In this document: positions 1-64,000 of the stretch, piece by piece
Layout: each line of letters opens with the position of its first letter
Numbering within the stretch: the first letter of the stretch is position 1
Source of the DNA: Arenicella chitinivorans
GTDB taxonomy: Bacteria > Pseudomonadota > Gammaproteobacteria > Arenicellales > Arenicellaceae
Direction of reading: 5' to 3'
Assembly (NCBI RefSeq): GCF_014651515.1
Contig: NZ_BMXA01000004.1
Span: forward strand, 124,001-188,000
Length of the DNA stretch: 64,000 nucleotides
The notes under the pieces: generated by a model
The model's input: only the letters and a program-made list of their open reading frames with translations
Told to the model about the DNA's origin: nothing
Database searches by the model: none
Made by a program: the position numbers and the translations under genes

Positions 1-42
1 TTGATTGTTTAAAATGATCATTTCGACAATAATATAATCATT

Positions 43-474
43 ATGATCATCGACGGCAAAGATAAGCAGCTCATTGCATTACTCAGCACCAATTCTCGCG
101 AAAGCACCGCAAATTTGGCCCGCAAATTGGGTATGTCGCGTACCACGGTCACCAATCGCATAGAACGGCTTGAGAAGCGCGGCATTATCAGCGGCTACAC
201 CGTGCAGTTCAGCGAAGACTACGAGCGCGGCCAAATACAAGCGCACGTGATGATCAGTTCCGATCCGAAGTCCTCTGCCAAAATCGTCAATGCGCTAAAG
301 TCGATCCCAGCTGTACGTGCACTGCATGCGGTGAATGGCAGCTATGAACTACTCGCTATGGTAAGCGCCGAGTCGACCCATCACCTTGATGACGTGCTGG
401 ATCAAATCGGCAACACCGACGGAATTCTCAAGACCACCACGTCTATTATTCTGTCGACTAAATTCGCTCGCTAA
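43..474 (+). CDS. Lrp/AsnC family transcriptional regulator
   Basis: A 143-residue protein of typical Lrp/AsnC size. Residues 1-60 form the AsnC-type helix-turn-helix (LARKLGMSRTTVTNRIERLEKRG), and residues 65-140 form the RAM ligand-binding/oligomerisation domain. Such proteins sense amino acids and act locally or globally; the ligand cannot be read here. There is no Shine-Dalgarno before the ATG. A TATAAT box lies only 4 bases upstream (33-38) and a stop codon lies in frame at 10-12, so the start cannot be further upstream and the mRNA leader must be very short. The 3' end overlaps the convergent desaturase gene by 17 bp. Confidence 0.9.
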   Translation: MIIDGKDKQLIALLSTNSRESTANLARKLGMSRTTVTNRIERLEKRGIISGYTVQFSEDYERGQIQAHVMISSDPKSSAKIVNALKSIPAVRALHAVNGSYELLAMVSAESTHHLDDVLDQIGNTDGILKTTTSIILSTKFAR

Positions 475-1390
475 CTGACAAGCGTGTTAGATCACTCCGC
501 TGCGTAGCGGTTTCAGGTAACACCAGCTGTGTCGCAATACCGAGTCTGGCCAGACCACTCAAGATCCACCAACCAGGGTCCCACTGACCAGACTCCAGAC
601 CCATACGCGCGGAATACGGAAAGGCGTGATGATTGTTGTGCCAGTTCTCTCCCATCGCCAACAATGAAGTCCAGCGTACATTCTGGCCTTGCACGGCGGC
701 CTTCTCGACATGCCAGCTCCGGTGCATGTGCTTACTCAACTCGTCATTGTGCGCGAAGTAGCCGATTAACCAGTGCCCAAAAATACAGCTGATGACACGA
801 GCGCAAATACCCCAACAAACCCAGGACCAGCCACCAAAATAGAAGAACAGCACGGCCCAAGGAAGTTGTTGTAGCATCCAGGTACGCTCCATCCATTGTA
901 CCGCTCGGTCTTGTGCAATAGCGGGCTCAGGAACAAAACACGGCGGTGTCGTTAACTGAATGTTGCAACATACCTGCCACCACAAATCTCGGTACCAAAC
1001 ACCGCTCTGAGCGAACATGGCATGGCAGTGTGTCTGACGCTGAGCCCAGTCGCGCAGATCATGTGTATACAGCATGCCCATCGGACCCGCTATTCCGGTT
1101 ACCGTGCCTAAGTGAATCAATAACAGGCTCAACCAGCGCGGTACGCGATAGGCTCGATGAATAAATAAGCGGTGCATCCCGAGCGAATGTCCGAGACACA
1201 GCACCAGCCAGGTTGATACCACATAAAGTACCAGCCCTGACCATGAGAAAAACGCAGTGAGGCCAAGCGACGTACCGATCAACATAGACAAAGCCCACAT
1301 TGATTTGGTAAACGACGTAACGACGCGACCATTGCTAGCGTCAGCGATCTGGCCAGGGTGATCAATGCGTGGGTTATGGTATGTATGCAT
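458..1390 (-). CDS. fatty acid (acyl-CoA) desaturase, membrane di-iron type
   Basis: A 310-residue integral membrane desaturase that would introduce a double bond into acyl chains to adjust membrane fluidity. Hydrophobic segments are at about 32-68, 85-108 and 175-218. Histidine box 1 is HRLFIH (73-78) and box 3 is HNNHH (251-255). The second box, normally HRxHH, is replaced by HDLRDWAQRQTHCH (110-123), so the metal-ligand set differs from the textbook Delta-9 enzyme; this may be a subfamily trait. The gene converges on the Lrp gene, and the promoter must lie in the 221-bp gap shared with pyrF. Confidence 0.85.
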   Translation of the reverse strand: MHTYHNPRIDHPGQIADASNGRVVTSFTKSMWALSMLIGTSLGLTAFFSWSGLVLYVVSTWLVLCLGHSLGMHRLFIHRAYRVPRWLSLLLIHLGTVTGIAGPMGMLYTHDLRDWAQRQTHCHAMFAQSGVWYRDLWWQVCCNIQLTTPPCFVPEPAIAQDRAVQWMERTWMLQQLPWAVLFFYFGGWSWVCWGICARVISCIFGHWLIGYFAHNDELSKHMHRSWHVEKAAVQGQNVRWTSLLAMGENWHNNHHAFPYSARMGLESGQWDPGWWILSGLARLGIATQLVLPETATQRSDLTRLSVSERI

Positions 1391-1611
1391 AGTGTATTCC
1401 TCCTGTTTTTTTCAAGTCTATCCAATCTCACCCTTTGCAGTCTTATCCATCTATAATTCGTGAATAAACTCTTTCAAACCCCGCAACAATTCACGTTCAG
1501 CTATTTCCTAAGTTATAGATTTGTATAATTGTGCTGTGTCTGGTCGCCATATACTTAAAGAGCACCCAGAGACCATCTATAATCAGGCAGAGGCTCCTCA
1601 ACATTCAGACT

Positions 1612-2433
1612 ATGAACTTCATTCAAAAATTAGAAGCACAATGGGCAACAAGCAATTCGCTACTGTGTGTCGGACTAGACCCCGATTTGACTCGCATTCC
1701 GTCGCATTTACAGGAGCACGCTGAACCGATCTATCAATTCTGTCGCGCCATTGTCGATGCGACTCATGACGTGGTGTGTGCATACAAACCACAAATCGCC
1801 TACTTCGCCGGTGCCGCCGCAGAAGATCAGCTACAAAAACTGATGGAGTATATTCGTCTTGAATACCCGCATATTCCAATCATTTTAGACTCCAAGCGCG
1901 GTGACATTGGCAGCACCGCCACTATGTACGCCAAAGAAGCCTTTGATCGCTATCAAGCGCACGCAGTAACCATTAACCCTTATATGGGGCGCGACTCTGC
2001 ACAGCCATTTTTGGATCGAGCGGACCGTGGTGTGGTGCTGCTGTGTCGCACCTCCAACCCAGGTGCCGCCGATCTACAAGACCTTGAAGTCGATGGTCAG
2101 CCGTTGTATGAGCGGCTCGCAAGCATGATTGCACAGGACTGGAACGCCAATGGAAACTGCAGTTTGGTGGTCGGAGCAACCTGGCCAGAACAAATGCGTA
2201 AACTGCGTAAAATTGCCGGTGACATGCCATTTTTGGTACCTGGCGTCGGCGCCCAAGGCGGCGACGTCGAAGCCTTGGTCAATGCCGGGCAGACCGCCAA
2301 TGGCACGGGCTTGATAGTAAACAGTGCGCGCGGCATCATCTATGCTGGATCCGGATTCGACTTTATGCAGCACGCACGTGATGCCGCAATCGAAACCCGT
2401 AATCTGATTAACCAGTATCGTCATCAATCATAG
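1612..2433 (+). CDS. pyrF: orotidine 5'-phosphate decarboxylase
   Basis: Catalyses the last step of UMP synthesis, OMP to UMP plus CO2, in the cytoplasm. The product is 273 residues, the size of the long bacterial PyrF subfamily (type 2). The catalytic loop DSKRGDIG is at about 88-95, followed by NPYMGRDSAQPF, and the phosphate-binding part VPGVGAQGG is near 215. I chose the ATG at 1612 because the protein there starts with the normal NFIQKLEAQW helix. The open frame continues upstream to 1531, but the added 27 residues do not resemble the family. The next gene begins 3 bp after the stop, so the two are probably co-transcribed. Confidence 0.94.
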   Translation: MNFIQKLEAQWATSNSLLCVGLDPDLTRIPSHLQEHAEPIYQFCRAIVDATHDVVCAYKPQIAYFAGAAAEDQLQKLMEYIRLEYPHIPIILDSKRGDIGSTATMYAKEAFDRYQAHAVTINPYMGRDSAQPFLDRADRGVVLLCRTSNPGAADLQDLEVDGQPLYERLASMIAQDWNANGNCSLVVGATWPEQMRKLRKIAGDMPFLVPGVGAQGGDVEALVNAGQTANGTGLIVNSARGIIYAGSGFDFMQHARDAAIETRNLINQYRHQS

Positions 2434-2436
2434 GCT

Positions 2437-4143
2437 GTGAAGGCTCTCAGTGAACAAACCTTCAAAACCCTGGCTGGTGACGCCGCGTTCCAACAGGGAC
2501 ACCACTTTTACACTCAAGGGTTGGTGCACGGCCTACAAATTCATCAGGATCGCATTACCGCACAATTGGGTACAGAACCACCATTTGCGGTCGAGCTGCG
2601 ACATACCGCGCGCGTCTTTGAAGGCAGCTGTGGCTGTCCAGAGTCTGCTGGTTTTGACTTTTGTGCGCACTGCGTAGCAACGGCACTTGCGTACTATTAC
2701 ACTACGCAAACCAATCAGGAGTTGAGTGAGGTACCTTCCGATGACCTACTGCGGCGGTATTTGGATACGCTCACGAAACCGCAATTGGCGACAGCGCTCT
2801 ACGACTTTTTGGAATCACACCCAGACATCCTAGCGCACTGGCAACTCAAAGCTTCGATCGCCTCTGGTCAGCTCTCTTTTTCAGAGATTCGCAAACAAAT
2901 CACTCGTGCACTGCCGTATCGATCCGGTGGCCTGTGGCGCCCCAAAGACGTCAATGCATACTTCTCTACAGCTGCGGACTTACTGCGCATGCTCAGCGAA
3001 CCAGTGTTGGCATTGCCGCCAGAGAAAATCGATAAGCTGTTGACCTACACACTGGAACGGCTGGAAAAGGCACTCAAAAATATCGACGACACCGCCGACA
3101 AACGGCAAATTGTCATCGTATTATTACGCACTTGGTTACGCGCCATGTTGGCATCCAACACCTGGAGCGACGACGATAAAATTTCGTTCCTGAGCGAACA
3201 CCTTCGCGCGCAATCTTTCGCCGCACAAACGCTCGACTTGCCGGAAAGCGTCGACGACTTAATCAGCAGCGACGCCGCAACCAAGGTTTACTCACAAATA
3301 ACTCGATACTGGGAATCCCTAAGCCCTCCGGGACATGCTTTCAGTGATCAGGGCACGCACTATCACTATGTTGAGCAGCTACTAATCAATCGTGCTCGCC
3401 AGCTGGGCGACACTGAATTGGAGTTCGATGTATTGGTCAAAGGCGCCACCACGGTCGACCGTTGCCTTCAACTAGTCGACTGGTTGCTTAAGCACCAAGA
3501 CTTTAGTCAAGCAGAAAAGTGGTTACATGTCGCTGGCCACTTCGATGAACCCGATGCGCGCGAGTTACAAGATATCGAGTTGATGCAGGTAAAGCTATGG
3601 AAGGCGCAGGGTAATTTCCAAGCCGCACTGGCCGCGGAAGTTGCGCGTTTTGATGAAGACGAAGATCTGGACACCATTCTGAACGCAATCGAAACTGCCA
3701 CACACCTTGATCTTTCCGAGCAAGTCCGTGATCAGGCAATTCAAACTTTGCAAGCGCGTCTGCGAGAAGGTGACAGCAGCCTTCGCAACCGGCGACGCGC
3801 TGACACATTGGTACAGCTCTTTCTGAATAGTCACCAAGTTGCGCCTGCTGTCGAGCTGGCAAAACGCACACCACTAAGTAACCAAAGCCTGAAACAAATC
3901 ATCGTGGCCAGCCACCAACACCATAGCCCTGCAGTGTCGTTAATACTGGACCTCACACAACGATTAATCGACACCGACACCGATCGACAATATCAGCGAG
4001 TAGAGCATTTTATTCGTAATCAAATGCGTGTCATCGATCAAGCAAAGAAGTCAACCTTCGCTGATTCGATACGAGCGCTCGCGGACAAACCAGAGAACAA
4101 ACGTCGACCAGGCCTGTTAGCCAAGTTAAACGCAGCGCTTTAA
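2437..4143 (+). CDS. SWIM zinc finger domain-containing protein
   Basis: A 568-residue protein with a GTG start 3 bp after pyrF. Residues 65-78 hold the SWIM zinc motif CxCx8CxH (C65, C67, C76, H78). The rest is a long alpha-helical, repeat-like region (about 100-560) rich in Leu, Gln and Ala, resembling the helical part of other bacterial SWIM proteins. SWIM domains bind zinc and are thought to mediate nucleic-acid or protein contacts; the precise role of this orphan type is unknown. No ATPase or nuclease motif is visible. About 250 bp without a gene follow it. Confidence 0.8.
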   Translation: MKALSEQTFKTLAGDAAFQQGHHFYTQGLVHGLQIHQDRITAQLGTEPPFAVELRHTARVFEGSCGCPESAGFDFCAHCVATALAYYYTTQTNQELSEVPSDDLLRRYLDTLTKPQLATALYDFLESHPDILAHWQLKASIASGQLSFSEIRKQITRALPYRSGGLWRPKDVNAYFSTAADLLRMLSEPVLALPPEKIDKLLTYTLERLEKALKNIDDTADKRQIVIVLLRTWLRAMLASNTWSDDDKISFLSEHLRAQSFAAQTLDLPESVDDLISSDAATKVYSQITRYWESLSPPGHAFSDQGTHYHYVEQLLINRARQLGDTELEFDVLVKGATTVDRCLQLVDWLLKHQDFSQAEKWLHVAGHFDEPDARELQDIELMQVKLWKAQGNFQAALAAEVARFDEDEDLDTILNAIETATHLDLSEQVRDQAIQTLQARLREGDSSLRNRRRADTLVQLFLNSHQVAPAVELAKRTPLSNQSLKQIIVASHQHHSPAVSLILDLTQRLIDTDTDRQYQRVEHFIRNQMRVIDQAKKSTFADSIRALADKPENKRRPGLLAKLNAAL

Positions 4144-4397
4144 TCAGTTAACGGTGTAATGGTCACATCAACTAGAGTACTAACCACTCAAATGCCTGCA
4201 GGTAGTCTTCTGCTTAGATCCTCGTTTGAGTACCGCGCGGCCTTCGATCAAGCAAGAAGCTGCACGCAATTTCCCGGCAGTGCAGTATCAAACCACATCC
4301 AAACGTATTTTGGTGATTGGTGCCCAGTACCCGTTAGTTTGATATAAAGTCGAACAGCCATCGGCACTCAGGATGTACACCAGAACCAAGCAACAAC

Positions 4398-5174
4398 ATG
4401 AACCAATTTTCCTCAGCTAAAACTTTCTTGATCATGGCGCACCCAGGCCACGAGCTTCGAATTCATGGCTGGCTTGCAGCGAATCGACCCGATACGTGTT
4501 TTCTCACTGACGGTTCTGGGCGCAGTGGTATAGACCGGCTGTGCTTCTCACGTCGGACACTGACAAAGGTGGACAGCCTACTCTTGGGATCTGATGATGT
4601 GTGGAGCGATGACCAAGCCTACACGGTGATATTGAGCGGTGATCTCGACGCTGTTACCCGCAGAATAATCCGTATGTCGGATCACATTCATCGGGCCGGA
4701 ATACATACCGTCGTATGCGATGCCATCGAGGGCTTCAATCCGGTGCATGATCTATGCGCCGTCATGGCTGCGATAGCCTGTCAACGGATTCAACGTCGCC
4801 ATGGCACTATTATTACGTTATTGTCCTTTCCATTGGAAGGACATCCGCAGTCGATGGCAAATACTGAATCTATGCAATTGTCACTGAGTTCGACCGCATG
4901 GAATCGAAAATTGAATGCCATTCACAAGAACACAGCACTGCTTGACGAAGTCGCGCGTAGTTTTAAGCGACACGGCCAAGAAGCTTTTCAAACAGAAGTT
5001 TTATCACCATTTGATCTGGAGTCCGAATTGCGCGCATTGAGCATAGAAAAGCCGTTCTACGAGTCACATGGTGAAAAGCGTGTAGCAACTGGCGCGTACT
5101 CCTTTGTCTTGAGATTTAAACAACACTTTCGACCCCTGGTCACTCGTATTCAGAACTGGGCGGCAACTCAATGA
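4398..5174 (+). CDS. PIG-L/LmbE-like deacetylase family protein (altered motif)
   Basis: A 258-residue protein resembling PIG-L/LmbE de-N-acetylases found in glycan clusters. Three family landmarks are in order: AHPGHE at 14-19 in place of the usual AHPDDE, EGFNPVHD near 111 in place of EGGHPDHD, and a C-terminal FYESHGEKRV...RFKQHFRPL segment. In active enzymes the first His-x-Asp-Asp and the later His hold zinc. Here the two Asp residues are Gly-His, so metal binding or activity may be lost or changed. It overlaps the next glycosyltransferase gene by 4 bp (ATGA), which indicates translational coupling and a glycan role. Confidence 0.65.
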   Translation: MNQFSSAKTFLIMAHPGHELRIHGWLAANRPDTCFLTDGSGRSGIDRLCFSRRTLTKVDSLLLGSDDVWSDDQAYTVILSGDLDAVTRRIIRMSDHIHRAGIHTVVCDAIEGFNPVHDLCAVMAAIACQRIQRRHGTIITLLSFPLEGHPQSMANTESMQLSLSSTAWNRKLNAIHKNTALLDEVARSFKRHGQEAFQTEVLSPFDLESELRALSIEKPFYESHGEKRVATGAYSFVLRFKQHFRPLVTRIQNWAATQ

Positions 5175-6550
5175 GAGTCCTGCTGACCAACCATCGCTTG
5201 TCATCACGAACCGGTACCGAGCTGTATATTCGTGACATCGCCTTAGCACTGTTAGCTCAAGGTCATGAACCGATTGCTTACAGTCGGTTATTGGGGCCGA
5301 TTGCTCAGGAACTACGTGCTAAGTCGGTCCTCGTGATTGACGACCTGGCCACACTGCGAACTCCGCCCGACATAATCCATGCTCAACATCATCTTGAAGC
5401 CATGACCGCATTGACACATTTTCCCCAGGTGCCGGCGATTTTAGTGTGTCATGGCTGGCTGCCCGCCGAGGAAGCGCCGCCATCCCATCCGCGTATTGTG
5501 CGCTATCTTGCTGTAGATGAACTGGTACGACTGCGATTGATCGAAGAATGTGGCATTGCAGCCGAGAACGTAGCGACCAATCTGAATTTTGTCGATCTAG
5601 ATCGTTTTAAACCCCGTACACCACTGCCTGCTAAACCACGACGCGCACTGGTATTTAGCAACTACGTAAACCGAGAGAACATTCTTCCCAGCTTGCATAA
5701 TGCGTGTGCGAAAAACGACATCCAACTCGATGTCGCAGGGCTTTCGGCCGGCGCTGATCTGTCTGCCCCTGAATCCGTTCTGGGAAACTACGACATCGTG
5801 TTTGCCAAGGGTCGCGCTGCGTTAGAAGCCGCCGCCGTCGGCTGCGCGGTGATCGTCTGTGACGCCGCCGGTCATGGCGATATGGTCAACAGTGCAAACT
5901 TCGATCATTATAGAGCCTACAATTTTGGGTTACGGTTACTGCGAGAATCCGTTAGTGTGGCGACGATATCCACGCAACTGGCACAATACAACCCGGATGA
6001 GACCGCTCGCGTAACGGCAAGAATGCGCACCGAGGCCAACTTGCTGGATGCTGTGAGGTCGTTAATTCAACAGTACCGAGAAGTCCTTGCTGAGTACGAT
6101 CAGCACGAACATGATGCGTTACAGGACGCGCATGCCGTTTCAAACTATCTGCGCCATGGTCCGATAACGGCCGATTTCAGTCAATTTAAATACGCGCAAT
6201 TTTCACATGAACTGGCGCGAGCTAAAGAATACGTGCAGCACCTGGAATCCCAGTTGATGCAAAAACAGGCGGGATTTGAAAACGCACAATCCGTATTGGC
6301 AGCGCAAGCTGACCAACTAAAGATGAGCCAAAATGCACTGGATGAGGCACGACAAGCACTACAGCAAGCACAAACGGCGCAACGAGAGGCAGAACGGCAA
6401 CATCAAACTGCGCTCGAACAAGTATTGCTATCACACCAGAATGAACTCGCCAAAATAACAGACTCTAGGGTGTGGCGTGCTCGTGAAAGGCTGGTATCCA
6501 TTGCCTGGCTTCGCACGCTTTATCGACGCCTGGTGGTACGCAATCGTTAA
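5171..6550 (+). CDS. glycosyltransferase (GT4-like) with C-terminal coiled coil
   Basis: A 459-residue protein. The N-terminus MRVLLTNHRLSSRTGTELY is the Rossmann start of a GT-B glycosyltransferase with the Gly-Thr-Glu loop. The middle contains a NFVDLDRFKPR-type junction (about 138-148) and an acceptor-side FAKGRAALEAAAVGCAVI segment (about 212-231), both typical of family 4. Residues about 340-430 are a Gln/Ala/Glu-rich coiled coil. Expected to add a sugar to a surface polysaccharide or lipid carrier in the cytoplasm; donor and acceptor are unknown. It is translationally coupled to the PIG-L-like gene. Confidence 0.78.
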   Translation: MRVLLTNHRLSSRTGTELYIRDIALALLAQGHEPIAYSRLLGPIAQELRAKSVLVIDDLATLRTPPDIIHAQHHLEAMTALTHFPQVPAILVCHGWLPAEEAPPSHPRIVRYLAVDELVRLRLIEECGIAAENVATNLNFVDLDRFKPRTPLPAKPRRALVFSNYVNRENILPSLHNACAKNDIQLDVAGLSAGADLSAPESVLGNYDIVFAKGRAALEAAAVGCAVIVCDAAGHGDMVNSANFDHYRAYNFGLRLLRESVSVATISTQLAQYNPDETARVTARMRTEANLLDAVRSLIQQYREVLAEYDQHEHDALQDAHAVSNYLRHGPITADFSQFKYAQFSHELARAKEYVQHLESQLMQKQAGFENAQSVLAAQADQLKMSQNALDEARQALQQAQTAQREAERQHQTALEQVLLSHQNELAKITDSRVWRARERLVSIAWLRTLYRRLVVRNR

Positions 6551-6575
6551 GCTGAAATTCATTCCCGCTTTAGTC

Positions 6576-7289
6576 TCAACGCTGCCGTTCGATACGTAGC
6601 CAAAATTGGCTGTCGCAGTCCATGCCATCCAACTCAGTCAGCACCAATCCGCGCTCTTTGCATTGTTGTTGGATCCACACTAGCGAATGACGCACGATAC
6701 CCGGTGTGGTGGATTCATGACTTGTCCCCACCCAGAGGTCACCTTGATAGTCATCCTCGGAACCCAACGGAGGTAAATACGAGACGATGAACTTGGCGTC
6801 ACGGACGGTGTTCTCCAGAAACCCATCCAACATCACCTGAATATGTCGCTTACTGCAATGCGTCCAGATTGAACATGCCAGAAAATAGTCAAACGGCTCG
6901 GCAAATCCACCGGTGTCAAACTCAGCATTAAAATTAAATCGCGGTTGCTTATCCAACAACATTTTTGGCTCGAACAAAAAGTGCCGTCCATGTTCAATGC
7001 GTTTCCGAGCCGGATCAAACCCGGCGTAACCGCCAGTATCCAGAAACCGAATCAACCAGTAACCAATCCGCAAACAGCCACAACCAATTTCCAACACCTT
7101 GGATTCCGGACACAAGCCCTGTTCGAGTAGACGCACAAAGTGCGATCGACCGGCCGTTTCAAAGGTTTCCTGAGGCACTCCCAAAAAACCATTTGCTTCA
7201 ATCATTCTATCCGCTCGCTGACGTAAATCGGATACCGGCATAACGTTCTCCCGCACAAGAAAATCATCTGATACTGCCATGACTGGCAT
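6576..7289 (-). CDS. class I SAM-dependent methyltransferase
   Basis: A 237-residue protein with a clear SAM-binding motif I, VLEIGCGCLRIGYWL, at about 63-77, and an acidic motif II in GYAGFDPA. Residues 115-150 (FDYFLACSIWTHCSKRH) look like the post-I region of small-molecule or sugar methyltransferases. It lies convergent to the glycosyltransferase, so a role in modifying the same glycan is plausible but is only inferred from position. The start could also be the ATG 9 bases further in. Confidence 0.75.
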   Translation of the reverse strand: MPVMAVSDDFLVRENVMPVSDLRQRADRMIEANGFLGVPQETFETAGRSHFVRLLEQGLCPESKVLEIGCGCLRIGYWLIRFLDTGGYAGFDPARKRIEHGRHFLFEPKMLLDKQPRFNFNAEFDTGGFAEPFDYFLACSIWTHCSKRHIQVMLDGFLENTVRDAKFIVSYLPPLGSEDDYQGDLWVGTSHESTTPGIVRHSLVWIQQQCKERGLVLTELDGMDCDSQFWLRIERQR

Positions 7290-7365
7290 AAAGGTATACT
7301 GCGATTTACACTGTAACCATTACTTGGTCACACATCAATCTAACCCCTGACAGACTCCTTCGAAT

Positions 7366-7677
7366 ATGAAACAACGCCGTATCGAAATCTATTCTGACGA
7401 ACCCGATAACAGCGTTGTGCGCATCCCTGACAATCCATTCCCCGCGTCGGCCATCCAAGGGGATTCTTTATTTCTACTACACGGTGAAGCGATGGATCTG
7501 GTGGACGAGTTAAAACACAATCCTGGCAGCGACTCGTTTTATCGTGCATACCGTATCGCGAGCGAACTGGAACAACGCCTACGCCACTACATCGAGGTAT
7601 GTGAGCAACACGATATCGAACTCAATTTCGATATCGTGTGCAGCGTCGAGGATTACCAAGAACTGTTATTTGACTGA
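7366..7677 (+). CDS. conserved hypothetical protein, 103 aa
   Basis: A soluble, acidic 103-residue protein with no signal peptide, membrane segment or recognised motif. The C-terminal half (about 55-100) is predicted helical. The frame is clean, and the stop overlaps the convergent M1 peptidase gene by 12 bp. I do not recognise the family and propose no function. Confidence 0.6.
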   Translation: MKQRRIEIYSDEPDNSVVRIPDNPFPASAIQGDSLFLLHGEAMDLVDELKHNPGSDSFYRAYRIASELEQRLRHYIEVCEQHDIELNFDIVCSVEDYQELLFD

Positions 7678-10248
7678 ACTCCCCGCGGCGGCCACTGACT
7701 CAAGGTACGCATCAAACGCAGCTTGATGGCGTTGCTTTAAGTTGACACACTGCTCGGAACTAGCCTTGGCTATCTCCCAGCCTCGCGTCATTCCTTCATA
7801 CGAACTCGCTACTTTTGAATACAACGCATCCGCTAACTGGATGGTGTCGGTGTCACAGCTACGAGACACATATTGCGGTATGCGTGTCACGTGATAATCC
7901 GGTATCTTGTTTGCCAGTGCATCCAAGTTTTTACTTAACCATGCGTAGAACGGGGTTGGATCATCTTGCACGTTAACGACCGCGCTGATCACAGACATGG
8001 TATCCGCTGGGTTAATCGTATCGCCCATCGCCAGATCTAGGACTGCCAGCATAAGCTTCTCACCCTTGAAATTCAGCGCTCTTTGAATGACCGACTTTAC
8101 GTTCGCATCGCGGCTCGCCGTGAGTGCTTTCTCGTAACGTACCAACCACTTTTCATCACCGCGTTGGGCTACTGCACGCAGAGCTCGTGCCGCCATCTGA
8201 CGTTGCTCGAGTTGAGGGCTGGATAAAAACCCGGTAGCCAAGTGTGCGGCAGCTTCGTGCACATCCGCATTGTCGGAGTACGTACTTAGCAAGCCAAACG
8301 CACTGTGTCGTAATCGGAGCTGATCATCCGAGTCTTGTTCACGGTCGACCGTACCCAACGCGTTAAACCAGTGGATCAAACGCGATTCTACGAAGTTACC
8401 AAACGCCGCCTCGTTGTTCGAATCAATCAAGTACTCAAAACCTGCCAGTACGCTCACGACACTGCGCGCCACGGCGGGGTCTTTTTGTGCTGACAATGCT
8501 TCAAGCACCGTCATAAACTCGGTGAAGCCAAGCTCGCCTGCGTTCAGCAATGCTTCGCTATTGTACAAAAGCGCTTTTTTTTCGCGCACCGTCAGGGCAT
8601 CTAAATCCATCAACATCGCAGCAAGCTGATTACTAGGAATACGCCAGCGGTAGTAGCCATTGGCTTCAGTATTTGGGTATATCCAATCTGCGCCGGCCAG
8701 AGCTGGAAAGGTCTGTCGCTGCGCATTCAGTAACACCTGCTGGCTAACAATTTCTCCATCTCGTTTAAGCTTGAGGCTCAGTGGTACGGTCCAACCTTGA
8801 TCAGGGACATCGGCGCCAGTAAGGTGATATCGTCGCTGCTGAACTTGACCCTTGGCATTAAAATCTACCATTGGATAACTGGGCTGTTCCAAATAGGTAC
8901 GCATCATCGACCCCACATCGGTCTTAGACGCATTGCTAAGTACCCGCCACAAGTCATCTGCTTTGGCATTCCGCCAGGCAAACTCCGCCATGTAATCACG
9001 GACTGCCGATTGAAACGCCGCACTGCCAATCTGTGACTCGATCCAATGTAAGATCGCCTCGCCCTTGCTGTAATTCAGCCCCAGGCCATCCATCACGTCA
9101 GCCGCGACGCGGACGGTTTTCTTCACTGGCTTGGTCGTTTCTGCTGCATCTGGGCCAAACGCACGTTCTGCGACCAACCGAGTTTTGTAGTTATGCTCTG
9201 GGTACAGATCCTGCATCAGGCGCGCCGCCATAAATGATGCGAAGGCTTCATTCAGCCACAGGTCGTCCCACCACGCCATCGTCACTAAGTTGCCGTACCA
9301 CATGTGTGCCAACTCATGCGCGATCACCATTAGTGGTGTGGATTGTTCAGCCAGTACCGGGGCTTGACCACGCAATAAGATTTCACTTCGATACGTCACC
9401 AAACCGACGTTCTCCATTGCACCATGTGTAAAGGTCGGCACCGCGACGAAATCCAGTTTTTTATACGGGTAGGGCTGACCAAAATAGGCTTCGAGATAGT
9501 GGAGAATTTCAGCAGTGCGTTCGGCAGCAAACAACGCTTCCTGGGCCTGGCCTTTCGGCGTGTAAATGCGCCCCGGAATAGACAATCCCGGTATCGGCAC
9601 CGAATCGAATTCGCCAACGGCAAACGCCACCAGATAGCTTGGCATGGGTTTGGTTTTTTCGAACTGTACGGTTTGAACACCGTCATTGACGACACGTTTT
9701 TGCACCGGCGTGTTGGACAACACAACGTGCTTCTCCGGCGCAGAGATGGTTACCTGGTAGGGAATTTTAGCGTCTGGCTCATCAATACCCGGGAACGCTT
9801 TACGCGCATGCATGTCTTCAAACTGGGTAGAAATATAATTGCGGCCATCAAAGCGTGACACATATGCACCATCCGATGTGTTGTTGATCTTGCCTTGATA
9901 CGCAATCTTGAGCACGTAGTTTCCCGGCGAAATGGTGGCACCGGTACTGGCATGTTGAATGTCGTGTTGCGCCGCTTCAACCGTCATTGGCCAAACTTGG
10001 TCACCTTGGGTGAGCACCACCCGATCCAGCACCAAACCAGACTGATAAAATTCGATGTGCGAAACTTCGGCAGCGACCACCAAATGGATCTGCGTATTGC
10101 CCTGAAAGGTCGCAACGTCCGGGTCCAATGTCAATGTGATCGCCTGAAACTCAGGGGTCACATCATCGCTGACTCGATATGCAGATGATTCAGCGTGTAC
10201 GCTCACGGAAAAAACCACGAGCGCAAAAAATAGGGTTAAATACTTCAT
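7666..10248 (-). CDS. M1 family metallopeptidase (aminopeptidase N-like), exported
   Basis: An 860-residue zinc aminopeptidase that removes N-terminal residues from peptides. A signal peptide (residues 1-19, ending VHA) points to the periplasm or cell surface. The exopeptidase motif GAMEN is at 276-280, and the gluzincin motif HELAH at 311-315 has its third zinc ligand Glu334 in LWLNEAF. A long ERAP1-like helical C-terminal domain follows (about 520-850). It lies 19 bp downstream of the marR gene on the same strand and may be co-transcribed, so peptide breakdown could be regulated together with the adjacent aromatic amino acid catabolic operon. Confidence 0.93.
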   Translation of the reverse strand: MKYLTLFFALVVFSVSVHAESSAYRVSDDVTPEFQAITLTLDPDVATFQGNTQIHLVVAAEVSHIEFYQSGLVLDRVVLTQGDQVWPMTVEAAQHDIQHASTGATISPGNYVLKIAYQGKINNTSDGAYVSRFDGRNYISTQFEDMHARKAFPGIDEPDAKIPYQVTISAPEKHVVLSNTPVQKRVVNDGVQTVQFEKTKPMPSYLVAFAVGEFDSVPIPGLSIPGRIYTPKGQAQEALFAAERTAEILHYLEAYFGQPYPYKKLDFVAVPTFTHGAMENVGLVTYRSEILLRGQAPVLAEQSTPLMVIAHELAHMWYGNLVTMAWWDDLWLNEAFASFMAARLMQDLYPEHNYKTRLVAERAFGPDAAETTKPVKKTVRVAADVMDGLGLNYSKGEAILHWIESQIGSAAFQSAVRDYMAEFAWRNAKADDLWRVLSNASKTDVGSMMRTYLEQPSYPMVDFNAKGQVQQRRYHLTGADVPDQGWTVPLSLKLKRDGEIVSQQVLLNAQRQTFPALAGADWIYPNTEANGYYRWRIPSNQLAAMLMDLDALTVREKKALLYNSEALLNAGELGFTEFMTVLEALSAQKDPAVARSVVSVLAGFEYLIDSNNEAAFGNFVESRLIHWFNALGTVDREQDSDDQLRLRHSAFGLLSTYSDNADVHEAAAHLATGFLSSPQLEQRQMAARALRAVAQRGDEKWLVRYEKALTASRDANVKSVIQRALNFKGEKLMLAVLDLAMGDTINPADTMSVISAVVNVQDDPTPFYAWLSKNLDALANKIPDYHVTRIPQYVSRSCDTDTIQLADALYSKVASSYEGMTRGWEIAKASSEQCVNLKQRHQAAFDAYLESVAAAGSSVK

Positions 10249-10267
10249 AATGTTTAGGTGATAGGGG

Positions 10268-10732
10268 TTATGAGTTCAGGTCAATGGTATCTGTCTGATC
10301 GTATAAACGATCAAGCAATGCCTCGAACAGCGCCTGTTCTTCGGCGTTGAAACAGGTCAGCAATTGATCTTCGTAATCGTAAGAGACAGGAACGATTTGT
10401 CGATACACGTCCGCGCCCGTTTTGGTTAGCGCTAAGTTCTGACGACGACGATCCGCACTGTCGACTTCTCGCACCACTAGGTGGCGAGCCAGCAACTTTT
10501 GCAATGAGCGGCTCACAATCGATTTTTCGATTTGAATCTTCGCCGATACTTCGTCAGCCGACGCGCCAGGGTATTCGCCAAGCACCGCCATGATGCGCCA
10601 TTCCGTGACGGATAAACCGAACTTATCTTTATAGGTCTGTGCAATGATACCGCTGATTCGATTCGACAAGGTTGCCAGTCGATACGGCAAATATCGTTCT
10701 AGGGTAAGGATATCGGGGCGGGGCTTGCTCAT
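10268..10732 (-). CDS. MarR family transcriptional regulator (probable repressor of the hppD operon)
   Basis: A 154-residue winged-helix protein. The recognition region is SADEVSAKIQIEKSIVSRSLQKL (about 57-79), followed by the DSADRRRQNLALT wing. It is divergent from hppD, and the 174-bp gap holds two identical palindromes suited to a MarR dimer. I infer that it represses hppD and its own transcription and is relieved by an aromatic intermediate. The M1 peptidase gene follows on the same strand. Confidence 0.88.
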   Translation of the reverse strand: MSKPRPDILTLERYLPYRLATLSNRISGIIAQTYKDKFGLSVTEWRIMAVLGEYPGASADEVSAKIQIEKSIVSRSLQKLLARHLVVREVDSADRRRQNLALTKTGADVYRQIVPVSYDYEDQLLTCFNAEEQALFEALLDRLYDQTDTIDLNS

Positions 10733-10792
10733 TCAGTGTGCTCGTTGGTGGTATCAACCTTGGCCTGTCCCATAATCGGATAGGTTTGCAAT

Positions 10793-10831
10793 TAGTTGCA
10801 ATACCAACTATATTAGTTGCAATAACAACTA
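10793..10831. promoter_or_regulatory. tandem operator: two perfect 18-bp palindromes
   Basis: Two copies of TAGTTG-N6-CAACTA lie at 10793-10810 and 10814-10831. Starts are exactly 21 bp apart, that is, two helical turns on the same DNA face. Arms are perfect in both, and the spacers CAATAC and CAATAA are nearly equal. The pair sits between the divergent marR and hppD genes. The size and symmetry fit a MarR dimer site, so this is very probably the regulator's operator. Confidence 0.8.
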
Positions 10832-10906
10832 TTCTAGCTCGCGATCGATCAAAGCGCAAAGCATGGTTTCTCGATTGCGCAAGCTATCAACCTTAGAGAC
10901 ATAGTC

Positions 10907-11986
10907 ATGACTGATTTATTCGACAACCCAATGGGCCTGTGCGGCTTCGAATTTATCGAATTCGCGTCCACCAAGCGTGGTGTACTGGAACCGGTATTTG
11001 AAATGGCCGGGTTCACCAAGGTGGCCGAACACCGCTCCAAAGATGTGCACTTGTATCGACAAGGCGGGATCAACCTGCTGATCAACTACGAGCCCAAGAG
11101 CGTCGCGTACTACTTCGCGCAAGAACACGGTCCTTCGGCCTGCGGCATGGCGTTTCGCGTTAAAGATGCGCAATTAGCCTATAGTCGTGCACTGGAACTT
11201 GGTGCACAGCCGGTTGATATCCCTACCGGCCCGATGGAATTGCGGTTACCAGCGATCAAAGGTATTGGTGGCGCACCGCTGTATTTGATTGACCGATTTG
11301 AAGAAGGAACATCAATCTATGATATCGACTTCAAGTTTATCGAGGGCGTAGACCGCCATCCAGAAGGTTGTGGTTTTAACATTATCGACCACTTGACCCA
11401 CAATGTTTATCGAGGTCGCATGCAATACTGGGCGGACTTTTACGAACGCTTGTTCAATTTTAAAGAAATTCGGTACTTCGACATCAAGGGTGAATACACC
11501 GGTCTGCTCTCTAAAGCACTCACCGCGCCAGACGGCATGATCCGTATCCCATTGAACGAGGAAGCCTCTAAGGAGACCGGGCAAATTGAAGAATTCTTAA
11601 TGGCCTATAACGGAGAGGGGATTCAACACATCGCGTTTTCCTGCGATGACCTACTCGCCTGCTGGGACAAACTCAAAGCCCGCGGCATGCCGTTTATGAG
11701 CGCACCACCAGAAACCTACTACGCCATGCTCGACGAACGGCTACCGGGTCACGGTGAACCGGTCGACGAACTTAAAACCCGTGGTATCTTATTGGATGGC
11801 AGTACCGAAAATGGCGATCCGCGACTGCTACTGCAAATCTTTTCTGACACGTTGATTGGCCCGGTATTCTTTGAGTTTATCCAGCGCAAAAAAGATGACG
11901 GATTCGGCGAAGGCAATTTTAAAGCCCTGTTCGAGTCCATTGAACGTGATCAAATCGAGCGCGGCGTAATCGCCACCAACCCATAA
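10907..11986 (+). CDS. hppD: 4-hydroxyphenylpyruvate dioxygenase
   Basis: Converts 4-hydroxyphenylpyruvate to homogentisate using Fe(II) and O2. The 359-residue product has two VOC-type halves. The metal triad is readable as His in IDHLTHNV (about 162), His in GIQHIAFSC (about 242) and Glu in FFEFIQRK (about 324). The C-terminal [17 protein letters not shown] is the family's closing helix. It is the first gene of a tightly spaced operon: fahA starts 15 bp later. Confidence 0.96.
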
Positions 11987-12001
11987 ATCAGTAGAGAAAC
12001 C

Positions 12002-13321
12002 ATGATGAGTGTCAACCACACGCACAACCCTGCGTTAAAAAGCTGGGTCGAGAGCGCCAACCAACCTGACAGTGACTTTCCGATCCAGAATCTGCCATTT
12101 GGTATCTTTCGCCGCAGAGGCACATCTGAACCTTTTCGCGCCGGCATTGCGATTGGTGATCAGATTTTGGACATGCAAGCGGCGCACGCCGTCTCGGCAT
12201 TCGATGTCGCACTCGATGCCAGCTTGAGCGCCTTGAGTTTGCCAAAGTTAAATACATTCATGAGCTTGGGACAGGGGGCGTGGTCGGCGGTGCGAGAAGC
12301 GGTATCCGCAGCCTTAGCGGTGGGCTCATCGTTGCAGGACACCTTGGCTGAATGCCTGGTTGCACAATCTGAGGCCGAATACGACGTGCCTGCCCACATC
12401 GGCGATTACACCGATTTCTACACGTCGATCAACCACGCGACCAATGTAGGGAAATTGTTTCGTCCAGACAATCCACTGTTGCCAAACTATCAATGGATTC
12501 CGATTGGGTATCATGGACGCAGTTCATCAATCGCGATTTCCGGCCATTCGTTTCACCGGCCGAACGGTCAGCTCAAAGCACCCGATGCCGAGGTCCCGGT
12601 TCTGGCACCGTGTAAACGACTCGACTATGAACTCGAAGTCGGTATCTATATTGGCACAGAGAGCCCATTGGGCCACCCGGTAAAACTGGCCGACGCTGAG
12701 CAACACGTGTTTGGCTTGTGCATGTTCAACGACTGGTCAGCGCGCGATATCCAGGCTTGGGAATACCAGCCGCTGGGGCCATTTTTATCCAAAAGTTTCG
12801 CTTCCACGGTGTCACCTTGGATCGTTACCATGGAAGCATTAGCACCGTTCCGTCAAAGCTGGACCCGCCCTGCGGAAGATCCGCAACCTCTGCCTTACCT
12901 CGACTCACACGATCATCGCAACACTGGCGCCGTGAACATGCATCTTGAGGTGTTAATCCAAACCGCCAAGATGCGTGCCGATGGGGTATCGCCCGAACGC
13001 CTTGCCCTTAGCAATTTCAATCAATCTTACTGGACAATCGCGCAAATGGTCACGCACCATACCGTCAATGGCTGCAACCTAAAACCAGGCGACTTTTTTG
13101 GCAGCGGCACTCAATCCGGCATTAGCCGTGACAGTGTCGGTGCCTTAATAGAGGCCACCGTTGGTGGTCGTGAACCGATCACCTTGAGCAACGGCGAACA
13201 GCGTACTTTCTTAGAAGATGGCGATACTGTGACCCTGAAAGGCTGGTGTCAAAATGACAGCGCGGTTCGCATCGGTTTCGGAGAAGCGGCTGCCACGGTG
13301 TTACCCGCTATCGACTATTAG
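12002..13321 (+). CDS. fahA: fumarylacetoacetase
   Basis: Hydrolyses fumarylacetoacetate to fumarate and acetoacetate, the last ring-derived step of tyrosine catabolism. At 439 residues it is of the long FAH type, with an SH3-like N-terminal domain (about 20-120) and the FAH catalytic fold after it. Seen are the DYTDFYTSINHATNVG segment with the metal/active-site Asp, the HGRSSSI loop, and NDWSARDIQAWEYQPLGPF, which carries the metal ligand and substrate loop. The start may be the ATG at 12002 or the next one 3 bases on. Confidence 0.96.
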   Translation: MMSVNHTHNPALKSWVESANQPDSDFPIQNLPFGIFRRRGTSEPFRAGIAIGDQILDMQAAHAVSAFDVALDASLSALSLPKLNTFMSLGQGAWSAVREAVSAALAVGSSLQDTLAECLVAQSEAEYDVPAHIGDYTDFYTSINHATNVGKLFRPDNPLLPNYQWIPIGYHGRSSSIAISGHSFHRPNGQLKAPDAEVPVLAPCKRLDYELEVGIYIGTESPLGHPVKLADAEQHVFGLCMFNDWSARDIQAWEYQPLGPFLSKSFASTVSPWIVTMEALAPFRQSWTRPAEDPQPLPYLDSHDHRNTGAVNMHLEVLIQTAKMRADGVSPERLALSNFNQSYWTIAQMVTHHTVNGCNLKPGDFFGSGTQSGISRDSVGALIEATVGGREPITLSNGEQRTFLEDGDTVTLKGWCQNDSAVRIGFGEAAATVLPAIDY

Positions 13322-13353
13322 TTCCGGCACCCAGCCGACCTAGAGGAGGAGAC

Positions 13354-13902
13354 ATGCACATTGAGAAAATCCATCACGTTGCCTACCGGTGTCATGACGC
13401 CAAGGAAACCGTTGAATGGTATGTAAACAACCTTAAAATGGATTTCGTTCTAGCGATAGCCGAGGATCAGGTACCGTCTACTAAGGAGCCTGATCCGTAC
13501 ATGCATGTCTTCCTCGATGCCGGGCAAGGTAATGTATTGGCCTTCTTCGAACTCCCAACCAAACCGCGTATGGCACGCGACCCGAACACACCGGAATGGG
13601 TACAGCATATTGCGTTTAGAGTGAGCGACATGGAGACTCTATTGGCCTACAAAGAACACTTGGAGGCCAATGGTGTTGATGTTCTTGGCGTCACTGACCA
13701 CTCCGTGTTTCATTCTATCTATTTCTTCGACCCGAATGGTCATCGCCTAGAACTATCGGCACCCGACCCTGAGGAAGCAGCCAAGTTGAAACGACTCGAC
13801 GCGGTTAAATGGGACATGCTCGAAGAATGGTCGAAAACCAAACGCGCACCCAAGCACGCCGAATGGTTGCACAGTAAAGAGTTTACCGAGGAACCATCAT
13901 GA
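13354..13902 (+). CDS. VOC (glyoxalase/extradiol dioxygenase fold) protein in the homogentisate operon
   Basis: A 182-residue VOC protein with two beta-alpha-beta modules. Candidate metal ligands are His8 (IHHVAY), Glu66 (AFFELP), His85 (VQHIAF) and Glu133 (HRLEL). His120 lies in an FHSIYFFDPNG segment of the kind seen in VOC dioxygenases and glutathione or thiol transferases. A strong AGGAGGA Shine-Dalgarno (13344-13350) precedes the ATG, and the 3' end overlaps maiA by 4 bp. It occupies the place where homogentisate 1,2-dioxygenase (hmgA) would be expected, and no hmgA is in the window. It may be a non-orthologous ring-cleaving enzyme, or an accessory glyoxalase-like enzyme; sequence alone does not decide. 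Confidence 0.85.
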   Translation: MHIEKIHHVAYRCHDAKETVEWYVNNLKMDFVLAIAEDQVPSTKEPDPYMHVFLDAGQGNVLAFFELPTKPRMARDPNTPEWVQHIAFRVSDMETLLAYKEHLEANGVDVLGVTDHSVFHSIYFFDPNGHRLELSAPDPEEAAKLKRLDAVKWDMLEEWSKTKRAPKHAEWLHSKEFTEEPS

Positions 13903-14543
13903 AGCTGGCGAGCTACTTCCGCAGCACCGCGGCGTATCGTGTACGAATTGCGCTGAATTTGAAGCAAATCGATCACTCATTGGTGCCGATTCACCTGCTG
14001 CGCAATGGCGGCGAACACAAACAACCAAATTACCAGTCCCAAAACCCAGAGGGCTTGGTGCCGGCACTGTTTATCGAGGACCGGGTATTGTCGCAGTCAC
14101 TGGCGATACTGGAATATCTGGATGAAACCCATCCGACACCGCCGCTGCTCCCTGGCGACCCGCTGGATCGCGCCTATGTCCGTGGGCTGGCACTGTCAAT
14201 TTGCTGTGACATTCACCCATTAAACAATTTGCGCGTTTTGCAGTATCTAAGCGGCGATTTAAACGCGTCAGATGAACAAAAAAACGCCTGGTACCAACAC
14301 TGGATCGCGACCGGCTTCTCGGCACTCGAAACACGACTCGCAAACCATGATTCAACGGGCGAATTTTGTTTCGGCGACACACCCAGCATGGCTGACCTAT
14401 GTTTGGTTCCGCAGGTCTACAATGCTAACCGTTTCAATTGCCCTTTGGACGATTACCCGATCATTCAGCGAATTAATGCGCGTTGTTTGCAGGAACCCAG
14501 TTTCACTCTAGCCGCTCCCGAGAACCAAGTGGACGCGGAATAA
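13899..14543 (+). CDS. maiA: maleylacetoacetate isomerase (zeta-class GST)
   Basis: Isomerises 4-maleylacetoacetate to 4-fumarylacetoacetate with glutathione. The 214-residue product has the thioredoxin-like N-terminal domain, with FRSTAAYRVRIALNLK in the zeta-GST signature position (usually SSCSxRVRIAL), and NPEGLVPAL followed by SQSLAILEYLDE for the glutathione site. The helical C-terminal domain carries MADLCLVPQVYNANRF. It overlaps the VOC gene by ATGA, so the two are translationally coupled. Confidence 0.93.
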   Translation: MKLASYFRSTAAYRVRIALNLKQIDHSLVPIHLLRNGGEHKQPNYQSQNPEGLVPALFIEDRVLSQSLAILEYLDETHPTPPLLPGDPLDRAYVRGLALSICCDIHPLNNLRVLQYLSGDLNASDEQKNAWYQHWIATGFSALETRLANHDSTGEFCFGDTPSMADLCLVPQVYNANRFNCPLDDYPIIQRINARCLQEPSFTLAAPENQVDAE

Positions 14544-14566
14544 CACAATCACAGGCGAACCTCACC

Positions 14567-16509
<1,943 letters not shown>

Positions 16510-16513
<4 letters not shown>

Positions 16514-18234
16514 TTAGCCAACAAGACGTCATCGCGCAGCTGCCTGCGCATTTACAACCGTTTATCGCCATTCAGGATTATTCGGCCTATTCACCACGCG
16601 ACCACGCGGTTTGGCGCTTTTTACTGCATCAACTGCGTTACAGTTTGCGTGACTCAGCACACCCGACTTATTTTGAGGGACTGGCGAAGACCGGCATTGG
16701 TCTGGAAGCGATCCCTCGAATTGAAGAGATCAACCTTTGTCTAAACAAACTCGGCTGGCAAGCGGTTGCTGTTGACGGCTTTTTACCGCCCGCAGTATTT
16801 ATGGAGTTCCAAGCGCGTAAAGTGCTTGCCATTGCCCTGAATATTCGCTCCTTCGAACACATGCTGTACACACCGGCCCCGGATATCATCCACGAGTCAG
16901 CAGGCCACGCTCCGTTCTTGGTCGACATCGACTATGCAGAATTTTTGCAACGCTTCGGTGAACTTGGGATGCGGGCGATCGCCAACGATCATGACATGGC
17001 GATTTACGAAGCCGTGCGACAGCTATCAATTGTCAAAGAAGATGGCAATTCAAGCCAAGCAGACATTGCTACCGCTGAGGCCGAGGTCGAACGACTACAA
17101 AACATGAAAGTCGCTCCATCCGAAGCAAACCTGCTGGCGCGACTGCATTGGTGGACGGTCGAATACGGTCTGGTCGGCGAGCGAGATGACTACACCATCT
17201 ACGGCGCAGGCCTGTTGTCTTCTTTGTCTGAAAGCCAAAGCTGTTTGGACGACCATGAAGTCGACAAACGGGCACTCACATTACACGCCCTCAACACCGC
17301 GTACGACATCACCGCGCCGCAGCCGCAATTGTTTGTCACGCAATCCTGTCGTCACCTAAGTCAGGTGTTGGAAGAATACGGCCGCCACATGTGTTGTTTT
17401 CGCGGCGGCGCCAGCGCGCTGGAAGAGGCGATGTCCGCAGGCACCGTGGTCACCATACATTATAACTCGGGGTTGCAGATTGCTGGCAAAATCAGCCGTG
17501 TAATCACGGATCCAGTAGGCAATGCCATTTATATCAATACCGATGGTCCAACTCAGCTAGCCTATGAGAATACCGAGCTGCCAGGTCACGGTATTGAATA
17601 TCATGCACAGGGCTTCGGCTCACCCATCGGACGCTTGCGTGCCATGGAACGCTGCTTGTCCGACTACACCGTGGATGAACTCAAACGTCACCACATCGAA
17701 ATAGATACCAAGGTAACCTTACATTTCTTGTCCGGCATCACGGTACAAGGCACGCTGACATCGATAATTCGACGGCGCCAACGTAATATCTTGTTTAGCT
17801 TTACCGAGTGTACGGTGACGGACGTCGACGGCAATGTCTTATTTGATCCGAGCTGGGGTACCTTCGATATGGCCATCGGCGACGCGGTTGTCTCAGTGGC
17901 CGGTGGTTCGGCAGATCAAACTGCGTATCCGATGTATAAAGCACCGTCATATAACGTGACCGCGGCGCAAAACGTGAGCGACGAAGCGCGTGCGCAATAT
18001 GAATTTTATACTCGATTGCGCACCCTACGCGAGGCGCAAAATGACGACCCGCAGCTAATCGACCAAATCCTGAACGACGACACGCTGGATTGGCTGATCA
18101 AATTCGAAGCCTATGAATTAAGTCAGTCTCACGCGCTGAAACAACAATTAGAGCGCATAGCATCCAACAGCACGGACGATATTCGCGTGTTGATTCAAGG
18201 CGGGTTACAACGATTGGCGGCGACGGCTAACTGA
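16510..18234 (+). CDS. aromatic amino acid hydroxylase (phenylalanine 4-hydroxylase, long form)
   Basis: A pterin- and iron-dependent hydroxylase that would convert phenylalanine to tyrosine and feed the operon. The iron ligands are visible in HESAGH (His128, His133) and Glu218 in WWTVEYGLVG. At 574 residues it is more than twice the length of Pseudomonas PhhA. The catalytic domain occupies about 30-330, and the C-terminal 240 residues form an added beta-rich domain with two similar segments (VTIHYNSGLQIAGKISRV near 317 and VTLHFLSGITVQGTLTSI near 399), then a helical end. No pterin dehydratase (phhB) gene is nearby. It is the last gene of the operon. Confidence 0.9.
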
Positions 18235-18327
18235 ACGGATGTTATCAGAATAAATTCTGCTATCACCGACCTGCAAGCTAATGTAGAATGATTCGCAATT
18301 GCATTAACTGTTTTCCTTCACACACTC

Positions 18328-18726
18328 ATGAAATACATATTCTTGGCTCTTCTGTCGCTTTCAACCTTAAATTTCAGCTTAGCCACACATGCCAATGAAC
18401 AAGCCGTTCAGCATAAGATTGTGGCTGACATCACCGAACTAGAAACGGCCAAATCGGTGTTTAACCGTACTACCGCTGAGTTAAAAACCAAACAAGAGCT
18501 CAGTGCCACCGAACTGCATGAAATCCACATGATTACCTACTCTTTGGAAAAAGCGGTGGCGTATTTTGTTGACACCAATCAGGGACAAGCACAAAAAGAC
18601 GCAGAGCAGCTGGCAGGCGTTGTTGAGCTGGTTCATATTGCGTCTGAAAATAATCGTAGTGCGGAAACCCGCGTGTATCTAGATGAATACTTTAAACTGG
18701 CGGATGCTTTTTCCACCGACTGGTGA
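18328..18726 (+). CDS. hypothetical exported protein, 132 aa
   Basis: A signal peptide (residues 1-22, ending THA) precedes an about 110-residue helical, charged mature protein. This suggests a small periplasmic helical-bundle protein. No cysteine is present for lipidation. The family is not recognised. It is separated from the upstream hydroxylase by 93 bp containing the short inverted repeat CAGAAT-AA-ATTCTG (18246-18259). Confidence 0.65.
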   Translation: MKYIFLALLSLSTLNFSLATHANEQAVQHKIVADITELETAKSVFNRTTAELKTKQELSATELHEIHMITYSLEKAVAYFVDTNQGQAQKDAEQLAGVVELVHIASENNRSAETRVYLDEYFKLADAFSTDW

Positions 18727-18750
18727 TCTACGATCTTATTGTTTTACGGG

Positions 18751-19395
18751 CTACGCATCGAGCACACCGTGTAACGCCAGACCGACCATCTCATTGAGAT
18801 CAGGCCATGAGTAACCGCTGATAGTCACACGGTTGTGAATAATTCCCTGTAGAAAGCACAGCAAGGTATCCAGTTTTTGAGCAACCACCGCCGGTGGAAA
18901 CGCATCCGCACAAACAATACCGAAAACATCGGCAAACACCTGGTACCGCGTCATCAAGTCCGGGTCATCAATAAACACACTCACGTCTGACTGACTAACG
19001 CCTTCGGTCATATACACCAAACGGTAGTGCTCTGGGTTGTCGACCCAATACGATGCGTAGGCCGTAGCCAGCATCTCAAGCTGCTTGCGGGGCGGCTGCG
19101 CTTGGATATCCAACCCCGCCAAACCGCTGAATAGCTCTTCAAACACGGCGTTCCACAAGGTGTGCAGAATATCCAGTTTGGAGCCGTAATACTGGTAAAG
19201 CGTCATGGGCGAACAGCCAACCTCACGCGCAATGCGTCGCATCGAGATAGTACGATAACCCTCGTCCTGAAATAAACGCAGAGTTGCCTGTGCGATGTCG
19301 TTACGCATTCGCTGGCGTTGCGCGTCAGACAGTGCCGGTCGACCGCGCTTGCCGGTGGTTAAATTTACTTGCTGCGTGTTGGTGTTACGTTTCAT
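18751..19395 (-). CDS. TetR/AcrR family transcriptional regulator
   Basis: A 214-residue regulator. A basic tail with KRGRPALS (17-24) is followed by the TetR helix-turn-helix, ISMRRIAREVGCSPMTLYQYYGSKLDILHTLW (about 49-80). The C-terminal half resembles the TetR_C ligand domain. It is divergent from the 19502 membrane-protein gene, with a 12-bp palindrome between them, and may also govern the envelope transport operon at 19.9-25.2 kb; that second target is conjecture. Confidence 0.88.
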   Translation of the reverse strand: MKRNTNTQQVNLTTGKRGRPALSDAQRQRMRNDIAQATLRLFQDEGYRTISMRRIAREVGCSPMTLYQYYGSKLDILHTLWNAVFEELFSGLAGLDIQAQPPRKQLEMLATAYASYWVDNPEHYRLVYMTEGVSQSDVSVFIDDPDLMTRYQVFADVFGIVCADAFPPAVVAQKLDTLLCFLQGIIHNRVTISGYSWPDLNEMVGLALHGVLDA

Positions 19396-19459
19396 ATTTT
19401 CTGTTCAAGACAAACAATCGTCAGGAATTACTTGCTTCTTGGTCGACCTTTTAATAAAT

Positions 19460-19471
19460 TATACGCGTATA
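19460..19471. promoter_or_regulatory. 12-bp palindrome, candidate TetR operator
   Basis: TATACGCGTATA is a perfect palindrome in an AT-rich stretch between the divergent tetR gene and the 19502 gene. Position and symmetry fit an autoregulatory TetR site that would overlap the divergent promoters. Confidence 0.5.
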
Positions 19472-19501
19472 TTTTAATAGTGGGAAGCCTCGGAGCACCG
19501 C

Positions 19502-19939
19502 ATGATTGACCTTTTGACTCTGTTCACAACCTTGATGCTTGGACTATTCGCAGGGAGTCTGTTAACCGAAGCCATGATCTTGGTTCCGTACTGGCGACGC
19601 ATGGAACCTACTGAGTTTCTCAGACTGCATGGCACGCTTGGCCCCAGGTTGTTTCAGTTTTTCGCTCCGCTGACTACCTGCGCCGTGGTCTTGGCCATCG
19701 TAACTGCCGTGCTGGTCGGCACTGAGAATTCAGCATGGTTGCTCGCTGGTGTGTTGAGCGCAATCGTGCTGTCGCTCTTTTTCATCTACTTCCGCAAAGC
19801 GAATAATCGTTTTGCCACGCACACAATCACTGCTGAGGAATTGCCTGATGAACTAGCACGATGGTCTACTTGGCACTGGCTTCGAACAGGAATACTCATC
19901 ATTGCCTTTGCCAGCTCCATTTACGGTCACACGGCTTAA
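19502..19939 (+). CDS. small integral membrane protein (DUF1772-like)
   Basis: A 145-residue protein with four hydrophobic segments (about 5-27, 53-73, 79-98 and 124-143). Length and topology resemble DUF1772/anthrone-oxygenase-like membrane proteins, a family with no settled bacterial role. It is the first gene opposite tetR and probably under its control. The assignment rests on topology and a general likeness. Confidence 0.6.
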   Translation: MIDLLTLFTTLMLGLFAGSLLTEAMILVPYWRRMEPTEFLRLHGTLGPRLFQFFAPLTTCAVVLAIVTAVLVGTENSAWLLAGVLSAIVLSLFFIYFRKANNRFATHTITAEELPDELARWSTWHWLRTGILIIAFASSIYGHTA

Positions 19940-19946
19940 ATCGAGC

Positions 19947-21239
19947 TTAAAAATAAATCGACAATTGCGCAAGCAGGTGATAATCGCTCGCGAGATAGGT
20001 CGGCTCGGTATTGGTATCGGTAAGCGCAATACCGCCATTCTCGGTACCGTCCGCGCCAAACGGCAAATTCACTGACACAACTAGATCGGCGTTCTGCAAC
20101 CAGTCGTAATTCGCCGAAAGCTGCACTAAGCCGGATTGATCGCGCACATTCATAAACAGGGAAGGGGTCAATATCATTCGCGGCGACATCTCGACATTCG
20201 CAACTAAGGCGGCATAGTAGCGGCCCAATGAATACAGCTCCCCGCGCACGATTCGATCGGTGAGTTGAGTGTCAACGATCAAATCTATCGTCGAGATGGT
20301 ACTTTTATCCAGTCCATAACCATTGTAATAAAGTTCGGCGCTGCCACTCCAATTTCGACCCGCCAAGACCCACGAATAGCTGACACTCGCAACCGCTGAC
20401 GCCACCCAATCTGTGTCAGTTTGCACCCAGGTGATATCGCCACGCGTGATCGCATCACCAAGGTGTGAGACCAACCCGATTCCCAGCACGGTGTCGTCAT
20501 AATGCTGTGCTAATAACAGGTCGTACTCATATTTGTCAGTCAACGCGTGGTATTTAAGTGCCAGTGACGAGACCGACTCCGAAAGCTTGCCAGTCGAAGC
20601 CTCACGCCGCGGGACCATGACCAATTGCCAGTCGTTTCCGGACTCTAGCAACCACTGGGCATACACCATGTCATCACCAGTTTTATACTCTTTGTCGACG
20701 GCAGCAGGGTCAAATGGATTAAAGATATCCATCGGATTAAACACCAGGCCATTGCCCCAACTGACCGCCTGTCGACCCAAGCGCACCACAGCCGCCTCTG
20801 CGGTGTAGCCTACGTTCAGCCGATCCAATCGATGCACCAGTACGTGATCAGCCTCGCGCTGCTGATGGTTTAAATCAAACACACGGGCGTCATCCTCGCC
20901 GATGCCACCCGAATTTAAAAGTGGCCCCAAGTTGGATTCAAAGTAGTCCGTCTGGTGGCTGTGCAGCCCAGAAAACTGGTAGTCCATTTGCAGATCCCAC
21001 GCGCCTTGTTTTTTGTGCAACTTTCCACGCAAATCAATGGTGCTCAAATTGACGCTGGTGGTGTCGTACAACTGCGGTGACGCATCGGCACTGTCTTGCG
21101 GATACCCTGTCACACTGTGAGACAACTTTACGTGGCCACCCAGTTGAGTTTGACTGGCAAGCGCCTCCGGACACACACTTTGACCGAGCAGCGCGGCGAC
21201 CCCGGTGATAAAAGCCGTCGCTAACTTAGCGGGTCTCAT
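19947..21239 (-). CDS. outer-membrane beta-barrel protein of an ABC/LolA-like export unit
   Basis: About 430 residues. A signal peptide ending ALAS precedes a sequence of alternating aromatic/polar strands finishing in a terminal aromatic residue (LLAQLSIYF), the hallmark of an outer-membrane barrel. It resembles DUF1302-type or alginate-export-like porins but I cannot assign a family with certainty. The ATG at 21239 overlaps the ATPase gene by 14 bp, which ties it to the transport operon. Likely role: the outer-membrane partner of the permease complex. Confidence 0.75.
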   Translation of the reverse strand: MRPAKLATAFITGVAALLGQSVCPEALASQTQLGGHVKLSHSVTGYPQDSADASPQLYDTTSVNLSTIDLRGKLHKKQGAWDLQMDYQFSGLHSHQTDYFESNLGPLLNSGGIGEDDARVFDLNHQQREADHVLVHRLDRLNVGYTAEAAVVRLGRQAVSWGNGLVFNPMDIFNPFDPAAVDKEYKTGDDMVYAQWLLESGNDWQLVMVPRREASTGKLSESVSSLALKYHALTDKYEYDLLLAQHYDDTVLGIGLVSHLGDAITRGDITWVQTDTDWVASAVASVSYSWVLAGRNWSGSAELYYNGYGLDKSTISTIDLIVDTQLTDRIVRGELYSLGRYYAALVANVEMSPRMILTPSLFMNVRDQSGLVQLSANYDWLQNADLVVSVNLPFGADGTENGGIALTDTNTEPTYLASDYHLLAQLSIYF

Positions 21240-21909
21240 CTGCCACAATCTGACCATCGACCATTTTTATCTGGCGTTTAGCATAGGCCATCACCCGTGT
21301 GTCATGCGTGGCAATCAGAAACGTCACCTTGTGGTTTTGATTTAACGCCACAAACTGTTCCATTAGCTTTTCCATACTGCGAGTATCCAGATTGGCCGTA
21401 GGCTCATCCGCCAACACCAGTTTGGGTTTACTCACAATTGCACGTGCCACTGCAACGCGCTGTTGCTGACCACCCGAGAGCTGGGCGGGTAGCCGGTGCT
21501 CCATGCCCAACAATCCAACTTCTTCCAGAATGGCATTCGCTTTTTCATGTCGCTCCGAGGCTGGGATACCTTGAACCTGCATCACGAACTCGACATTTTC
21601 TCGCGCAGTTAACACTGGAATCAAATTGTAAGCCTGAAAAACAAAACCAATTTTGTGCAATCGGATATCAGCCAACTCGCTTTTGGACAGGTTATCGATC
21701 CGCTGACCGTCGAGTCGCACCTCACCGCTGTCCAACTCATCGAGGCCGCCAATGGCATTCAACAAAGTGGTTTTGCCTGACCCGGAAGGCCCCGACAAAC
21801 AGACGAACGCCCCTTGTTCAAACGCCACGGACAAATGATCCAACGCTTTAATGACGCTGTCGCCTTGTTGAAAGTGTTTGCACAAATCAAGACATTCAAT
21901 TGCAGACAT
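21226..21909 (-). CDS. ABC transporter ATP-binding protein (LolD/MacB-type)
   Basis: A 227-residue ATPase. Walker A GPSGSGKTT is at about 40-48, the Q-loop is in VFQAYNLIPVLTA, the signature is LSGGQQQR, Walker B is LVLADEPT and the H-loop is ATHD. The size and the VFQ..NLIP..TA..N segment place it in the LolD/MacB/FtsE class, which works with FtsX-type permeases rather than classical importers. The two permeases directly upstream in transcription are its partners. Confidence 0.92.
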   Translation of the reverse strand: MSAIECLDLCKHFQQGDSVIKALDHLSVAFEQGAFVCLSGPSGSGKTTLLNAIGGLDELDSGEVRLDGQRIDNLSKSELADIRLHKIGFVFQAYNLIPVLTARENVEFVMQVQGIPASERHEKANAILEEVGLLGMEHRLPAQLSGGQQQRVAVARAIVSKPKLVLADEPTANLDTRSMEKLMEQFVALNQNHKVTFLIATHDTRVMAYAKRQIKMVDGQIVADETR

Positions 21910-21919
21910 AATGCACCTG

Positions 21920-23155
21920 TTAGGTTTTGGCCAATGCTTCGACGGGGCGATAACGTGATGCCTTCCAAGCCGGCATAAAACCCGCGAGTAGGCCTAAAAC
22001 GATGACCACGCTGCTGGCCAAGACAAAATCCAGCGTCGTCAGTGACGGTGTGAGTACCGTGCTCATACCCGCCATTTGCAGACCCTGTGCGATACTCGAC
22101 AGATCGATGCCATCCATCAAAGGCAGAATCGTCGCCAAGGCCGTCAGATTACCGATGATCAGCCCCAACACCAGTAGAATAAAGGTTTCACACATTACCT
22201 GATACAAAATCGTCGCCGGTTTCATACCCAAGGCTTGCATGAGTCCGATTTCTCGTACCCGCTCGAACACGGCCATCATCAACGTGTTTACCAAGCCAAA
22301 CGATAATGCTAAAAAAATGATAATCATAAACACCAGCACGAAGCCGTCCATCACATTGGCCATCAAGCCGAGATAAGAATTCAGTGCATACCAAGGAAGG
22401 CTAACTTGTTGCGGTGAATCGTGCGCGCTGATTTGCGTGAATAGTGTCTCAATATCGCGTGCATCCTCACCATTCACCGCGATCTCAGACACCATGCCCG
22501 GAATACGCAACATGGATTGCGCGGTCAACTTACCGGTAAACACAAACATTTCTTCGTCAGCAACGACGCTCGACTTAAATACACCGACGATCTTGAAGCC
22601 CCGATCTGCAACATTGTTCTGCGGGTCCTGCGACATAATCACCACGCGTTTGCCTACCTGGGTTTCCAAGGTCGCCCGCAGTTTTTCACCAATGACAATA
22701 CCTTGCTCGTTCGGGTCTGCAACAAAACGTCCACGCTGAATCACAGAATTACCAAATCCAAGCTGCGGCTCGTACTCCGGATCAATACCCAGCAACATCA
22801 CACCACGACTTTCTCGCTCACTGGTGATCATGGCTGGAACACGAACGCGTGCCGACCAAGCCGTCACCGCGTCACTATTTAAAACCGCACGTAGCTCTTC
22901 GTTTGGTTCCGGCATACTGTTCTCAATATTCGGATCGTCCACATAATCAGGGTGATGTATCTGAATGTGCCCTGGCAGGGAGTTCAACCCATCAACCAAC
23001 ATGCCGTTCACCATCCCTCGCATAAAGGCACTCATAAAAATCATCGCCCAGACGCCGAGCGAAATCGCCACCAGCATAATGGTGGTGCGTCGACGATTCC
23101 GCCACAAATTCCGCCAGGCAATCCGGACTATGATTTTTAGGTTCTGGTGTGTCAT
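21920..23155 (-). CDS. FtsX-like ABC permease (LolC/E-type), second of pair
   Basis: A 411-residue protein. One N-terminal transmembrane helix (about 22-45) is followed by a MacB-like periplasmic domain (about 50-270) and three C-terminal helices (about 275-305, 325-350 and 375-400), the FtsX layout used in mechanotransmission and lipoprotein release. It overlaps the preceding permease by 4 bp. Together with its 411-residue paralogue it would form an asymmetric LolC/LolE-like pair. Confidence 0.88.
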   Translation of the reverse strand: MTHQNLKIIVRIAWRNLWRNRRRTTIMLVAISLGVWAMIFMSAFMRGMVNGMLVDGLNSLPGHIQIHHPDYVDDPNIENSMPEPNEELRAVLNSDAVTAWSARVRVPAMITSERESRGVMLLGIDPEYEPQLGFGNSVIQRGRFVADPNEQGIVIGEKLRATLETQVGKRVVIMSQDPQNNVADRGFKIVGVFKSSVVADEEMFVFTGKLTAQSMLRIPGMVSEIAVNGEDARDIETLFTQISAHDSPQQVSLPWYALNSYLGLMANVMDGFVLVFMIIIFLALSFGLVNTLMMAVFERVREIGLMQALGMKPATILYQVMCETFILLVLGLIIGNLTALATILPLMDGIDLSSIAQGLQMAGMSTVLTPSLTTLDFVLASSVVIVLGLLAGFMPAWKASRYRPVEALAKT

Positions 23156-24387
23156 GTTGCGCGCATCGCCTCAACGGGATGTAAACGCAAGATCCTCAGT
23201 GCCGGGTACAAAGTCGCCACCAAACTAAACATCATCACCACGACGGGCCCCATCAACACTGACAGCACACTGATCTCGGGGTAGAGTCGACCCGGCAGAT
23301 TAAAACGTTGTGCCATTTCTTCCATGCCAGGAAAATACAAGCCCACATGCTGAAAATACAACACGATTAAGCCACCAAACGCGACACCAATCACTAAGCC
23401 CAACATACCCATGAGGAGCGATTCGAGCATCACCAAAGCTGAGATCATACGCGGCTTCACACCGAGCGACATAACCACACCAAACTCTCGAGTTCGCTCC
23501 AGTACTGACATCAATTGCGTGTTCATCACGCCCAAGGCCACCAGCAATATTAAAACACCGTACATAAACCAGGCACTGGTGAAGTCGGCCTGAATTGCCT
23601 GTTCCAGACCCGGATTGAGCGCGCGCCAGTTATGTACCTTAAGCTTGGACTCTTGGTCGGCCAACAAAGCTAACTGCTGACGGATCTGTTGTGTAGCGTC
23701 GACATCGCCCTCTAAGGTATCGAGCGATACCACAATGCTGTGACCATCGCCGCGCATAGCAAACGTTTCTTGAAAATAGTTCAATCCAACCAACGCCATC
23801 GCGCGATCGGCATCCGATAGCCCTGAATCAAAGATCCCTGCTACGGTTACAATGCCGGCAGCGAAGGAACCGTCTTTGCCGCTCCCGAGAAGGGTGACCT
23901 CGTCACCCAAACTGACTTTAAGGTTTTTCGCCATGACCTTGCCCAACACGATTTCGGGGGCGCTGCTACTATTAAGATATCGGCCTTCAGAAACCAATCC
24001 CGACAAGGCTGTCACCTGCGGCTCGAATTCTGGTTCCACGCCAGTAATCTGGATTCCAAAAGTTCGTTCTTGGCTTGATGCTAAGGCGAAAGTTGACGCG
24101 CGGGCAGCGTATCGATACGGCGTTCGTTGTCGTAGTGACGATACCAGCGTATTGATGTCTGACACCGTGCGATCCAATTTTGGCGCGTCTAGATAACCTT
24201 GCTGCTGGATTTGCAGATTGCCAGAAAACATTTTTAACGTGTTGCCAATCATCATGTCGTACTGGCCCAGCTGTAACGAGATCGAGAACACCAGCAACAT
24301 GTTAGAAAAAATCATGGCCATTGCCGTTAGCCAGGTGCGACGCTTATGTCGCCAGAGATTCCGCCATGCTAGTTTTAATGTCAGCAT
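23152..24387 (-). CDS. FtsX-like ABC permease (LolC/E-type), first of pair
   Basis: A 411-residue protein with the same one-plus-three helix arrangement as its neighbour and the shared start ...LAWRNLWRHKRRTW. The periplasmic domain is at about 45-265. The equal lengths and common N-terminal motif suggest tandem duplication and divergence. It starts 15 bp after the LolA-like gene. Substrate unknown; a lipoprotein, lipid or hydrophobic compound is likely from the family. Confidence 0.88.
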   Translation of the reverse strand: MLTLKLAWRNLWRHKRRTWLTAMAMIFSNMLLVFSISLQLGQYDMMIGNTLKMFSGNLQIQQQGYLDAPKLDRTVSDINTLVSSLRQRTPYRYAARASTFALASSQERTFGIQITGVEPEFEPQVTALSGLVSEGRYLNSSSAPEIVLGKVMAKNLKVSLGDEVTLLGSGKDGSFAAGIVTVAGIFDSGLSDADRAMALVGLNYFQETFAMRGDGHSIVVSLDTLEGDVDATQQIRQQLALLADQESKLKVHNWRALNPGLEQAIQADFTSAWFMYGVLILLVALGVMNTQLMSVLERTREFGVVMSLGVKPRMISALVMLESLLMGMLGLVIGVAFGGLIVLYFQHVGLYFPGMEEMAQRFNLPGRLYPEISVLSVLMGPVVVMMFSLVATLYPALRILRLHPVEAMRAT

Positions 24388-24402
24388 ACGCGGTGGCCGA
24401 TC

Positions 24403-25188
24403 TTAGTCTCGCGGATTGCGCAAGTTAGACAAGGTGAATAGATTGCCTGGAATGTCGATATCGAAATCTATCGTGTGTGTCTCAATCAGCGTCCATTCGT
24501 CAGGCTGGTCGACACGGCCCATGCGAATTTTGTTCGCCACCGGTTTGTCATCCATCATGGTCACCTGCTGCGCCTGCATGACCTTCACTAATTGATTATC
24601 CTGATCCCAAAATTCGTGACGCGTCATTACAAAATCGTCCCGCACAGTGATCACCTCTTTACCCCAAACCACGGGTGCGTCCTCATGCGGTGTCGAAGTG
24701 ATGGTGTAGTAGGTGTGTGCGTCCTTCGTCTCGGTTTGACTCAGAACATGATCATAATGATCAAGAATATCGGTCGCTTTGCTAACGTCACGATTAGAAA
24801 AATCACTCCCCATCCAACTTTGATTCATCATCGAGGATGGTATTTTAATAATACGATTTACCTTCGGCGAATAGGTCCACATATTTTTGCCATTCAGCAA
24901 AGTGCCGTTACCAACATCGCGCTTCGGCGCAGTCACTCGCACCAAGGACTGATCATCTCCCTGGCTCCAAGCACTCATCGTGGTGCTACGCTCCCAGTCG
25001 GGTCGGTGCACGGTCATTGTCATTTGCGAGTACGAACTCAATCCCCGCCAGTTATCCATGGCTTTTCGAACCAAGGCATCGGCCGTCACCGAGGCCGGTT
25101 GCTCGGCCATGCTTGCATCGTTGGCACTGAACACGCTGCCTGAGCACAAGCACAAAGATAAGTTCAAAAAGATCAAAAATGCGCGCAT
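24403..25188 (-). CDS. outer membrane lipoprotein-sorting (LolA-like) protein
   Basis: About 261 residues with a signal peptide (1-22, ending VFSA), then a LolA/LolB-type half-barrel fold. The family pattern is seen in SYSQMTMTVHRPDWERSTTMSAWSQGDD, the NGKNMWTYSPKVNRIIKIP segment and the final FTLSNLRNPRD. Members of this group occur next to RND or FtsX-type exporters and are thought to ferry a hydrophobic cargo through the periplasm. It is first in the five-gene operon. I prefer the ATG at 25188 to the one 12 bases upstream because the signal peptide then begins normally. Confidence 0.85.
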   Translation of the reverse strand: MRAFLIFLNLSLCLCSGSVFSANDASMAEQPASVTADALVRKAMDNWRGLSSYSQMTMTVHRPDWERSTTMSAWSQGDDQSLVRVTAPKRDVGNGTLLNGKNMWTYSPKVNRIIKIPSSMMNQSWMGSDFSNRDVSKATDILDHYDHVLSQTETKDAHTYYTITSTPHEDAPVVWGKEVITVRDDFVMTRHEFWDQDNQLVKVMQAQQVTMMDDKPVANKIRMGRVDQPDEWTLIETHTIDFDIDIPGNLFTLSNLRNPRD

Positions 25189-25316
25189 CAGTATTACCAC
25201 GGTCGGTTGATAGAGAGCCGATCCGGGAGGAGTTGCCCGGTAACTCGCCGTTTTAGCATGTCAACACCAAAACGACTCTCCCCTATGCTACACAAAAAAA
25301 CGCTCCGCCACATTAA

Positions 25317-25342
25317 AAACGCCCCACCGAGGCAGGGCGTTT
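25317..25342. terminator. bidirectional intrinsic terminator
   Basis: An 8-bp perfect stem AAACGCCC/GGGCGTTT with a 10-base loop. A-rich sequence on one side becomes a U-tract in the minus-strand transcript. It lies just after the stop of the 25361 gene and would terminate it. Confidence 0.7.
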
Positions 25343-25360
25343 GTATTTAGGGCTGGTCGC

Positions 25361-26521
25361 CTAGTCGACTAACCACTTTCCCTCGCGCGCATCCAGCGCC
25401 GCCATTCTACTTTGATCCAACAATTGCACACTCTGGACCACATAAGGTGCGGACAACCCAGACTCTTTAAACAACGCTTTGTCGATCGGAAAACTGACGG
25501 TCTGCAATCCACGTTCCAACCAGTCCGCATAGTAGGTCAGACTAATCGGCTTCAGACTCCCGTCACGAGCCGTTCCGGCGACCAACGCTCGCACCTCGAA
25601 GCGGCCTTTTTGCTGCACATTCAGACCCATCACCATGTGGCCTTTACGGGTTTTAATTGACGCTACTGTTGCGGTGGCATCGTGAATATCCAGCGCCACC
25701 TTGGCAATGCGGCGTGTCTCAACCTGCTGATCATTGATTACCGTTGATTCCACTTCCAGCTGCCACAATTCTCCCGGCGCGCGCTGGGTATCGATATCCA
25801 GCTTCCAATTGCCTCGAATTCCGCTACCTTGGCCCATCGACTTAATCGGAAAACGTCGTCCATCGGGCGCTACCAACACAGACTTCATGCCCACGGTCTT
25901 CACTTTTCTGGCGGATGTCACGTGTGCGTTGAAGTCCAACTTTTCGCCTTTAGCATAGGCGTTTTTACGGCTATTCACTTTCAACTTAATGTCACTGTTA
26001 TGATCTAGCACGTAGAGCAAGTAACGATCATCTTTCTGGACCGGCGTTTTAGCCTTAAGTTTAAAGCGACCACGGCCCATGTCAGCCGGAATCTTCATCA
26101 CCTCAGAATGCTTAAACAAGGTTGGCGCGGCCCCGCGCAAGGCCTCCGAGGTCTGCTTCATCTGAATACTTGGATCCGCTACCGAACGTTGGGTCTCACC
26201 TTTATACAACTCCAGATCGAGCGGCAGCGGCGGCAGGGCATTGCGTGACGTGGCCTTTCTTAATGCGGTGAGCTTCACTACCGCGCTATCCGCATCGGTT
26301 GCCAGTTCCACACCTTGGTTAAGTTCCTGACCAGACACTTCTCGGTAATACACCTGGCTTTCCTGCGATGCACCATTGCCTTTAAGACTCTGTTTTTGGG
26401 TGCCGTCGACAAGATGGGAATACTGCACTTTGTCACGGGATACCGGCAATTCACCGGCGGCTTGAATGGAGGTCGATATCGTGAGTACGCAAGCGACCAA
26501 TACGAGGTTTGACTTTTTCAT
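25361..26521 (-). CDS. DUF4785 domain-containing exported protein
   Basis: A 386-residue protein with a signal peptide (1-21, ending IQA). The mature part is beta-rich: residues about 170-290 look like an Ig-like fold (DDRYLLYVLDHNSDIKLKVN followed by YAKGEKLDFNAHV), and the C-terminus ends in a jelly-roll-like region. This matches the DUF4785 group known from Legionella and marine gammaproteobacteria, whose function is unsettled. It starts 11 bp after the secreted hydrolase gene, so the two are very likely one operon. Confidence 0.7.
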   Translation of the reverse strand: MKKSNLVLVACVLTISTSIQAAGELPVSRDKVQYSHLVDGTQKQSLKGNGASQESQVYYREVSGQELNQGVELATDADSAVVKLTALRKATSRNALPPLPLDLELYKGETQRSVADPSIQMKQTSEALRGAAPTLFKHSEVMKIPADMGRGRFKLKAKTPVQKDDRYLLYVLDHNSDIKLKVNSRKNAYAKGEKLDFNAHVTSARKVKTVGMKSVLVAPDGRRFPIKSMGQGSGIRGNWKLDIDTQRAPGELWQLEVESTVINDQQVETRRIAKVALDIHDATATVASIKTRKGHMVMGLNVQQKGRFEVRALVAGTARDGSLKPISLTYYADWLERGLQTVSFPIDKALFKESGLSAPYVVQSVQLLDQSRMAALDAREGKWLVD

Positions 26522-26532
26522 GATGGTTCTCC

Positions 26533-27402
26533 TTACAGATCGTTACGTAGAATGACGTCGAGATTAAAGCATTGGCGACGACTCTGGTTGTGACTCAAAG
26601 GTTCACCACCAGCGGTGTATGTGGTGTCATAAAACCACAAAGAACCCGCTGCGTTCTGCGAGGTACAATCGACGAATCCGTCAGCACAACTGTTCAGCCA
26701 TGCTTTGGTAATTTCAAGGCCGAGGTTTAAGGTGTAACCTCCGCAATAGCTGTCTGAATCCCACACGGCGGTCTCGACATCTGAGCCAACGATGTTCCAA
26801 AAGCCAACCGGCAGCGTGGGCCGACCGGCGGTACCGAGTAGCCAATTGGTGTTGTAGTAGTCCATCCAGCTGGTCTGCTGCATACGCACCGCGTCTGACT
26901 GATATCCGAGTAGCCAACCTAAGGACGCTTCGAAAACGTTGCCTGACATTACCGCATCCGCCAGTGGTGTTCCTGCGCTGGTGGTGCCAATTGCATTCAC
27001 CCAACGCACTGAGTTGATGATGGTTGGATAGCGACTGTCCCAAGTAGGATTGGACAGTATCCAGCGCATCACGTTACCCCCGTTGGAATGGGTAATAACC
27101 ACAAGGTCGTCAATATTACGGGCGTTGATAAAGTTATACAGCTGAGTGGCCAAACAACCCGATGATGCGGCATCCCACATGTACTCTTCGAAATCACAAT
27201 TCACCACAAGCAGATTATTGCTGTCTGCCAGGCCAAGTCGGATCGACTCCACCATGCCAGATTCCCAATAGTCATCGTAGGCGTTTGTTTGTGCACCGGT
27301 TCCGTGCACCAGGGCAACCCCAGTTACCGAGAGTGCTGATCCACTGCTGATCATTAAGGCAAATGCCAAAATGTATTTAGTAATTTTCAATTTAGAAATC
27401 AC
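26533..27402 (-). CDS. secreted alpha/beta-hydrolase (lipase-like)
   Basis: A 289-residue protein with a signal peptide (about 1-25), then an alpha/beta-hydrolase fold. The oxyanion segment VALVHGTGA comes first, and the nucleophile elbow is THSNGG (near 105), so the serine lies in the usual GxSxG position with Thr in place of the first Gly. The late PLSHNQSRR His (near 275) may complete the triad. Several Cys suggest disulfides in the periplasm or medium. Substrate not readable; a lipid or ester is likely. Operon partner of the DUF4785 protein. Confidence 0.72.
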   Translation of the reverse strand: MISKLKITKYILAFALMISSGSALSVTGVALVHGTGAQTNAYDDYWESGMVESIRLGLADSNNLLVVNCDFEEYMWDAASSGCLATQLYNFINARNIDDLVVITHSNGGNVMRWILSNPTWDSRYPTIINSVRWVNAIGTTSAGTPLADAVMSGNVFEASLGWLLGYQSDAVRMQQTSWMDYYNTNWLLGTAGRPTLPVGFWNIVGSDVETAVWDSDSYCGGYTLNLGLEITKAWLNSCADGFVDCTSQNAAGSLWFYDTTYTAGGEPLSHNQSRRQCFNLDVILRNDL

Positions 27403-27679
27403 TGTGCTCCTCCAAAAATGGTTTTTGTTATTTGGGTACGGGAACGTACTGCAGCTCCCCCCATCAACAGTCTTACCAAAATGTTAGACAAATGGTCAAA
27501 TATTTGGCAACGAAAGATGCGTTAAGAACAATTGCATGACGGTTCATCGCATCAGGCAACACCTGAAACCAGCCAAACTTTAGAAATCTTTAGCTTTCTT
27601 TAGCCAAGCGTCAGGCACCCAACAATGCGAGTAGCCATGCTGATAACTCGATCAACCCAATCCTAGAATCGTAAACGGT

Positions 27680-28762
27680 ATGACAACCCAACAACGCGTT
27701 TTACTCGCCACCATATTCGGCCTCATAGTTACTCAGCTTGCACAAGCGGACCCACAGCTCACAGAACTCGAACAAAAGATTGCCTCTAAAGAATTTAAGT
27801 CCATTAGCAGTGTACTTGTGCAACAGCAGAACAAACTTCAGTACGAGCAGTACTTCAACCAAAGTGATGCCGACCAGCTACACGATATTCGCTCAGCCAG
27901 CAAATCCATCACTGCCATACTCTTTGGTCAAGCTATTGCTCTAGGACTGTTTGAATCTGTCGACCAGCAAGTACTGCCCATATTCAAAGACAAGTTACCG
28001 ATGCAGAACCCGTTTCCAGCAAAGACAGACATGGCATTCGCAGATCTACTGATGATGAGCTCGCCGTTGGAATGCAATGACATGGCACACTTCTCTGCTG
28101 GCAACGAGGAACGCATGTATTTGCGCAAGGACTGGGTGCAATTTGTACTCGACCTGCCCGAGCGTGGCACGCCACCCTGGGGCACTCCGGATCATGAATT
28201 ACCGTTCGGTCGCAGTTTTTCTTACTGCACAGGCGGTGTGTTTCTGGTCGGTGCGGCGATTGAGCGACAAAGTAAACAGCACCTGGATCAATTTGCGCAG
28301 CAGCATCTGCTGGACCCGCTCGGTATTACGCAGGTCTACTGGCCACGCTCGCCGCTCGGCATTGTTCAAGGCGGCGGCGGTGCACGGTTTCGCTCACAAG
28401 ACTTAATCAAGCTCGGACAATTAATACTGGACCGTGGAGAATATCAAGAGCAGCAGGTGATACCCGCCGACTGGGTAGATGACATGCTGACCCGACGCGT
28501 CACCGCTATGCCGGACCGGAATATCGATTACGGCTATCTATGGTGGATATTTGAATTTGAGAAGAATGGTGAAAAAATCATCGCCTATGCGGCATCGGGT
28601 AATGGCGGTAACTACTTGTTTGTGGTGCCACGTTTAAATGCGGTTGTTCTAATTACGTCGACCGCGTACAACACGCCGTATATGCACACTCAGTCACAAG
28701 CTATTTTCGCCGAGCACATACTCCCAGCGCTGGCGATGCCACCACAAGTCAATCCTCAATAG
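27680..28762 (+). CDS. serine hydrolase, beta-lactamase class C family, exported
   Basis: A 360-residue protein with a signal peptide ending AQA (residue 23). The active-site SxxK is SASKS (about 74), the second motif is YCTGG in place of YxN, and the final part holds ASGNGGNYLFVVP in the KTG position. Family members include esterases, DD-peptidases and 6-aminohexanoate-dimer hydrolases. The altered YxN motif argues against a true resistance beta-lactamase. The 3' end overlaps the convergent regulator gene by 14 bp. Confidence 0.83.
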   Translation: MTTQQRVLLATIFGLIVTQLAQADPQLTELEQKIASKEFKSISSVLVQQQNKLQYEQYFNQSDADQLHDIRSASKSITAILFGQAIALGLFESVDQQVLPIFKDKLPMQNPFPAKTDMAFADLLMMSSPLECNDMAHFSAGNEERMYLRKDWVQFVLDLPERGTPPWGTPDHELPFGRSFSYCTGGVFLVGAAIERQSKQHLDQFAQQHLLDPLGITQVYWPRSPLGIVQGGGGARFRSQDLIKLGQLILDRGEYQEQQVIPADWVDDMLTRRVTAMPDRNIDYGYLWWIFEFEKNGEKIIAYAASGNGGNYLFVVPRLNAVVLITSTAYNTPYMHTQSQAIFAEHILPALAMPPQVNPQ

Positions 28763-30332
28763 TCTTCGTGATATCCAAAAAGCCAGCCGGCAGCCAGTCT
28801 GCGCGAATGACTGACTGCCGCTCGGCATTGATCTGGTTTTGTAGCGTGTCCATCAACTGCTGAAACTGTGGTGTTTGGTGGAGCGGACGAAAGGGGGCAA
28901 GACGCCGTAAAAGCCCGATGTCGCGATAACCAAGTTCGACCGCTTGCTGCAACGCACGGATGGCCGTATCCGCATCTTGTTTCGCCATATGGTAAACCGC
29001 TATATCGATCCAAGCACTCGGCCAGACCGGCCTCTCATCTGCCAGGCTTTCTAGTCCCAAACTCGAATTCGGTTTAGATCCGGGTAACAACTGCGCGGTG
29101 AACCAGTACCGCCAAACTTGAAGATCCAACCGCTGCGCAAACGCTGGCAGGATCGCGTCTAGTCGCGCCATAGCCGCGCCGTGTTCACCCGCGTCCCAAG
29201 ACACCATGGCACGGATCAGGTGCAGTTCCGGTCGATTCACTCCCCGCGCAATTGCTTCTTCCGCTAACTGATCCGCGCTTTCCAATCGACCAATAACGTA
29301 GAGAAACTCGGCGCGTGATTTGGCCGCAAACACGCTATCCGGGTTCAACTCATCGGCGACCGTATACCAATGTTCTGCCAGCAGATCGAACTGCAATAGA
29401 CGCAGCGTATGTGCGAGTTGCAGATAGCGATAGTGTGCATCTGAATCAAGAACCAAGAGACCGGTTTTCATTGCGTTGGCCAAGTCACCTTTAACGCTAA
29501 ATAAGTACGCGAGACTACCAGCTACCCGCGAATTTTCAGGGTCAGACAGCAAAGATTGTTGGTAAGCTGAAATAGCCGCATCCAGCTCGCCAGCTGCGTC
29601 CAAGGAAAAGCCAAGCGCCCAAAGGGCCGTTGCAGACTCTGGCTCGAGTTGAACTGCGCGCTGTGCGAGTACGCGCGCTTGATCTAGCGTTTGTCGGTTA
29701 CCGTTAAACTTTGTGACTTCCTGCGAGTAAGTCGCACTCAACCCAACCAAGGCCTCAACACTATCGGGTGTTTCAGCCAACACACGAGCAAATAAATTAC
29801 GAGCCAGACCATTGCCCTTGGCATCAAATTGATCGTAGTAACGCCAAGCCTGAGCAAGTGCTGCTTCATTCAGCGACAAAGCTGGTGCACCAATTCTGAC
29901 GCCTTGTGGCTCTCGACTCGAATACGCGTACGCAACAACAGCGCAGATCATCAATCCGACTACTGCGATCAGATCATTTCGCCCTAAACTGGGTTTACGT
30001 ACTACGGGGTTGGCATCGTCCACCAACTCAACTGCCGGTATCCATCGGTACCCACGTGAACGCACCGACTCAATGTACGTGGTAGGGTGGCCATCCAATG
30101 CCAGCTGCTTTCGTAGTATCGCCACACGTTGGGTCAGCGTTTCTGGGCCGACCACCTGCTCAGACCACACTTGAGTTAATAAGTCATCGCTATCCGCCGT
30201 GGCTGGTGCGCGCTGAATCAACGCCAACAGTAGATCAAACGTTAGTGGTGACAGCGTCATGAGCTCGCCAGCGCGATGAACGGTGCGTAGCGAAGGATCA
30301 ATGAGCAGGTCTGCTGACTGGTATTTTTTCAT
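28749..30332 (-). CDS. ToxR/CadC-type transmembrane regulator with TPR repeats
   Basis: A 527-residue one-component regulator. An OmpR-type winged helix (1-103: LSPLTFDLLLALI, then TLTQRVAILRKQL, then YIESVRSRGYRW) is followed by one membrane helix (about 122-140) and a periplasmic tetratricopeptide region (about 170-500). The layout matches CadC/TPR regulators, which sense a periplasmic condition and bind DNA directly from the membrane. Target genes are not evident; the adjacent ZIP transporter and serine hydrolase are candidates by position only. Confidence 0.85.
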   Translation of the reverse strand: MKKYQSADLLIDPSLRTVHRAGELMTLSPLTFDLLLALIQRAPATADSDDLLTQVWSEQVVGPETLTQRVAILRKQLALDGHPTTYIESVRSRGYRWIPAVELVDDANPVVRKPSLGRNDLIAVVGLMICAVVAYAYSSREPQGVRIGAPALSLNEAALAQAWRYYDQFDAKGNGLARNLFARVLAETPDSVEALVGLSATYSQEVTKFNGNRQTLDQARVLAQRAVQLEPESATALWALGFSLDAAGELDAAISAYQQSLLSDPENSRVAGSLAYLFSVKGDLANAMKTGLLVLDSDAHYRYLQLAHTLRLLQFDLLAEHWYTVADELNPDSVFAAKSRAEFLYVIGRLESADQLAEEAIARGVNRPELHLIRAMVSWDAGEHGAAMARLDAILPAFAQRLDLQVWRYWFTAQLLPGSKPNSSLGLESLADERPVWPSAWIDIAVYHMAKQDADTAIRALQQAVELGYRDIGLLRRLAPFRPLHQTPQFQQLMDTLQNQINAERQSVIRADWLPAGFLDITKTIED

Positions 30333-30391
30333 CGGAACGAGTCTAAGCAGGCGCTACCAATCGGTCAAAATGAATGCAGAAGTGACGACGC

Positions 30392-31114
30392 CTACGCAAG
30401 CTGAACTAACATTTCACCATACAACGCCAGACAAAAACCACAAACAGCGCCGATTGGTGGGGCCCAATGCTTCTCGAGACGCGATTGCGGTGCTATGTCC
30501 TGGAAAATCAAATAGATGATGCCGCCTGAGGCAAACAACATGATCGCCCCCAATATCGCCAGGTAATCCGCCAGCACATAAAACCCCAACAGCCCGGCAA
30601 TCGGTCCCAAGGGCACCAGCAACACCATCGTGGTTAACGTTTTTGAGGTACTGCCGTGTTTGGCACCGTTCAATTCACGAAACGAATTGAATCCCTCCGG
30701 CAAATTTTGCAGCCCGATCAACGAGGCGAGTAACAACGCCATTGGCGACCCTGTTGCCACCAAACCACCCAATGCGATGGCTTCTGGCACGTAGTCCAAC
30801 ACCATGCCCATCAACTGCGGTGACTCTCTTCGTTTCAATCCCAAGTGACGCTCAAAGGCAAAAAACACCAACGCTCCTAGAAACATGATTGGAACACCCG
30901 ACGTGGAATGCGCCATGCTCTCAAGGCCTTGTGGTACCAAGACGACCGATACGGCACCGAGCAGCAAACCGCCGCCAAATGCAATTACAAAGTGACGGAA
31001 TTCGTGCTCAAGCCACGCAGGGCGAAAATGCGTAACCGTGGCGATTAGCCCACCAACCGGAATACACGCCCCAGCGCCCGCTGTAAGTAAAATTATAAAA
31101 ACCCAATCCGGCAT
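30392..31114 (-). CDS. ZIP family metal transporter
   Basis: A 240-residue membrane protein with about eight hydrophobic segments. The metal path motifs are DYVPEAIALGG (about 109-119) and GLQNLPEGFNSFREL (about 136-150), equivalent to the HN..DG and E..P.E helices IV and V of ZIP proteins. ZIPs usually import zinc or other divalent cations. Asp and Gln replace the usual His/Asn residues, so selectivity may differ. It follows the regulator gene on the same strand in the map but is separated by 59 bp. Confidence 0.8.
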   Translation of the reverse strand: MPDWVFIILLTAGAGACIPVGGLIATVTHFRPAWLEHEFRHFVIAFGGGLLLGAVSVVLVPQGLESMAHSTSGVPIMFLGALVFFAFERHLGLKRRESPQLMGMVLDYVPEAIALGGLVATGSPMALLLASLIGLQNLPEGFNSFRELNGAKHGSTSKTLTTMVLLVPLGPIAGLLGFYVLADYLAILGAIMLFASGGIIYLIFQDIAPQSRLEKHWAPPIGAVCGFCLALYGEMLVQLA

Positions 31115-31252
31115 TGTGGTTTACTCTGGTGATCCCTAGATGGCTGCGGATCATGACACTCAGTGCGGTCCCCACTGTTACGAAAATTGTACGCCCGTGT
31201 TAAAGCGAATTGGGGCAACGACAAGCTTTTCGTCAAATCAACCATTGTGCGT

Positions 31253-31648
31253 CTATGTTTCGGTGTCGTTAAATGGTTCAGCGGCGACTTGGTGTGGGTC
31301 TTCGTAGACGATGTATCCAGGTCTTTCAGTTCGAAGCATCGCCGTTTGCAATCCATGATGATCGAGGATTACCACCAACTCTCTCAGTTTAGCGATGTGC
31401 TCCGTTGCACTATCCTTAAACCAACTAAGCGCGACATTCTTAGAGTGGGGCTTAGTTGATCTTGAAAAGGATGTTGGCTTTTTAAGGTTATAACGAAACC
31501 ATTCATAAATGTCGTCATAACTCGATTGCTCGTGCGGCAATAGTGAGCCCGCATACTCTAAATCCGACATGGCTTGAAAAACACCTTGTCGCCTGCCTGA
31601 CTCGATATCAACATTCTGCACTACGAAGCGGACATGCATGCCTAACAT
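31253..31648 (-). CDS. conserved hypothetical protein, about 131 aa
   Basis: A clean frame starting at 31648, overlapping the stop of the B-box gene upstream by a few bases. It contains SDLEYAGSLLPHEQSSYDDIYEWFRYNLKKP, then ALSWFKDSA..HI.K..EL..IL. The ending (ERPGYIVYEDPHQVAAEPFND) resembles small gammaproteobacterial proteins of unknown role. No signal or membrane segment. An open frame extends further upstream to 31915, but that part is a shadow of the B-box gene. Confidence 0.7.
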   Translation of the reverse strand: MLGMHVRFVVQNVDIESGRRQGVFQAMSDLEYAGSLLPHEQSSYDDIYEWFRYNLKKPTSFSRSTKPHSKNVALSWFKDSATEHIAKLRELVVILDHHGLQTAMLRTERPGYIVYEDPHQVAAEPFNDTET

Positions 31649-32019
31649 TTTATGCCTGTCCGACGCGCAGAAAACCACGCCACAAGCAGAATGACGGTAA
31701 ATATTGCGGCGACGGTTAAACTGCCAACGTTGACATAATCGCTTTGAATATAGGTGTGAAAAAAAGAAACCCACATCGCCATAGACAAAAGAAACCAAAC
31801 CAGTACGCCTGTTGATGGCATTTTTGAATGGTATTGGCCAATTCCATATATCTTCAAACCCCGCACATGCATTTCCTGCATCTCTGCTGCATGATCCGCG
31901 CATGCAGAACTGCACACGAGGCCAGTAGGCACTTCAGTCGCACATTCTTGACAAACTCCTTTTAGACAGGACTTGCAGAGCCCCACCGCATTGATTGCTT
32001 GATGTTGAAAGCACTGCAT
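31642..32019 (-). CDS. B-box-like zinc finger membrane protein
   Basis: A 125-residue protein. Residues 1-45 hold a Cys/His cluster (C3, H6, C15, C18, C23, C26, C36, C40, H43) with the spacing of a B-box-type zinc finger; two membrane helices follow (about 68-88 and 97-117). Related bacterial proteins are unstudied; a membrane-tethered protein-binding role is possible. It is coupled to the next gene by overlap. Confidence 0.7.
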   Translation of the reverse strand: MQCFQHQAINAVGLCKSCLKGVCQECATEVPTGLVCSSACADHAAEMQEMHVRGLKIYGIGQYHSKMPSTGVLVWFLLSMAMWVSFFHTYIQSDYVNVGSLTVAAIFTVILLVAWFSARRTGIKC

Positions 32020-32205
32020 AGACCAGCTCCTAGGTTGTCCAGTGGTGAATCTACTTTATTGCCATTTAGGCGCCGCCTAAACTATATATGAATCAGGTGG
32101 TTTTAGACAAACCGAGTTGTTGTCGATGGTGCACGCTGCGTTGAATGTCCAGTCGGCAATCCACTGACCTCACGCCGCTTATTCGCGGCGCGAGGATTTA
32201 CGTAA

Positions 32206-34392
<2,187 letters not shown>

Positions 34393-34674
34393 CTAGTACG
34401 AGCCACGTGGGCCTATACCATTCAGTATCCGCCAAACCCAACGATTAATCTAATCGATTAATTGCAAGACTTTGATAGTTTTCAGCGAACATATAGGCGG
34501 TGTATTAGTGAATTAGCAAAACTGCTATGTGAGTTCGCCAAGTTTGGCGCCAGAAATAGCCAGCGGAACCCACCTTGAGGCGACTACCTTATTAAGCCTC
34601 AATGCGAAATGAGGTCATTTATTACCATCAATAATCCCCGAAAAACCCGGGGGGGAACCTGGGCTCCTCAGCGC

Positions 34675-35109
34675 CTACTCCTGGCTTTGTTCTAAATTCT
34701 TAAGCATCTGCTGGGCTACAACGAAGAAGGTATGCATGTCACCCTCAGCTATTCCTGCCGTCATAGAGTGTTCTACTCTGCTAGTAAGTTTAGATAAACT
34801 TGCCTGCATTTTCTCCCCCGTTGGCGTTAGCAGTAAAAACTGGCTCCGTTTATCCTGCGGGTTAGGAACTTTTTCAATCAACCCAAGATCAATCAGACCG
34901 CTGATCAAGCGTGTGATTTGAGCCTTGTCTCTTTGTATTACGCTGGCGACATCCAACGCCGTGCAATGCGAACGCCGATGGACTATTTTCATTACCCTTA
35001 CTTGCATTGGAACAAGTCCTAATGCTTGTATTTCTAGCTGAATAGCGAGGTGTTTTTTAACAGCATGGGCCAAACAACGAACTGACTCAATCGCACTAAT
35101 GTCTGCCAC
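34675..35109 (-). CDS. MarR family transcriptional regulator
   Basis: A 144-residue winged-helix regulator: TALDVASVIQRDKAQITRLISGLIDLGLIEK is the recognition region and NPQDKRSQFLLLT the wing. I place the start at the GTG at 35109, because AAAAGGGAG lies just before it. An upstream GTG at 35151 would put coding sequence into the operator palindrome. It is divergent from a siderophore-interacting protein gene and probably regulates it. Confidence 0.85.
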   Translation of the reverse strand: MADISAIESVRCLAHAVKKHLAIQLEIQALGLVPMQVRVMKIVHRRSHCTALDVASVIQRDKAQITRLISGLIDLGLIEKVPNPQDKRSQFLLLTPTGEKMQASLSKLTSRVEHSMTAGIAEGDMHTFFVVAQQMLKNLEQSQE

Positions 35110-35131
35110 GAATAACTCCCTTTTTGGAATT

Positions 35132-35186
35132 TGGTTGACAATATCAACCACATTAAATTATAGTAGATATTATCAACTATAGTTGA
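35132..35186. promoter_or_regulatory. palindromic operators for the divergent MarR gene
   Basis: Two 7-5-7 palindromes: TGGTTGA-CAATA-TCAACCA (35132-35150, perfect) and TAGTAGA-TATTA-TCAACTA (35161-35179, one mismatch), starts 29 bp apart. The second runs into the perfect 14-mer TCAACTATAGTTGA (35173-35186). They lie between marR and the divergent transcription unit and fit dimeric MarR binding. The half-site resembles the TAGTTG box in front of hppD. Confidence 0.7.
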
Positions 35187-35208
35187 ACGGCATTGATTTT
35201 GGAATTCC

Positions 35209-35376
35209 ATGATGGCCGCAAGTACAGCGGCTACGCATTTGGACATCTCCGAGTTTGGTCGATTTGCAGTGGCGTACAGGCAAAACCTTGTTGTTACCTT
35301 TACGCAAGATCCAGTAATCGTACTGGGTATGACGTTGGCAATTACGCTTAAGCAGCAAACCTTCATGAAAAGCTAA
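35209..35376 (+). CDS. small ORF, 55 aa, leading the SIP unit
   Basis: The ATG at 35209 (or 35212) has GGAA just upstream, and the frame runs to TAA at 35374-35376, 17 bp before the siderophore-interacting-protein ATG. The product begins MMAASTAATHLDISEFGRF and has a mildly hydrophobic centre (VVTFTQDPVIVLGMTLAI). It lies directly downstream of the operators, so it would be the first gene of the regulated transcript. No family is recognised; it might instead be only a leader. Confidence 0.4.
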   Translation: MMAASTAATHLDISEFGRFAVAYRQNLVVTFTQDPVIVLGMTLAITLKQQTFMKS

Positions 35377-35393
35377 TATCAGGTACTGTTTCT

Positions 35394-36101
35394 ATGAAAA
35401 TGCGAATGACACAAGTTGCACAAATAGAAGATTTGGGGCCACATATGCGCCGAATTACATTAACTGGCGAGGATTTAAACGACTTTCCTCCCGACCAAGA
35501 AAGCGCTCATTTTAAAGCCATTTTTCCGCAACCAGGTCAAACTATCCCTAAGCTCGGAATATATCCGGGCTTCAAAAAATGGATGCGCTCATACACCGTC
35601 CGCGCCTTCAATGATCAAACCAAGACATTGACGGTCGACTTTGCAGTGAATGATCACAAAGGGTTAGGCACGGACTGGGCGGGTAGGGCCCAGGTCGGGG
35701 ATTACCTCGGTATTGCTGGGCCTGGCGATACGAAACACACAAATTACGCGGCAGACTGGCATTTACTAGTTGCCGATCTGACGGCACTGCCAGCCGCGGC
35801 TGCGGTGTTAGAAAAACTGCCAAGAGACGCTAAAGGCACCGCGCACCTACAGGTTCCAACCGCGCAAGACAAGCAGCGTATCAATTACCCTAAAGACGTG
35901 AATATCAACTGGGTAATTAATCCGGACCTAACCACAAATCGATTGCTGAACGCAGTTCAAAATACACCCTGGTTGGAAGGCGAACCTGCGATCTTTATTG
36001 CTGCGGAAAGCAGCCAGATGAAAGCGATTAAAAAGTACGTAAAAAGGATGCCAGGGTACTCGCGTCAACAAACTTACGCATCAGGCTACTGGAAAGCCTA
36101 A
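35394..36101 (+). CDS. siderophore-interacting FAD-binding reductase
   Basis: A 235-residue protein of the SIP/ViuB group, which reduces Fe(III)-siderophores with NAD(P)H or ferredoxin. FAD contacts are in MRSYTVR (about 63-69); VDFAVNDHKGLGTDWAG corresponds to the family's HG..GPA..WA region, and AGPGDTKH follows. The C-terminal nucleotide domain ends YASGYWKA, close to the typical GYWR. No receptor or siderophore biosynthesis gene is adjacent. Confidence 0.85.
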   Translation: MKMRMTQVAQIEDLGPHMRRITLTGEDLNDFPPDQESAHFKAIFPQPGQTIPKLGIYPGFKKWMRSYTVRAFNDQTKTLTVDFAVNDHKGLGTDWAGRAQVGDYLGIAGPGDTKHTNYAADWHLLVADLTALPAAAAVLEKLPRDAKGTAHLQVPTAQDKQRINYPKDVNINWVINPDLTTNRLLNAVQNTPWLEGEPAIFIAAESSQMKAIKKYVKRMPGYSRQQTYASGYWKA

Positions 36102-36193
36102 TGCTACCAGTTGTTGATCTCAGCAAGCCCAAATAGAAAATAAATTCACTGCGCATGGGCATAGTCGCTCACGGAGTGAAACTAATCTGGTAC

Positions 36194-37288
36194 TTACGGC
36201 TTTGCCAAGCGTTTGGTAAATAGCTTCCGAGCTTGCGAGATGGCCATCGAGTGCGCATACGATTGCTCCCCAGTTTGAGCACACACTGGTACCAGCTTTT
36301 TACCGTTGGGCGTGCAAACTGAAAGAAATACATAATGTCCCGCGTCAGGCAGCATGGTGATATCAGACTCGGGTACCAATTTCGCAGCGACCAAGGCATT
36401 CGTCTCGGCTGGTGCTACTGCATCCGCTTCACCGGCAATGATCGAAACCGGTATCGATATGGCTTTCAGGCTCTTGGGGGAAGTTGCTTGGACCAAGGCC
36501 GGCGCCATAACGAAGACTGCTTTTGCAGATGGAATCGAATAGTCGTTTTGAGACTGAGCAAAGTAGTCTGCTACCCGTGGGTCCTGAACCACGTTTTGCA
36601 TATCAGGCTCAGTAATTGAGAACTCTACTTGCGGTCGACAAACACCATCACCTGGGTTTTTCTGGCAAAATTCCGCAAAGTGCGCTCGATCAACCTGTGC
36701 GCCGCCCAGCAGCAATGCGGTAAACCCACCGGCGGAAAACCCCGCAACGCCAACCCGCTCAGGGTCAATATGAGGACCCAACACTTCATCTCGTTGTATT
36801 CTTTCAAACGCCAGTCTTAAATCCACGGCTCTTTCCCACCAAAGAATGCCACCTTCAATCGTCATTTCATCACCGCCATTGTTACCCGGATGATCGACAG
36901 AAATGACAATAAATCCTTCTTTAGCCATCGCAGTTGCAAACCAACCCATCATTCGAGCTGTTCCACCAAAACCATGCGATAACAAAATGACTGGGCGACG
37001 CCCTGAGCTATCTGAACTGGTCATGATCGGGGCATTAAAGCTTACTGAGCCCACCACGAACAGTGGGTCTTGTGGTGGCCCAATCACCACTGGCTCTACA
37101 ATCGAGTCGGACTTCGCCGGGTACCATACCGTGACCCTCAGTGCCGTATTACCTGTTGCGTCTCGCACTTCACCTGAAGGTTGAGTAGCTATTCTTTGCG
37201 TTTCGCCGACCACCTGCGCTGCGGTCACACATGAAAAAACGGATGCCGCGATCAGACCAACGATTGCGTAATACCGGTTAAAGCCCAT
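36194..37288 (-). CDS. exported alpha/beta-hydrolase (dienelactone hydrolase/PAF-AH-like)
   Basis: A 364-residue protein with a signal peptide (1-24, ending VTAA). The oxyanion part is ILLSHGFGGTARM (about 96-108), the nucleophile elbow GFSAGG (about 176-181), a late Asp is in IAGEADAVAP, and the His is in LPDAGHYVF. The fold and length match periplasmic dienelactone-hydrolase-like or platelet-activating-factor acetylhydrolase-like proteins. Substrate unknown. Confidence 0.8.
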   Translation of the reverse strand: MGFNRYYAIVGLIAASVFSCVTAAQVVGETQRIATQPSGEVRDATGNTALRVTVWYPAKSDSIVEPVVIGPPQDPLFVVGSVSFNAPIMTSSDSSGRRPVILLSHGFGGTARMMGWFATAMAKEGFIVISVDHPGNNGGDEMTIEGGILWWERAVDLRLAFERIQRDEVLGPHIDPERVGVAGFSAGGFTALLLGGAQVDRAHFAEFCQKNPGDGVCRPQVEFSITEPDMQNVVQDPRVADYFAQSQNDYSIPSAKAVFVMAPALVQATSPKSLKAISIPVSIIAGEADAVAPAETNALVAAKLVPESDITMLPDAGHYVFLSVCTPNGKKLVPVCAQTGEQSYAHSMAISQARKLFTKRLAKP

Positions 37289-37589
37289 GCCTATCTCCTC
37301 TATAGTTCTGTTTTATTAGTCTACCGGACAAATTACAGTGCCGACTGCGTTTGATTGTGTGGTACGTATTGGAGTCACCACTTGTTTGTACCAGCTTGTC
37401 GTTAATCTATTTACACAGCTTCCCTGCGAATTAAGATCCCTGTCAGTTGCTCATTACCAAAGCAACATAAAAAACAACTTAAAATCATCATCTTCGCATG
37501 GCTTCGTGTTACTACACTCGTTACAAGGACATGCGGAGTAATGCTTGGAGCACGCTGTTTAAGTCGAGCGTTTAAAGACAGTGACTGCA
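37289..37589. other. non-coding stretch at the left edge of the cassette region
   Basis: I see no convincing gene. The stretch holds the hydrolase promoter and becomes AT-rich toward the small genes at 37.6 kb. No attC is recognised here, so the exact left boundary of the array is uncertain. Confidence 0.4.
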
Positions 37590-37805
37590 TCATATCTCTA
37601 ACACTCGGTAGGTGGTGTTCCACATGTCACAAATATCTGATAGCTCATCGCACACACTGCCTTCACGGCTGCTTTTGAGTAATATGCACAAATTTCGCCC
37701 CTTGCCAACAACGCTGTCATAACCGGGCAAAGAACAGACGCGCGAAAAGAAAACCTTTTCATCTTCTGCACACTTAAAAACTGGGCCGGCGATCTCTATT
37801 TTCAT
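37590..37805 (-). CDS. hypothetical protein, 71 aa
   Basis: A small soluble protein starting at MKIEIAGPVFKC. It has four Cys, a pattern PVFKC..EDEK.FFSRVCSLPGYDSV, and a C-terminal SVCDELSDICDMWNTTYRV. This looks like a real orphan gene rather than a chance frame because of its polar/hydrophobic periodicity. No family recognised. It may be an old integron cassette. Confidence 0.5.
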   Translation of the reverse strand: MKIEIAGPVFKCAEDEKVFFSRVCSLPGYDSVVGKGRNLCILLKSSREGSVCDELSDICDMWNTTYRVLEI

Positions 37806-37892
37806 TTTCAAAGATTGCACATAATACCGAACGCGGCATCGACTCAACCGTACAATACCGTTAAATCGACGCTGACTCTGCTGGCTATGTAT

Positions 37893-38225
37893 TTATTCAC
37901 TGACTCTCGTAAGTTCTACCCCATCCACTGTCATTTTCCAGACCCCGTCAACTTCATGCGGTGGGGAAGAAACATCAAATGTTGTTGTCATAAATAGAAT
38001 ACCGACCGTGAAATCATCACCAACAAACTCCTTTAATGGCGCGTTAACTGAGGTGGAACCGCCCCCCTTGATGCGCTCATACGCAACCGTGCCATCCTTC
38101 AGAATCAACAACTCCATGCCAGTACCTTGCCACTGCCCGACGTAATCTCGGCGTTCTTCAGGAAGCGGCTCCGCACAACCTGATAAAAATAGGGTCATCG
38201 CAAGAACAGTCAAATACTTTCTCAT
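37893..38225 (-). CDS. small lipoprotein, 110 aa
   Basis: Residues 1-17 form a lipoprotein signal with lipobox LSGC (Cys17). The mature part (DYVGQWQGTGMELLILKDGTVAYERIKGG, then VDGVWKMTVDGVELTRV) is a small beta-strand domain like lipocalin-type or copper-resistance-like periplasmic proteins. It would be anchored to a membrane facing the periplasm. Function unknown. Confidence 0.7.
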   Translation of the reverse strand: MRKYLTVLAMTLFLSGCAEPLPEERRDYVGQWQGTGMELLILKDGTVAYERIKGGGSTSVNAPLKEFVGDDFTVGILFMTTTFDVSSPPHEVDGVWKMTVDGVELTRVSE

Positions 38226-38442
38226 TTGGAATTTCTCCTTGTTTTAAAGCAACGAAAGAAAGCCAATAACCAAAGACCACGAAACACACAACTGGCAATC
38301 ACAAAATCGATGCAGTGCGGGCGTGCAAGTCATTGAATGCTTTGACCTCGCATTGTTTTATTTTGAATACACATAAGCATAATCGTACAGGAATATCGGG
38401 CGGAACGATCGTCGCGAACACGACATTACAAGGCGAGCTTGA

Positions 38443-39060
38443 TTAGTCCACTTTGATCTGATCATCACTTTTTTCAGCCCAATAACCTAATTTATCTTGT
38501 TGAGCTGAAATCAAGAGACCTGGCTCTATCAATGCTGAGATGACAAAGTGAGCCGCTATACATGGAGCTAAACTACGATCGCCAACCCAGTAAACAACCC
38601 CCAAAGCTAAGCCTAATAGACTCGTTGATATGGCTGCATTGATACCGGCTTTAATATTCCTGACTCCCCAAATTAAGTGCGCAGCGCCAAAGAGCAAACC
38701 AGATACCACGATCTGAATAGCGATAGAAAAATCTTCGCCAGCTAGGTAATCCATCACCCACTTTCTAAAAACCAGTTCTTCAACGATCCCAGCACATACC
38801 GCTCCAACAACGGCAACAAACTTCAGAAAATCCAACTTAAACATATACTGCTTTACGTCAGAAATTGAGGCCGCACCGTAACAATATAGAACGGTTACAA
38901 CCATGGCCAAAAACCAACTTAATAGCGTTCCAGACCCTTCACGGGTAAATCCCAAATACGCGATAAATCCCGGAGCGTTGGGCACCATATTGATCACGAT
39001 AAATGTACCCATTGTTGAGATTAAGATGATTAGGATTACGAATACAGATTTATGTTCCAT
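38443..39060 (-). CDS. CPBP family intramembrane metalloprotease
   Basis: About 205 residues, mostly hydrophobic. Abi/CAAX-protease motif 1 is EELVFRKW, motif 2 FGAAHLIWG, and motif 3 HFVISAL, giving the Glu-Glu-Arg and His residues of the intramembrane active site. Bacterial CPBP proteins act in prenyl-protein or bacteriocin processing and immunity. I start at the ATG at 39060 rather than 24 bases upstream. It is part of the minus-strand orphan-gene series and is probably a cassette. Confidence 0.83.
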   Translation of the reverse strand: MEHKSVFVILIILISTMGTFIVINMVPNAPGFIAYLGFTREGSGTLLSWFLAMVVTVLYCYGAASISDVKQYMFKLDFLKFVAVVGAVCAGIVEELVFRKWVMDYLAGEDFSIAIQIVVSGLLFGAAHLIWGVRNIKAGINAAISTSLLGLALGVVYWVGDRSLAPCIAAHFVISALIEPGLLISAQQDKLGYWAEKSDDQIKVD

Positions 39061-39242
39061 TGTGTTCTCGCTGCAGATTAACACCCAAATATCGGTTCGA
39101 GGCTTTTTACTTTTAGCCAGCCTTTAGTCCAGCGCGCCGCATACCTATTTACCCAAATGCAGGGTGTAACCATTTGGGGACGTGATGAGAGGTCCTACTA
39201 GTAGACTCAAAACTGGTTCGCGACATTTCCTGCGCCATCCAT

Positions 39243-39297
39243 TTCTTACGCCAAATAGTCACCTAATCTGGACCAGAAACTTAGCGAACTGTTATGT
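39243..39297 (-). repeat. attC-like site, degenerate
   Basis: On the plus strand it runs from TTCTTACGCC to AACTGTTATGT, resembling the attC pair RYYYAAC/GTTRRRY with one altered base. The GTTATGT box overlaps the DUF3817 stop codon, as in the intact cassettes to the right. Confidence 0.5.
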
Positions 39298-39579
39298 GCT
39301 GGACTCGATTTTAGCTAGCTCCCTTTTGATGAAAATCTCCACAGGAATAAAAGCAAAAGGGATGACCGAAGCAACAATGACCAAAAGCCAAATAACAATA
39401 GGCCAAGATTGTTTATGTGAAACTACTGCCGACAGGGACAGATATAACAAAAACAGAATGCCATGCCCCATGCCAAGATAAAAAACAAGTTCCCTATTTA
39501 TAACACCAAGCGTGACACACAATATAAGAAGATAAGACAATCCTTCTATCAGGCTTACAACTCGAAAAAACTGTAGCAT
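39292..39579 (-). CDS. DUF3817 domain-containing membrane protein
   Basis: A 95-residue protein with three membrane helices. The start MLQFFRVVSLIEGLSYLLIL and the central YLGMGHGILFLLYL are the typical DUF3817 pattern, a family of small inner-membrane proteins of unknown role. It ends in an attC-like site and is likely a cassette. Confidence 0.8.
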   Translation of the reverse strand: MLQFFRVVSLIEGLSYLLILCVTLGVINRELVFYLGMGHGILFLLYLSLSAVVSHKQSWPIVIWLLVIVASVIPFAFIPVEIFIKRELAKIESST

Positions 39580-39988
39580 TGAGTTTACTCTATATTTGCC
39601 TTGACACCTAAAACCACAGTTGTAGGCAACGCCAAACGGCGTGTGGCTGTCCGGTCATGGTGGGGGTTAATTGAATTACTGGTTATGAGCCTTCTTTTTC
39701 GTGGCAGTGAAACGTAGCTATCTAGTCACCAAAAAACTTGTGTAAATTAGGCCGAAGCAGAGCAAAGCTTTGGCCAAACAACGGCACCACTTATTGCGCA
39801 TGCAGATCTCTAGATCAATAGACTTAAACGTTGTTGGATATGGTAGCGAATGTATAGATGAGTCTCATAGGTAGATTTAACATTGCTTCAGCAGGCCGCA
39901 ATGTAGTCAGGGTTTTTAATAGCTTAACGTGGCAACACCAAACAAACAACATCGTGATAGTCTTGGTGGCCTAGCGTGATACGCTATG
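39580..39988. other. intergenic stretch with attC remnants
   Basis: There is no supported gene in about 400 bp. A site at about 39624-39688 (GGCAACGCC ... GTTATGA) resembles a decayed attC, and a better one lies at 39922-39994. The roughly 235 bp between them may be an empty or ruined cassette. Confidence 0.4.
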
Positions 39989-39994
39989 TTATGT
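39922..39994 (-). repeat. attC-like site after the SUKH gene
   Basis: Plus-strand ends are GCTTAAC (39922-39928) and GTTATGT (39988-39994). Inside, GGCAACACC faces GGTGGCC, and TAGCGTGATACGCTA is a local hairpin. The right box overlaps the SUKH stop codon. Confidence 0.55.
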
Positions 39995-40456
39995 GTTTTT
40001 TTGGGAAAGTTCATCTAAGTAATTGATATATTTGCTCAAACCATAAGGCTTCTTCCTTGTCTTGCCTGTTTCTAAATCAAAGCGATAAACATGGCATTCA
40101 GGATCATCAAGCTTTATAAAATACATCCCCTCACCGTAGTCTCCACCAATGATAAAGTGCCTAGGCTCGATCCACTCTGTAAACATACTTTGCCTTTGCT
40201 TGAGCAGATTCTTTCTCGATCCGTGGATAAACAGCCGCTTCAAACTACCCCAAAAAGTACCATCATCTAGATCATCGATACTGTCTCTTTCTAAGATATA
40301 ACCCCGGTTAGATTCAATGATGGAAACAACATCCGTATCAATGTAGGTGGTGAATCTGTCATATAGTTTATCGGCATTTTCATCATCAATAAGGTTGCAG
40401 TACTTTTTAGGGAGCGAAACATTGAGGGCGTTTTCAACCGCGCTTGATGGCTTCAT
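39989..40456 (-). CDS. SMI1/KNR4 (SUKH) family protein
   Basis: A 155-residue SUKH-fold protein: N-terminal VENALNVSLPKKYCNLIDDENA, central HFIIGGDYGEGMYFIKLDD and a C-terminal SKYINYLDEL helix follow the family outline. SUKH proteins are commonly immunity proteins against contact-dependent or polymorphic toxins. No toxin gene is adjacent, which is normal for a lone cassette-borne immunity gene. Confidence 0.75.
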   Translation of the reverse strand: MKPSSAVENALNVSLPKKYCNLIDDENADKLYDRFTTYIDTDVVSIIESNRGYILERDSIDDLDDGTFWGSLKRLFIHGSRKNLLKQRQSMFTEWIEPRHFIIGGDYGEGMYFIKLDDPECHVYRFDLETGKTRKKPYGLSKYINYLDELSQKNT

Positions 40457-40473
40457 AAAGATCTTATTTCTAC

Positions 40474-40546
40474 TAATTACTCCGCACCAAACTACTAGCG
40501 TGATCTCGCAGGGACCTGAGGAATGAGCGGAGTGAACTTGTTATAC
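40474..40546 (-). repeat. attC-like site after the YcxB-like gene
   Basis: Plus-strand boxes are TAATTAC (40474-40480, altered) and GTTATAC (40540-40546). The inner arms ACTCCGC and GCGGAGT are perfectly complementary, the expected folded attC stem. The right box overlaps the stop codon of the 40541 gene. Confidence 0.6.
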
Positions 40547-41029
40547 GTTTTTTTCAAATAGCTCTCGTATTTGATCTAGTTGTGCATGATTAGTGAGCTT
40601 GTTATCCGGCAGCCAATTATAGTGCTTTGGTCCTTGAAACAAAAGAAAGCCGTCTTTGACTCTGATTGCTTTTGTAAACACATCCCACCCGAGTTTAACC
40701 TCAGCCTTATCACTCTTTGAATAGAGACCGTGTTCAGAGAAGGTCAAGACTGCGTCTTCGTTTCCGTATGGAGAATTACGCACGTTTCTTTTTATAACTA
40801 AGTGGTCAATTTTGTAACTAAACACAATAATCAGACACATCGCAAAGATTATTGCAGCAAAACTAAAAACCTTCTCGGAAATCAAAACCCATATTAGAAA
40901 TGAGAATAAGGTCAAACCAAGCAGCTTAATCAGTAAGAATACGTGACGCAACGGTTTAGTTTTTCGATACCGTTTAAAGCCTTCGACGTAATAACATTCG
41001 TCCCCACATATTTCGTAAACGACATCCAT
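40541..41029 (-). CDS. YcxB-like membrane protein
   Basis: A 162-residue protein. Two adjacent membrane helices (about 32-76) are followed by a C-terminal YcxB-like domain: LTFSEHGLYSKSDKAEVKLGWDVFTKAIRVKDGFLLF. This family is widespread and functionally unknown. Its ATG lies 2 bp after the stop of a 32-codon ORF, suggesting translational coupling. Confidence 0.72.
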   Translation of the reverse strand: MDVVYEICGDECYYVEGFKRYRKTKPLRHVFLLIKLLGLTLFSFLIWVLISEKVFSFAAIIFAMCLIIVFSYKIDHLVIKRNVRNSPYGNEDAVLTFSEHGLYSKSDKAEVKLGWDVFTKAIRVKDGFLLFQGPKHYNWLPDNKLTNHAQLDQIRELFEKNV

Positions 41030-41031
41030 TG

Positions 41032-41130
41032 TTACTTATCAGCCTCTAAAAATAGACAGGTATCTATTCGCACGTCACTGTTAGCTCTGTTAGCGTATTC
41101 GTTAAACAACCTTTTCAAATCCTCCGTCAT
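41032..41130 (-). CDS. small ORF, 32 aa, upstream of the YcxB-like gene
   Basis: The sequence CGGAG stands 6 bases before the ATG, and the 32-residue product begins MTEDLKRLFNEYANRANSD. The stop is 2 bp before the next ATG, an arrangement typical of coupled translation. It could be a tiny protein in the same cassette or a leader peptide. Too short for homology judgement by eye. The 294 bp beyond it up to the GFA stop (41131-41424) show no gene. Confidence 0.4.
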   Translation of the reverse strand: MTEDLKRLFNEYANRANSDVRIDTCLFLEADK

Positions 41131-41424
41131 TTTTATCTCCGTTTTACGAACTTTGGGTTGTTATGTTTTAACAGGTTTTCTCCGACAAACTATAAGACTG
41201 TGTCGACACCATTAAGAAGAGTATCTCGCTCAACCCAATCTCGAAAACTTTATCTCCAGTAAGTTGTATTGGTGTTGCCCAACATCATCAATTGCATATT
41301 CCTAGTTTTAGCACCGGGCGGCATGGGGATCGACTTATGATCACCAAATACAATTTCTTAATGCCAGTTTCTTGCCACATCGATAGTTCGGGGTACCTTA
41401 CAAACTTGTTGACTATTTGCACCT

Positions 41425-41832
41425 CTATTCAGGAAAGCCTGTGAATTCTTTAGCGTGTAAACCAGGCTGCAACCAACAAGCTTGTTCAGAAGTAAATATA
41501 TTTGCTTGCGGTCGTATTTCTGGGAATCGATTTAGCGAACCTGCCGGAACAATTAGCGAACTTCGAGATTTGTTTAGAAAAGGAACTGCTGAACCACAAG
41601 AAACGCAGAATGACTTTGAAAACTCCCTAGTCGGATGTTCATAATTTTTGATGCTATTAGTACCTTGGGTCCATTCGATATTATCAGGGTCGGTAAACAG
41701 GTTTGACGCAAATGCAGAGCCAGTTAGTTGCTGGCACTGCCTACAATGACATTGATAAAAAGCATTAAAGGTATCATCCAATGTAAATTTAACTGCGCCG
41801 CACAAACAGCCGCCATTCAGTTGAGTAGCCAT
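41425..41832 (-). CDS. GFA family protein (CENP-V/GFA zinc fold)
   Basis: A 135-residue protein. Zinc cysteines are seen in GGCLCGAVKF (C9, C11), YQCHCRQCQQLTG (C28, C30, C33) and FCVSCGS. This is the glutathione-dependent formaldehyde-activating-enzyme-like fold; most members have no proven activity and the name should not be read as function. It stands among cassette genes, but the attC after it is not recognisable. Confidence 0.85.
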   Translation of the reverse strand: MATQLNGGCLCGAVKFTLDDTFNAFYQCHCRQCQQLTGSAFASNLFTDPDNIEWTQGTNSIKNYEHPTREFSKSFCVSCGSAVPFLNKSRSSLIVPAGSLNRFPEIRPQANIFTSEQACWLQPGLHAKEFTGFPE

Positions 41833-41956
41833 ATATATAATCTCGAGAAATTAGCGTTACACCAATAGACGAAAAAGCCAACCTGTTAGTGTGGTGACCT
41901 TTTCATGCTTCGTTAGGTATCTTTCTACTTTAAGAATAACCATTATTCCTGCGTAT

Positions 41957-42028
41957 CACCAACGCCTTTAAAGTGCGCGGGCGATTTATACGCGTCTGAG
42001 CGCTCGAAGTGTGCAATAGTTGTTAACC
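41957..42028 (-). repeat. attC-like site after the DUF4437 gene
   Basis: Plus-strand ends are CACCAACGCC (from 41957) and GTTAACC (42022-42028). The body AAGTGCGCGGGCGATTTATACGC has the look of a folded Vibrio-type attC. The cassette's first bases (GTTGGTG) do not match its R'' box, so this copy is older or recombined. Confidence 0.6.
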
Positions 42029-42037
42029 TTGTGATAG

Positions 42038-42841
42038 CTACTCAACGATATACCTTCCGTTTGAGTTTATGTAGAGAACTACTGCATTCTCAACATTTAT
42101 TTTATGCTTACCTTTAGCTTCAGATCTAAAGAAACTACTTGGTGATAGCTCGGTTTTCTTTTTCTCGTTATTCCACTGATGAAACGCTTTACCTCTTACC
42201 ACTACAGCCTTTAACCCTTGATCGTTTTCGATCGTGCCTTTGAAGCCAGTTGGAAGTTTGACAAAGCTGCCATTGGCCGACTGAGGCGCCCCCCATAAGT
42301 ACGCTATTTGTGCCTGGTTTTTCTTTAGCCACTTCACATCTTTAGTATCGAGCCAAATCAAGTTACGCTCGTCTACGTTAATTGGGCGCTCCCCATTATC
42401 GAACGCCTTATCATCAGAAAGAACAAGATAGGGACCGCTGTCAATTTCTAGGTAGATTAAGTTGTCTTGCCCGTTCGCCGCTGTGATATGGGTTTCGCCC
42501 GCTGGTTGCGTCCAAAATGAACCCGTTGATAGCCACATTTTCTCTGCTGCGGGGTCGTCGTTATGCAGGAATCCTTCAATCACGACGCCACGGTAACTGA
42601 TGTTGTGAATATGTGGCGGCGAAGAGAACCCTTTCTTAAATTTCACCAGCATACCGGTTGCTATATCTTGGGTACGATCTCCCCATAGGTTCGCTGCTCT
42701 GGGGCTTGCATCACCCCTGAGAGGATTAAGCAAACCCCACTCTATATTATCCTTGGCTATAACTTTGTAATCCTCAGCTTTTGACGCTAGCGCAGTCGTA
42801 CTTATCACAAGCGCAAATACATAAAGTTTTAACTTATTCAT
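42038..42841 (-). CDS. DUF4437 domain-containing exported cupin protein
   Basis: A 267-residue protein with a signal peptide (1-22). Two cupin-like halves are present; the first shows FSSPPHIHNISYRGVVIEG and WTQPAGETHITAA, the usual His/Glu metal-binding pattern. DUF4437 proteins are periplasmic and uncharacterised. Probably an old cassette, since an attC-like site follows. Confidence 0.78.
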   Translation of the reverse strand: MNKLKLYVFALVISTTALASKAEDYKVIAKDNIEWGLLNPLRGDASPRAANLWGDRTQDIATGMLVKFKKGFSSPPHIHNISYRGVVIEGFLHNDDPAAEKMWLSTGSFWTQPAGETHITAANGQDNLIYLEIDSGPYLVLSDDKAFDNGERPINVDERNLIWLDTKDVKWLKKNQAQIAYLWGAPQSANGSFVKLPTGFKGTIENDQGLKAVVVRGKAFHQWNNEKKKTELSPSSFFRSEAKGKHKINVENAVVLYINSNGRYIVE

Positions 42842-42926
42842 AGTTCACTTTTCTTGTCTGTTCGTAGTACGAAAGTTGCCATTCGCCGCAAACACCAACG
42901 CATGATGGAAATAGTGTTTTGCCTAG

Positions 42927-43280
42927 TTATATAGCCCACTCAACCCCATCAACTCCCGCTATCCCTTGAGCGATCTGCTCGATTAGTGCTTTGGCTTTCA
43001 CCTCGGGAGCTTTGTCCGCCTTACTGAATAATTTCTTCAGAATCGAAACGTTTTGCTCCGGCCATATTTGCCAAATTGGAGGAGAGGATTCTTCGTCGTT
43101 TTTACCCATAAAAAGTGTAATTACTTCATTATCGATTATACACTCAATAGAGCACATGCAATCTTCGTCAACCGGGCTACCCAGCTTATACCCAAGCTTG
43201 GAGAGCTCATCTCGGAAATACATTAGCATTCCCATATTGTTCTTAAACTTATCCGTCTTTAGATATAGGTTTAGGCTCAT
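42927..43280 (-). CDS. hypothetical protein, 117 aa
   Basis: A soluble 117-residue protein beginning MSLNLYLKTDKFKNNMGML. It contains a Cys pair (DEDCMCSIEC) and a conserved-looking PPIWQIWPEQNVSILKKLFSKAD. The ATG follows the neighbouring attC end (GTTAGAAAATG) directly, the compact spacing typical of integron cassettes. No family recognised. Confidence 0.6.
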   Translation of the reverse strand: MSLNLYLKTDKFKNNMGMLMYFRDELSKLGYKLGSPVDEDCMCSIECIIDNEVITLFMGKNDEESSPPIWQIWPEQNVSILKKLFSKADKAPEVKAKALIEQIAQGIAGVDGVEWAI

Positions 43281-43281
43281 T

Positions 43282-43339
43282 TTCTAACTCTCTCGGTCGA
43301 CGCATAAAGCTCGCATGAAAGCCGAGCAACTTGTTACGA
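43282..43339 (-). repeat. attC-like site after the 43343 lipoprotein gene
   Basis: Plus-strand boxes are TTCTAAC (43282-43288) and GTTACGA (43333-43339). The inner arms CTCTCGG and CCGAGCAACTTG are partly complementary, and the CAACTTGTTA ending is the same as in several sites further right. Confidence 0.6.
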
Positions 43340-43342
43340 TTT

Positions 43343-43690
43343 TTACTGTTCGTACATTAGATAAACATCTGTTCCATTTGGTGCTGAACTGAGTTGTACT
43401 TTAATGTTTTTTTCCCCGTTCTTATAAGATAGTACTGTAGTTCCCTCATATTCTTTGATACTTAGAGGCTCTCGATATTCCTCTTTATAAAAAGCAATAA
43501 CTTCTTCCACCGTTATAGAGGTGACATACCTCAACAAATGCACCGGTGCGTTCTCGTCAGTTACCTGCTCAAGCACTCGCACGTTTTGTATCACCGGCAT
43601 GCCATTAAAGTCTGAACCGTTATCCCCACCGCCAACTCCACAAGCGCTTAAATTGCAAAGTAATAGTACTAGTATTATATTTTTATTCAT
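43343..43690 (-). CDS. lipoprotein, 115 aa
   Basis: A lipoprotein signal with lipobox LSAC (Cys17) is followed by a Gly-rich linker and an about 85-residue alpha/beta domain (SITVEEVIAFYKEEYREPLSIKEYEGTTVLSYKNGEKNIKVQL). It resembles small single-domain lipoproteins in cassette arrays. Function unknown. Confidence 0.68.
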   Translation of the reverse strand: MNKNIILVLLLCNLSACGVGGGDNGSDFNGMPVIQNVRVLEQVTDENAPVHLLRYVTSITVEEVIAFYKEEYREPLSIKEYEGTTVLSYKNGEKNIKVQLSSAPNGTDVYLMYEQ

Positions 43691-43801
43691 GTGGCTCTCC
43701 TCATTGGTTCATAATGCTTCATTAAGAGGCAAAAAATTATTGGCTAAAATTAGCGACGAAGAAGCAAAAGCCAACTGCTTTTTGTCCTTTTGAATGACTG
43801 G

Positions 43802-44329
43802 CTATATCCGTCTTCCCGTTGACAAAAAATGAACCCAATCGTTGCGGTTTCTTTTTTTACTTTCAGTTACAGCGCTCTGATAATCATAAGGAACTTTGAT
43901 ATTTTGAACTACCCATTCAGAGCGTATTTTTTCAACAATCGAATATGACGCATGATAATTATAGTTTTCCATAGAGTGAACCACGGGGTCTTCATCTGTA
44001 TATGCTTGCAAGCCAACACTTCCAGGATTCACTATGAGCTGGCCACTACTCAAACTTACAGCCCTGGGAATATGAGTATGACCACAGCATATTAGCTTTG
44101 ATTTTTGACCTGCAAGTAAATCTATGATTTCACTATCTGAACGAAGCAACGCATAACCTCTACTGACATCTTCCAACAAATAAACTAAATCATTGTTTGG
44201 AGTTCCGTGACAAAAGTAGACATCTTCATTTACTTGTTTATCAGAAGGTAGTGACCTCATCCATCCCAGCGTTTTGAACCTAGGTCGTTCAAAATTGATT
44301 GTTGTCGGACGCCCACTTAACTTTTCCAC
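43802..44329 (-). pseudogene. metallophosphoesterase, N-terminally truncated
   Basis: 175 residues. The C-terminal half of a YfcE/MJ0936-type phosphoesterase is present: YFCHGTPNNDLVYLLEDV and CCGHTHIPRAV, then NPGSVG. The N-terminal metal motifs (DxH, GD and GNH) that should occupy the first 75-80 residues are absent, and the upstream sequence does not supply them in any frame I can see. The catalytic site is therefore incomplete and the gene is probably a remnant. Confidence 0.65.
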
Positions 44330-44360
44330 CTAGAGTAGCTCTTCATATGACTTGGAAGTT

Positions 44361-44759
44361 TTACTCGGCAAGACGCACCTCACCTAAGCGCATATCGCAT
44401 AAATCGCCTTCACCTTGAAGTAGACGATTTTCAACTAATGCCTCTACTCGCATACCAAAAAAGATATCAGGTATGTTGGTTAACAAGCGCTGCTCATCCG
44501 ATTTCATAAGTGCGTCAGCCACGATCATAGCCACCTTCTGAAAACGATCAGTTGAAAATGACAACAGCCAATCATCTATTAGCTGAATATCGGATTCCTG
44601 CGATGAACGTACTGCATCGATATCTTCCTGAGATTCAAACCTCGAAATTTGCTCTGTGTTTAATCTACCCAAAAGATTTAGGTAAACCTGGTAGCGAGTG
44701 GAGCAGCATTTTCCGGATTCAACTTGCTGATGGAATGAAACTTGAGCCACATTAGGCAT
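44361..44759 (-). CDS. DUF3658 domain-containing protein (partial-looking)
   Basis: About 132 residues from the ATG at 44759, which overlaps the previous stop. The region IDDWLLSFSTDRFQKVAMIVADALMK and the end VEALVENRLLQGEGDLCDMRLGEVRLAE match the C-terminal DUF3658 pattern. Full-length relatives carry an additional N-terminal DUF1835 domain, which is missing here. Role unknown. Confidence 0.55.
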   Translation of the reverse strand: MPNVAQVSFHQQVESGKCCSTRYQVYLNLLGRLNTEQISRFESQEDIDAVRSSQESDIQLIDDWLLSFSTDRFQKVAMIVADALMKSDEQRLLTNIPDIFFGMRVEALVENRLLQGEGDLCDMRLGEVRLAE

Positions 44760-45276
44760 CTGCCACTTTGACTTTACAACTAGGGCACACTTTGATCCCC
44801 AAACCAACTTTAGAGGTTTTACCCTCTGTCAGAAACGGCAATCTCTCTTGGCATTTCGGGCATCGCCAAACTGCTCTGCCGAGGAAAACTAAGCAGGCGA
44901 ACGATATAAGCATAATTATTAATTCGCCAAGCGTCGTATATCCACTGCCCTTTGCCGGCAGAATGGGTAAGCTTAAGACTTCTTGGTTTGACACAAACAG
45001 AAAACAGGCAAACCCAACCAAAAGTGCAAAAGAAACAGATAAACCTAACCACCATTTAGTGTTGTAAAAAGCTTTTATAACTGGGCCTTCCTTTGGCTTG
45101 TTTAGAAAATACGCCAACACTAACGAACCGGCAAAGGCTGAAGAACTCACTAAAAATTCGCTCGTGCTTGACGGTAAATTCTTAAATATCGCTAGCATCG
45201 AAAACAACGCCACGGCTCCCGATACCGCAATAATCACTCCTATACTAATATTTAAAAATATCTTGATATAGGTCAT
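44752..45276 (-). CDS. membrane protein with C-terminal zinc ribbon
   Basis: A 174-residue protein with four hydrophobic segments (about 8-30, 40-58, 77-95 and 115-133). It then has a cytoplasmic CPKCQERLPF...VCPSCKVK zinc ribbon (CxxC...CxxC). No family name can be given. It starts immediately after a GTTAGTCAC sequence that may be the end of a degenerate attC. Confidence 0.65.
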   Translation of the reverse strand: MTYIKIFLNISIGVIIAVSGAVALFSMLAIFKNLPSSTSEFLVSSSAFAGSLVLAYFLNKPKEGPVIKAFYNTKWWLGLSVSFALLVGFACFLFVSNQEVLSLPILPAKGSGYTTLGELIIMLISFACLVFLGRAVWRCPKCQERLPFLTEGKTSKVGLGIKVCPSCKVKVADA

Positions 45277-45280
45277 ATGT

Positions 45281-45325
45281 GACTAACGACGCGGCAAATT
45301 GTCGAAACGAATATGGTTGTTATTT
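45281..45325 (-). repeat. possible short attC remnant
   Basis: GACTAAC (45281-45287) and GTTATTT (45319-45325) flank 31 bases with weak complementarity. The boxes do not match the start of the Nudix cassette, so this is at best a decayed attC. Confidence 0.3.
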
Positions 45326-45378
45326 ACTAAGCAATACAAAATTAAAACTCCATCGTGGAAATGAGCTTGACCGCCTTA

Positions 45379-45834
45379 CTATGCACTTTTCTTATTTCTC
45401 AGAATAGATTCCAATAAGTCAGGGATACAATCGGGCTTAAATAAAACTGAATCCACATATCTCATTTCAGAATGGGTCCACCACTTCCAATTTTGAATCG
45501 TACATTTCTCTTCATCTGTCCATTCTGCCGCGAAGACCTCTTCTTGCGAGGAACAATTTACCAAGTAATACTTCTCTCTCCATAGCGCGGGTACTGACCT
45601 GGCCACTGCGAAGACTGCTTCTCGCTCAAGCAATAACGGTCCAATACAGTTTCGCAAACCCGTTTCTTCATATAATTCTCTTGAAGCGGCGTCCAGCACT
45701 GATTCCCCCTTCTTTAGCTCACCACCCGCAGTAGCCCAGAACGGTTCTGGCCTATGCTCATCCTGATACTGAAAAAGTAAAAGCTCATCTTTTTCATTGA
45801 CGATCAACAGCCTTGAGCAATATCGAACTTTCAT
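45379..45834 (-). CDS. NUDIX hydrolase
   Basis: A 151-residue protein with a complete Nudix box, GGELKKGESVLDAASRELYEETGL (about 39-62), giving the Mg2+-binding REXXEE core. It would hydrolyse a nucleoside diphosphate derivative; substrate not predictable. Nudix genes are frequent integron cargo. Confidence 0.88.
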   Translation of the reverse strand: MKVRYCSRLLIVNEKDELLLFQYQDEHRPEPFWATAGGELKKGESVLDAASRELYEETGLRNCIGPLLLEREAVFAVARSVPALWREKYYLVNCSSQEEVFAAEWTDEEKCTIQNWKWWTHSEMRYVDSVLFKPDCIPDLLESILRNKKSA

Positions 45835-45858
45835 TACTTCTCCAAGGTTCTCATAGAG

Positions 45859-45898
45859 CGTTAACGATGGAAGGGCATTCGGCTATTTCTTGTTATTG
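45859..45898 (-). repeat. possible short attC
   Basis: CGTTAAC (45859-45865) and GTTATTG (45892-45898) enclose a body that reads AACAAGAAATAGCCGAATGCCC on the minus strand, similar to a short attC. It lies just upstream of the Nudix gene. Confidence 0.35.
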
Positions 45899-45973
45899 AC
45901 CTGTATTTCGGTGTCTGAAAGTATGGTGGAGTGGATGTCCAAATTACTTTCATTTTTCATGGGTAGGTCCGAA

Positions 45974-46057
45974 ACCTAACGCCTTTAATATTGGCGCCGC
46001 TTTCCAGCGGCGTTCATGCGTGCCATAGGCACACAAACATATTTGAACTTGTTACTG
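45974..46057 (-). repeat. attC site of the BrnT/BrnA cassette
   Basis: Plus-strand boxes are ACCTAAC (45974-45980) and GTTACTG (46051-46057). Inside, GCGCCGCTTTCCAGCGGCG and GTGCCATAGGCAC form hairpins. On the minus strand the R'' end CTCAGTAAC is complementary over 9 bases to the cassette's own beginning GTTACTGAG at 46611. Confidence 0.85.
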
Positions 46058-46061
46058 AGTA

Positions 46062-46277
46062 CTACTTCCAAGATAGGTCAGGACGCCGATCATTCTCAAC
46101 ACAATCCTTTAAGTACAAATTGATAAGACTCTGGTATGCAATACCAGTGTCTTCAGACATGTCTTTGAAATAGGAGATAACATCATCAGACATTCTGATT
46201 GTGACTTGACGCTTCAGCTTTGAAATATAAGGGTTTTTCCTTACCTTCATTTTTGAGAGATCGTATTCTTTCTTCAT
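46062..46277 (-). CDS. brnA: BrnA family antitoxin
   Basis: A 71-residue antitoxin. The C-terminal KRQVTIRMSDDVISYFKDMSEDTGIAYQSLINLYLKDC is the ribbon-helix-helix DNA-binding domain of BrnA proteins; the N-terminal part binds the toxin. It overlaps brnT by 4 bp. BrnA dimers repress their own operon, and an inverted repeat suited to this overlaps the promoter. Confidence 0.88.
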   Translation of the reverse strand: MKKEYDLSKMKVRKNPYISKLKRQVTIRMSDDVISYFKDMSEDTGIAYQSLINLYLKDCVENDRRPDLSWK

Positions 46278-46561
46278 AATTTAGGACCTAAGTAAAATTT
46301 TCTTTCCTTAGCTGTAGCCTTACGAGCCGAAATTATCCTGATAGTTGAGCCATCATCTCGTTCGCAATGAACCACGATAAGTATTCTAGATTTTGAACTT
46401 TTCCCGAGCATTAGGAATCTGTCTTCTTCATCAGAATTCTGAGCATCAAAAAATTGCTGGGCATATTCATCGAAGAAAACCGAGCGAGCTTCATCAAACG
46501 AAACCTTATGCTTCTCAAGATTTGAAGTCGCTTTTGAGTCATCCCATTCAAAATCAATCAT
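46274..46561 (-). CDS. brnT: BrnT family ribonuclease toxin
   Basis: A 95-residue RelE-fold toxin: FEWDDSKATSNLEKHKVSFDEA at the start and RIISARKATAKERKFY at the end are the BrnT signatures, including the catalytic Arg/Lys-rich region. It inhibits growth by RNA cleavage until bound by BrnA. Toxin precedes antitoxin, as usual in this family. Within an integron such modules are thought to stabilise the array against deletion. Confidence 0.9.
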   Translation of the reverse strand: MIDFEWDDSKATSNLEKHKVSFDEARSVFFDEYAQQFFDAQNSDEEDRFLMLGKSSKSRILIVVHCERDDGSTIRIISARKATAKERKFYLGPKL

Positions 46562-46563
46562 AC

Positions 46564-46595
46564 ATACATTATATGTATAAAACTTGACCTGGCAA
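46564..46595 (-). promoter_or_regulatory. promoter with overlapping BrnA operator
   Basis: On the minus strand TTGCCA (46595-46590), a 16-bp spacer and TATAAT (46573-46568) form a strong sigma-70 promoter. The predicted +1 falls on or near the A of the brnT ATG (46561), implying a leaderless or very short-leader mRNA. The inverted repeat ATACAT-TAT-ATGTAT (46564-46578) covers the -10 box and is the likely BrnA binding site. Confidence 0.65.
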
Positions 46596-46604
46596 ATGAA
46601 ATCT

Positions 46605-46660
46605 CAGTAACGCTTAAAGCAGCGGCGCATTTATGCGTCCGCTGCCATTACTTGTTATAT
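46605..46660 (-). repeat. attC site of the DUF262 cassette
   Basis: Plus-strand boxes are CAGTAAC (46605-46611) and GTTATAT (46654-46660). The arms AGCGGCGCA and TGCGTCCGCT form the stem. The R'' box ATATAAC on the minus strand complements the cassette start GTTATAT at 48303, and it overlaps the DUF262 stop codon. Confidence 0.85.
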
Positions 46661-48256
46661 GCTCTCGCCTTTTGCAAGTTTACTAATATCTTGGAGCATC
46701 AATTTAGCTCTTTCATCTAGAAACTCTGAATATTCAAGGGTTGAGTAATCTACTGAAGCAGGATCAGGCAGATAGTTCGAGCTAAATACATTTTTTGCCT
46801 CGACACCCAACTCAGAAATTAGTCTCGGCAAATAATCATTCGGATGATCATCACTTATCGCATTGTTTTCTGAAGCTGCCAACATACAAAAATTTGCAAG
46901 ACTATTATGCTCTCCAGGCGCCTTAATCCGTTTTAAATGAGCCTTGGGGTAAATATGGTGGAATTGTTTGCTATTGTAGTTTGATAGCGCCACCTCTGGA
47001 TCAATTTGAGCTCCATTAGTAATATTTCGTGGCCCTCTTAAGGCAAGTAATATTATTAGAGCCCTAGATCTAGAGTTATTACTTCTAAATGCCAGCCTTT
47101 TGAATGCTTCTGAGGTAGGGATGTTTCCAAACGATTTTTTGGGGTCTTCTCCATTTACTACAAATGAGTCTATTGCCTCCAGATCTTGAGAAACAAAAGA
47201 TTCTGACGCGCCCCTGTATCGCTCAGAAAATGCACTAAGCCAAAACCATTCTCTAACACGCCTTATATCTTCTAGGCTTAATGTCTTTCTTTTTGAATAA
47301 ATATATGACAGTACAATTGCGATTGCTTCATAAGGAAGAAAGTCCCAGCTGTAAATTTTAAACTCTGTTTTGAGAAGGTCCACAGTCTTTAATAGTGCGG
47401 ATTTGGCAATTTCAACCAGGGCATCCATTTCTTCTTTCGACAGATTTCGAAGAGACAATACCTGTTCTTTCTTTATTCCTTTGTGCTTTATTGCAGATAG
47501 ACACTTCAGAACTGTATTACCATCAATATCATCGAAACCTTTTGGCTTCAAAGAAATCGCTATCTTTTGTGCTTCATCATTTAGGTCAAAATTTTCAGTC
47601 CAAGTTGCAGCAACCATTAAGTCATATGTTGAAAGCCTAGTTCCTGAACTGTTGATCCTCTCGAATATTGGACACACTTCTTCAACAGTTAAGTCTTTAA
47701 GTGTAACAACTGGTATTCGGTAGTTTGTAATTACGTCTATTAGACCATCTAATTTCCGTTGGAGCTCATCAGCATTCGGATAACTCACCAGACCTGATCT
47801 AAAGTTAAGCAATTTAGTGGTGTTGTAAATTATTCTTAGTGGAAACTGTGTCTGGCTAAATTCTTCAGGGGCTTCCGTAAAGCATTCATCAACAAGATCA
47901 TAAACTGCATCAAATCCATCCTGCCCCTCTAACGCACCTAAAGCTGAGTAAATTACCGTTAGTCGTTGCTGGCCATCCAGCACATAGTCCGTGGGAGACA
48001 TATCATCAGTTTCTGGAAGCTTAAATGCTCCTATATTTCTTTCAACTGCCAATGAGTTTTTTGTTCGCCAAAGCAACAAACTTCCAACAGGATAATTGCT
48101 CGCTATGGAATCAAGAAGTTTCAGAGCTTGTTCTTCTTTCCAGACGAACTGCCGCTGAAATTGAGGAACCTTAATCTGACCAGAATTAATATCTGCAATC
48201 AGATCCTTTAGAAATGGTGTCCCAGTTTCAAGTCTACTTGCTATATTTGCTGACAT
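46655..48256 (-). CDS. DUF262/HNH (GmrSD-like) protein, probable phage-defence nuclease
   Basis: A 533-residue protein. The N-terminal DUF262 domain has PQFQRQFVW (31-39) and DGQQRLT (94-100), the ParB/sulfiredoxin-like NTP-binding motif. A helical centre is followed near 446 by FHHIYPKAHLKR, an HNH-type His-His pattern like DUF1524. This two-domain order is that of GmrSD-type restriction enzymes that attack modified phage DNA; single-chain variants are common in defence islands. Target specificity cannot be read. It forms a 1.69-kb single-gene cassette (46611-48302). Confidence 0.8.
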   Translation of the reverse strand: MSANIASRLETGTPFLKDLIADINSGQIKVPQFQRQFVWKEEQALKLLDSIASNYPVGSLLLWRTKNSLAVERNIGAFKLPETDDMSPTDYVLDGQQRLTVIYSALGALEGQDGFDAVYDLVDECFTEAPEEFSQTQFPLRIIYNTTKLLNFRSGLVSYPNADELQRKLDGLIDVITNYRIPVVTLKDLTVEEVCPIFERINSSGTRLSTYDLMVAATWTENFDLNDEAQKIAISLKPKGFDDIDGNTVLKCLSAIKHKGIKKEQVLSLRNLSKEEMDALVEIAKSALLKTVDLLKTEFKIYSWDFLPYEAIAIVLSYIYSKRKTLSLEDIRRVREWFWLSAFSERYRGASESFVSQDLEAIDSFVVNGEDPKKSFGNIPTSEAFKRLAFRSNNSRSRALIILLALRGPRNITNGAQIDPEVALSNYNSKQFHHIYPKAHLKRIKAPGEHNSLANFCMLAASENNAISDDHPNDYLPRLISELGVEAKNVFSSNYLPDPASVDYSTLEYSEFLDERAKLMLQDISKLAKGESI

Positions 48257-48296
48257 ATAATTCCTAAATTAAATATTCCACTGAAGCCCGGTTGGC

Positions 48297-48374
48297 ATAT
48301 AACGCCAGTAACACGGGCGCGGGCGTAGCGCGCGTCCGAGCGCTGTAAGCGCTGTGTGTTTGTTCTTGTTATGT
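48297..48374 (-). repeat. attC site of the 48386 cassette
   Basis: Plus-strand boxes are ATATAAC (48297-48303) and GTTATGT (48368-48374). The body carries GGGCGCGGGCG/CGCGCGTCC and GAGCGCTGTAAGCGCTG stems. The R'' box ACATAAC on the minus strand complements the cassette start GTTATGT at 48616. Confidence 0.85.
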
Positions 48375-48385
48375 TTCATATGCCA

Positions 48386-48595
48386 TTACACCAACCGAAT
48401 AGCAAGAACTACAATTGCCAACAATATTAAAAAGCCGATAAGCCTTAAAAGAAAGATTTCACCTTTGTGTGGCGGAACTTGTACCTTCTGTTTTAGGACA
48501 TCGACATACAGGTACTTGCCAATGCTGTGCGACAAAAAGCCAGTCAATAAATCTAGCCCGCCAAACAGTATTAGGATTAAAAGTAAAATTTCCAT
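48386..48595 (-). CDS. small membrane protein, 69 aa, cassette-borne
   Basis: A 69-residue protein with two membrane helices (about 2-20 and 49-68), joined by a polar loop containing KYLYVDVLKQKVQVPPHKGEI. It is the only ORF of a 313-bp cassette (48303-48615). Function unknown. The small hairpin-membrane form resembles phage-defence effectors or toxins, but nothing in the sequence proves this. Confidence 0.6.
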   Translation of the reverse strand: MEILLLILILFGGLDLLTGFLSHSIGKYLYVDVLKQKVQVPPHKGEIFLLRLIGFLILLAIVVLAIRLV

Positions 48596-48609
48596 ACTAG
48601 CTCAGGTAA

Positions 48610-48696
48610 ACATAACGCCATTGCAAGGGGCGGCGCGGAGCGACGACCCGCGCAGTGAGTGAAACGAACGAAGTGAACTTGGCGAACTTGTTATAA
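48610..48696 (-). repeat. attC site of the 48691 cassette
   Basis: Plus-strand boxes are ACATAAC (48610-48616) and GTTATAA (48690-48696). The GGGGCGGCGCGGAGCGACGACCCGCGC body is strongly foldable. The R'' box TTATAAC on the minus strand exactly complements the cassette start GTTATAA at 49279. The box overlaps the stop codon of the 48691 gene. Confidence 0.88.
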
Positions 48697-49263
48697 GGGT
48701 TTTTCAATACTACCAACCAGCGTTGCAGCTGAACGAGTAAAATAATACATTGGATCACCGCTTGAATTATAATCTTTAAGGAGAAGTCCTAGCTCTAGTA
48801 AGAGTGCTAGATCATCTTTAAAAAATCGAGTTTCTTTACACGTATAATTTGGACCCGGACATAATATTAAGTTTTGATCATTTGTACCGACTTCGTTAGA
48901 AAGAAGGAAATATTCGGTTTCATTTTGATCCATAAGCACCAGCAATTCTATAGCCTGTTGGGACATCGAATCTCTGGAATAACTTAAAGCTAAATCATCT
49001 AACCCTGAAGAATGTATAGATAGAATTGCGAGTTGATCCGAAATTTTGTCTAGTTTTTCGTTAACGCTTTCAAGCCCTTTATTGAGTATGATTTTTATAC
49101 TCAATGTTGTTTCTTGATTTCGTCTGATTTTTTCACACAACTCGATATGATTATGTTCCGTTAGCCAGTTCAAAAATTCACCAACATCTGCAATTTCATT
49201 CGCCTTTCGACCAGAGGCGAATGCCGACAGTAACCCGACAACTTGAGCGAACTCGGCGATCAT
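48691..49263 (-). CDS. hypothetical protein, 190 aa, cassette-borne
   Basis: A 190-residue protein. The N-terminal hydrophobic-helical part (FAQVVGLLSAFASGR) is followed by a helical region with heptad spacing (about 58-85, LNKGLESVNEKLDKISDQLAIL) and a C-terminal domain with FFKDDLALLLELGLLL. A GGAGGAG Shine-Dalgarno stands before the ATG, within 16 bp of the attC boundary. No family recognised. It lies between an Abi protein and a DUF262 nuclease, so a defence role is worth testing, by position only. Confidence 0.65.
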   Translation of the reverse strand: MIAEFAQVVGLLSAFASGRKANEIADVGEFLNWLTEHNHIELCEKIRRNQETTLSIKIILNKGLESVNEKLDKISDQLAILSIHSSGLDDLALSYSRDSMSQQAIELLVLMDQNETEYFLLSNEVGTNDQNLILCPGPNYTCKETRFFKDDLALLLELGLLLKDYNSSGDPMYYFTRSAATLVGSIEKPL

Positions 49264-49272
49264 TACTCCTCC

Positions 49273-49341
49273 TTATAACGCCGCAATAATTTGGCGCAAG
49301 GAGCGCAGCGTATTGGGGTCAAATTGATTGTTTTGTTAGCT
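49273..49341 (-). repeat. attC site of the Abi_C cassette
   Basis: Plus-strand boxes are TTATAAC (49273-49279) and GTTAGCT (49335-49341). The arms CAATAATTTG and CAAATTGATTG pair to form the stem. On the minus strand the R'' box AGCTAAC exactly complements the cassette start GTTAGCT at 50199. The box contains the Abi_C stop codon. Confidence 0.9.
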
Positions 49342-50160
49342 GCTATCATTTAACCGGTTAAGTAAAAAATTCGCGACAATGCCAACGGACTCAATAATGC
49401 TATGAGACTCTTCAGTACTCAAGGCTGAAATGCATAACTTTCCGTGACCTGTACCTTCTCTATTACGGACTCTATTTATACTAGTGGCCATTTGAAAAAG
49501 CGCTCTTTCGTAGTTTTTTATTGCTGGTTCATTAGGGGCAATAGGTGTTTCTGGAGTGGCCATATTTAGAGCAGCATAGGCTTGACCAAACAAAGTAGGA
49601 AAATTGGCATTCGCGGGATGGTTACCAAACCTTGTTTGAATAATATGCTTTGCTGTTGCCTCCAAAAGATCCTTTCCAGTACCTGACAATAACGCGGCAT
49701 CCTCTGAGCCTCGCTTGGCTCTTTGTGCGTATGCTTGCAGCGCTTCAGTTAGGTGCTTGCCTCTGAGGGTATCTAAAACCTTTGGGCGAATATCTCCGTT
49801 TTCTGATAGGGAAAAGCTCTCCGAATCAAATGCACTAATAGCATTAAGGATTTGCTCTTTACCTACAAAGTTTGGCGATGAATCTCTAAAACCACCCACG
49901 GCTCTAACCTGAGAAAGAAGAAGCCCTATAAGTTGGCCGCCTAATGATGGTTCATTTTCAAGCGCCCAATTCAGAGTAGCTCGAACTCTTTTGGCTTTTC
50001 CGACAGATTGACCCTGAAATTTTGGATCAGCTTTAGTTAAGCCCGCTTTTTTAATTTGAACTTCAAGATCGTAATGTGTCGGCTCTCTAGATTCAACTTG
50101 TGCGTCATCAACGAGCTTAGATACTGCAACAATTATTAAATCTGATATTGGTAATTCCAT
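49336..50160 (-). CDS. abortive infection family protein (Abi_C-like)
   Basis: A 274-residue soluble protein. The C-terminal region ALLSGTGKDLLEATAKHIIQTRFG, then NRVRNREGTGHG near 235, is the pattern of the Abi_C domain found in phage-exclusion proteins. The N-terminal half (about 1-110) is an unassigned helical domain. It forms a 920-bp single-gene cassette (49279-50198), the one closest to the expected attI position and so presumably among the last acquired. Confidence 0.75.
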   Translation of the reverse strand: MELPISDLIIVAVSKLVDDAQVESREPTHYDLEVQIKKAGLTKADPKFQGQSVGKAKRVRATLNWALENEPSLGGQLIGLLLSQVRAVGGFRDSSPNFVGKEQILNAISAFDSESFSLSENGDIRPKVLDTLRGKHLTEALQAYAQRAKRGSEDAALLSGTGKDLLEATAKHIIQTRFGNHPANANFPTLFGQAYAALNMATPETPIAPNEPAIKNYERALFQMATSINRVRNREGTGHGKLCISALSTEESHSIIESVGIVANFLLNRLNDSS

Positions 50161-50617
50161 TTTATCTCAAAATACTCCGATGTGGTTTTGGCAGCTAACA
50201 GCTTATTATTGAGCGCGCTCGATTTCGCCCAAATTGATATTTCGAAAAACTTTTGTAACCCTCTGTTTTAACTCTACTTTTCCTCATTCCCTCGTTTATC
50301 CTTGGTGTCAAAGTGTGCGTGCGCAATATCAATCCTAGCAGTGCGCAATAACATTCTCAACGATAAGCATAAGTCTGTGATTTTGCTAATTATGTTTAAT
50401 TTCAAAAGTGACAAAGTGTGCGCGAGCTGGAGCGTAAAGTGACCAGTTCTGGCTAAATCAACCAGATATACTGCTTATAATTACAGTATATTTAGAATAT
50501 TGATCTGTTTTAAGAATACATAGAATATGCCGCGTTTAACATTGGTGTTTAGTATGTTGGGGGCCTGGTCGAAACATGTGGTTTAATAGGCCCAACGTTG
50601 TATTAGGAGGTCACTGT
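50161..50617. other. non-coding region beyond the attI-side end, with repeats
   Basis: No gene and no intI remnant is seen. It holds the cassette junction AGCTAAC (50193-50199) and a palindrome GAGCGCGCTC (50211-50220). It also holds two direct repeats, GTGCGCAATA (50319-50328 and 50341-50350, 22 bp apart) and TGWCAAAGTGTGCG (50306-50319 and 50409-50422, one mismatch). These could be remnants of attI/integrase-promoter sequence or regulator sites. Confidence 0.45.
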
Positions 50618-50962
50618 ATGGAAGAAACCACAAATTGGAAAGATGTTGAATCGGAACGACTACTGGCCTATATCGAAAAATCGATTAAAATCGTTCTTGA
50701 AAGCGATGCTTTAATGCCTAATAACGTGGACACTTGGGCCTCTGTCAAAAGCACGATCGTTAGCTTTTTGACAGAGATATGGTTGAACGGTGGTTTACAG
50801 GGCGCAACTGCCGACGTTGCCTTCAATGTTTGGGTTGGCCCTAGCTTGTCCACGGCAAGCGGAGCGGAGCCGAATAACTATTTGGCCGTTGATGTAAAAG
50901 TGGCTATAGAACGTCCTGCTGAATACACGGTAATTACCTTCGTTCAAGAGCAGGCTGGCTGA
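50618..50962 (+). CDS. stand-alone contractile tail sheath C-terminal domain protein
   Basis: A 114-residue product starting at 50618 after a perfect AGGAGG Shine-Dalgarno (50605-50610, 7-base spacing). The sequence ERLLAYIEKSIKIVL, MPNNVDTWASVKSTIVSFLTEIW, NGGLQGATADVAFNVWVG and a final IERPAEYTVITFVQE follow, in order, the C-terminal domain of phage and R-type contractile tail sheaths, which are normally 380-500 residues. No N-terminal sheath sequence and no other tail gene lie nearby. It may be a remnant or a domesticated single domain. Confidence 0.7.
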   Translation: MEETTNWKDVESERLLAYIEKSIKIVLESDALMPNNVDTWASVKSTIVSFLTEIWLNGGLQGATADVAFNVWVGPSLSTASGAEPNNYLAVDVKVAIERPAEYTVITFVQEQAG

Positions 50963-51140
50963 GACTGCTGTAGTTTTCAGATACTAGAAATTCGCAACAG
51001 GTTTCACTTTGCTATTTCTCACAGCCAGCTGGTCACTACTCTAGATGTGAAGCTGGATTCTCAAACGTAAACAAGGAGTGAATGCGGCAAAGTAAGCACC
51101 TGTTAGATTGTTGGGCCTAATAATCCAACCGACACGCACT

Positions 51141-52010
51141 ATGTTTGCTCCGCTTCGATTTATTAAAACACTGGTTGTTGGTGTATTTGTGCTCGCGTTG
51201 TCCGCGTGCGCGACCACGTTCCCTACGCCTCAGAATGCGCCACCTAGCACCGATTCATCACTCTCTGGCGCCATGCTGTTTGGTCAAACGTTTGATGCGC
51301 ATGGTGGTGAACACCTCAGTGAATTAGATAATGTGAGCGTTGGGATAACTGGCAAATGGAAGCAGTTGATTCGGCGCATACAACCCTTGGTGACTGACTA
51401 TGCGTATCGAGTTGAGTCGCAGGAGCGCTTGTTCCCTAAGGAGCGTGTGTATGCCGCGCACTATACTGGCCCGGCTGGGAACAAGTCGGTGTATCGTAGC
51501 CCGGACACGATTACAGTGCACTATAACGGGGTTGAGTCGACGGACTCGGCAGTATTAAGCAGCACCGCGCTCACGGCAGATGCGTTTCATTTATTTTTGC
51601 TTGGCCCGTTGGCTCTTGAACCATGGCAGGCTCAGTTTGAACGACTTGCCGATGCGCCACTGAACGGTGAGTTGCATCATCGGATTCATTTGAATCTCGC
51701 ACCTGGGTTTGGCTATGGTCAACAAGACCAAGTCGTATTGTGGATTGATTCTAAAACCAAGTTGACGCGTATGATTCAAATCACCTTGACCGGTCACGAC
51801 TCAACCAAAGCAGCGCATGTTGAGGTGGAGTACCTTGATTACCTAGTTAAAGGGGAATACACCTTTCCAGCAAAATTTTTTGAACGCGTAAACGCACCGA
51901 TTGCGATTGATGCGCATGCCTGGGAATTGACCGAGCTTCAAATCAATTCAGACTATTCAGTTGATGATGTACGTAAGCCCGGTTTAGGTAATGCAAAATT
52001 GGTTAATTAG
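51141..52010 (+). CDS. lipoprotein, about 289 aa, function unknown
   Basis: I start at the ATG at 51141, which gives a normal lipoprotein signal with lipobox LSAC (Cys22). The mature protein is beta-rich; the region from FGQTFDAHGGEHLSELDNVSVGITGKW to VEVEYLDYLVKGEYTFPAKFFERV resembles LolA/LolB-like or sigma-E-regulator-type half-barrels. It would be anchored in the outer membrane. It ends at a strong terminator shared with ppa. Confidence 0.7.
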   Translation: MFAPLRFIKTLVVGVFVLALSACATTFPTPQNAPPSTDSSLSGAMLFGQTFDAHGGEHLSELDNVSVGITGKWKQLIRRIQPLVTDYAYRVESQERLFPKERVYAAHYTGPAGNKSVYRSPDTITVHYNGVESTDSAVLSSTALTADAFHLFLLGPLALEPWQAQFERLADAPLNGELHHRIHLNLAPGFGYGQQDQVVLWIDSKTKLTRMIQITLTGHDSTKAAHVEVEYLDYLVKGEYTFPAKFFERVNAPIAIDAHAWELTELQINSDYSVDDVRKPGLGNAKLVN

Positions 52011-52020
52011 TCACGCATAA

Positions 52021-52050
52021 AAAAAGCGGTAACCGACGCTACCGCTTTTT
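52021..52050. terminator. bidirectional intrinsic terminator between the lipoprotein gene and ppa
   Basis: A perfect 11-bp stem AAAAAGCGGTA/TACCGCTTTTT with an 8-base loop, plus T-tracts in both directions. It serves the convergent lipoprotein gene and ppa. Confidence 0.9.
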
Positions 52051-52108
52051 TTCTCAGGCTGCCGATGTGTTCCACTACTTTACAGTGGTTCAATCGGTAG
52101 GGGCTGCA

Positions 52109-52645
52109 TTATTTTAGGGTGGCTTGGTAGCGCTCTGCGGCCGCCAAAATCTCTTTGCGCGCTTCTTCTTTACCGACCCAACCTTTAACTTTTACCCATT
52201 TGCCTTGCTCGAGGTCTTTGTAGTGCTCGAAGAAGTGTGCGATTTTATCCAGCATCTCTTGCTGAACGTCGCGGTAGGTTGAAACTTTGTTATAGAACTT
52301 AGTCAGCTTTTCGATCGGCACAGCCAAGATCTTGGCGTCGCCACCAGCTTCGTCGTCCATCTCGAGCATGCCGATTGGGCGGCAGCGGACCACGGAACCG
52401 GTTACCAAAGGGAAGGGCGCTAAAACCAGCACGTCTGCTGGATCACCATCGTCAGACAGTGTTTGTGGAATGTAGCCGTAGTTGCAAGGGTAGTGCATCG
52501 CGGTTGACATGAAACGGTCAACAAACATGGCGCCGGTTTCTTTGTCCACTTCGTATTTGATTGGATCACCGTAACGTGGAATTTCCACGATCACATTTAC
52601 ATCATCCGGTAGAGACTTGCCTGGGCCTACATTATTGAGAGACAT
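52109..52645 (-). CDS. ppa: inorganic diphosphatase (soluble, family I)
   Basis: Hydrolyses PPi to two phosphates in the cytoplasm. At 178 residues it is the usual bacterial family I length. Seen are the substrate/metal residues in [19 protein letters not shown], the [14 protein letters not shown] signature with its catalytic Asp cluster, and [14 protein letters not shown]. It is divergent from the membrane pyrophosphatase, so the two PPi-consuming enzymes share one intergenic region. Confidence 0.96.
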
Positions 52646-52685
52646 CTTGATTGCTCCGAAAAGTTGGTCTTGAAAAATTGGCTGT

Positions 52686-52691
52686 ATTATA
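52686..52691 (-). promoter_or_regulatory. -10 element, probable ppa promoter
   Basis: A perfect TATAAT on the minus strand, 40 bp before the ppa ATG; a good -35 box is not evident. The rest of the 400-bp gap (52646-53045) contains no gene I can support. Confidence 0.4.
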
Positions 52692-53045
52692 CTGATTTGA
52701 CGGTTTTAAACAGCCGCACTTGTTCAAAAAGCAGTCAAAATATAAACCAAAACAAGGGAACCAGGGATTTGAGCGATTTTCAACGCATTCGGTTTTACCT
52801 ACGTTATGCCAAAGGCGGTGTCGTCGTCTCCTTTCAGTCGGTTCCTCACACTAAAAGTCACTCCCAAGAAGTGGATTCGAGGCCAAGCCAAGCAGAAGTT
52901 TGTTAGTTTATTGATCAATCTAATTTGCAACACTTGAGGCCTGGCTGCTGGAGTTACGGCAGGGAGTTACTCAGGGTTGCAGACGCCGTACCGATTGTCT
53001 TGGTTAGAGTGTTGCCGCTTACGGGAAACAACCGGAGGACACTCT

Positions 53046-55058
53046 ATGTCTGTACAAGCTGTACCTGCCTTATTCGGCATTATTGGTTTACTGTTTGCTT
53101 TCATCATCTACATGATGATCTCAAAACAAAAAGTGTTAGAAGGAAAGGTCGCCAGCATTGGCGAACAAATTCATATTGGCGCGATGGCATTTATGCGCCG
53201 TGAATATACGATTCTTTTCGCCTTTGTTGCCGTTCTCGCCGTGCTTATCGCTGTTTCTGATCTCGGCTTACACACCATGTATGCATTCCTACTCGGGGCA
53301 TTTTGTTCTGCTTTTGCTGGGTATATTGGCATGTTCACCGCCACCAAAGCCAACACACGCACGACCACGGCCGCGCATGAAAAAGGCGCCTCGGCTGCGT
53401 TGGTGACGGCATTTAATGGTGGCTCGGTTATGGGTTTAACTGTTGCGTCTATGGGCTTATTTGGTCTTGGTATTTTGTATTACGTTTACGGAGCCAATGC
53501 CGAGAGTGCGCATACGATTCACGGCTTTGGTATGGGCGCTTCTGTCGTAGCGCTGTTCTCTCGTGTTGGCGGCGGTATTTTTACTAAGAGCGCCGACGTT
53601 GGTGCGGACTTGGTTGGTAAAGTAGAAGCGGGCATACCTGAAGATGATCCACGAAACCCAGCTGTCATCGCCGACAATGTTGGGGATAATGTTGGTGACG
53701 TTGCAGGCATGGGTTCCGATATCTTTGAGTCCTATTGCGGATCGATGATCGCTACCATTGCTATTGCGTCGACGCTTAGTGCTGGTGTCATTGTCAGCCT
53801 CGGTGGTAAGCAAGAAGCGCTGATGGGCCTGCCCTTGGCGTTGTCGTCCGTCGGTTTGATTTGTTCCGTGCTAGGCATTCTATTAGTTGCGTTAATGAGT
53901 AACAGCGCGGCAGAGAAAGCCTTGCGTGCAGGCACCATTGGTTCCTCGGTATTGTTTATTGCCGCGTCGTACTTTTTGATCAATAAATTTGGCATTGCTA
54001 ACAGCGTTTGGTACTCCGTTGTGATTGGTTCAGTCGGTGGCATCATTATTGGTTTGGTCACTGAGTATTACACGGCGGGCAAACCAATTCGCACAATCGC
54101 GGCGTCGGGCGAGACCGGCCCAGCGACGGTGATTATTTCTGGTCTAGCGATCGGGATGCAATCTGTGATTGTGCCAATCCTAACCTTATGCGGAATCATC
54201 TACTTTTCAAGTCATTTTGCCGGTTTGTACGGCGTGGCCATTGCCGCCGTTGGTATGTTGGCAACTGTTGGCATTACCATGGCCATCGATGCGTATGGCC
54301 CGGTTGCGGATAACGCGGGCGGTATTGCCGAAATGGCCGGTTTAGGTGCTGATACACGCAAGATCACCGACTCGCTGGATGAAGTCGGCAATACCACAGC
54401 GGCAATCGGTAAAGGCTTTGCAATAGGTGCAGCAGCCTTAGCTGCGCTGGCAATCATCTCTGCGTATATCGAAACGGTGTCGTTGCGGGTTGCCGAATTT
54501 AGTCTGCAAATCAACAACCCCGAAGTTCTGGTCGGTATGTTTATTGGCGGTATTTTTCCATTCTGGGTTAGTAGCCTCACAATGACCGCCGTTGGCGATG
54601 CCGCCTTCGATATGATTAAAGAGGTACGGCGTCAATTTAAAGAGATCCCTGGCTTGCTCGAGGGCACTAGCCCACCCGATACAGCGACCTGTGTCGATAT
54701 TGCAACCACCGCTGCGTTGAAACGTATGATCTTACCAGGTGTGTTGGCGGTGGCAGCGCCGGTCGTGGTTGGGTTTGGGATCGGTGCGGAGGCACTCGGC
54801 GGCATGTTAGGTGGCGCCTTGCTTGGCTGTGTTCTTTTGGCTATTACGATGGCAAATGCAGGTGGCGCTTGGGATAACGCGAAAAAATACGTAGAACGTG
54901 GTAACCACGGAGGTAAGGGCTCCGATACGCATGCCGCCGTAGTTGTCGGCGACACGGTTGGTGACCCCTTTAAAGACACAAGCGGTCCATCCATGAACAT
55001 TTTGATTAATGTAATGGCGATTGTAAGCTTGGTGATTGCGCCTTTGTTAAGTCATTAA
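53046..55058 (+). CDS. hppA: membrane-bound ion-pumping pyrophosphatase (K+-dependent type)
   Basis: A 670-residue protein with about 16 transmembrane helices. It couples PPi hydrolysis to H+ or Na+ export across the inner membrane. The catalytic core [20 protein letters not shown] and [16 protein letters not shown] are present. The position that decides potassium dependence reads GNTTAA (Ala, not the Lys of K+-independent enzymes), so the enzyme should need K+; whether H+ or Na+ is pumped is not clear. I start at the ATG at 53046 with GGAGG 8 bases before it, rather than at an upstream in-frame ATG. Confidence 0.94.
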
Positions 55059-55088
55059 CCAAAGCGATCCCACTAGCATCTGATGCAG

Positions 55089-55112
55089 CAACGGCACCTT
55101 CAGGTGCCGTTG
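55089..55112. terminator. hairpin terminator between hppA and ubiC
   Basis: A perfect 10-bp stem CAACGGCACC/GGTGCCGTTG with a UUCA tetraloop lies between the convergent hppA and ubiC genes. The T-tract after it is short, so efficiency is uncertain. Confidence 0.6.
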
Positions 55113-55115
55113 TTG

Positions 55116-55643
55116 CTAAAGGTAACTAAGGATTTTTGGTAGGAAAAACTCACTAACCAAGATCTGAGTTTGCTGATAATCGTAAGGCGTTCGCCGTGCA
55201 TGATACTGGTGGTTGGCGATATCAATTTCAGCAAACTGACGTTTCGACACTCGAATACGCCCATTTTTAAACAATAAGTGGCCAAGTGGTGTTTGACCAA
55301 GCTTGCCTAGACCACCTTGACCATTTTTAGCCACGGCCAAGGGCATGATGCTGCGCGCAAATACCACCGGTTCACCAAATATATGTAACTCGACTTCGCG
55401 CACACCAGCAATTAACGCTAACGGTCGCCGCATTTTTATCTGTTCGTGAACGTAAGGCGTCGCCAAAAATTGACGCAATACATGGACCTCAAATGTACCA
55501 GAACTGATTGCCACCAACGCTGCGGTCAACGACCCCCTGTCTACCAGCAGTGATTTAAGCGCTGCTGGTGCACTCGGTTGCGTGATCGCTGTATCTTGCC
55601 GCCAGCGCGTGTGACGCGCCAACGTTTGGTAGAGAGGGTCCAT
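55116..55643 (-). CDS. ubiC: chorismate pyruvate-lyase
   Basis: Makes 4-hydroxybenzoate from chorismate for ubiquinone synthesis. The 175-residue product shows the family pattern LTAAL, then REVELHIFGEPVVFARSIMP with the conserved Arg and Glu. It continues with LGKLGQTPLGHLLF and the end YHARRTPYDYQQTQILVSEFFLP. No ubiA follows. It is on the same strand as the M48 protease gene 42 bp upstream and may be co-transcribed. Confidence 0.85.
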   Translation of the reverse strand: MDPLYQTLARHTRWRQDTAITQPSAPAALKSLLVDRGSLTAALVAISSGTFEVHVLRQFLATPYVHEQIKMRRPLALIAGVREVELHIFGEPVVFARSIMPLAVAKNGQGGLGKLGQTPLGHLLFKNGRIRVSKRQFAEIDIANHQYHARRTPYDYQQTQILVSEFFLPKILSYL

Positions 55644-55685
55644 AAGCCTAGGAATGATCTAGAGATGAGTGGTTACTGACGTTGG

Positions 55686-57665
55686 CTATCCCTTGGATTC
55701 CGCTTCGTTCAAAATGGGCAGCGGAACATGAATTAAGGAGCAGATAACCCGTAACATCTCATGTTCCTCGGTCACGATTTTTCGATCGTCCAGTACAGTT
55801 CGAGCCAAGGCTGCAATGACCTTCGATTTTTCACTGGCACTCAGTTCATCAAGCTTGTCTATGGCCTTGTCTAAATCGTGCTGCCAATCGTCAGTAAAAC
55901 TAAGATTTGTATGGTTAATATCAACCACGCCCATACCCGCCCGAAACGCTTTTTGTGCCGCCTGCAGGCCAGCTGCTGTTTTACTGTTTTGACCGTGCGC
56001 TGCCACCACACTTACTACTTTGGTGAGCTCATCGACTGAGTCTTTTAATTTACCTGATCCATGCAATTTGGTGCGGTTGGGCGAGTGAGCTTCAAACATG
56101 TACTGTTTAACAAGACGAGAAAGCAGGTATTCGAAAGAGTCAATGCGTTTATCGGCAGCGGCCAACAGATCGATCGTTTCCAAAATATTTTCGATGTCAC
56201 TCATCGGGCGACGCTTGAGGTTAGGAAAACAAATCTCCAGCAACGGCAGTCGCTGGTCAGCTTGGACTGTACCGTGTGCGGTTAACAGGTGACGCAGTTT
56301 TTGTTCCGAAATATCGCCCATCTGTTTCACAACCACCAACAATTGCTGCTCGCGTAGCTCAGGATCATTATCCAGTAAGCAGTAAAAAAGCACTTCAGGT
56401 GCCCACTCCAAACTGCGTGCGGCGCTGGATATACCTTCCGACAACGACGCAGTGATCATCGCTGCAGCCGCGATTCGCTCCATATCCGGATTCCCGATAT
56501 TGCTGATCATATTCTCAAAATCAAACAACCCCCCGGACTTCTTACGCTCAGCTTTGCTAGCCTGTTCTTCTTGCGCGATGATCGCTTCGGCATGCTCTCG
56601 GTGCTCTTGCTTGCGAAGCTTGGCGGCTAAATCTTGGATTTCGCCGGGATCAAAGCGCTTTTCGATGCGCTCGATACGTTTTTCCAATGGTGGATGGGTC
56701 GCGAACATTAATTGTCGATACCCGCTACCAAACAACATGTGGCTTACTTCTTCAGCATCACCTTTCAGGTATGAAGAGTGGTCGTAGGCAGCAATTTTTT
56801 TCAACGCGCCTGCGATGCCTGACGGGTCCCGCGTGAATTGCACCGCCGACGCATCCGCCAAATACTCTCGCTGCCTTGACAACGCAGACTTCATCCAACG
56901 AGCAAAAAACAGACCGATGTAACCGATGGCCATCAGACCAATGCCAACCGCCACAATTGCACCAGCATTATTGTCTCGTGAAGAACGTCGGTAACTAGTA
57001 GCATGCAGGAATTTTCGGCCCAAAATAGCGATCACCATAATGCCGAAGATCACGCCCATCATGCGGATATTGATGCGCATATCGCCGTTGAAAATATGAC
57101 TGAATTCGTGTGCCACCACACCTTGCAACTCCGCGCGACTGAGTTTTTCCAAGGTACCTTGAGTTACGGCAATCGCCGCATCGGCTGGTGTGTATCCCGC
57201 GGCAAAGGCATTGATACCAGGTTCATTTTCCATGACATAAACTTCTGGCACAGGCGCGCCCGACGCTAATGAAATTTCTTCGACCACATTGTACAAACGA
57301 CGCCGTAATGGATCACGCGTATCCGGGGTCACAATAGTGGCCCCCATATCTCGTGCGACTTTTCCGCCGCCGCTTCGAAGCGCGGCTATCTTGCCTAGGC
57401 TCGACAAACCAATGATTGAAGCGGTGATACCGCTACTGGTTAGTAGTAAGCCGGTGTTATTCGCCCAAAGATCCCGATTTGCAATCCCAGACAACGCACC
57501 TTGAGACACGTAGTTCGCGCCATCCATTACTGGGCCGTGTGCGGCGAGAAATACCAGTACGATCAAATCCACTGCCAAAACGATTAGCAGCGTTACGGCA
57601 ATAAAAGCAAAGATAATCCAACGGGATTGCGAACGTGCCTTCGCCTGGTGTTCAAAGAAGTTCAT
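55686..57665 (-). CDS. M48 family membrane metalloprotease (HtpX-like)
   Basis: A 659-residue protein. Two N-terminal helices (about 18-40 and 60-85) are followed by the M48 catalytic domain with HEFSH (about 187-191) and the downstream Glu in SRQREYLADASAV. Two further helices lie at about 205-260. The C-terminal 300 residues form an extra helical domain (KRIERIEKRFDPGEI onward) absent from ordinary HtpX. It would degrade membrane or misfolded proteins. Located 79 bp after lemA, a recurrent pairing. Confidence 0.88.
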   Translation of the reverse strand: MNFFEHQAKARSQSRWIIFAFIAVTLLIVLAVDLIVLVFLAAHGPVMDGANYVSQGALSGIANRDLWANNTGLLLTSSGITASIIGLSSLGKIAALRSGGGKVARDMGATIVTPDTRDPLRRRLYNVVEEISLASGAPVPEVYVMENEPGINAFAAGYTPADAAIAVTQGTLEKLSRAELQGVVAHEFSHIFNGDMRINIRMMGVIFGIMVIAILGRKFLHATSYRRSSRDNNAGAIVAVGIGLMAIGYIGLFFARWMKSALSRQREYLADASAVQFTRDPSGIAGALKKIAAYDHSSYLKGDAEEVSHMLFGSGYRQLMFATHPPLEKRIERIEKRFDPGEIQDLAAKLRKQEHREHAEAIIAQEEQASKAERKKSGGLFDFENMISNIGNPDMERIAAAAMITASLSEGISSAARSLEWAPEVLFYCLLDNDPELREQQLLVVVKQMGDISEQKLRHLLTAHGTVQADQRLPLLEICFPNLKRRPMSDIENILETIDLLAAADKRIDSFEYLLSRLVKQYMFEAHSPNRTKLHGSGKLKDSVDELTKVVSVVAAHGQNSKTAAGLQAAQKAFRAGMGVVDINHTNLSFTDDWQHDLDKAIDKLDELSASEKSKVIAALARTVLDDRKIVTEEHEMLRVICSLIHVPLPILNEAESKG

Positions 57666-57744
57666 GTCCTGCTATTGTCTCCGGATAAGCTGTAGGGAAG
57701 GGTGCCGCTTACCTCCCGTAAACGGCACGTGAGAGCAATACGGT

Positions 57745-58332
57745 TTAGAAAGTAACCTTGGGGACCTCGCGCATTTTTTCGTCCTCCAGCTCCAACAATT
57801 CCGCTGGTTTGAATGTGAACCAGCCAGCAATAAAATTGCTCGGGAATTGTTCACGCAAATTGTTGTACATCATCACGGAATCGTTGTACGCCTGACGTGC
57901 AAATGAAACTTTATTTTCGGTGGTTGTCAGCTCTTCCGACAACTGCATCATGTTCTCATTAGCCTTGAGGTCTGGATAAGACTCTGACAATGCAAATAAT
58001 CGACCTAGTGCACCCGTTAAACCTTGTTCGGCCTGACCCAGTTGTTTCATTGCATTCGGGTCAGTCGGATCGGCTTTGGCCGCACTTAACCCAGACACCG
58101 CCGCGTTACGCGCCTGAATCACAGCCTCTAATGTTTCCTTTTCATGAGACATATACCCCTTTGCAGTTTCCACCAAATTCGGAATCAAGTCGTGCCGACG
58201 AGTCAGTTGCACGTCAATTTGCGCAAATGCATTCTTGTACCCGTTACGCGCTGCAACCAAACGGTTGTATAGACTAATACCGTAGAAAATAAAGCCTACG
58301 AATATCAGAAGAAGAATAGTGCCGGTTCCCAT
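57745..58332 (-). CDS. lemA: LemA family protein
   Basis: A 195-residue protein. One N-terminal membrane helix (3-19) is followed by a long helical domain with the LemA signature VAARNGYKNAFAQIDVQLTRRHDLIPNLVETAKGY (about 27-61), then LFALSESYPDLKANENMMQLSEELTTTENKVSFARQAYND. The role is unclear; LemA is often encoded beside M48/HtpX proteases, as here. Confidence 0.93.
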   Translation of the reverse strand: MGTGTILLLIFVGFIFYGISLYNRLVAARNGYKNAFAQIDVQLTRRHDLIPNLVETAKGYMSHEKETLEAVIQARNAAVSGLSAAKADPTDPNAMKQLGQAEQGLTGALGRLFALSESYPDLKANENMMQLSEELTTTENKVSFARQAYNDSVMMYNNLREQFPSNFIAGWFTFKPAELLELEDEKMREVPKVTF

Positions 58333-58446
58333 ATCAATTGTCCTCTAAATGTGTGGTTGCTACTTTATATCAGATAAGGGCGCGGTAAGGGAAATTCACT
58401 CAAGTTTCATTAAATACCATGAACTTGCCATTTTTGTTTCAAGCAC

Positions 58447-58485
58447 AAAAAAGCCCGTCATTCTGTTGAATAACGGGCCTTTTTT
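58447..58485 (-). terminator. intrinsic terminator of the atp operon
   Basis: The stem GCCCGT/ACGGGC (58453-58458 with 58473-58478) has a 14-base loop and is flanked by A/T tracts. On the minus strand it ends in TTTTTTG, directly after atpC. Confidence 0.85.
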
Positions 58486-58501
58486 AAAGTGCTTAAAAAC
58501 C

Positions 58502-58921
58502 TTATGTACGCCGTTTAAACCGCTTCTTTAGTGCTTGGAGCTGTGCGGCAGCTTGAGCCATTTCAGCCTTTGCGCGTGCGTAATCAATGTCGGCTTTACT
58601 GTCTTTCAACGCTTGTTCTGCCTTACGCTGTGCTTCCAGTGCGGCTGCTTCATCCAAATCGTCGGCACGAATAGCCGTATCGGATAAAACCGTGACTTTT
58701 CTCGGCGTGACCTCCAAAATTCCACCGGAAACGTAGATCACTTGCTCTTCACCATCCGCGGTTTGAACACGCACATCGCCAGGCTTGAGGTTGGTCAATA
58801 GTGGTGTGTGTTGTGGATAAATACCCAACTCACCGGCAGCGGCCGTGGCGATCAACATGGTGGCTTCGCCCGAGAATATCTCGTTTTCGGCGCTGACCAC
58901 TTCAACTTGCATAGTACTCAT
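58502..58921 (-). CDS. atpC: ATP synthase F1 epsilon subunit
   Basis: A 139-residue subunit of the central stalk that couples rotation to catalysis and can inhibit ATP hydrolysis. The N-terminal beta-sandwich ([15 protein letters not shown] and [19 protein letters not shown]) precedes a C-terminal two-helix domain (about 88-135). Last gene of the operon, followed by its terminator. There are 141 bp without a gene between it and atpD. Confidence 0.96.
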
Positions 58922-59062
58922 ATCTTAGCTCTCGATTGGGTTTTCCAACTAGGCTGACAACGTCATCGTCATCAGAAGGAGGCTGAAGCGGCTCGTTCTC
59001 GATACACAGTATGCTGTGGTTTGCGAACGGTTGCTTCAAACCTCACTTCAACGACTTAAACC

Positions 59063-60460
<1,398 letters not shown>

Positions 60461-60489
60461 TTAAATTTAAATTCTTTCTAACGAACCAC

Positions 60490-61356
60490 TTAAACAGCCG
60501 CTGCGCCACTCACGATTTCGGAGATCTCTTGCGTAATAGCTGCTTGACGCGCTTTGTTGTACACCAGTTCCAATTCACCAATAAGATCGCCGGCGTTATC
60601 ACTCGCTGCTTTCATTGCGACCATTCGAGCCGATTGCTCACACGCGATGTTCTCAACCACAGCTTGATAGATCTGCGATTCAATGTAACGCTTCAATACA
60701 GTGTCTAGAATCGGCTTGGCTTCAGGTTCGTAAATGTAGTCGAACAATGCCGGCACATCCGCTGCTGCGTCGGCATCCGCCTTGACTGGCAATAATTGCA
60801 CGCTCTCAGGTGACTGCGTCATGGTGTTCACGAACTCGTTCGAGACGACATACAAACGATCAATACGCCCATCTTCGTACGCACTCAGCATGGTCGTGAT
60901 CGCACCAAGCAAGTCGTTCAAAGCAGGTTGGTCACCGTAGTGTGACGCCTCGGAGACCACATTGCCGCCAGCACGACGAAAGTAGGCTAGGGCCTTTGAA
61001 CCGATTGTCGCGATGTCAATCTGCACACCTTTTTCGTGCCAGTCTGCCATTTCACCTACAGTTTTACGAAACACATTCATGTTCAAACCACCGCACAGCC
61101 CCCGATCCGAAGACACTACGATGTAGCCAACGCGTTTTACGTCGCGCTCAATCGTAAATGGGTGCTTGTACTCAAGATTTGCTTTCGCGATGTGTGCCAC
61201 CACGGAACGAATCTTCTGTGCGTAGGGTCGGGCTGCCAGCATACGGTCCTGCGCTTTACGCATTTTACTCGCCGCAACCATTTCCATAGCCTTGGTGATT
61301 TTCTGCGTACTTTTAACGCTGGAGATCTGATCGCGAATTTCTTTTCCGACTGCCAT
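60490..61356 (-). CDS. atpG: ATP synthase F1 gamma subunit
   Basis: A 288-residue rotor shaft with the usual N-terminal coil ([35 protein letters not shown]), a central Rossmann-like part ([15 protein letters not shown]) and the C-terminal coil [29 protein letters not shown]. It lies 47 bp upstream of atpD. Confidence 0.97.
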
Positions 61357-61391
61357 CTATCTTTCTCGTATCAAGTTTAGTTTCAACTTCC

Positions 61392-61462
61392 GGGCTCTTG
61401 AGTGGTTTACACCAAGAGCCCTCAGCGCGCGCCGGCTTGCCGGCTGTTTGCCATCGGCAAAC
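61392..61462. repeat. three consecutive hairpins in the atpA-atpG gap
   Basis: Hairpin 1 is GGGCTCTTG/CAAGAGCCC (61392-61400 with 61413-61421). Hairpin 2 is GCCGGC-TT-GCCGGC (61431-61444), and hairpin 3 is GTTTGCC-ATC-GGCAAAC (61446-61462). None is followed by a U-tract on the minus strand, so they look like mRNA stability or processing elements rather than full terminators. Confidence 0.65.
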
Positions 61463-61470
61463 GTCGCGAA

Positions 61471-63012
61471 TTAGAAGCTACCGTTGGCTTTGAAGTCTTT
61501 CAATGCTTTGTGCAAACCTTCGGTCACTTCGTCCGTTAGTTTAGGATTCGCATTGATACCGTTCATCAACTCAGAGAAGTTCGCTTTCAAGTGTGCCTGC
61601 ATGGCTGTTTCACAAGCCACCACGCGCTCTTTCTCAACATCGTCGAAGTAGCCTTCGTTCGCTGCGAACAATGACGCTGCAATCTGAGCAGTAGACATGG
61701 GTGCATACTGTGCTTGCTTCATCAACTCAGTCACACGCTCACCGCGTGCCAATTGAGCACGGGTAGCTTCGTCGAGGTCGGAAGCGAACTGAGAGAACGC
61801 GGCCAATTCACGGTACTGAGCCAGTGCTAAGCGAACACCGCCGCCGAGCTTTTTAATAATGTTGGTTTGCGCTGCACCACCAACTCGAGATACTGACAAA
61901 CCTGGGTCTACCGCAGGGCGGATACCCGAGTTGAATAAGTCAGTTTCCATAAAGATCTGACCGTCAGTAATCGAAATTACGTTGGTTGGTACGAATGCGG
62001 ATACGTCACCAGCTTGCGTTTCGATAATTGGCAGAGCGGTCAATGAACCAGTTTTGCCTTTCACACCTGAACGACGCTCTACTTCATCGGCATTGATACG
62101 CGAGGCGCGTTCCAACAAACGAGAGTGCAAATAGAATACGTCACCCGGATACGCTTCACGGCCTGGTGGGCGACGCAGCAGCAACGACACTTCACGGTAT
62201 GCTACCGCTTGTTTTGACAGGTCATCATATACGATCAGCGCGTCTTCGCCGCGGTCACGGAAGTATTCGCCCATGGTGCAACCAGAGTACGGTGCAATGT
62301 ATTGCAATGCCGCTGAGTCAGATGCATTTGCCGCCACAATAATGGTGTAATCCATTGCGCCGTGCTCTTCCAACTTGCGTACAACCGCCGCTACGGAAGA
62401 TGCTTTCTGGCCGATCGCCACATAGATACACTTAACATCATTGCCTTTCTGGTTGATGATCGCGTCAATCGCAACCGCCGTTTTACCAGTTTGACGGTCT
62501 CCGATGATCAACTCACGCTGACCACGACCAATTGGCACCATCGCGTCGATGGATTTAAAACCGGTTTCCAACGGCTGATCAACACCTTGACGCTCAATAA
62601 CGCCCGGTGCGATTTTCTCAATGGCGGACGATTCTTTGGTTTCAACCGCGCCTTTACCATCAATGGGGCGACCCAATGAGTCAACCACGCGACCCAACAG
62701 TTCTGGACCAACCGGCACTTCCAAAATACGTCCAGTACATTTTACCGTGTCGCCTTCAGAGATGTGTTTGTAATCACCCAAGATTACCGCACCAACTGAA
62801 TCTTGCTCCAGGTTCAGCGCCAGGCCGTAGACATCGCCTGGGAAACTTAACATCTCACCTTGCATGGCTTCGGTAAGACCGTGGATTCGTGCAATACCAT
62901 CCGTTAGGCTCACGACCGTACCTTCGGTGCGAGACTCCGCGGATGCTTCGAAGTTCTTAATCCGATCTTTAATCAGATTACTGATTTCAGATGGGTTCAA
63001 TTGCGTTGTCAT
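61471..63012 (-). CDS. atpA: ATP synthase F1 alpha subunit
   Basis: A 513-residue regulatory nucleotide-binding subunit. Walker A is [10 protein letters not shown] (about 169-178), the arginine-finger region [21 protein letters not shown] is near 347-367, and the N-terminal [14 protein letters not shown] is normal. It is separated by 114 bp from atpG, with three hairpins, unlike the tighter spacing elsewhere in the operon. Confidence 0.98.
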
Positions 63013-63104
63013 GACTTCAAGTCCTCAACGTTACTATTTAAATTATGTCCTTTCTGCAGCGTGGCTATGTGCAAACACGTGATCGCTCGACGTGGTTGTC
63101 AGCA

Positions 63105-63641
63105 TTAGCGCATTAGCGCTGATGAAAGTTTCTCGATTCGTCCTTTCGCCGAACCATCAATCACCAGGTCACCGGCTTTGATGATGGCGCCACCAATAAG
63201 ACTGCTGTCGACTGTTTCACTTAACTCAACTTGCATGCCAAGTTTTGCCTGTAATGCAGCAGCAAGCGCCGAGCGCTGGTCATTAGTGAGTGCTTTCGCG
63301 GTAACGACATCCGCGTTGACCGTGGCACGTGCTTTAGCGACATGTGCCTCAAACTGTTGATGAATATCAGGCAGTGCTAATAGACGATCATTTTGTACCA
63401 ACATGTGGATAAAGTTAGCACCGCCTTGCGGCAGATTGTCTTGTGCAATTCCTGTCAAAAGTTCGATGACTTGTGAATCGTCTACACGCGGATCAGCAAT
63501 CAGCGTGCGAAAGCTATCATCTTGGCTAATCAGGGCAAGTTGTTCCAACGCAGAACCCCACGCATCAAATGCGTTAGTTTCCTGCGCCAGATCAAACACC
63601 GCTTTGGCATAAGGTCGAGCAATGGATGCGTTATCTGCCAT
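63105..63641 (-). CDS. atpH: ATP synthase F1 delta subunit
   Basis: A 178-residue peripheral-stalk subunit with the expected start IARPYAKAVFDLAQE, a helical N-terminal domain and the C-terminal LSETVDSSLIGGAIIKAGDLVIDGSAKGRIEKL. Confidence 0.96.
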   Translation of the reverse strand: MADNASIARPYAKAVFDLAQETNAFDAWGSALEQLALISQDDSFRTLIADPRVDDSQVIELLTGIAQDNLPQGGANFIHMLVQNDRLLALPDIHQQFEAHVAKARATVNADVVTAKALTNDQRSALAAALQAKLGMQVELSETVDSSLIGGAIIKAGDLVIDGSAKGRIEKLSSALMR

Positions 63642-63686
63642 TCTTCTTACCTGTCTGTGCTGCTAAGTTTCAAGAATCACCCTGAC

Positions 63687-64000
63687 TTAGCTTGCTTTCA
63701 GTTGCTGAACCAGATCTTCAATCAAAGTGGCATGTACACTTTCATCGATCTCTTTTTCAACAATTTTGGAGGCCGCTGCAACTGCGATTGAAGAAACCTG
63801 GCCGCGTAACTCTTCACGAGCTGCGAAAGCTTGTTGCTCGACTTCAGATTTCGCTGAATCGAGGATACGCGCTTTTTCGCTAGTTGCGGCTTCTTGAGCT
63901 TCTTCGACCACGGTGTTACCGCGTTTTTCAGCACTTGCAATGATTTCAGCAGCCTGGCTCTTCGCTTGCGCGACCAACTCGGCGGCTTCTTTCTCTGCAA
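63687..64000 (-). CDS. atpF: ATP synthase Fo b subunit, C-terminal part (runs off the window)
   Basis: About 104 C-terminal residues of the b subunit are present: a long charged helix (ELVAQAKSQAAEIIASAEKRG onward) and the end SIAVAAASKIVEKEIDES. The membrane-anchoring N-terminus lies beyond the right edge. The frame is open to base 64000; an internal TTG could be mistaken for a start. Confidence 0.93.
   Translation of the reverse strand, partial: AEKEAAELVAQAKSQAAEIIASAEKRGNTVVEEAQEAATSEKARILDSAKSEVEQQAFAAREELRGQVSSIAVAAASKIVEKEIDESVHATLIEDLVQQLKAS

Follow-up and report, generated by a model that had tools for sequence, protein, structure and literature searches.

A single-domain VOC-fold protein proposed as homogentisate 1,2-dioxygenase in an aromatic catabolic operon of Arenicella chitinivorans

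The operon and the cupin enzyme

The cupin homogentisate dioxygenase HmgA is a protein of about 430 aa, and its fold is unrelated to that of VOC proteins. The VOC-fold openers of 1,4-dihydroxy rings, PcpA/LinE and MhqO, have about 320 to 335 aa and two VOC domains, and the L-DOPA dioxygenase of Streptomyces sclerotialus, a single-domain VOC ring-cleaver, takes a catechol, not a hydroquinone, as its substrate. A VOC-type homogentisate dioxygenase is already on record as PDB entry 9u42, titled “Homogentisate 1,2-Dioxygenase from Acinetobacter in Complex with Zn ion,” in which the molecule is named Glyoxalase and has 182 aa; a search of the open-licence literature found no paper behind this entry or on a VOC-type homogentisate dioxygenase, and the name rests on the depositors' title. 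The protein analyzed here is a further member; what is new is the distribution survey, the pairing with a hydroxylase, and the link to Acinetobacter baumannii. As for sources of homogentisate, the available text of one report describes MhaAB of Pseudomonas putida U (566 + 60 aa), which converts 3-hydroxyphenylacetate to homogentisate, and notes that mhaAB adjoins hmgA in Burkholderia xenovorans (PMC3053370).

We analyzed a stretch of 64,000 nucleotides from A. chitinivorans (referred to as the window), in which a divergent MarR-type gene, the probable operon regulator judging from its position, is followed by the gene order HppD-FahA-VOC-MaiA-acetoacetate-CoA ligase-PhhA (Table 1). An initial annotation, made from the sequence alone, had described an operon with most of the enzymes from phenylalanine to acetoacetyl-CoA, and this was borne out, as all five operon enzymes around the VOC protein (HppD, FahA, MaiA, the ligase, and the hydroxylase) passed their curated cut-offs. 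The VOC gene starts 32 bp after the end of fahA, and the claim that it is coupled to maiA was confirmed by a 4-bp overlap between its end and the maiA start (13899), so that it is linked both to a homogentisate source and to later enzymes of homogentisate breakdown.

Table 1. Genes of the operon and its divergent neighbor in the window
Feature	Position	Strand	Basis
MarR-type regulator, divergent to operon	10268..10732	-	PF12802/PF01047
hppD, 4-hydroxyphenylpyruvate dioxygenase (homogentisate producer)	10907..11986	+	TIGR01263, 395 bits, cut-off 277
fahA, fumarylacetoacetase	12002..13321	+	TIGR01266, 539 bits
VOC-fold protein, 182 aa, ATG start, proposed homogentisate 1,2-dioxygenase	13354..13902	+	PF00903, 9u42 match, conserved residues
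maiA, maleylacetoacetate isomerase	13899..14543	+	TIGR01262, 290 bits
acetoacetate-CoA ligase	14564..16513	+	TIGR01217, 862 bits
phhA-like aromatic amino acid hydroxylase, 574 aa	16510..18234	+	NF010657, 655 bits; PF00351

The annotation had also held that cupin HmgA is missing, and a search with PF20510 (HmgA) gave no match in the whole genome (17 contigs, 99.62% complete); among 14 control genomes, the same search matched Caulobacter vibrioides only. We infer, with a probability of about 0.85 and with reaction, metal, and mechanism as part of the proposal, that this one-domain VOC protein depends on a metal and acts as the homogentisate 1,2-dioxygenase of the pathway, in the place normally taken by cupin HmgA. 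HppD produces homogentisate. The VOC protein probably coordinates a metal, Fe(II) or one like it, through H8, H85, E133, and possibly E66; homogentisate and O2 would bind to it, and ring cleavage would yield maleylacetoacetate, to be processed further by MaiA, FahA, and acetoacetate-CoA ligase. Two other explanations were considered for the arrangement. An assembly gap is an unlikely cause of the missing HmgA, with HmgA over the cut-off in 0 of 18 same-genus genomes, and a chance neighborhood of the VOC gene is held unlikely, with the order repeated in three same-genus loci and VOC genes lying by HppD elsewhere.

Fold and candidate metal site

The window protein matched PF00903 with 60.1 bits against a cut-off of 20.6, which places it in the VOC superfamily, and it gave no hit to PF20510 at E 0.001; the proposed reaction and place in the pathway are the same as those of cupin HmgA. 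Its AlphaFold model had a mean pLDDT of 87.7. PDB entry 9u42 was the best match both by sequence (phmmer, 1.7 × 10−81) and by fold (70% identity, TM 0.86/0.92, Z 20.6, rmsd 1.6, 166 aligned), with full-length similarity in both respects, the same length, and H8, E66, H85, and E133 kept in the alignment; it differs in coming from another genus and in the Zn of the entry. The fold matches after 9u42 were glyoxalases, Fos proteins, and the one-domain L-DOPA dioxygenase (6on1 and 6on3; Foldseek E 6.9 × 10−9 and Z 13.7 for 6on3), the last with 16 to 21% identity to the window protein. MhqO (3oaj, 335 aa) gave a weak sequence match (E 0.0011).

The ligand candidates named in the initial annotation, His8, Glu66, His85, and Glu133, proved to be conserved. 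All 100 aligned sequences, among them that of the window protein, have H8, H85, and E133; at residue 66, 97 have E and 3 have D (55 E and 1 D in a 56-row set). H8, H85, and E133 fit the two-His-one-carboxylate site of type I extradiol dioxygenases, and the acidic residue 66 comes in addition and could, on the strength of its conservation, be a fourth metal ligand. Glyoxalase I has a four-ligand metal pattern, whereas extradiol dioxygenases have a three-ligand one, and with its conserved acidic residue 66 the VOC protein resembles the former more than the latter.

Distribution and homogentisate sources

In the window's own genus (18 genomes, the window's and 17 others), the VOC gene was found in 14 genomes and HppD over the cut-off in 15, while HmgA exceeded its cut-off in none, with one sub-cut-off hit of 19.5 bits in a single genome (G008). 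The four genomes without VOC (G009, G010, G016, and G017) are 78 to 85% complete, and G010, the sole HppD genome of the genus without VOC, has a contig that ends inside fahA. The order HppD-FahA-VOC-MaiA was common to three same-genus loci (L057, L061, and L067). Among the other 43 of the 61 relatives, HppD was over the cut-off in 5, with HmgA in all five and a VOC protein of >40% identity in none. Three genomes of family f3 (G022, G033, and G058) carried a VOC protein at 63 to 64% identity, with neither HppD nor HmgA over the cut-off. A FAH-family gene adjoins the VOC gene in f3 (L181, L182, and L015); it encodes 340 aa in L016, where it was Pfam-tested, and is cut by the contig end in L015.

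The relation between VOC and HmgA was then counted in a sample of 352 genomes drawn from the class, each at least 90% complete. HppD was over the cut-off in 59 of them and HmgA in 46 of those 59. VOC at ≥62% identity occurred in 8 of the 13 HppD genomes without HmgA versus 0 of the 46 with it (Fisher, 5.8 × 10−7), and VOC at E 1 × 10−20 in 10 of 13 versus 1 of 46 (G299, 36% identity; Fisher, 4.7 × 10−8). Counted by genus, the figures were 5 of 10 versus 0 of 39 (1.3 × 10−4), with one genus on both sides, and we consider this count fairer because four of the eight VOC-positive genomes belong to the window's own genus. The VOC gene lay beside HppD or in its operon in seven of the eight, and in G232 it was on another contig. 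Thirteen of the 46 HmgA calls were weak, partial hits (E 4 × 10−11 to 1.3 × 10−19); since 12 of these 13 adjoin HppD in open frames of 292 to 507 aa, they were counted as a shorter HmgA type, and if none of the 13 were HmgA, the class-sample figure would be 8 of 26 versus 0 of 33.

Five of the 13 HppD genomes without HmgA lacked a close VOC protein. Two of them (G201 and G307, loci L142 and L143) had a copy at 43 to 45% identity away from HppD, in which Asp replaces E66. The other three (G164, G198, and G443; L166 to L169) had neither HmgA nor VOC at E 1 × 10−20; with the window proteins as queries, HppD stood alone in its stretch in G164 and G443, and G198 showed MaiA-FahB-HppD and PhhA, without VOC or HmgA. 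These three may have a third way to open the ring, may make pigment, or may owe the absence to assembly gaps. In the 293 class-sample genomes without HppD over the cut-off, VOC was found at 65% identity in G241, beside an FAD hydroxylase, and at only 38% in G188 and 33% in G394.

A scan of genome contigs yielded at least 592 confirmed VOC relatives, of which the best 80 (75 to 94% identity in the best segment) were kept. HmgA was also present in 59 of these best 80 genomes, often in the same locus: it lay inside the VOC locus in about 27 to 28 and elsewhere in the genome in a further 32 of the 50 tested. The remaining 21 had no HmgA, including three of the window's genus, the completeness of the genomes tested outside the locus not being stated. 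With taxa sorted by hand, HmgA was absent in 16 of the 23 non-alphaproteobacterial genomes among the best 80 (7 of 8 gamma, 5 of 11 beta or unassigned, and 4 of 4 Acidobacteria and Polyangia) and in 5 of the 57 alphaproteobacterial ones, all five metagenome-assembled; among the 16 HppD-linked VOC genomes, HmgA was found in 8, in one only as a weak hit. This co-occurrence is the chief result against a simple replacement. The initial annotation had named two findings that would speak against its proposal, an hmgA gene elsewhere in this genome and co-occurrence of the VOC gene with hmgA in most relatives; of these, the former did not turn up in the genome search, whereas the co-occurrence does hold for 59 of the best 80, half of the HppD-linked genomes among them. 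Given these 59 genomes, “replacement” describes the situation in the window's genus and in the class sample; it does not apply to most Alphaproteobacteria or to roughly half of the genomes from Betaproteobacteria. One locus, L095 of Colwellia chukchiensis, carries FahA-VOC-MaiA (7546-10296), with HppD, hydroxylase, and HmgA absent from the 18-kb locus and HmgA not found in the genome (G081).

Among the same best 80 of at least 592, HppD lay within ~3 kb of the VOC gene in 16, an FAD hydroxylase in 47, and neither in 17, HppD being counted first where a locus has both. The VOC-linked hydroxylase has roughly 540 aa (two tested, both NF006002), and in 43 loci a small ORF of 60 to 116 aa (two tested, both DUF2783) lies between hydroxylase and VOC, in that order and within 700 bp. 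Judging from its size, the gene order, and the DUF2783 partner, the hydroxylase is MhaAB-like and probably another source of homogentisate. In the class sample, 19 DUF2783 loci had an adjoining hydroxylase, and HmgA was next within the 3-kb locus in 4 of the 19, with HppD in between in one of these four and a match of 25% in one; VOC adjoined the hydroxylase in G201 and G241, and the others had neither HmgA nor VOC in the short stretch. Either HmgA or VOC can thus occupy the position next to this hydroxylase.

The VOC proteins of both contexts were 74 to 82% identical to the window's, with one same-genus copy at 93% (55 sequences). On a quick tree of 94 VOC rows, eight switches were needed between the HppD and hydroxylase contexts; only 9 of the 91 inner branches are starred, those alone force three switches (HppD label) or four (hydroxylase label), and long branches drew a warning from the program. 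The HppD-linked A. baumannii copy and that of Acinetobacter NCu2D-2, whose plasmid carries an FAD monooxygenase, FahA, MaiA, VOC, a CoA transferase, and a thiolase, came out as sisters.

Acinetobacter pigment strains and rival explanations

The A. baumannii VOC copy is identical to 9u42 at 168 of 176 residues. FahA-MaiA-VOC-HppD was found in 4 of 4 A. baumannii loci, in the order FahA-MaiA-VOC-IclR with HppD on the other strand, whereas the window has HppD-FahA-VOC-MaiA. Cupin HmgA was found in none of three A. baumannii chromosomes (chromosome-sized records of 3.7 to 4.1 Mb, filed as plasmids in PLSDB). The available text on a 2022 A. baumannii strain describes an interrupted “hmgA,” production of pyomelanin, and abolition of the pigment by a plasmid copy, and prints a target-site duplication of 9 letters, once called 11-bp (PMC9431530). 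Of the genes in the cluster, only the VOC gene contained this duplication sequence, and it did so in all four A. baumannii loci; these do not include the strain's own genome, and for three of them the gene limits were those of L184. The two 14.5-kb loci have one further copy at another place. With ~0.08 copies expected by density per VOC-length gene, the mapping of the interrupted “hmgA” to the VOC gene is good, although it is not proof. Pigment in a strain with the gene interrupted means that homogentisate is made but not used. If the VOC protein is a homogentisate dioxygenase, the pigment of the 2022 strain would be explained by the VOC gene, not by a cupin hmgA.

The same does not hold for a pigmented A. 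baumannii strain of 2020, in which, as far as the available text goes, no hmgA homologue was reported and the cluster held a gene for a type I ring-cleaving dioxygenase that the authors guessed to be inactive (PMC7646211). From its place, we take this gene to be the VOC gene. That the strain was pigmented despite carrying it speaks against the proposed reading, which leaves the pigment unexplained; the available text is silent on whether the gene was intact. Pigmented strains of 2025 are described, in the text available, as having an insertion that lies upstream of the gene for fumarylacetoacetase (PMC11945678); such an insertion agrees with the VOC role, the VOC gene being downstream and in the same direction, but does not single VOC out. 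The “hmgA” reference of that paper, in the text available, has 633 bp and overlaps its hmgB by 14 bp, and in A. baumannii L184 (CP040042.1) the gene with that layout and length, at 6339-6971, is maiA, so that the “hmgA” label is probably wrong.

Three other roles for the VOC protein were weighed. It is improbable that its part in the homogentisate pathway is accessory (to HppD) or protective (against quinones), with ring opening left to a different, unrecognised enzyme. HmgX of Aspergillus fumigatus, an accessory protein on which HppD activity depends, offers a precedent, but its authors report no conserved domain in it in the available text (PMC3203155), for which reason HmgX was rejected as a VOC homologue. 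The presence of HmgA alongside VOC in 59 of the best 80 of at least 592 genomes, like the pigmented strain that carried the VOC gene (PMC7646211), would suit an accessory role, which nevertheless leaves unexplained the class-sample distribution, the VOC genes by an MhaAB-like hydroxylase without nearby HppD, the title of 9u42, and the pigment of the interrupted-gene strain, in which homogentisate was made but not used. We give somewhat less credence still to the idea that the protein cleaves another 2,5-dihydroxyphenyl acid with homogentisate as a side substrate, at least in hydroxylase-linked Alphaproteobacteria with HmgA. HmgA and VOC do share a locus in about 27 to 28 of the best 80, and the product of the FAD hydroxylase is deduced from size, order, and the DUF2783 partner only; yet HppD makes homogentisate, the VOC proteins of both contexts are similarly close to the window's, and the tree calls for repeated switches between these contexts.

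Least probable of all, and very unlikely in our view, is a glyoxalase-like isomerase acting on maleylacetoacetate or another later intermediate, even though the H8/E66/H85/E133 pattern resembles glyoxalase I, the fold matches E. coli glyoxalase I with Z 15.2, and 10 of the 16 HppD-linked VOC loci among the best 80 of at least 592, some of them short, showed no MaiA. The VOC gene has maiA beside it in the window as well as in 4 of 4 A. baumannii loci, and a maleylacetoacetate isomerase role is held unlikely because MaiA is encoded next door; such an isomerase would also leave no ring opener for genomes without HmgA, and loss of a later step alone does not predict homogentisate pigment. A VOC-fold homogentisate dioxygenase thus remains our preferred reading, and the non-orthologous replacement first suggested for this operon gained support from the 9u42 title, the class-sample distribution, the absence of HmgA and the duplication within the VOC gene in A. 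baumannii, and the two contexts with likely homogentisate sources. A more far-reaching version, which we put forward tentatively and consider doubtful, is that a glyoxalase-I-like H8/E66/H85/E133 site cleaves the ring, an extradiol-type hydroquinone opening without the usual two-His-one-carboxylate triad; the protein would then be a second, evolutionarily independent bacterial homogentisate dioxygenase, paired interchangeably with HppD or MhaAB and serving as a specialised isoenzyme beside HmgA in Alphaproteobacteria.

Genomes without hmgA may look as if their tyrosine pathway were broken. If the VOC protein opens homogentisate, such gaps close in the window's genus, Acinetobacter, and the other Proteobacteria covered, as well as in four metagenome-assembled genomes recorded under Acidobacteria or Polyangia, provided that their contigs were binned rightly, and a gene annotated merely as “VOC family protein” in plasmid records would gain a function. 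At 6992-10799 of an Enterobacter sp. plasmid typed as conjugative (L186, NZ_CP074161.1), the VOC gene stands together with maiA and with genes for an MFS transporter and a protein of the fumarylacetoacetate hydrolase family, possibly a mobile homogentisate cassette.
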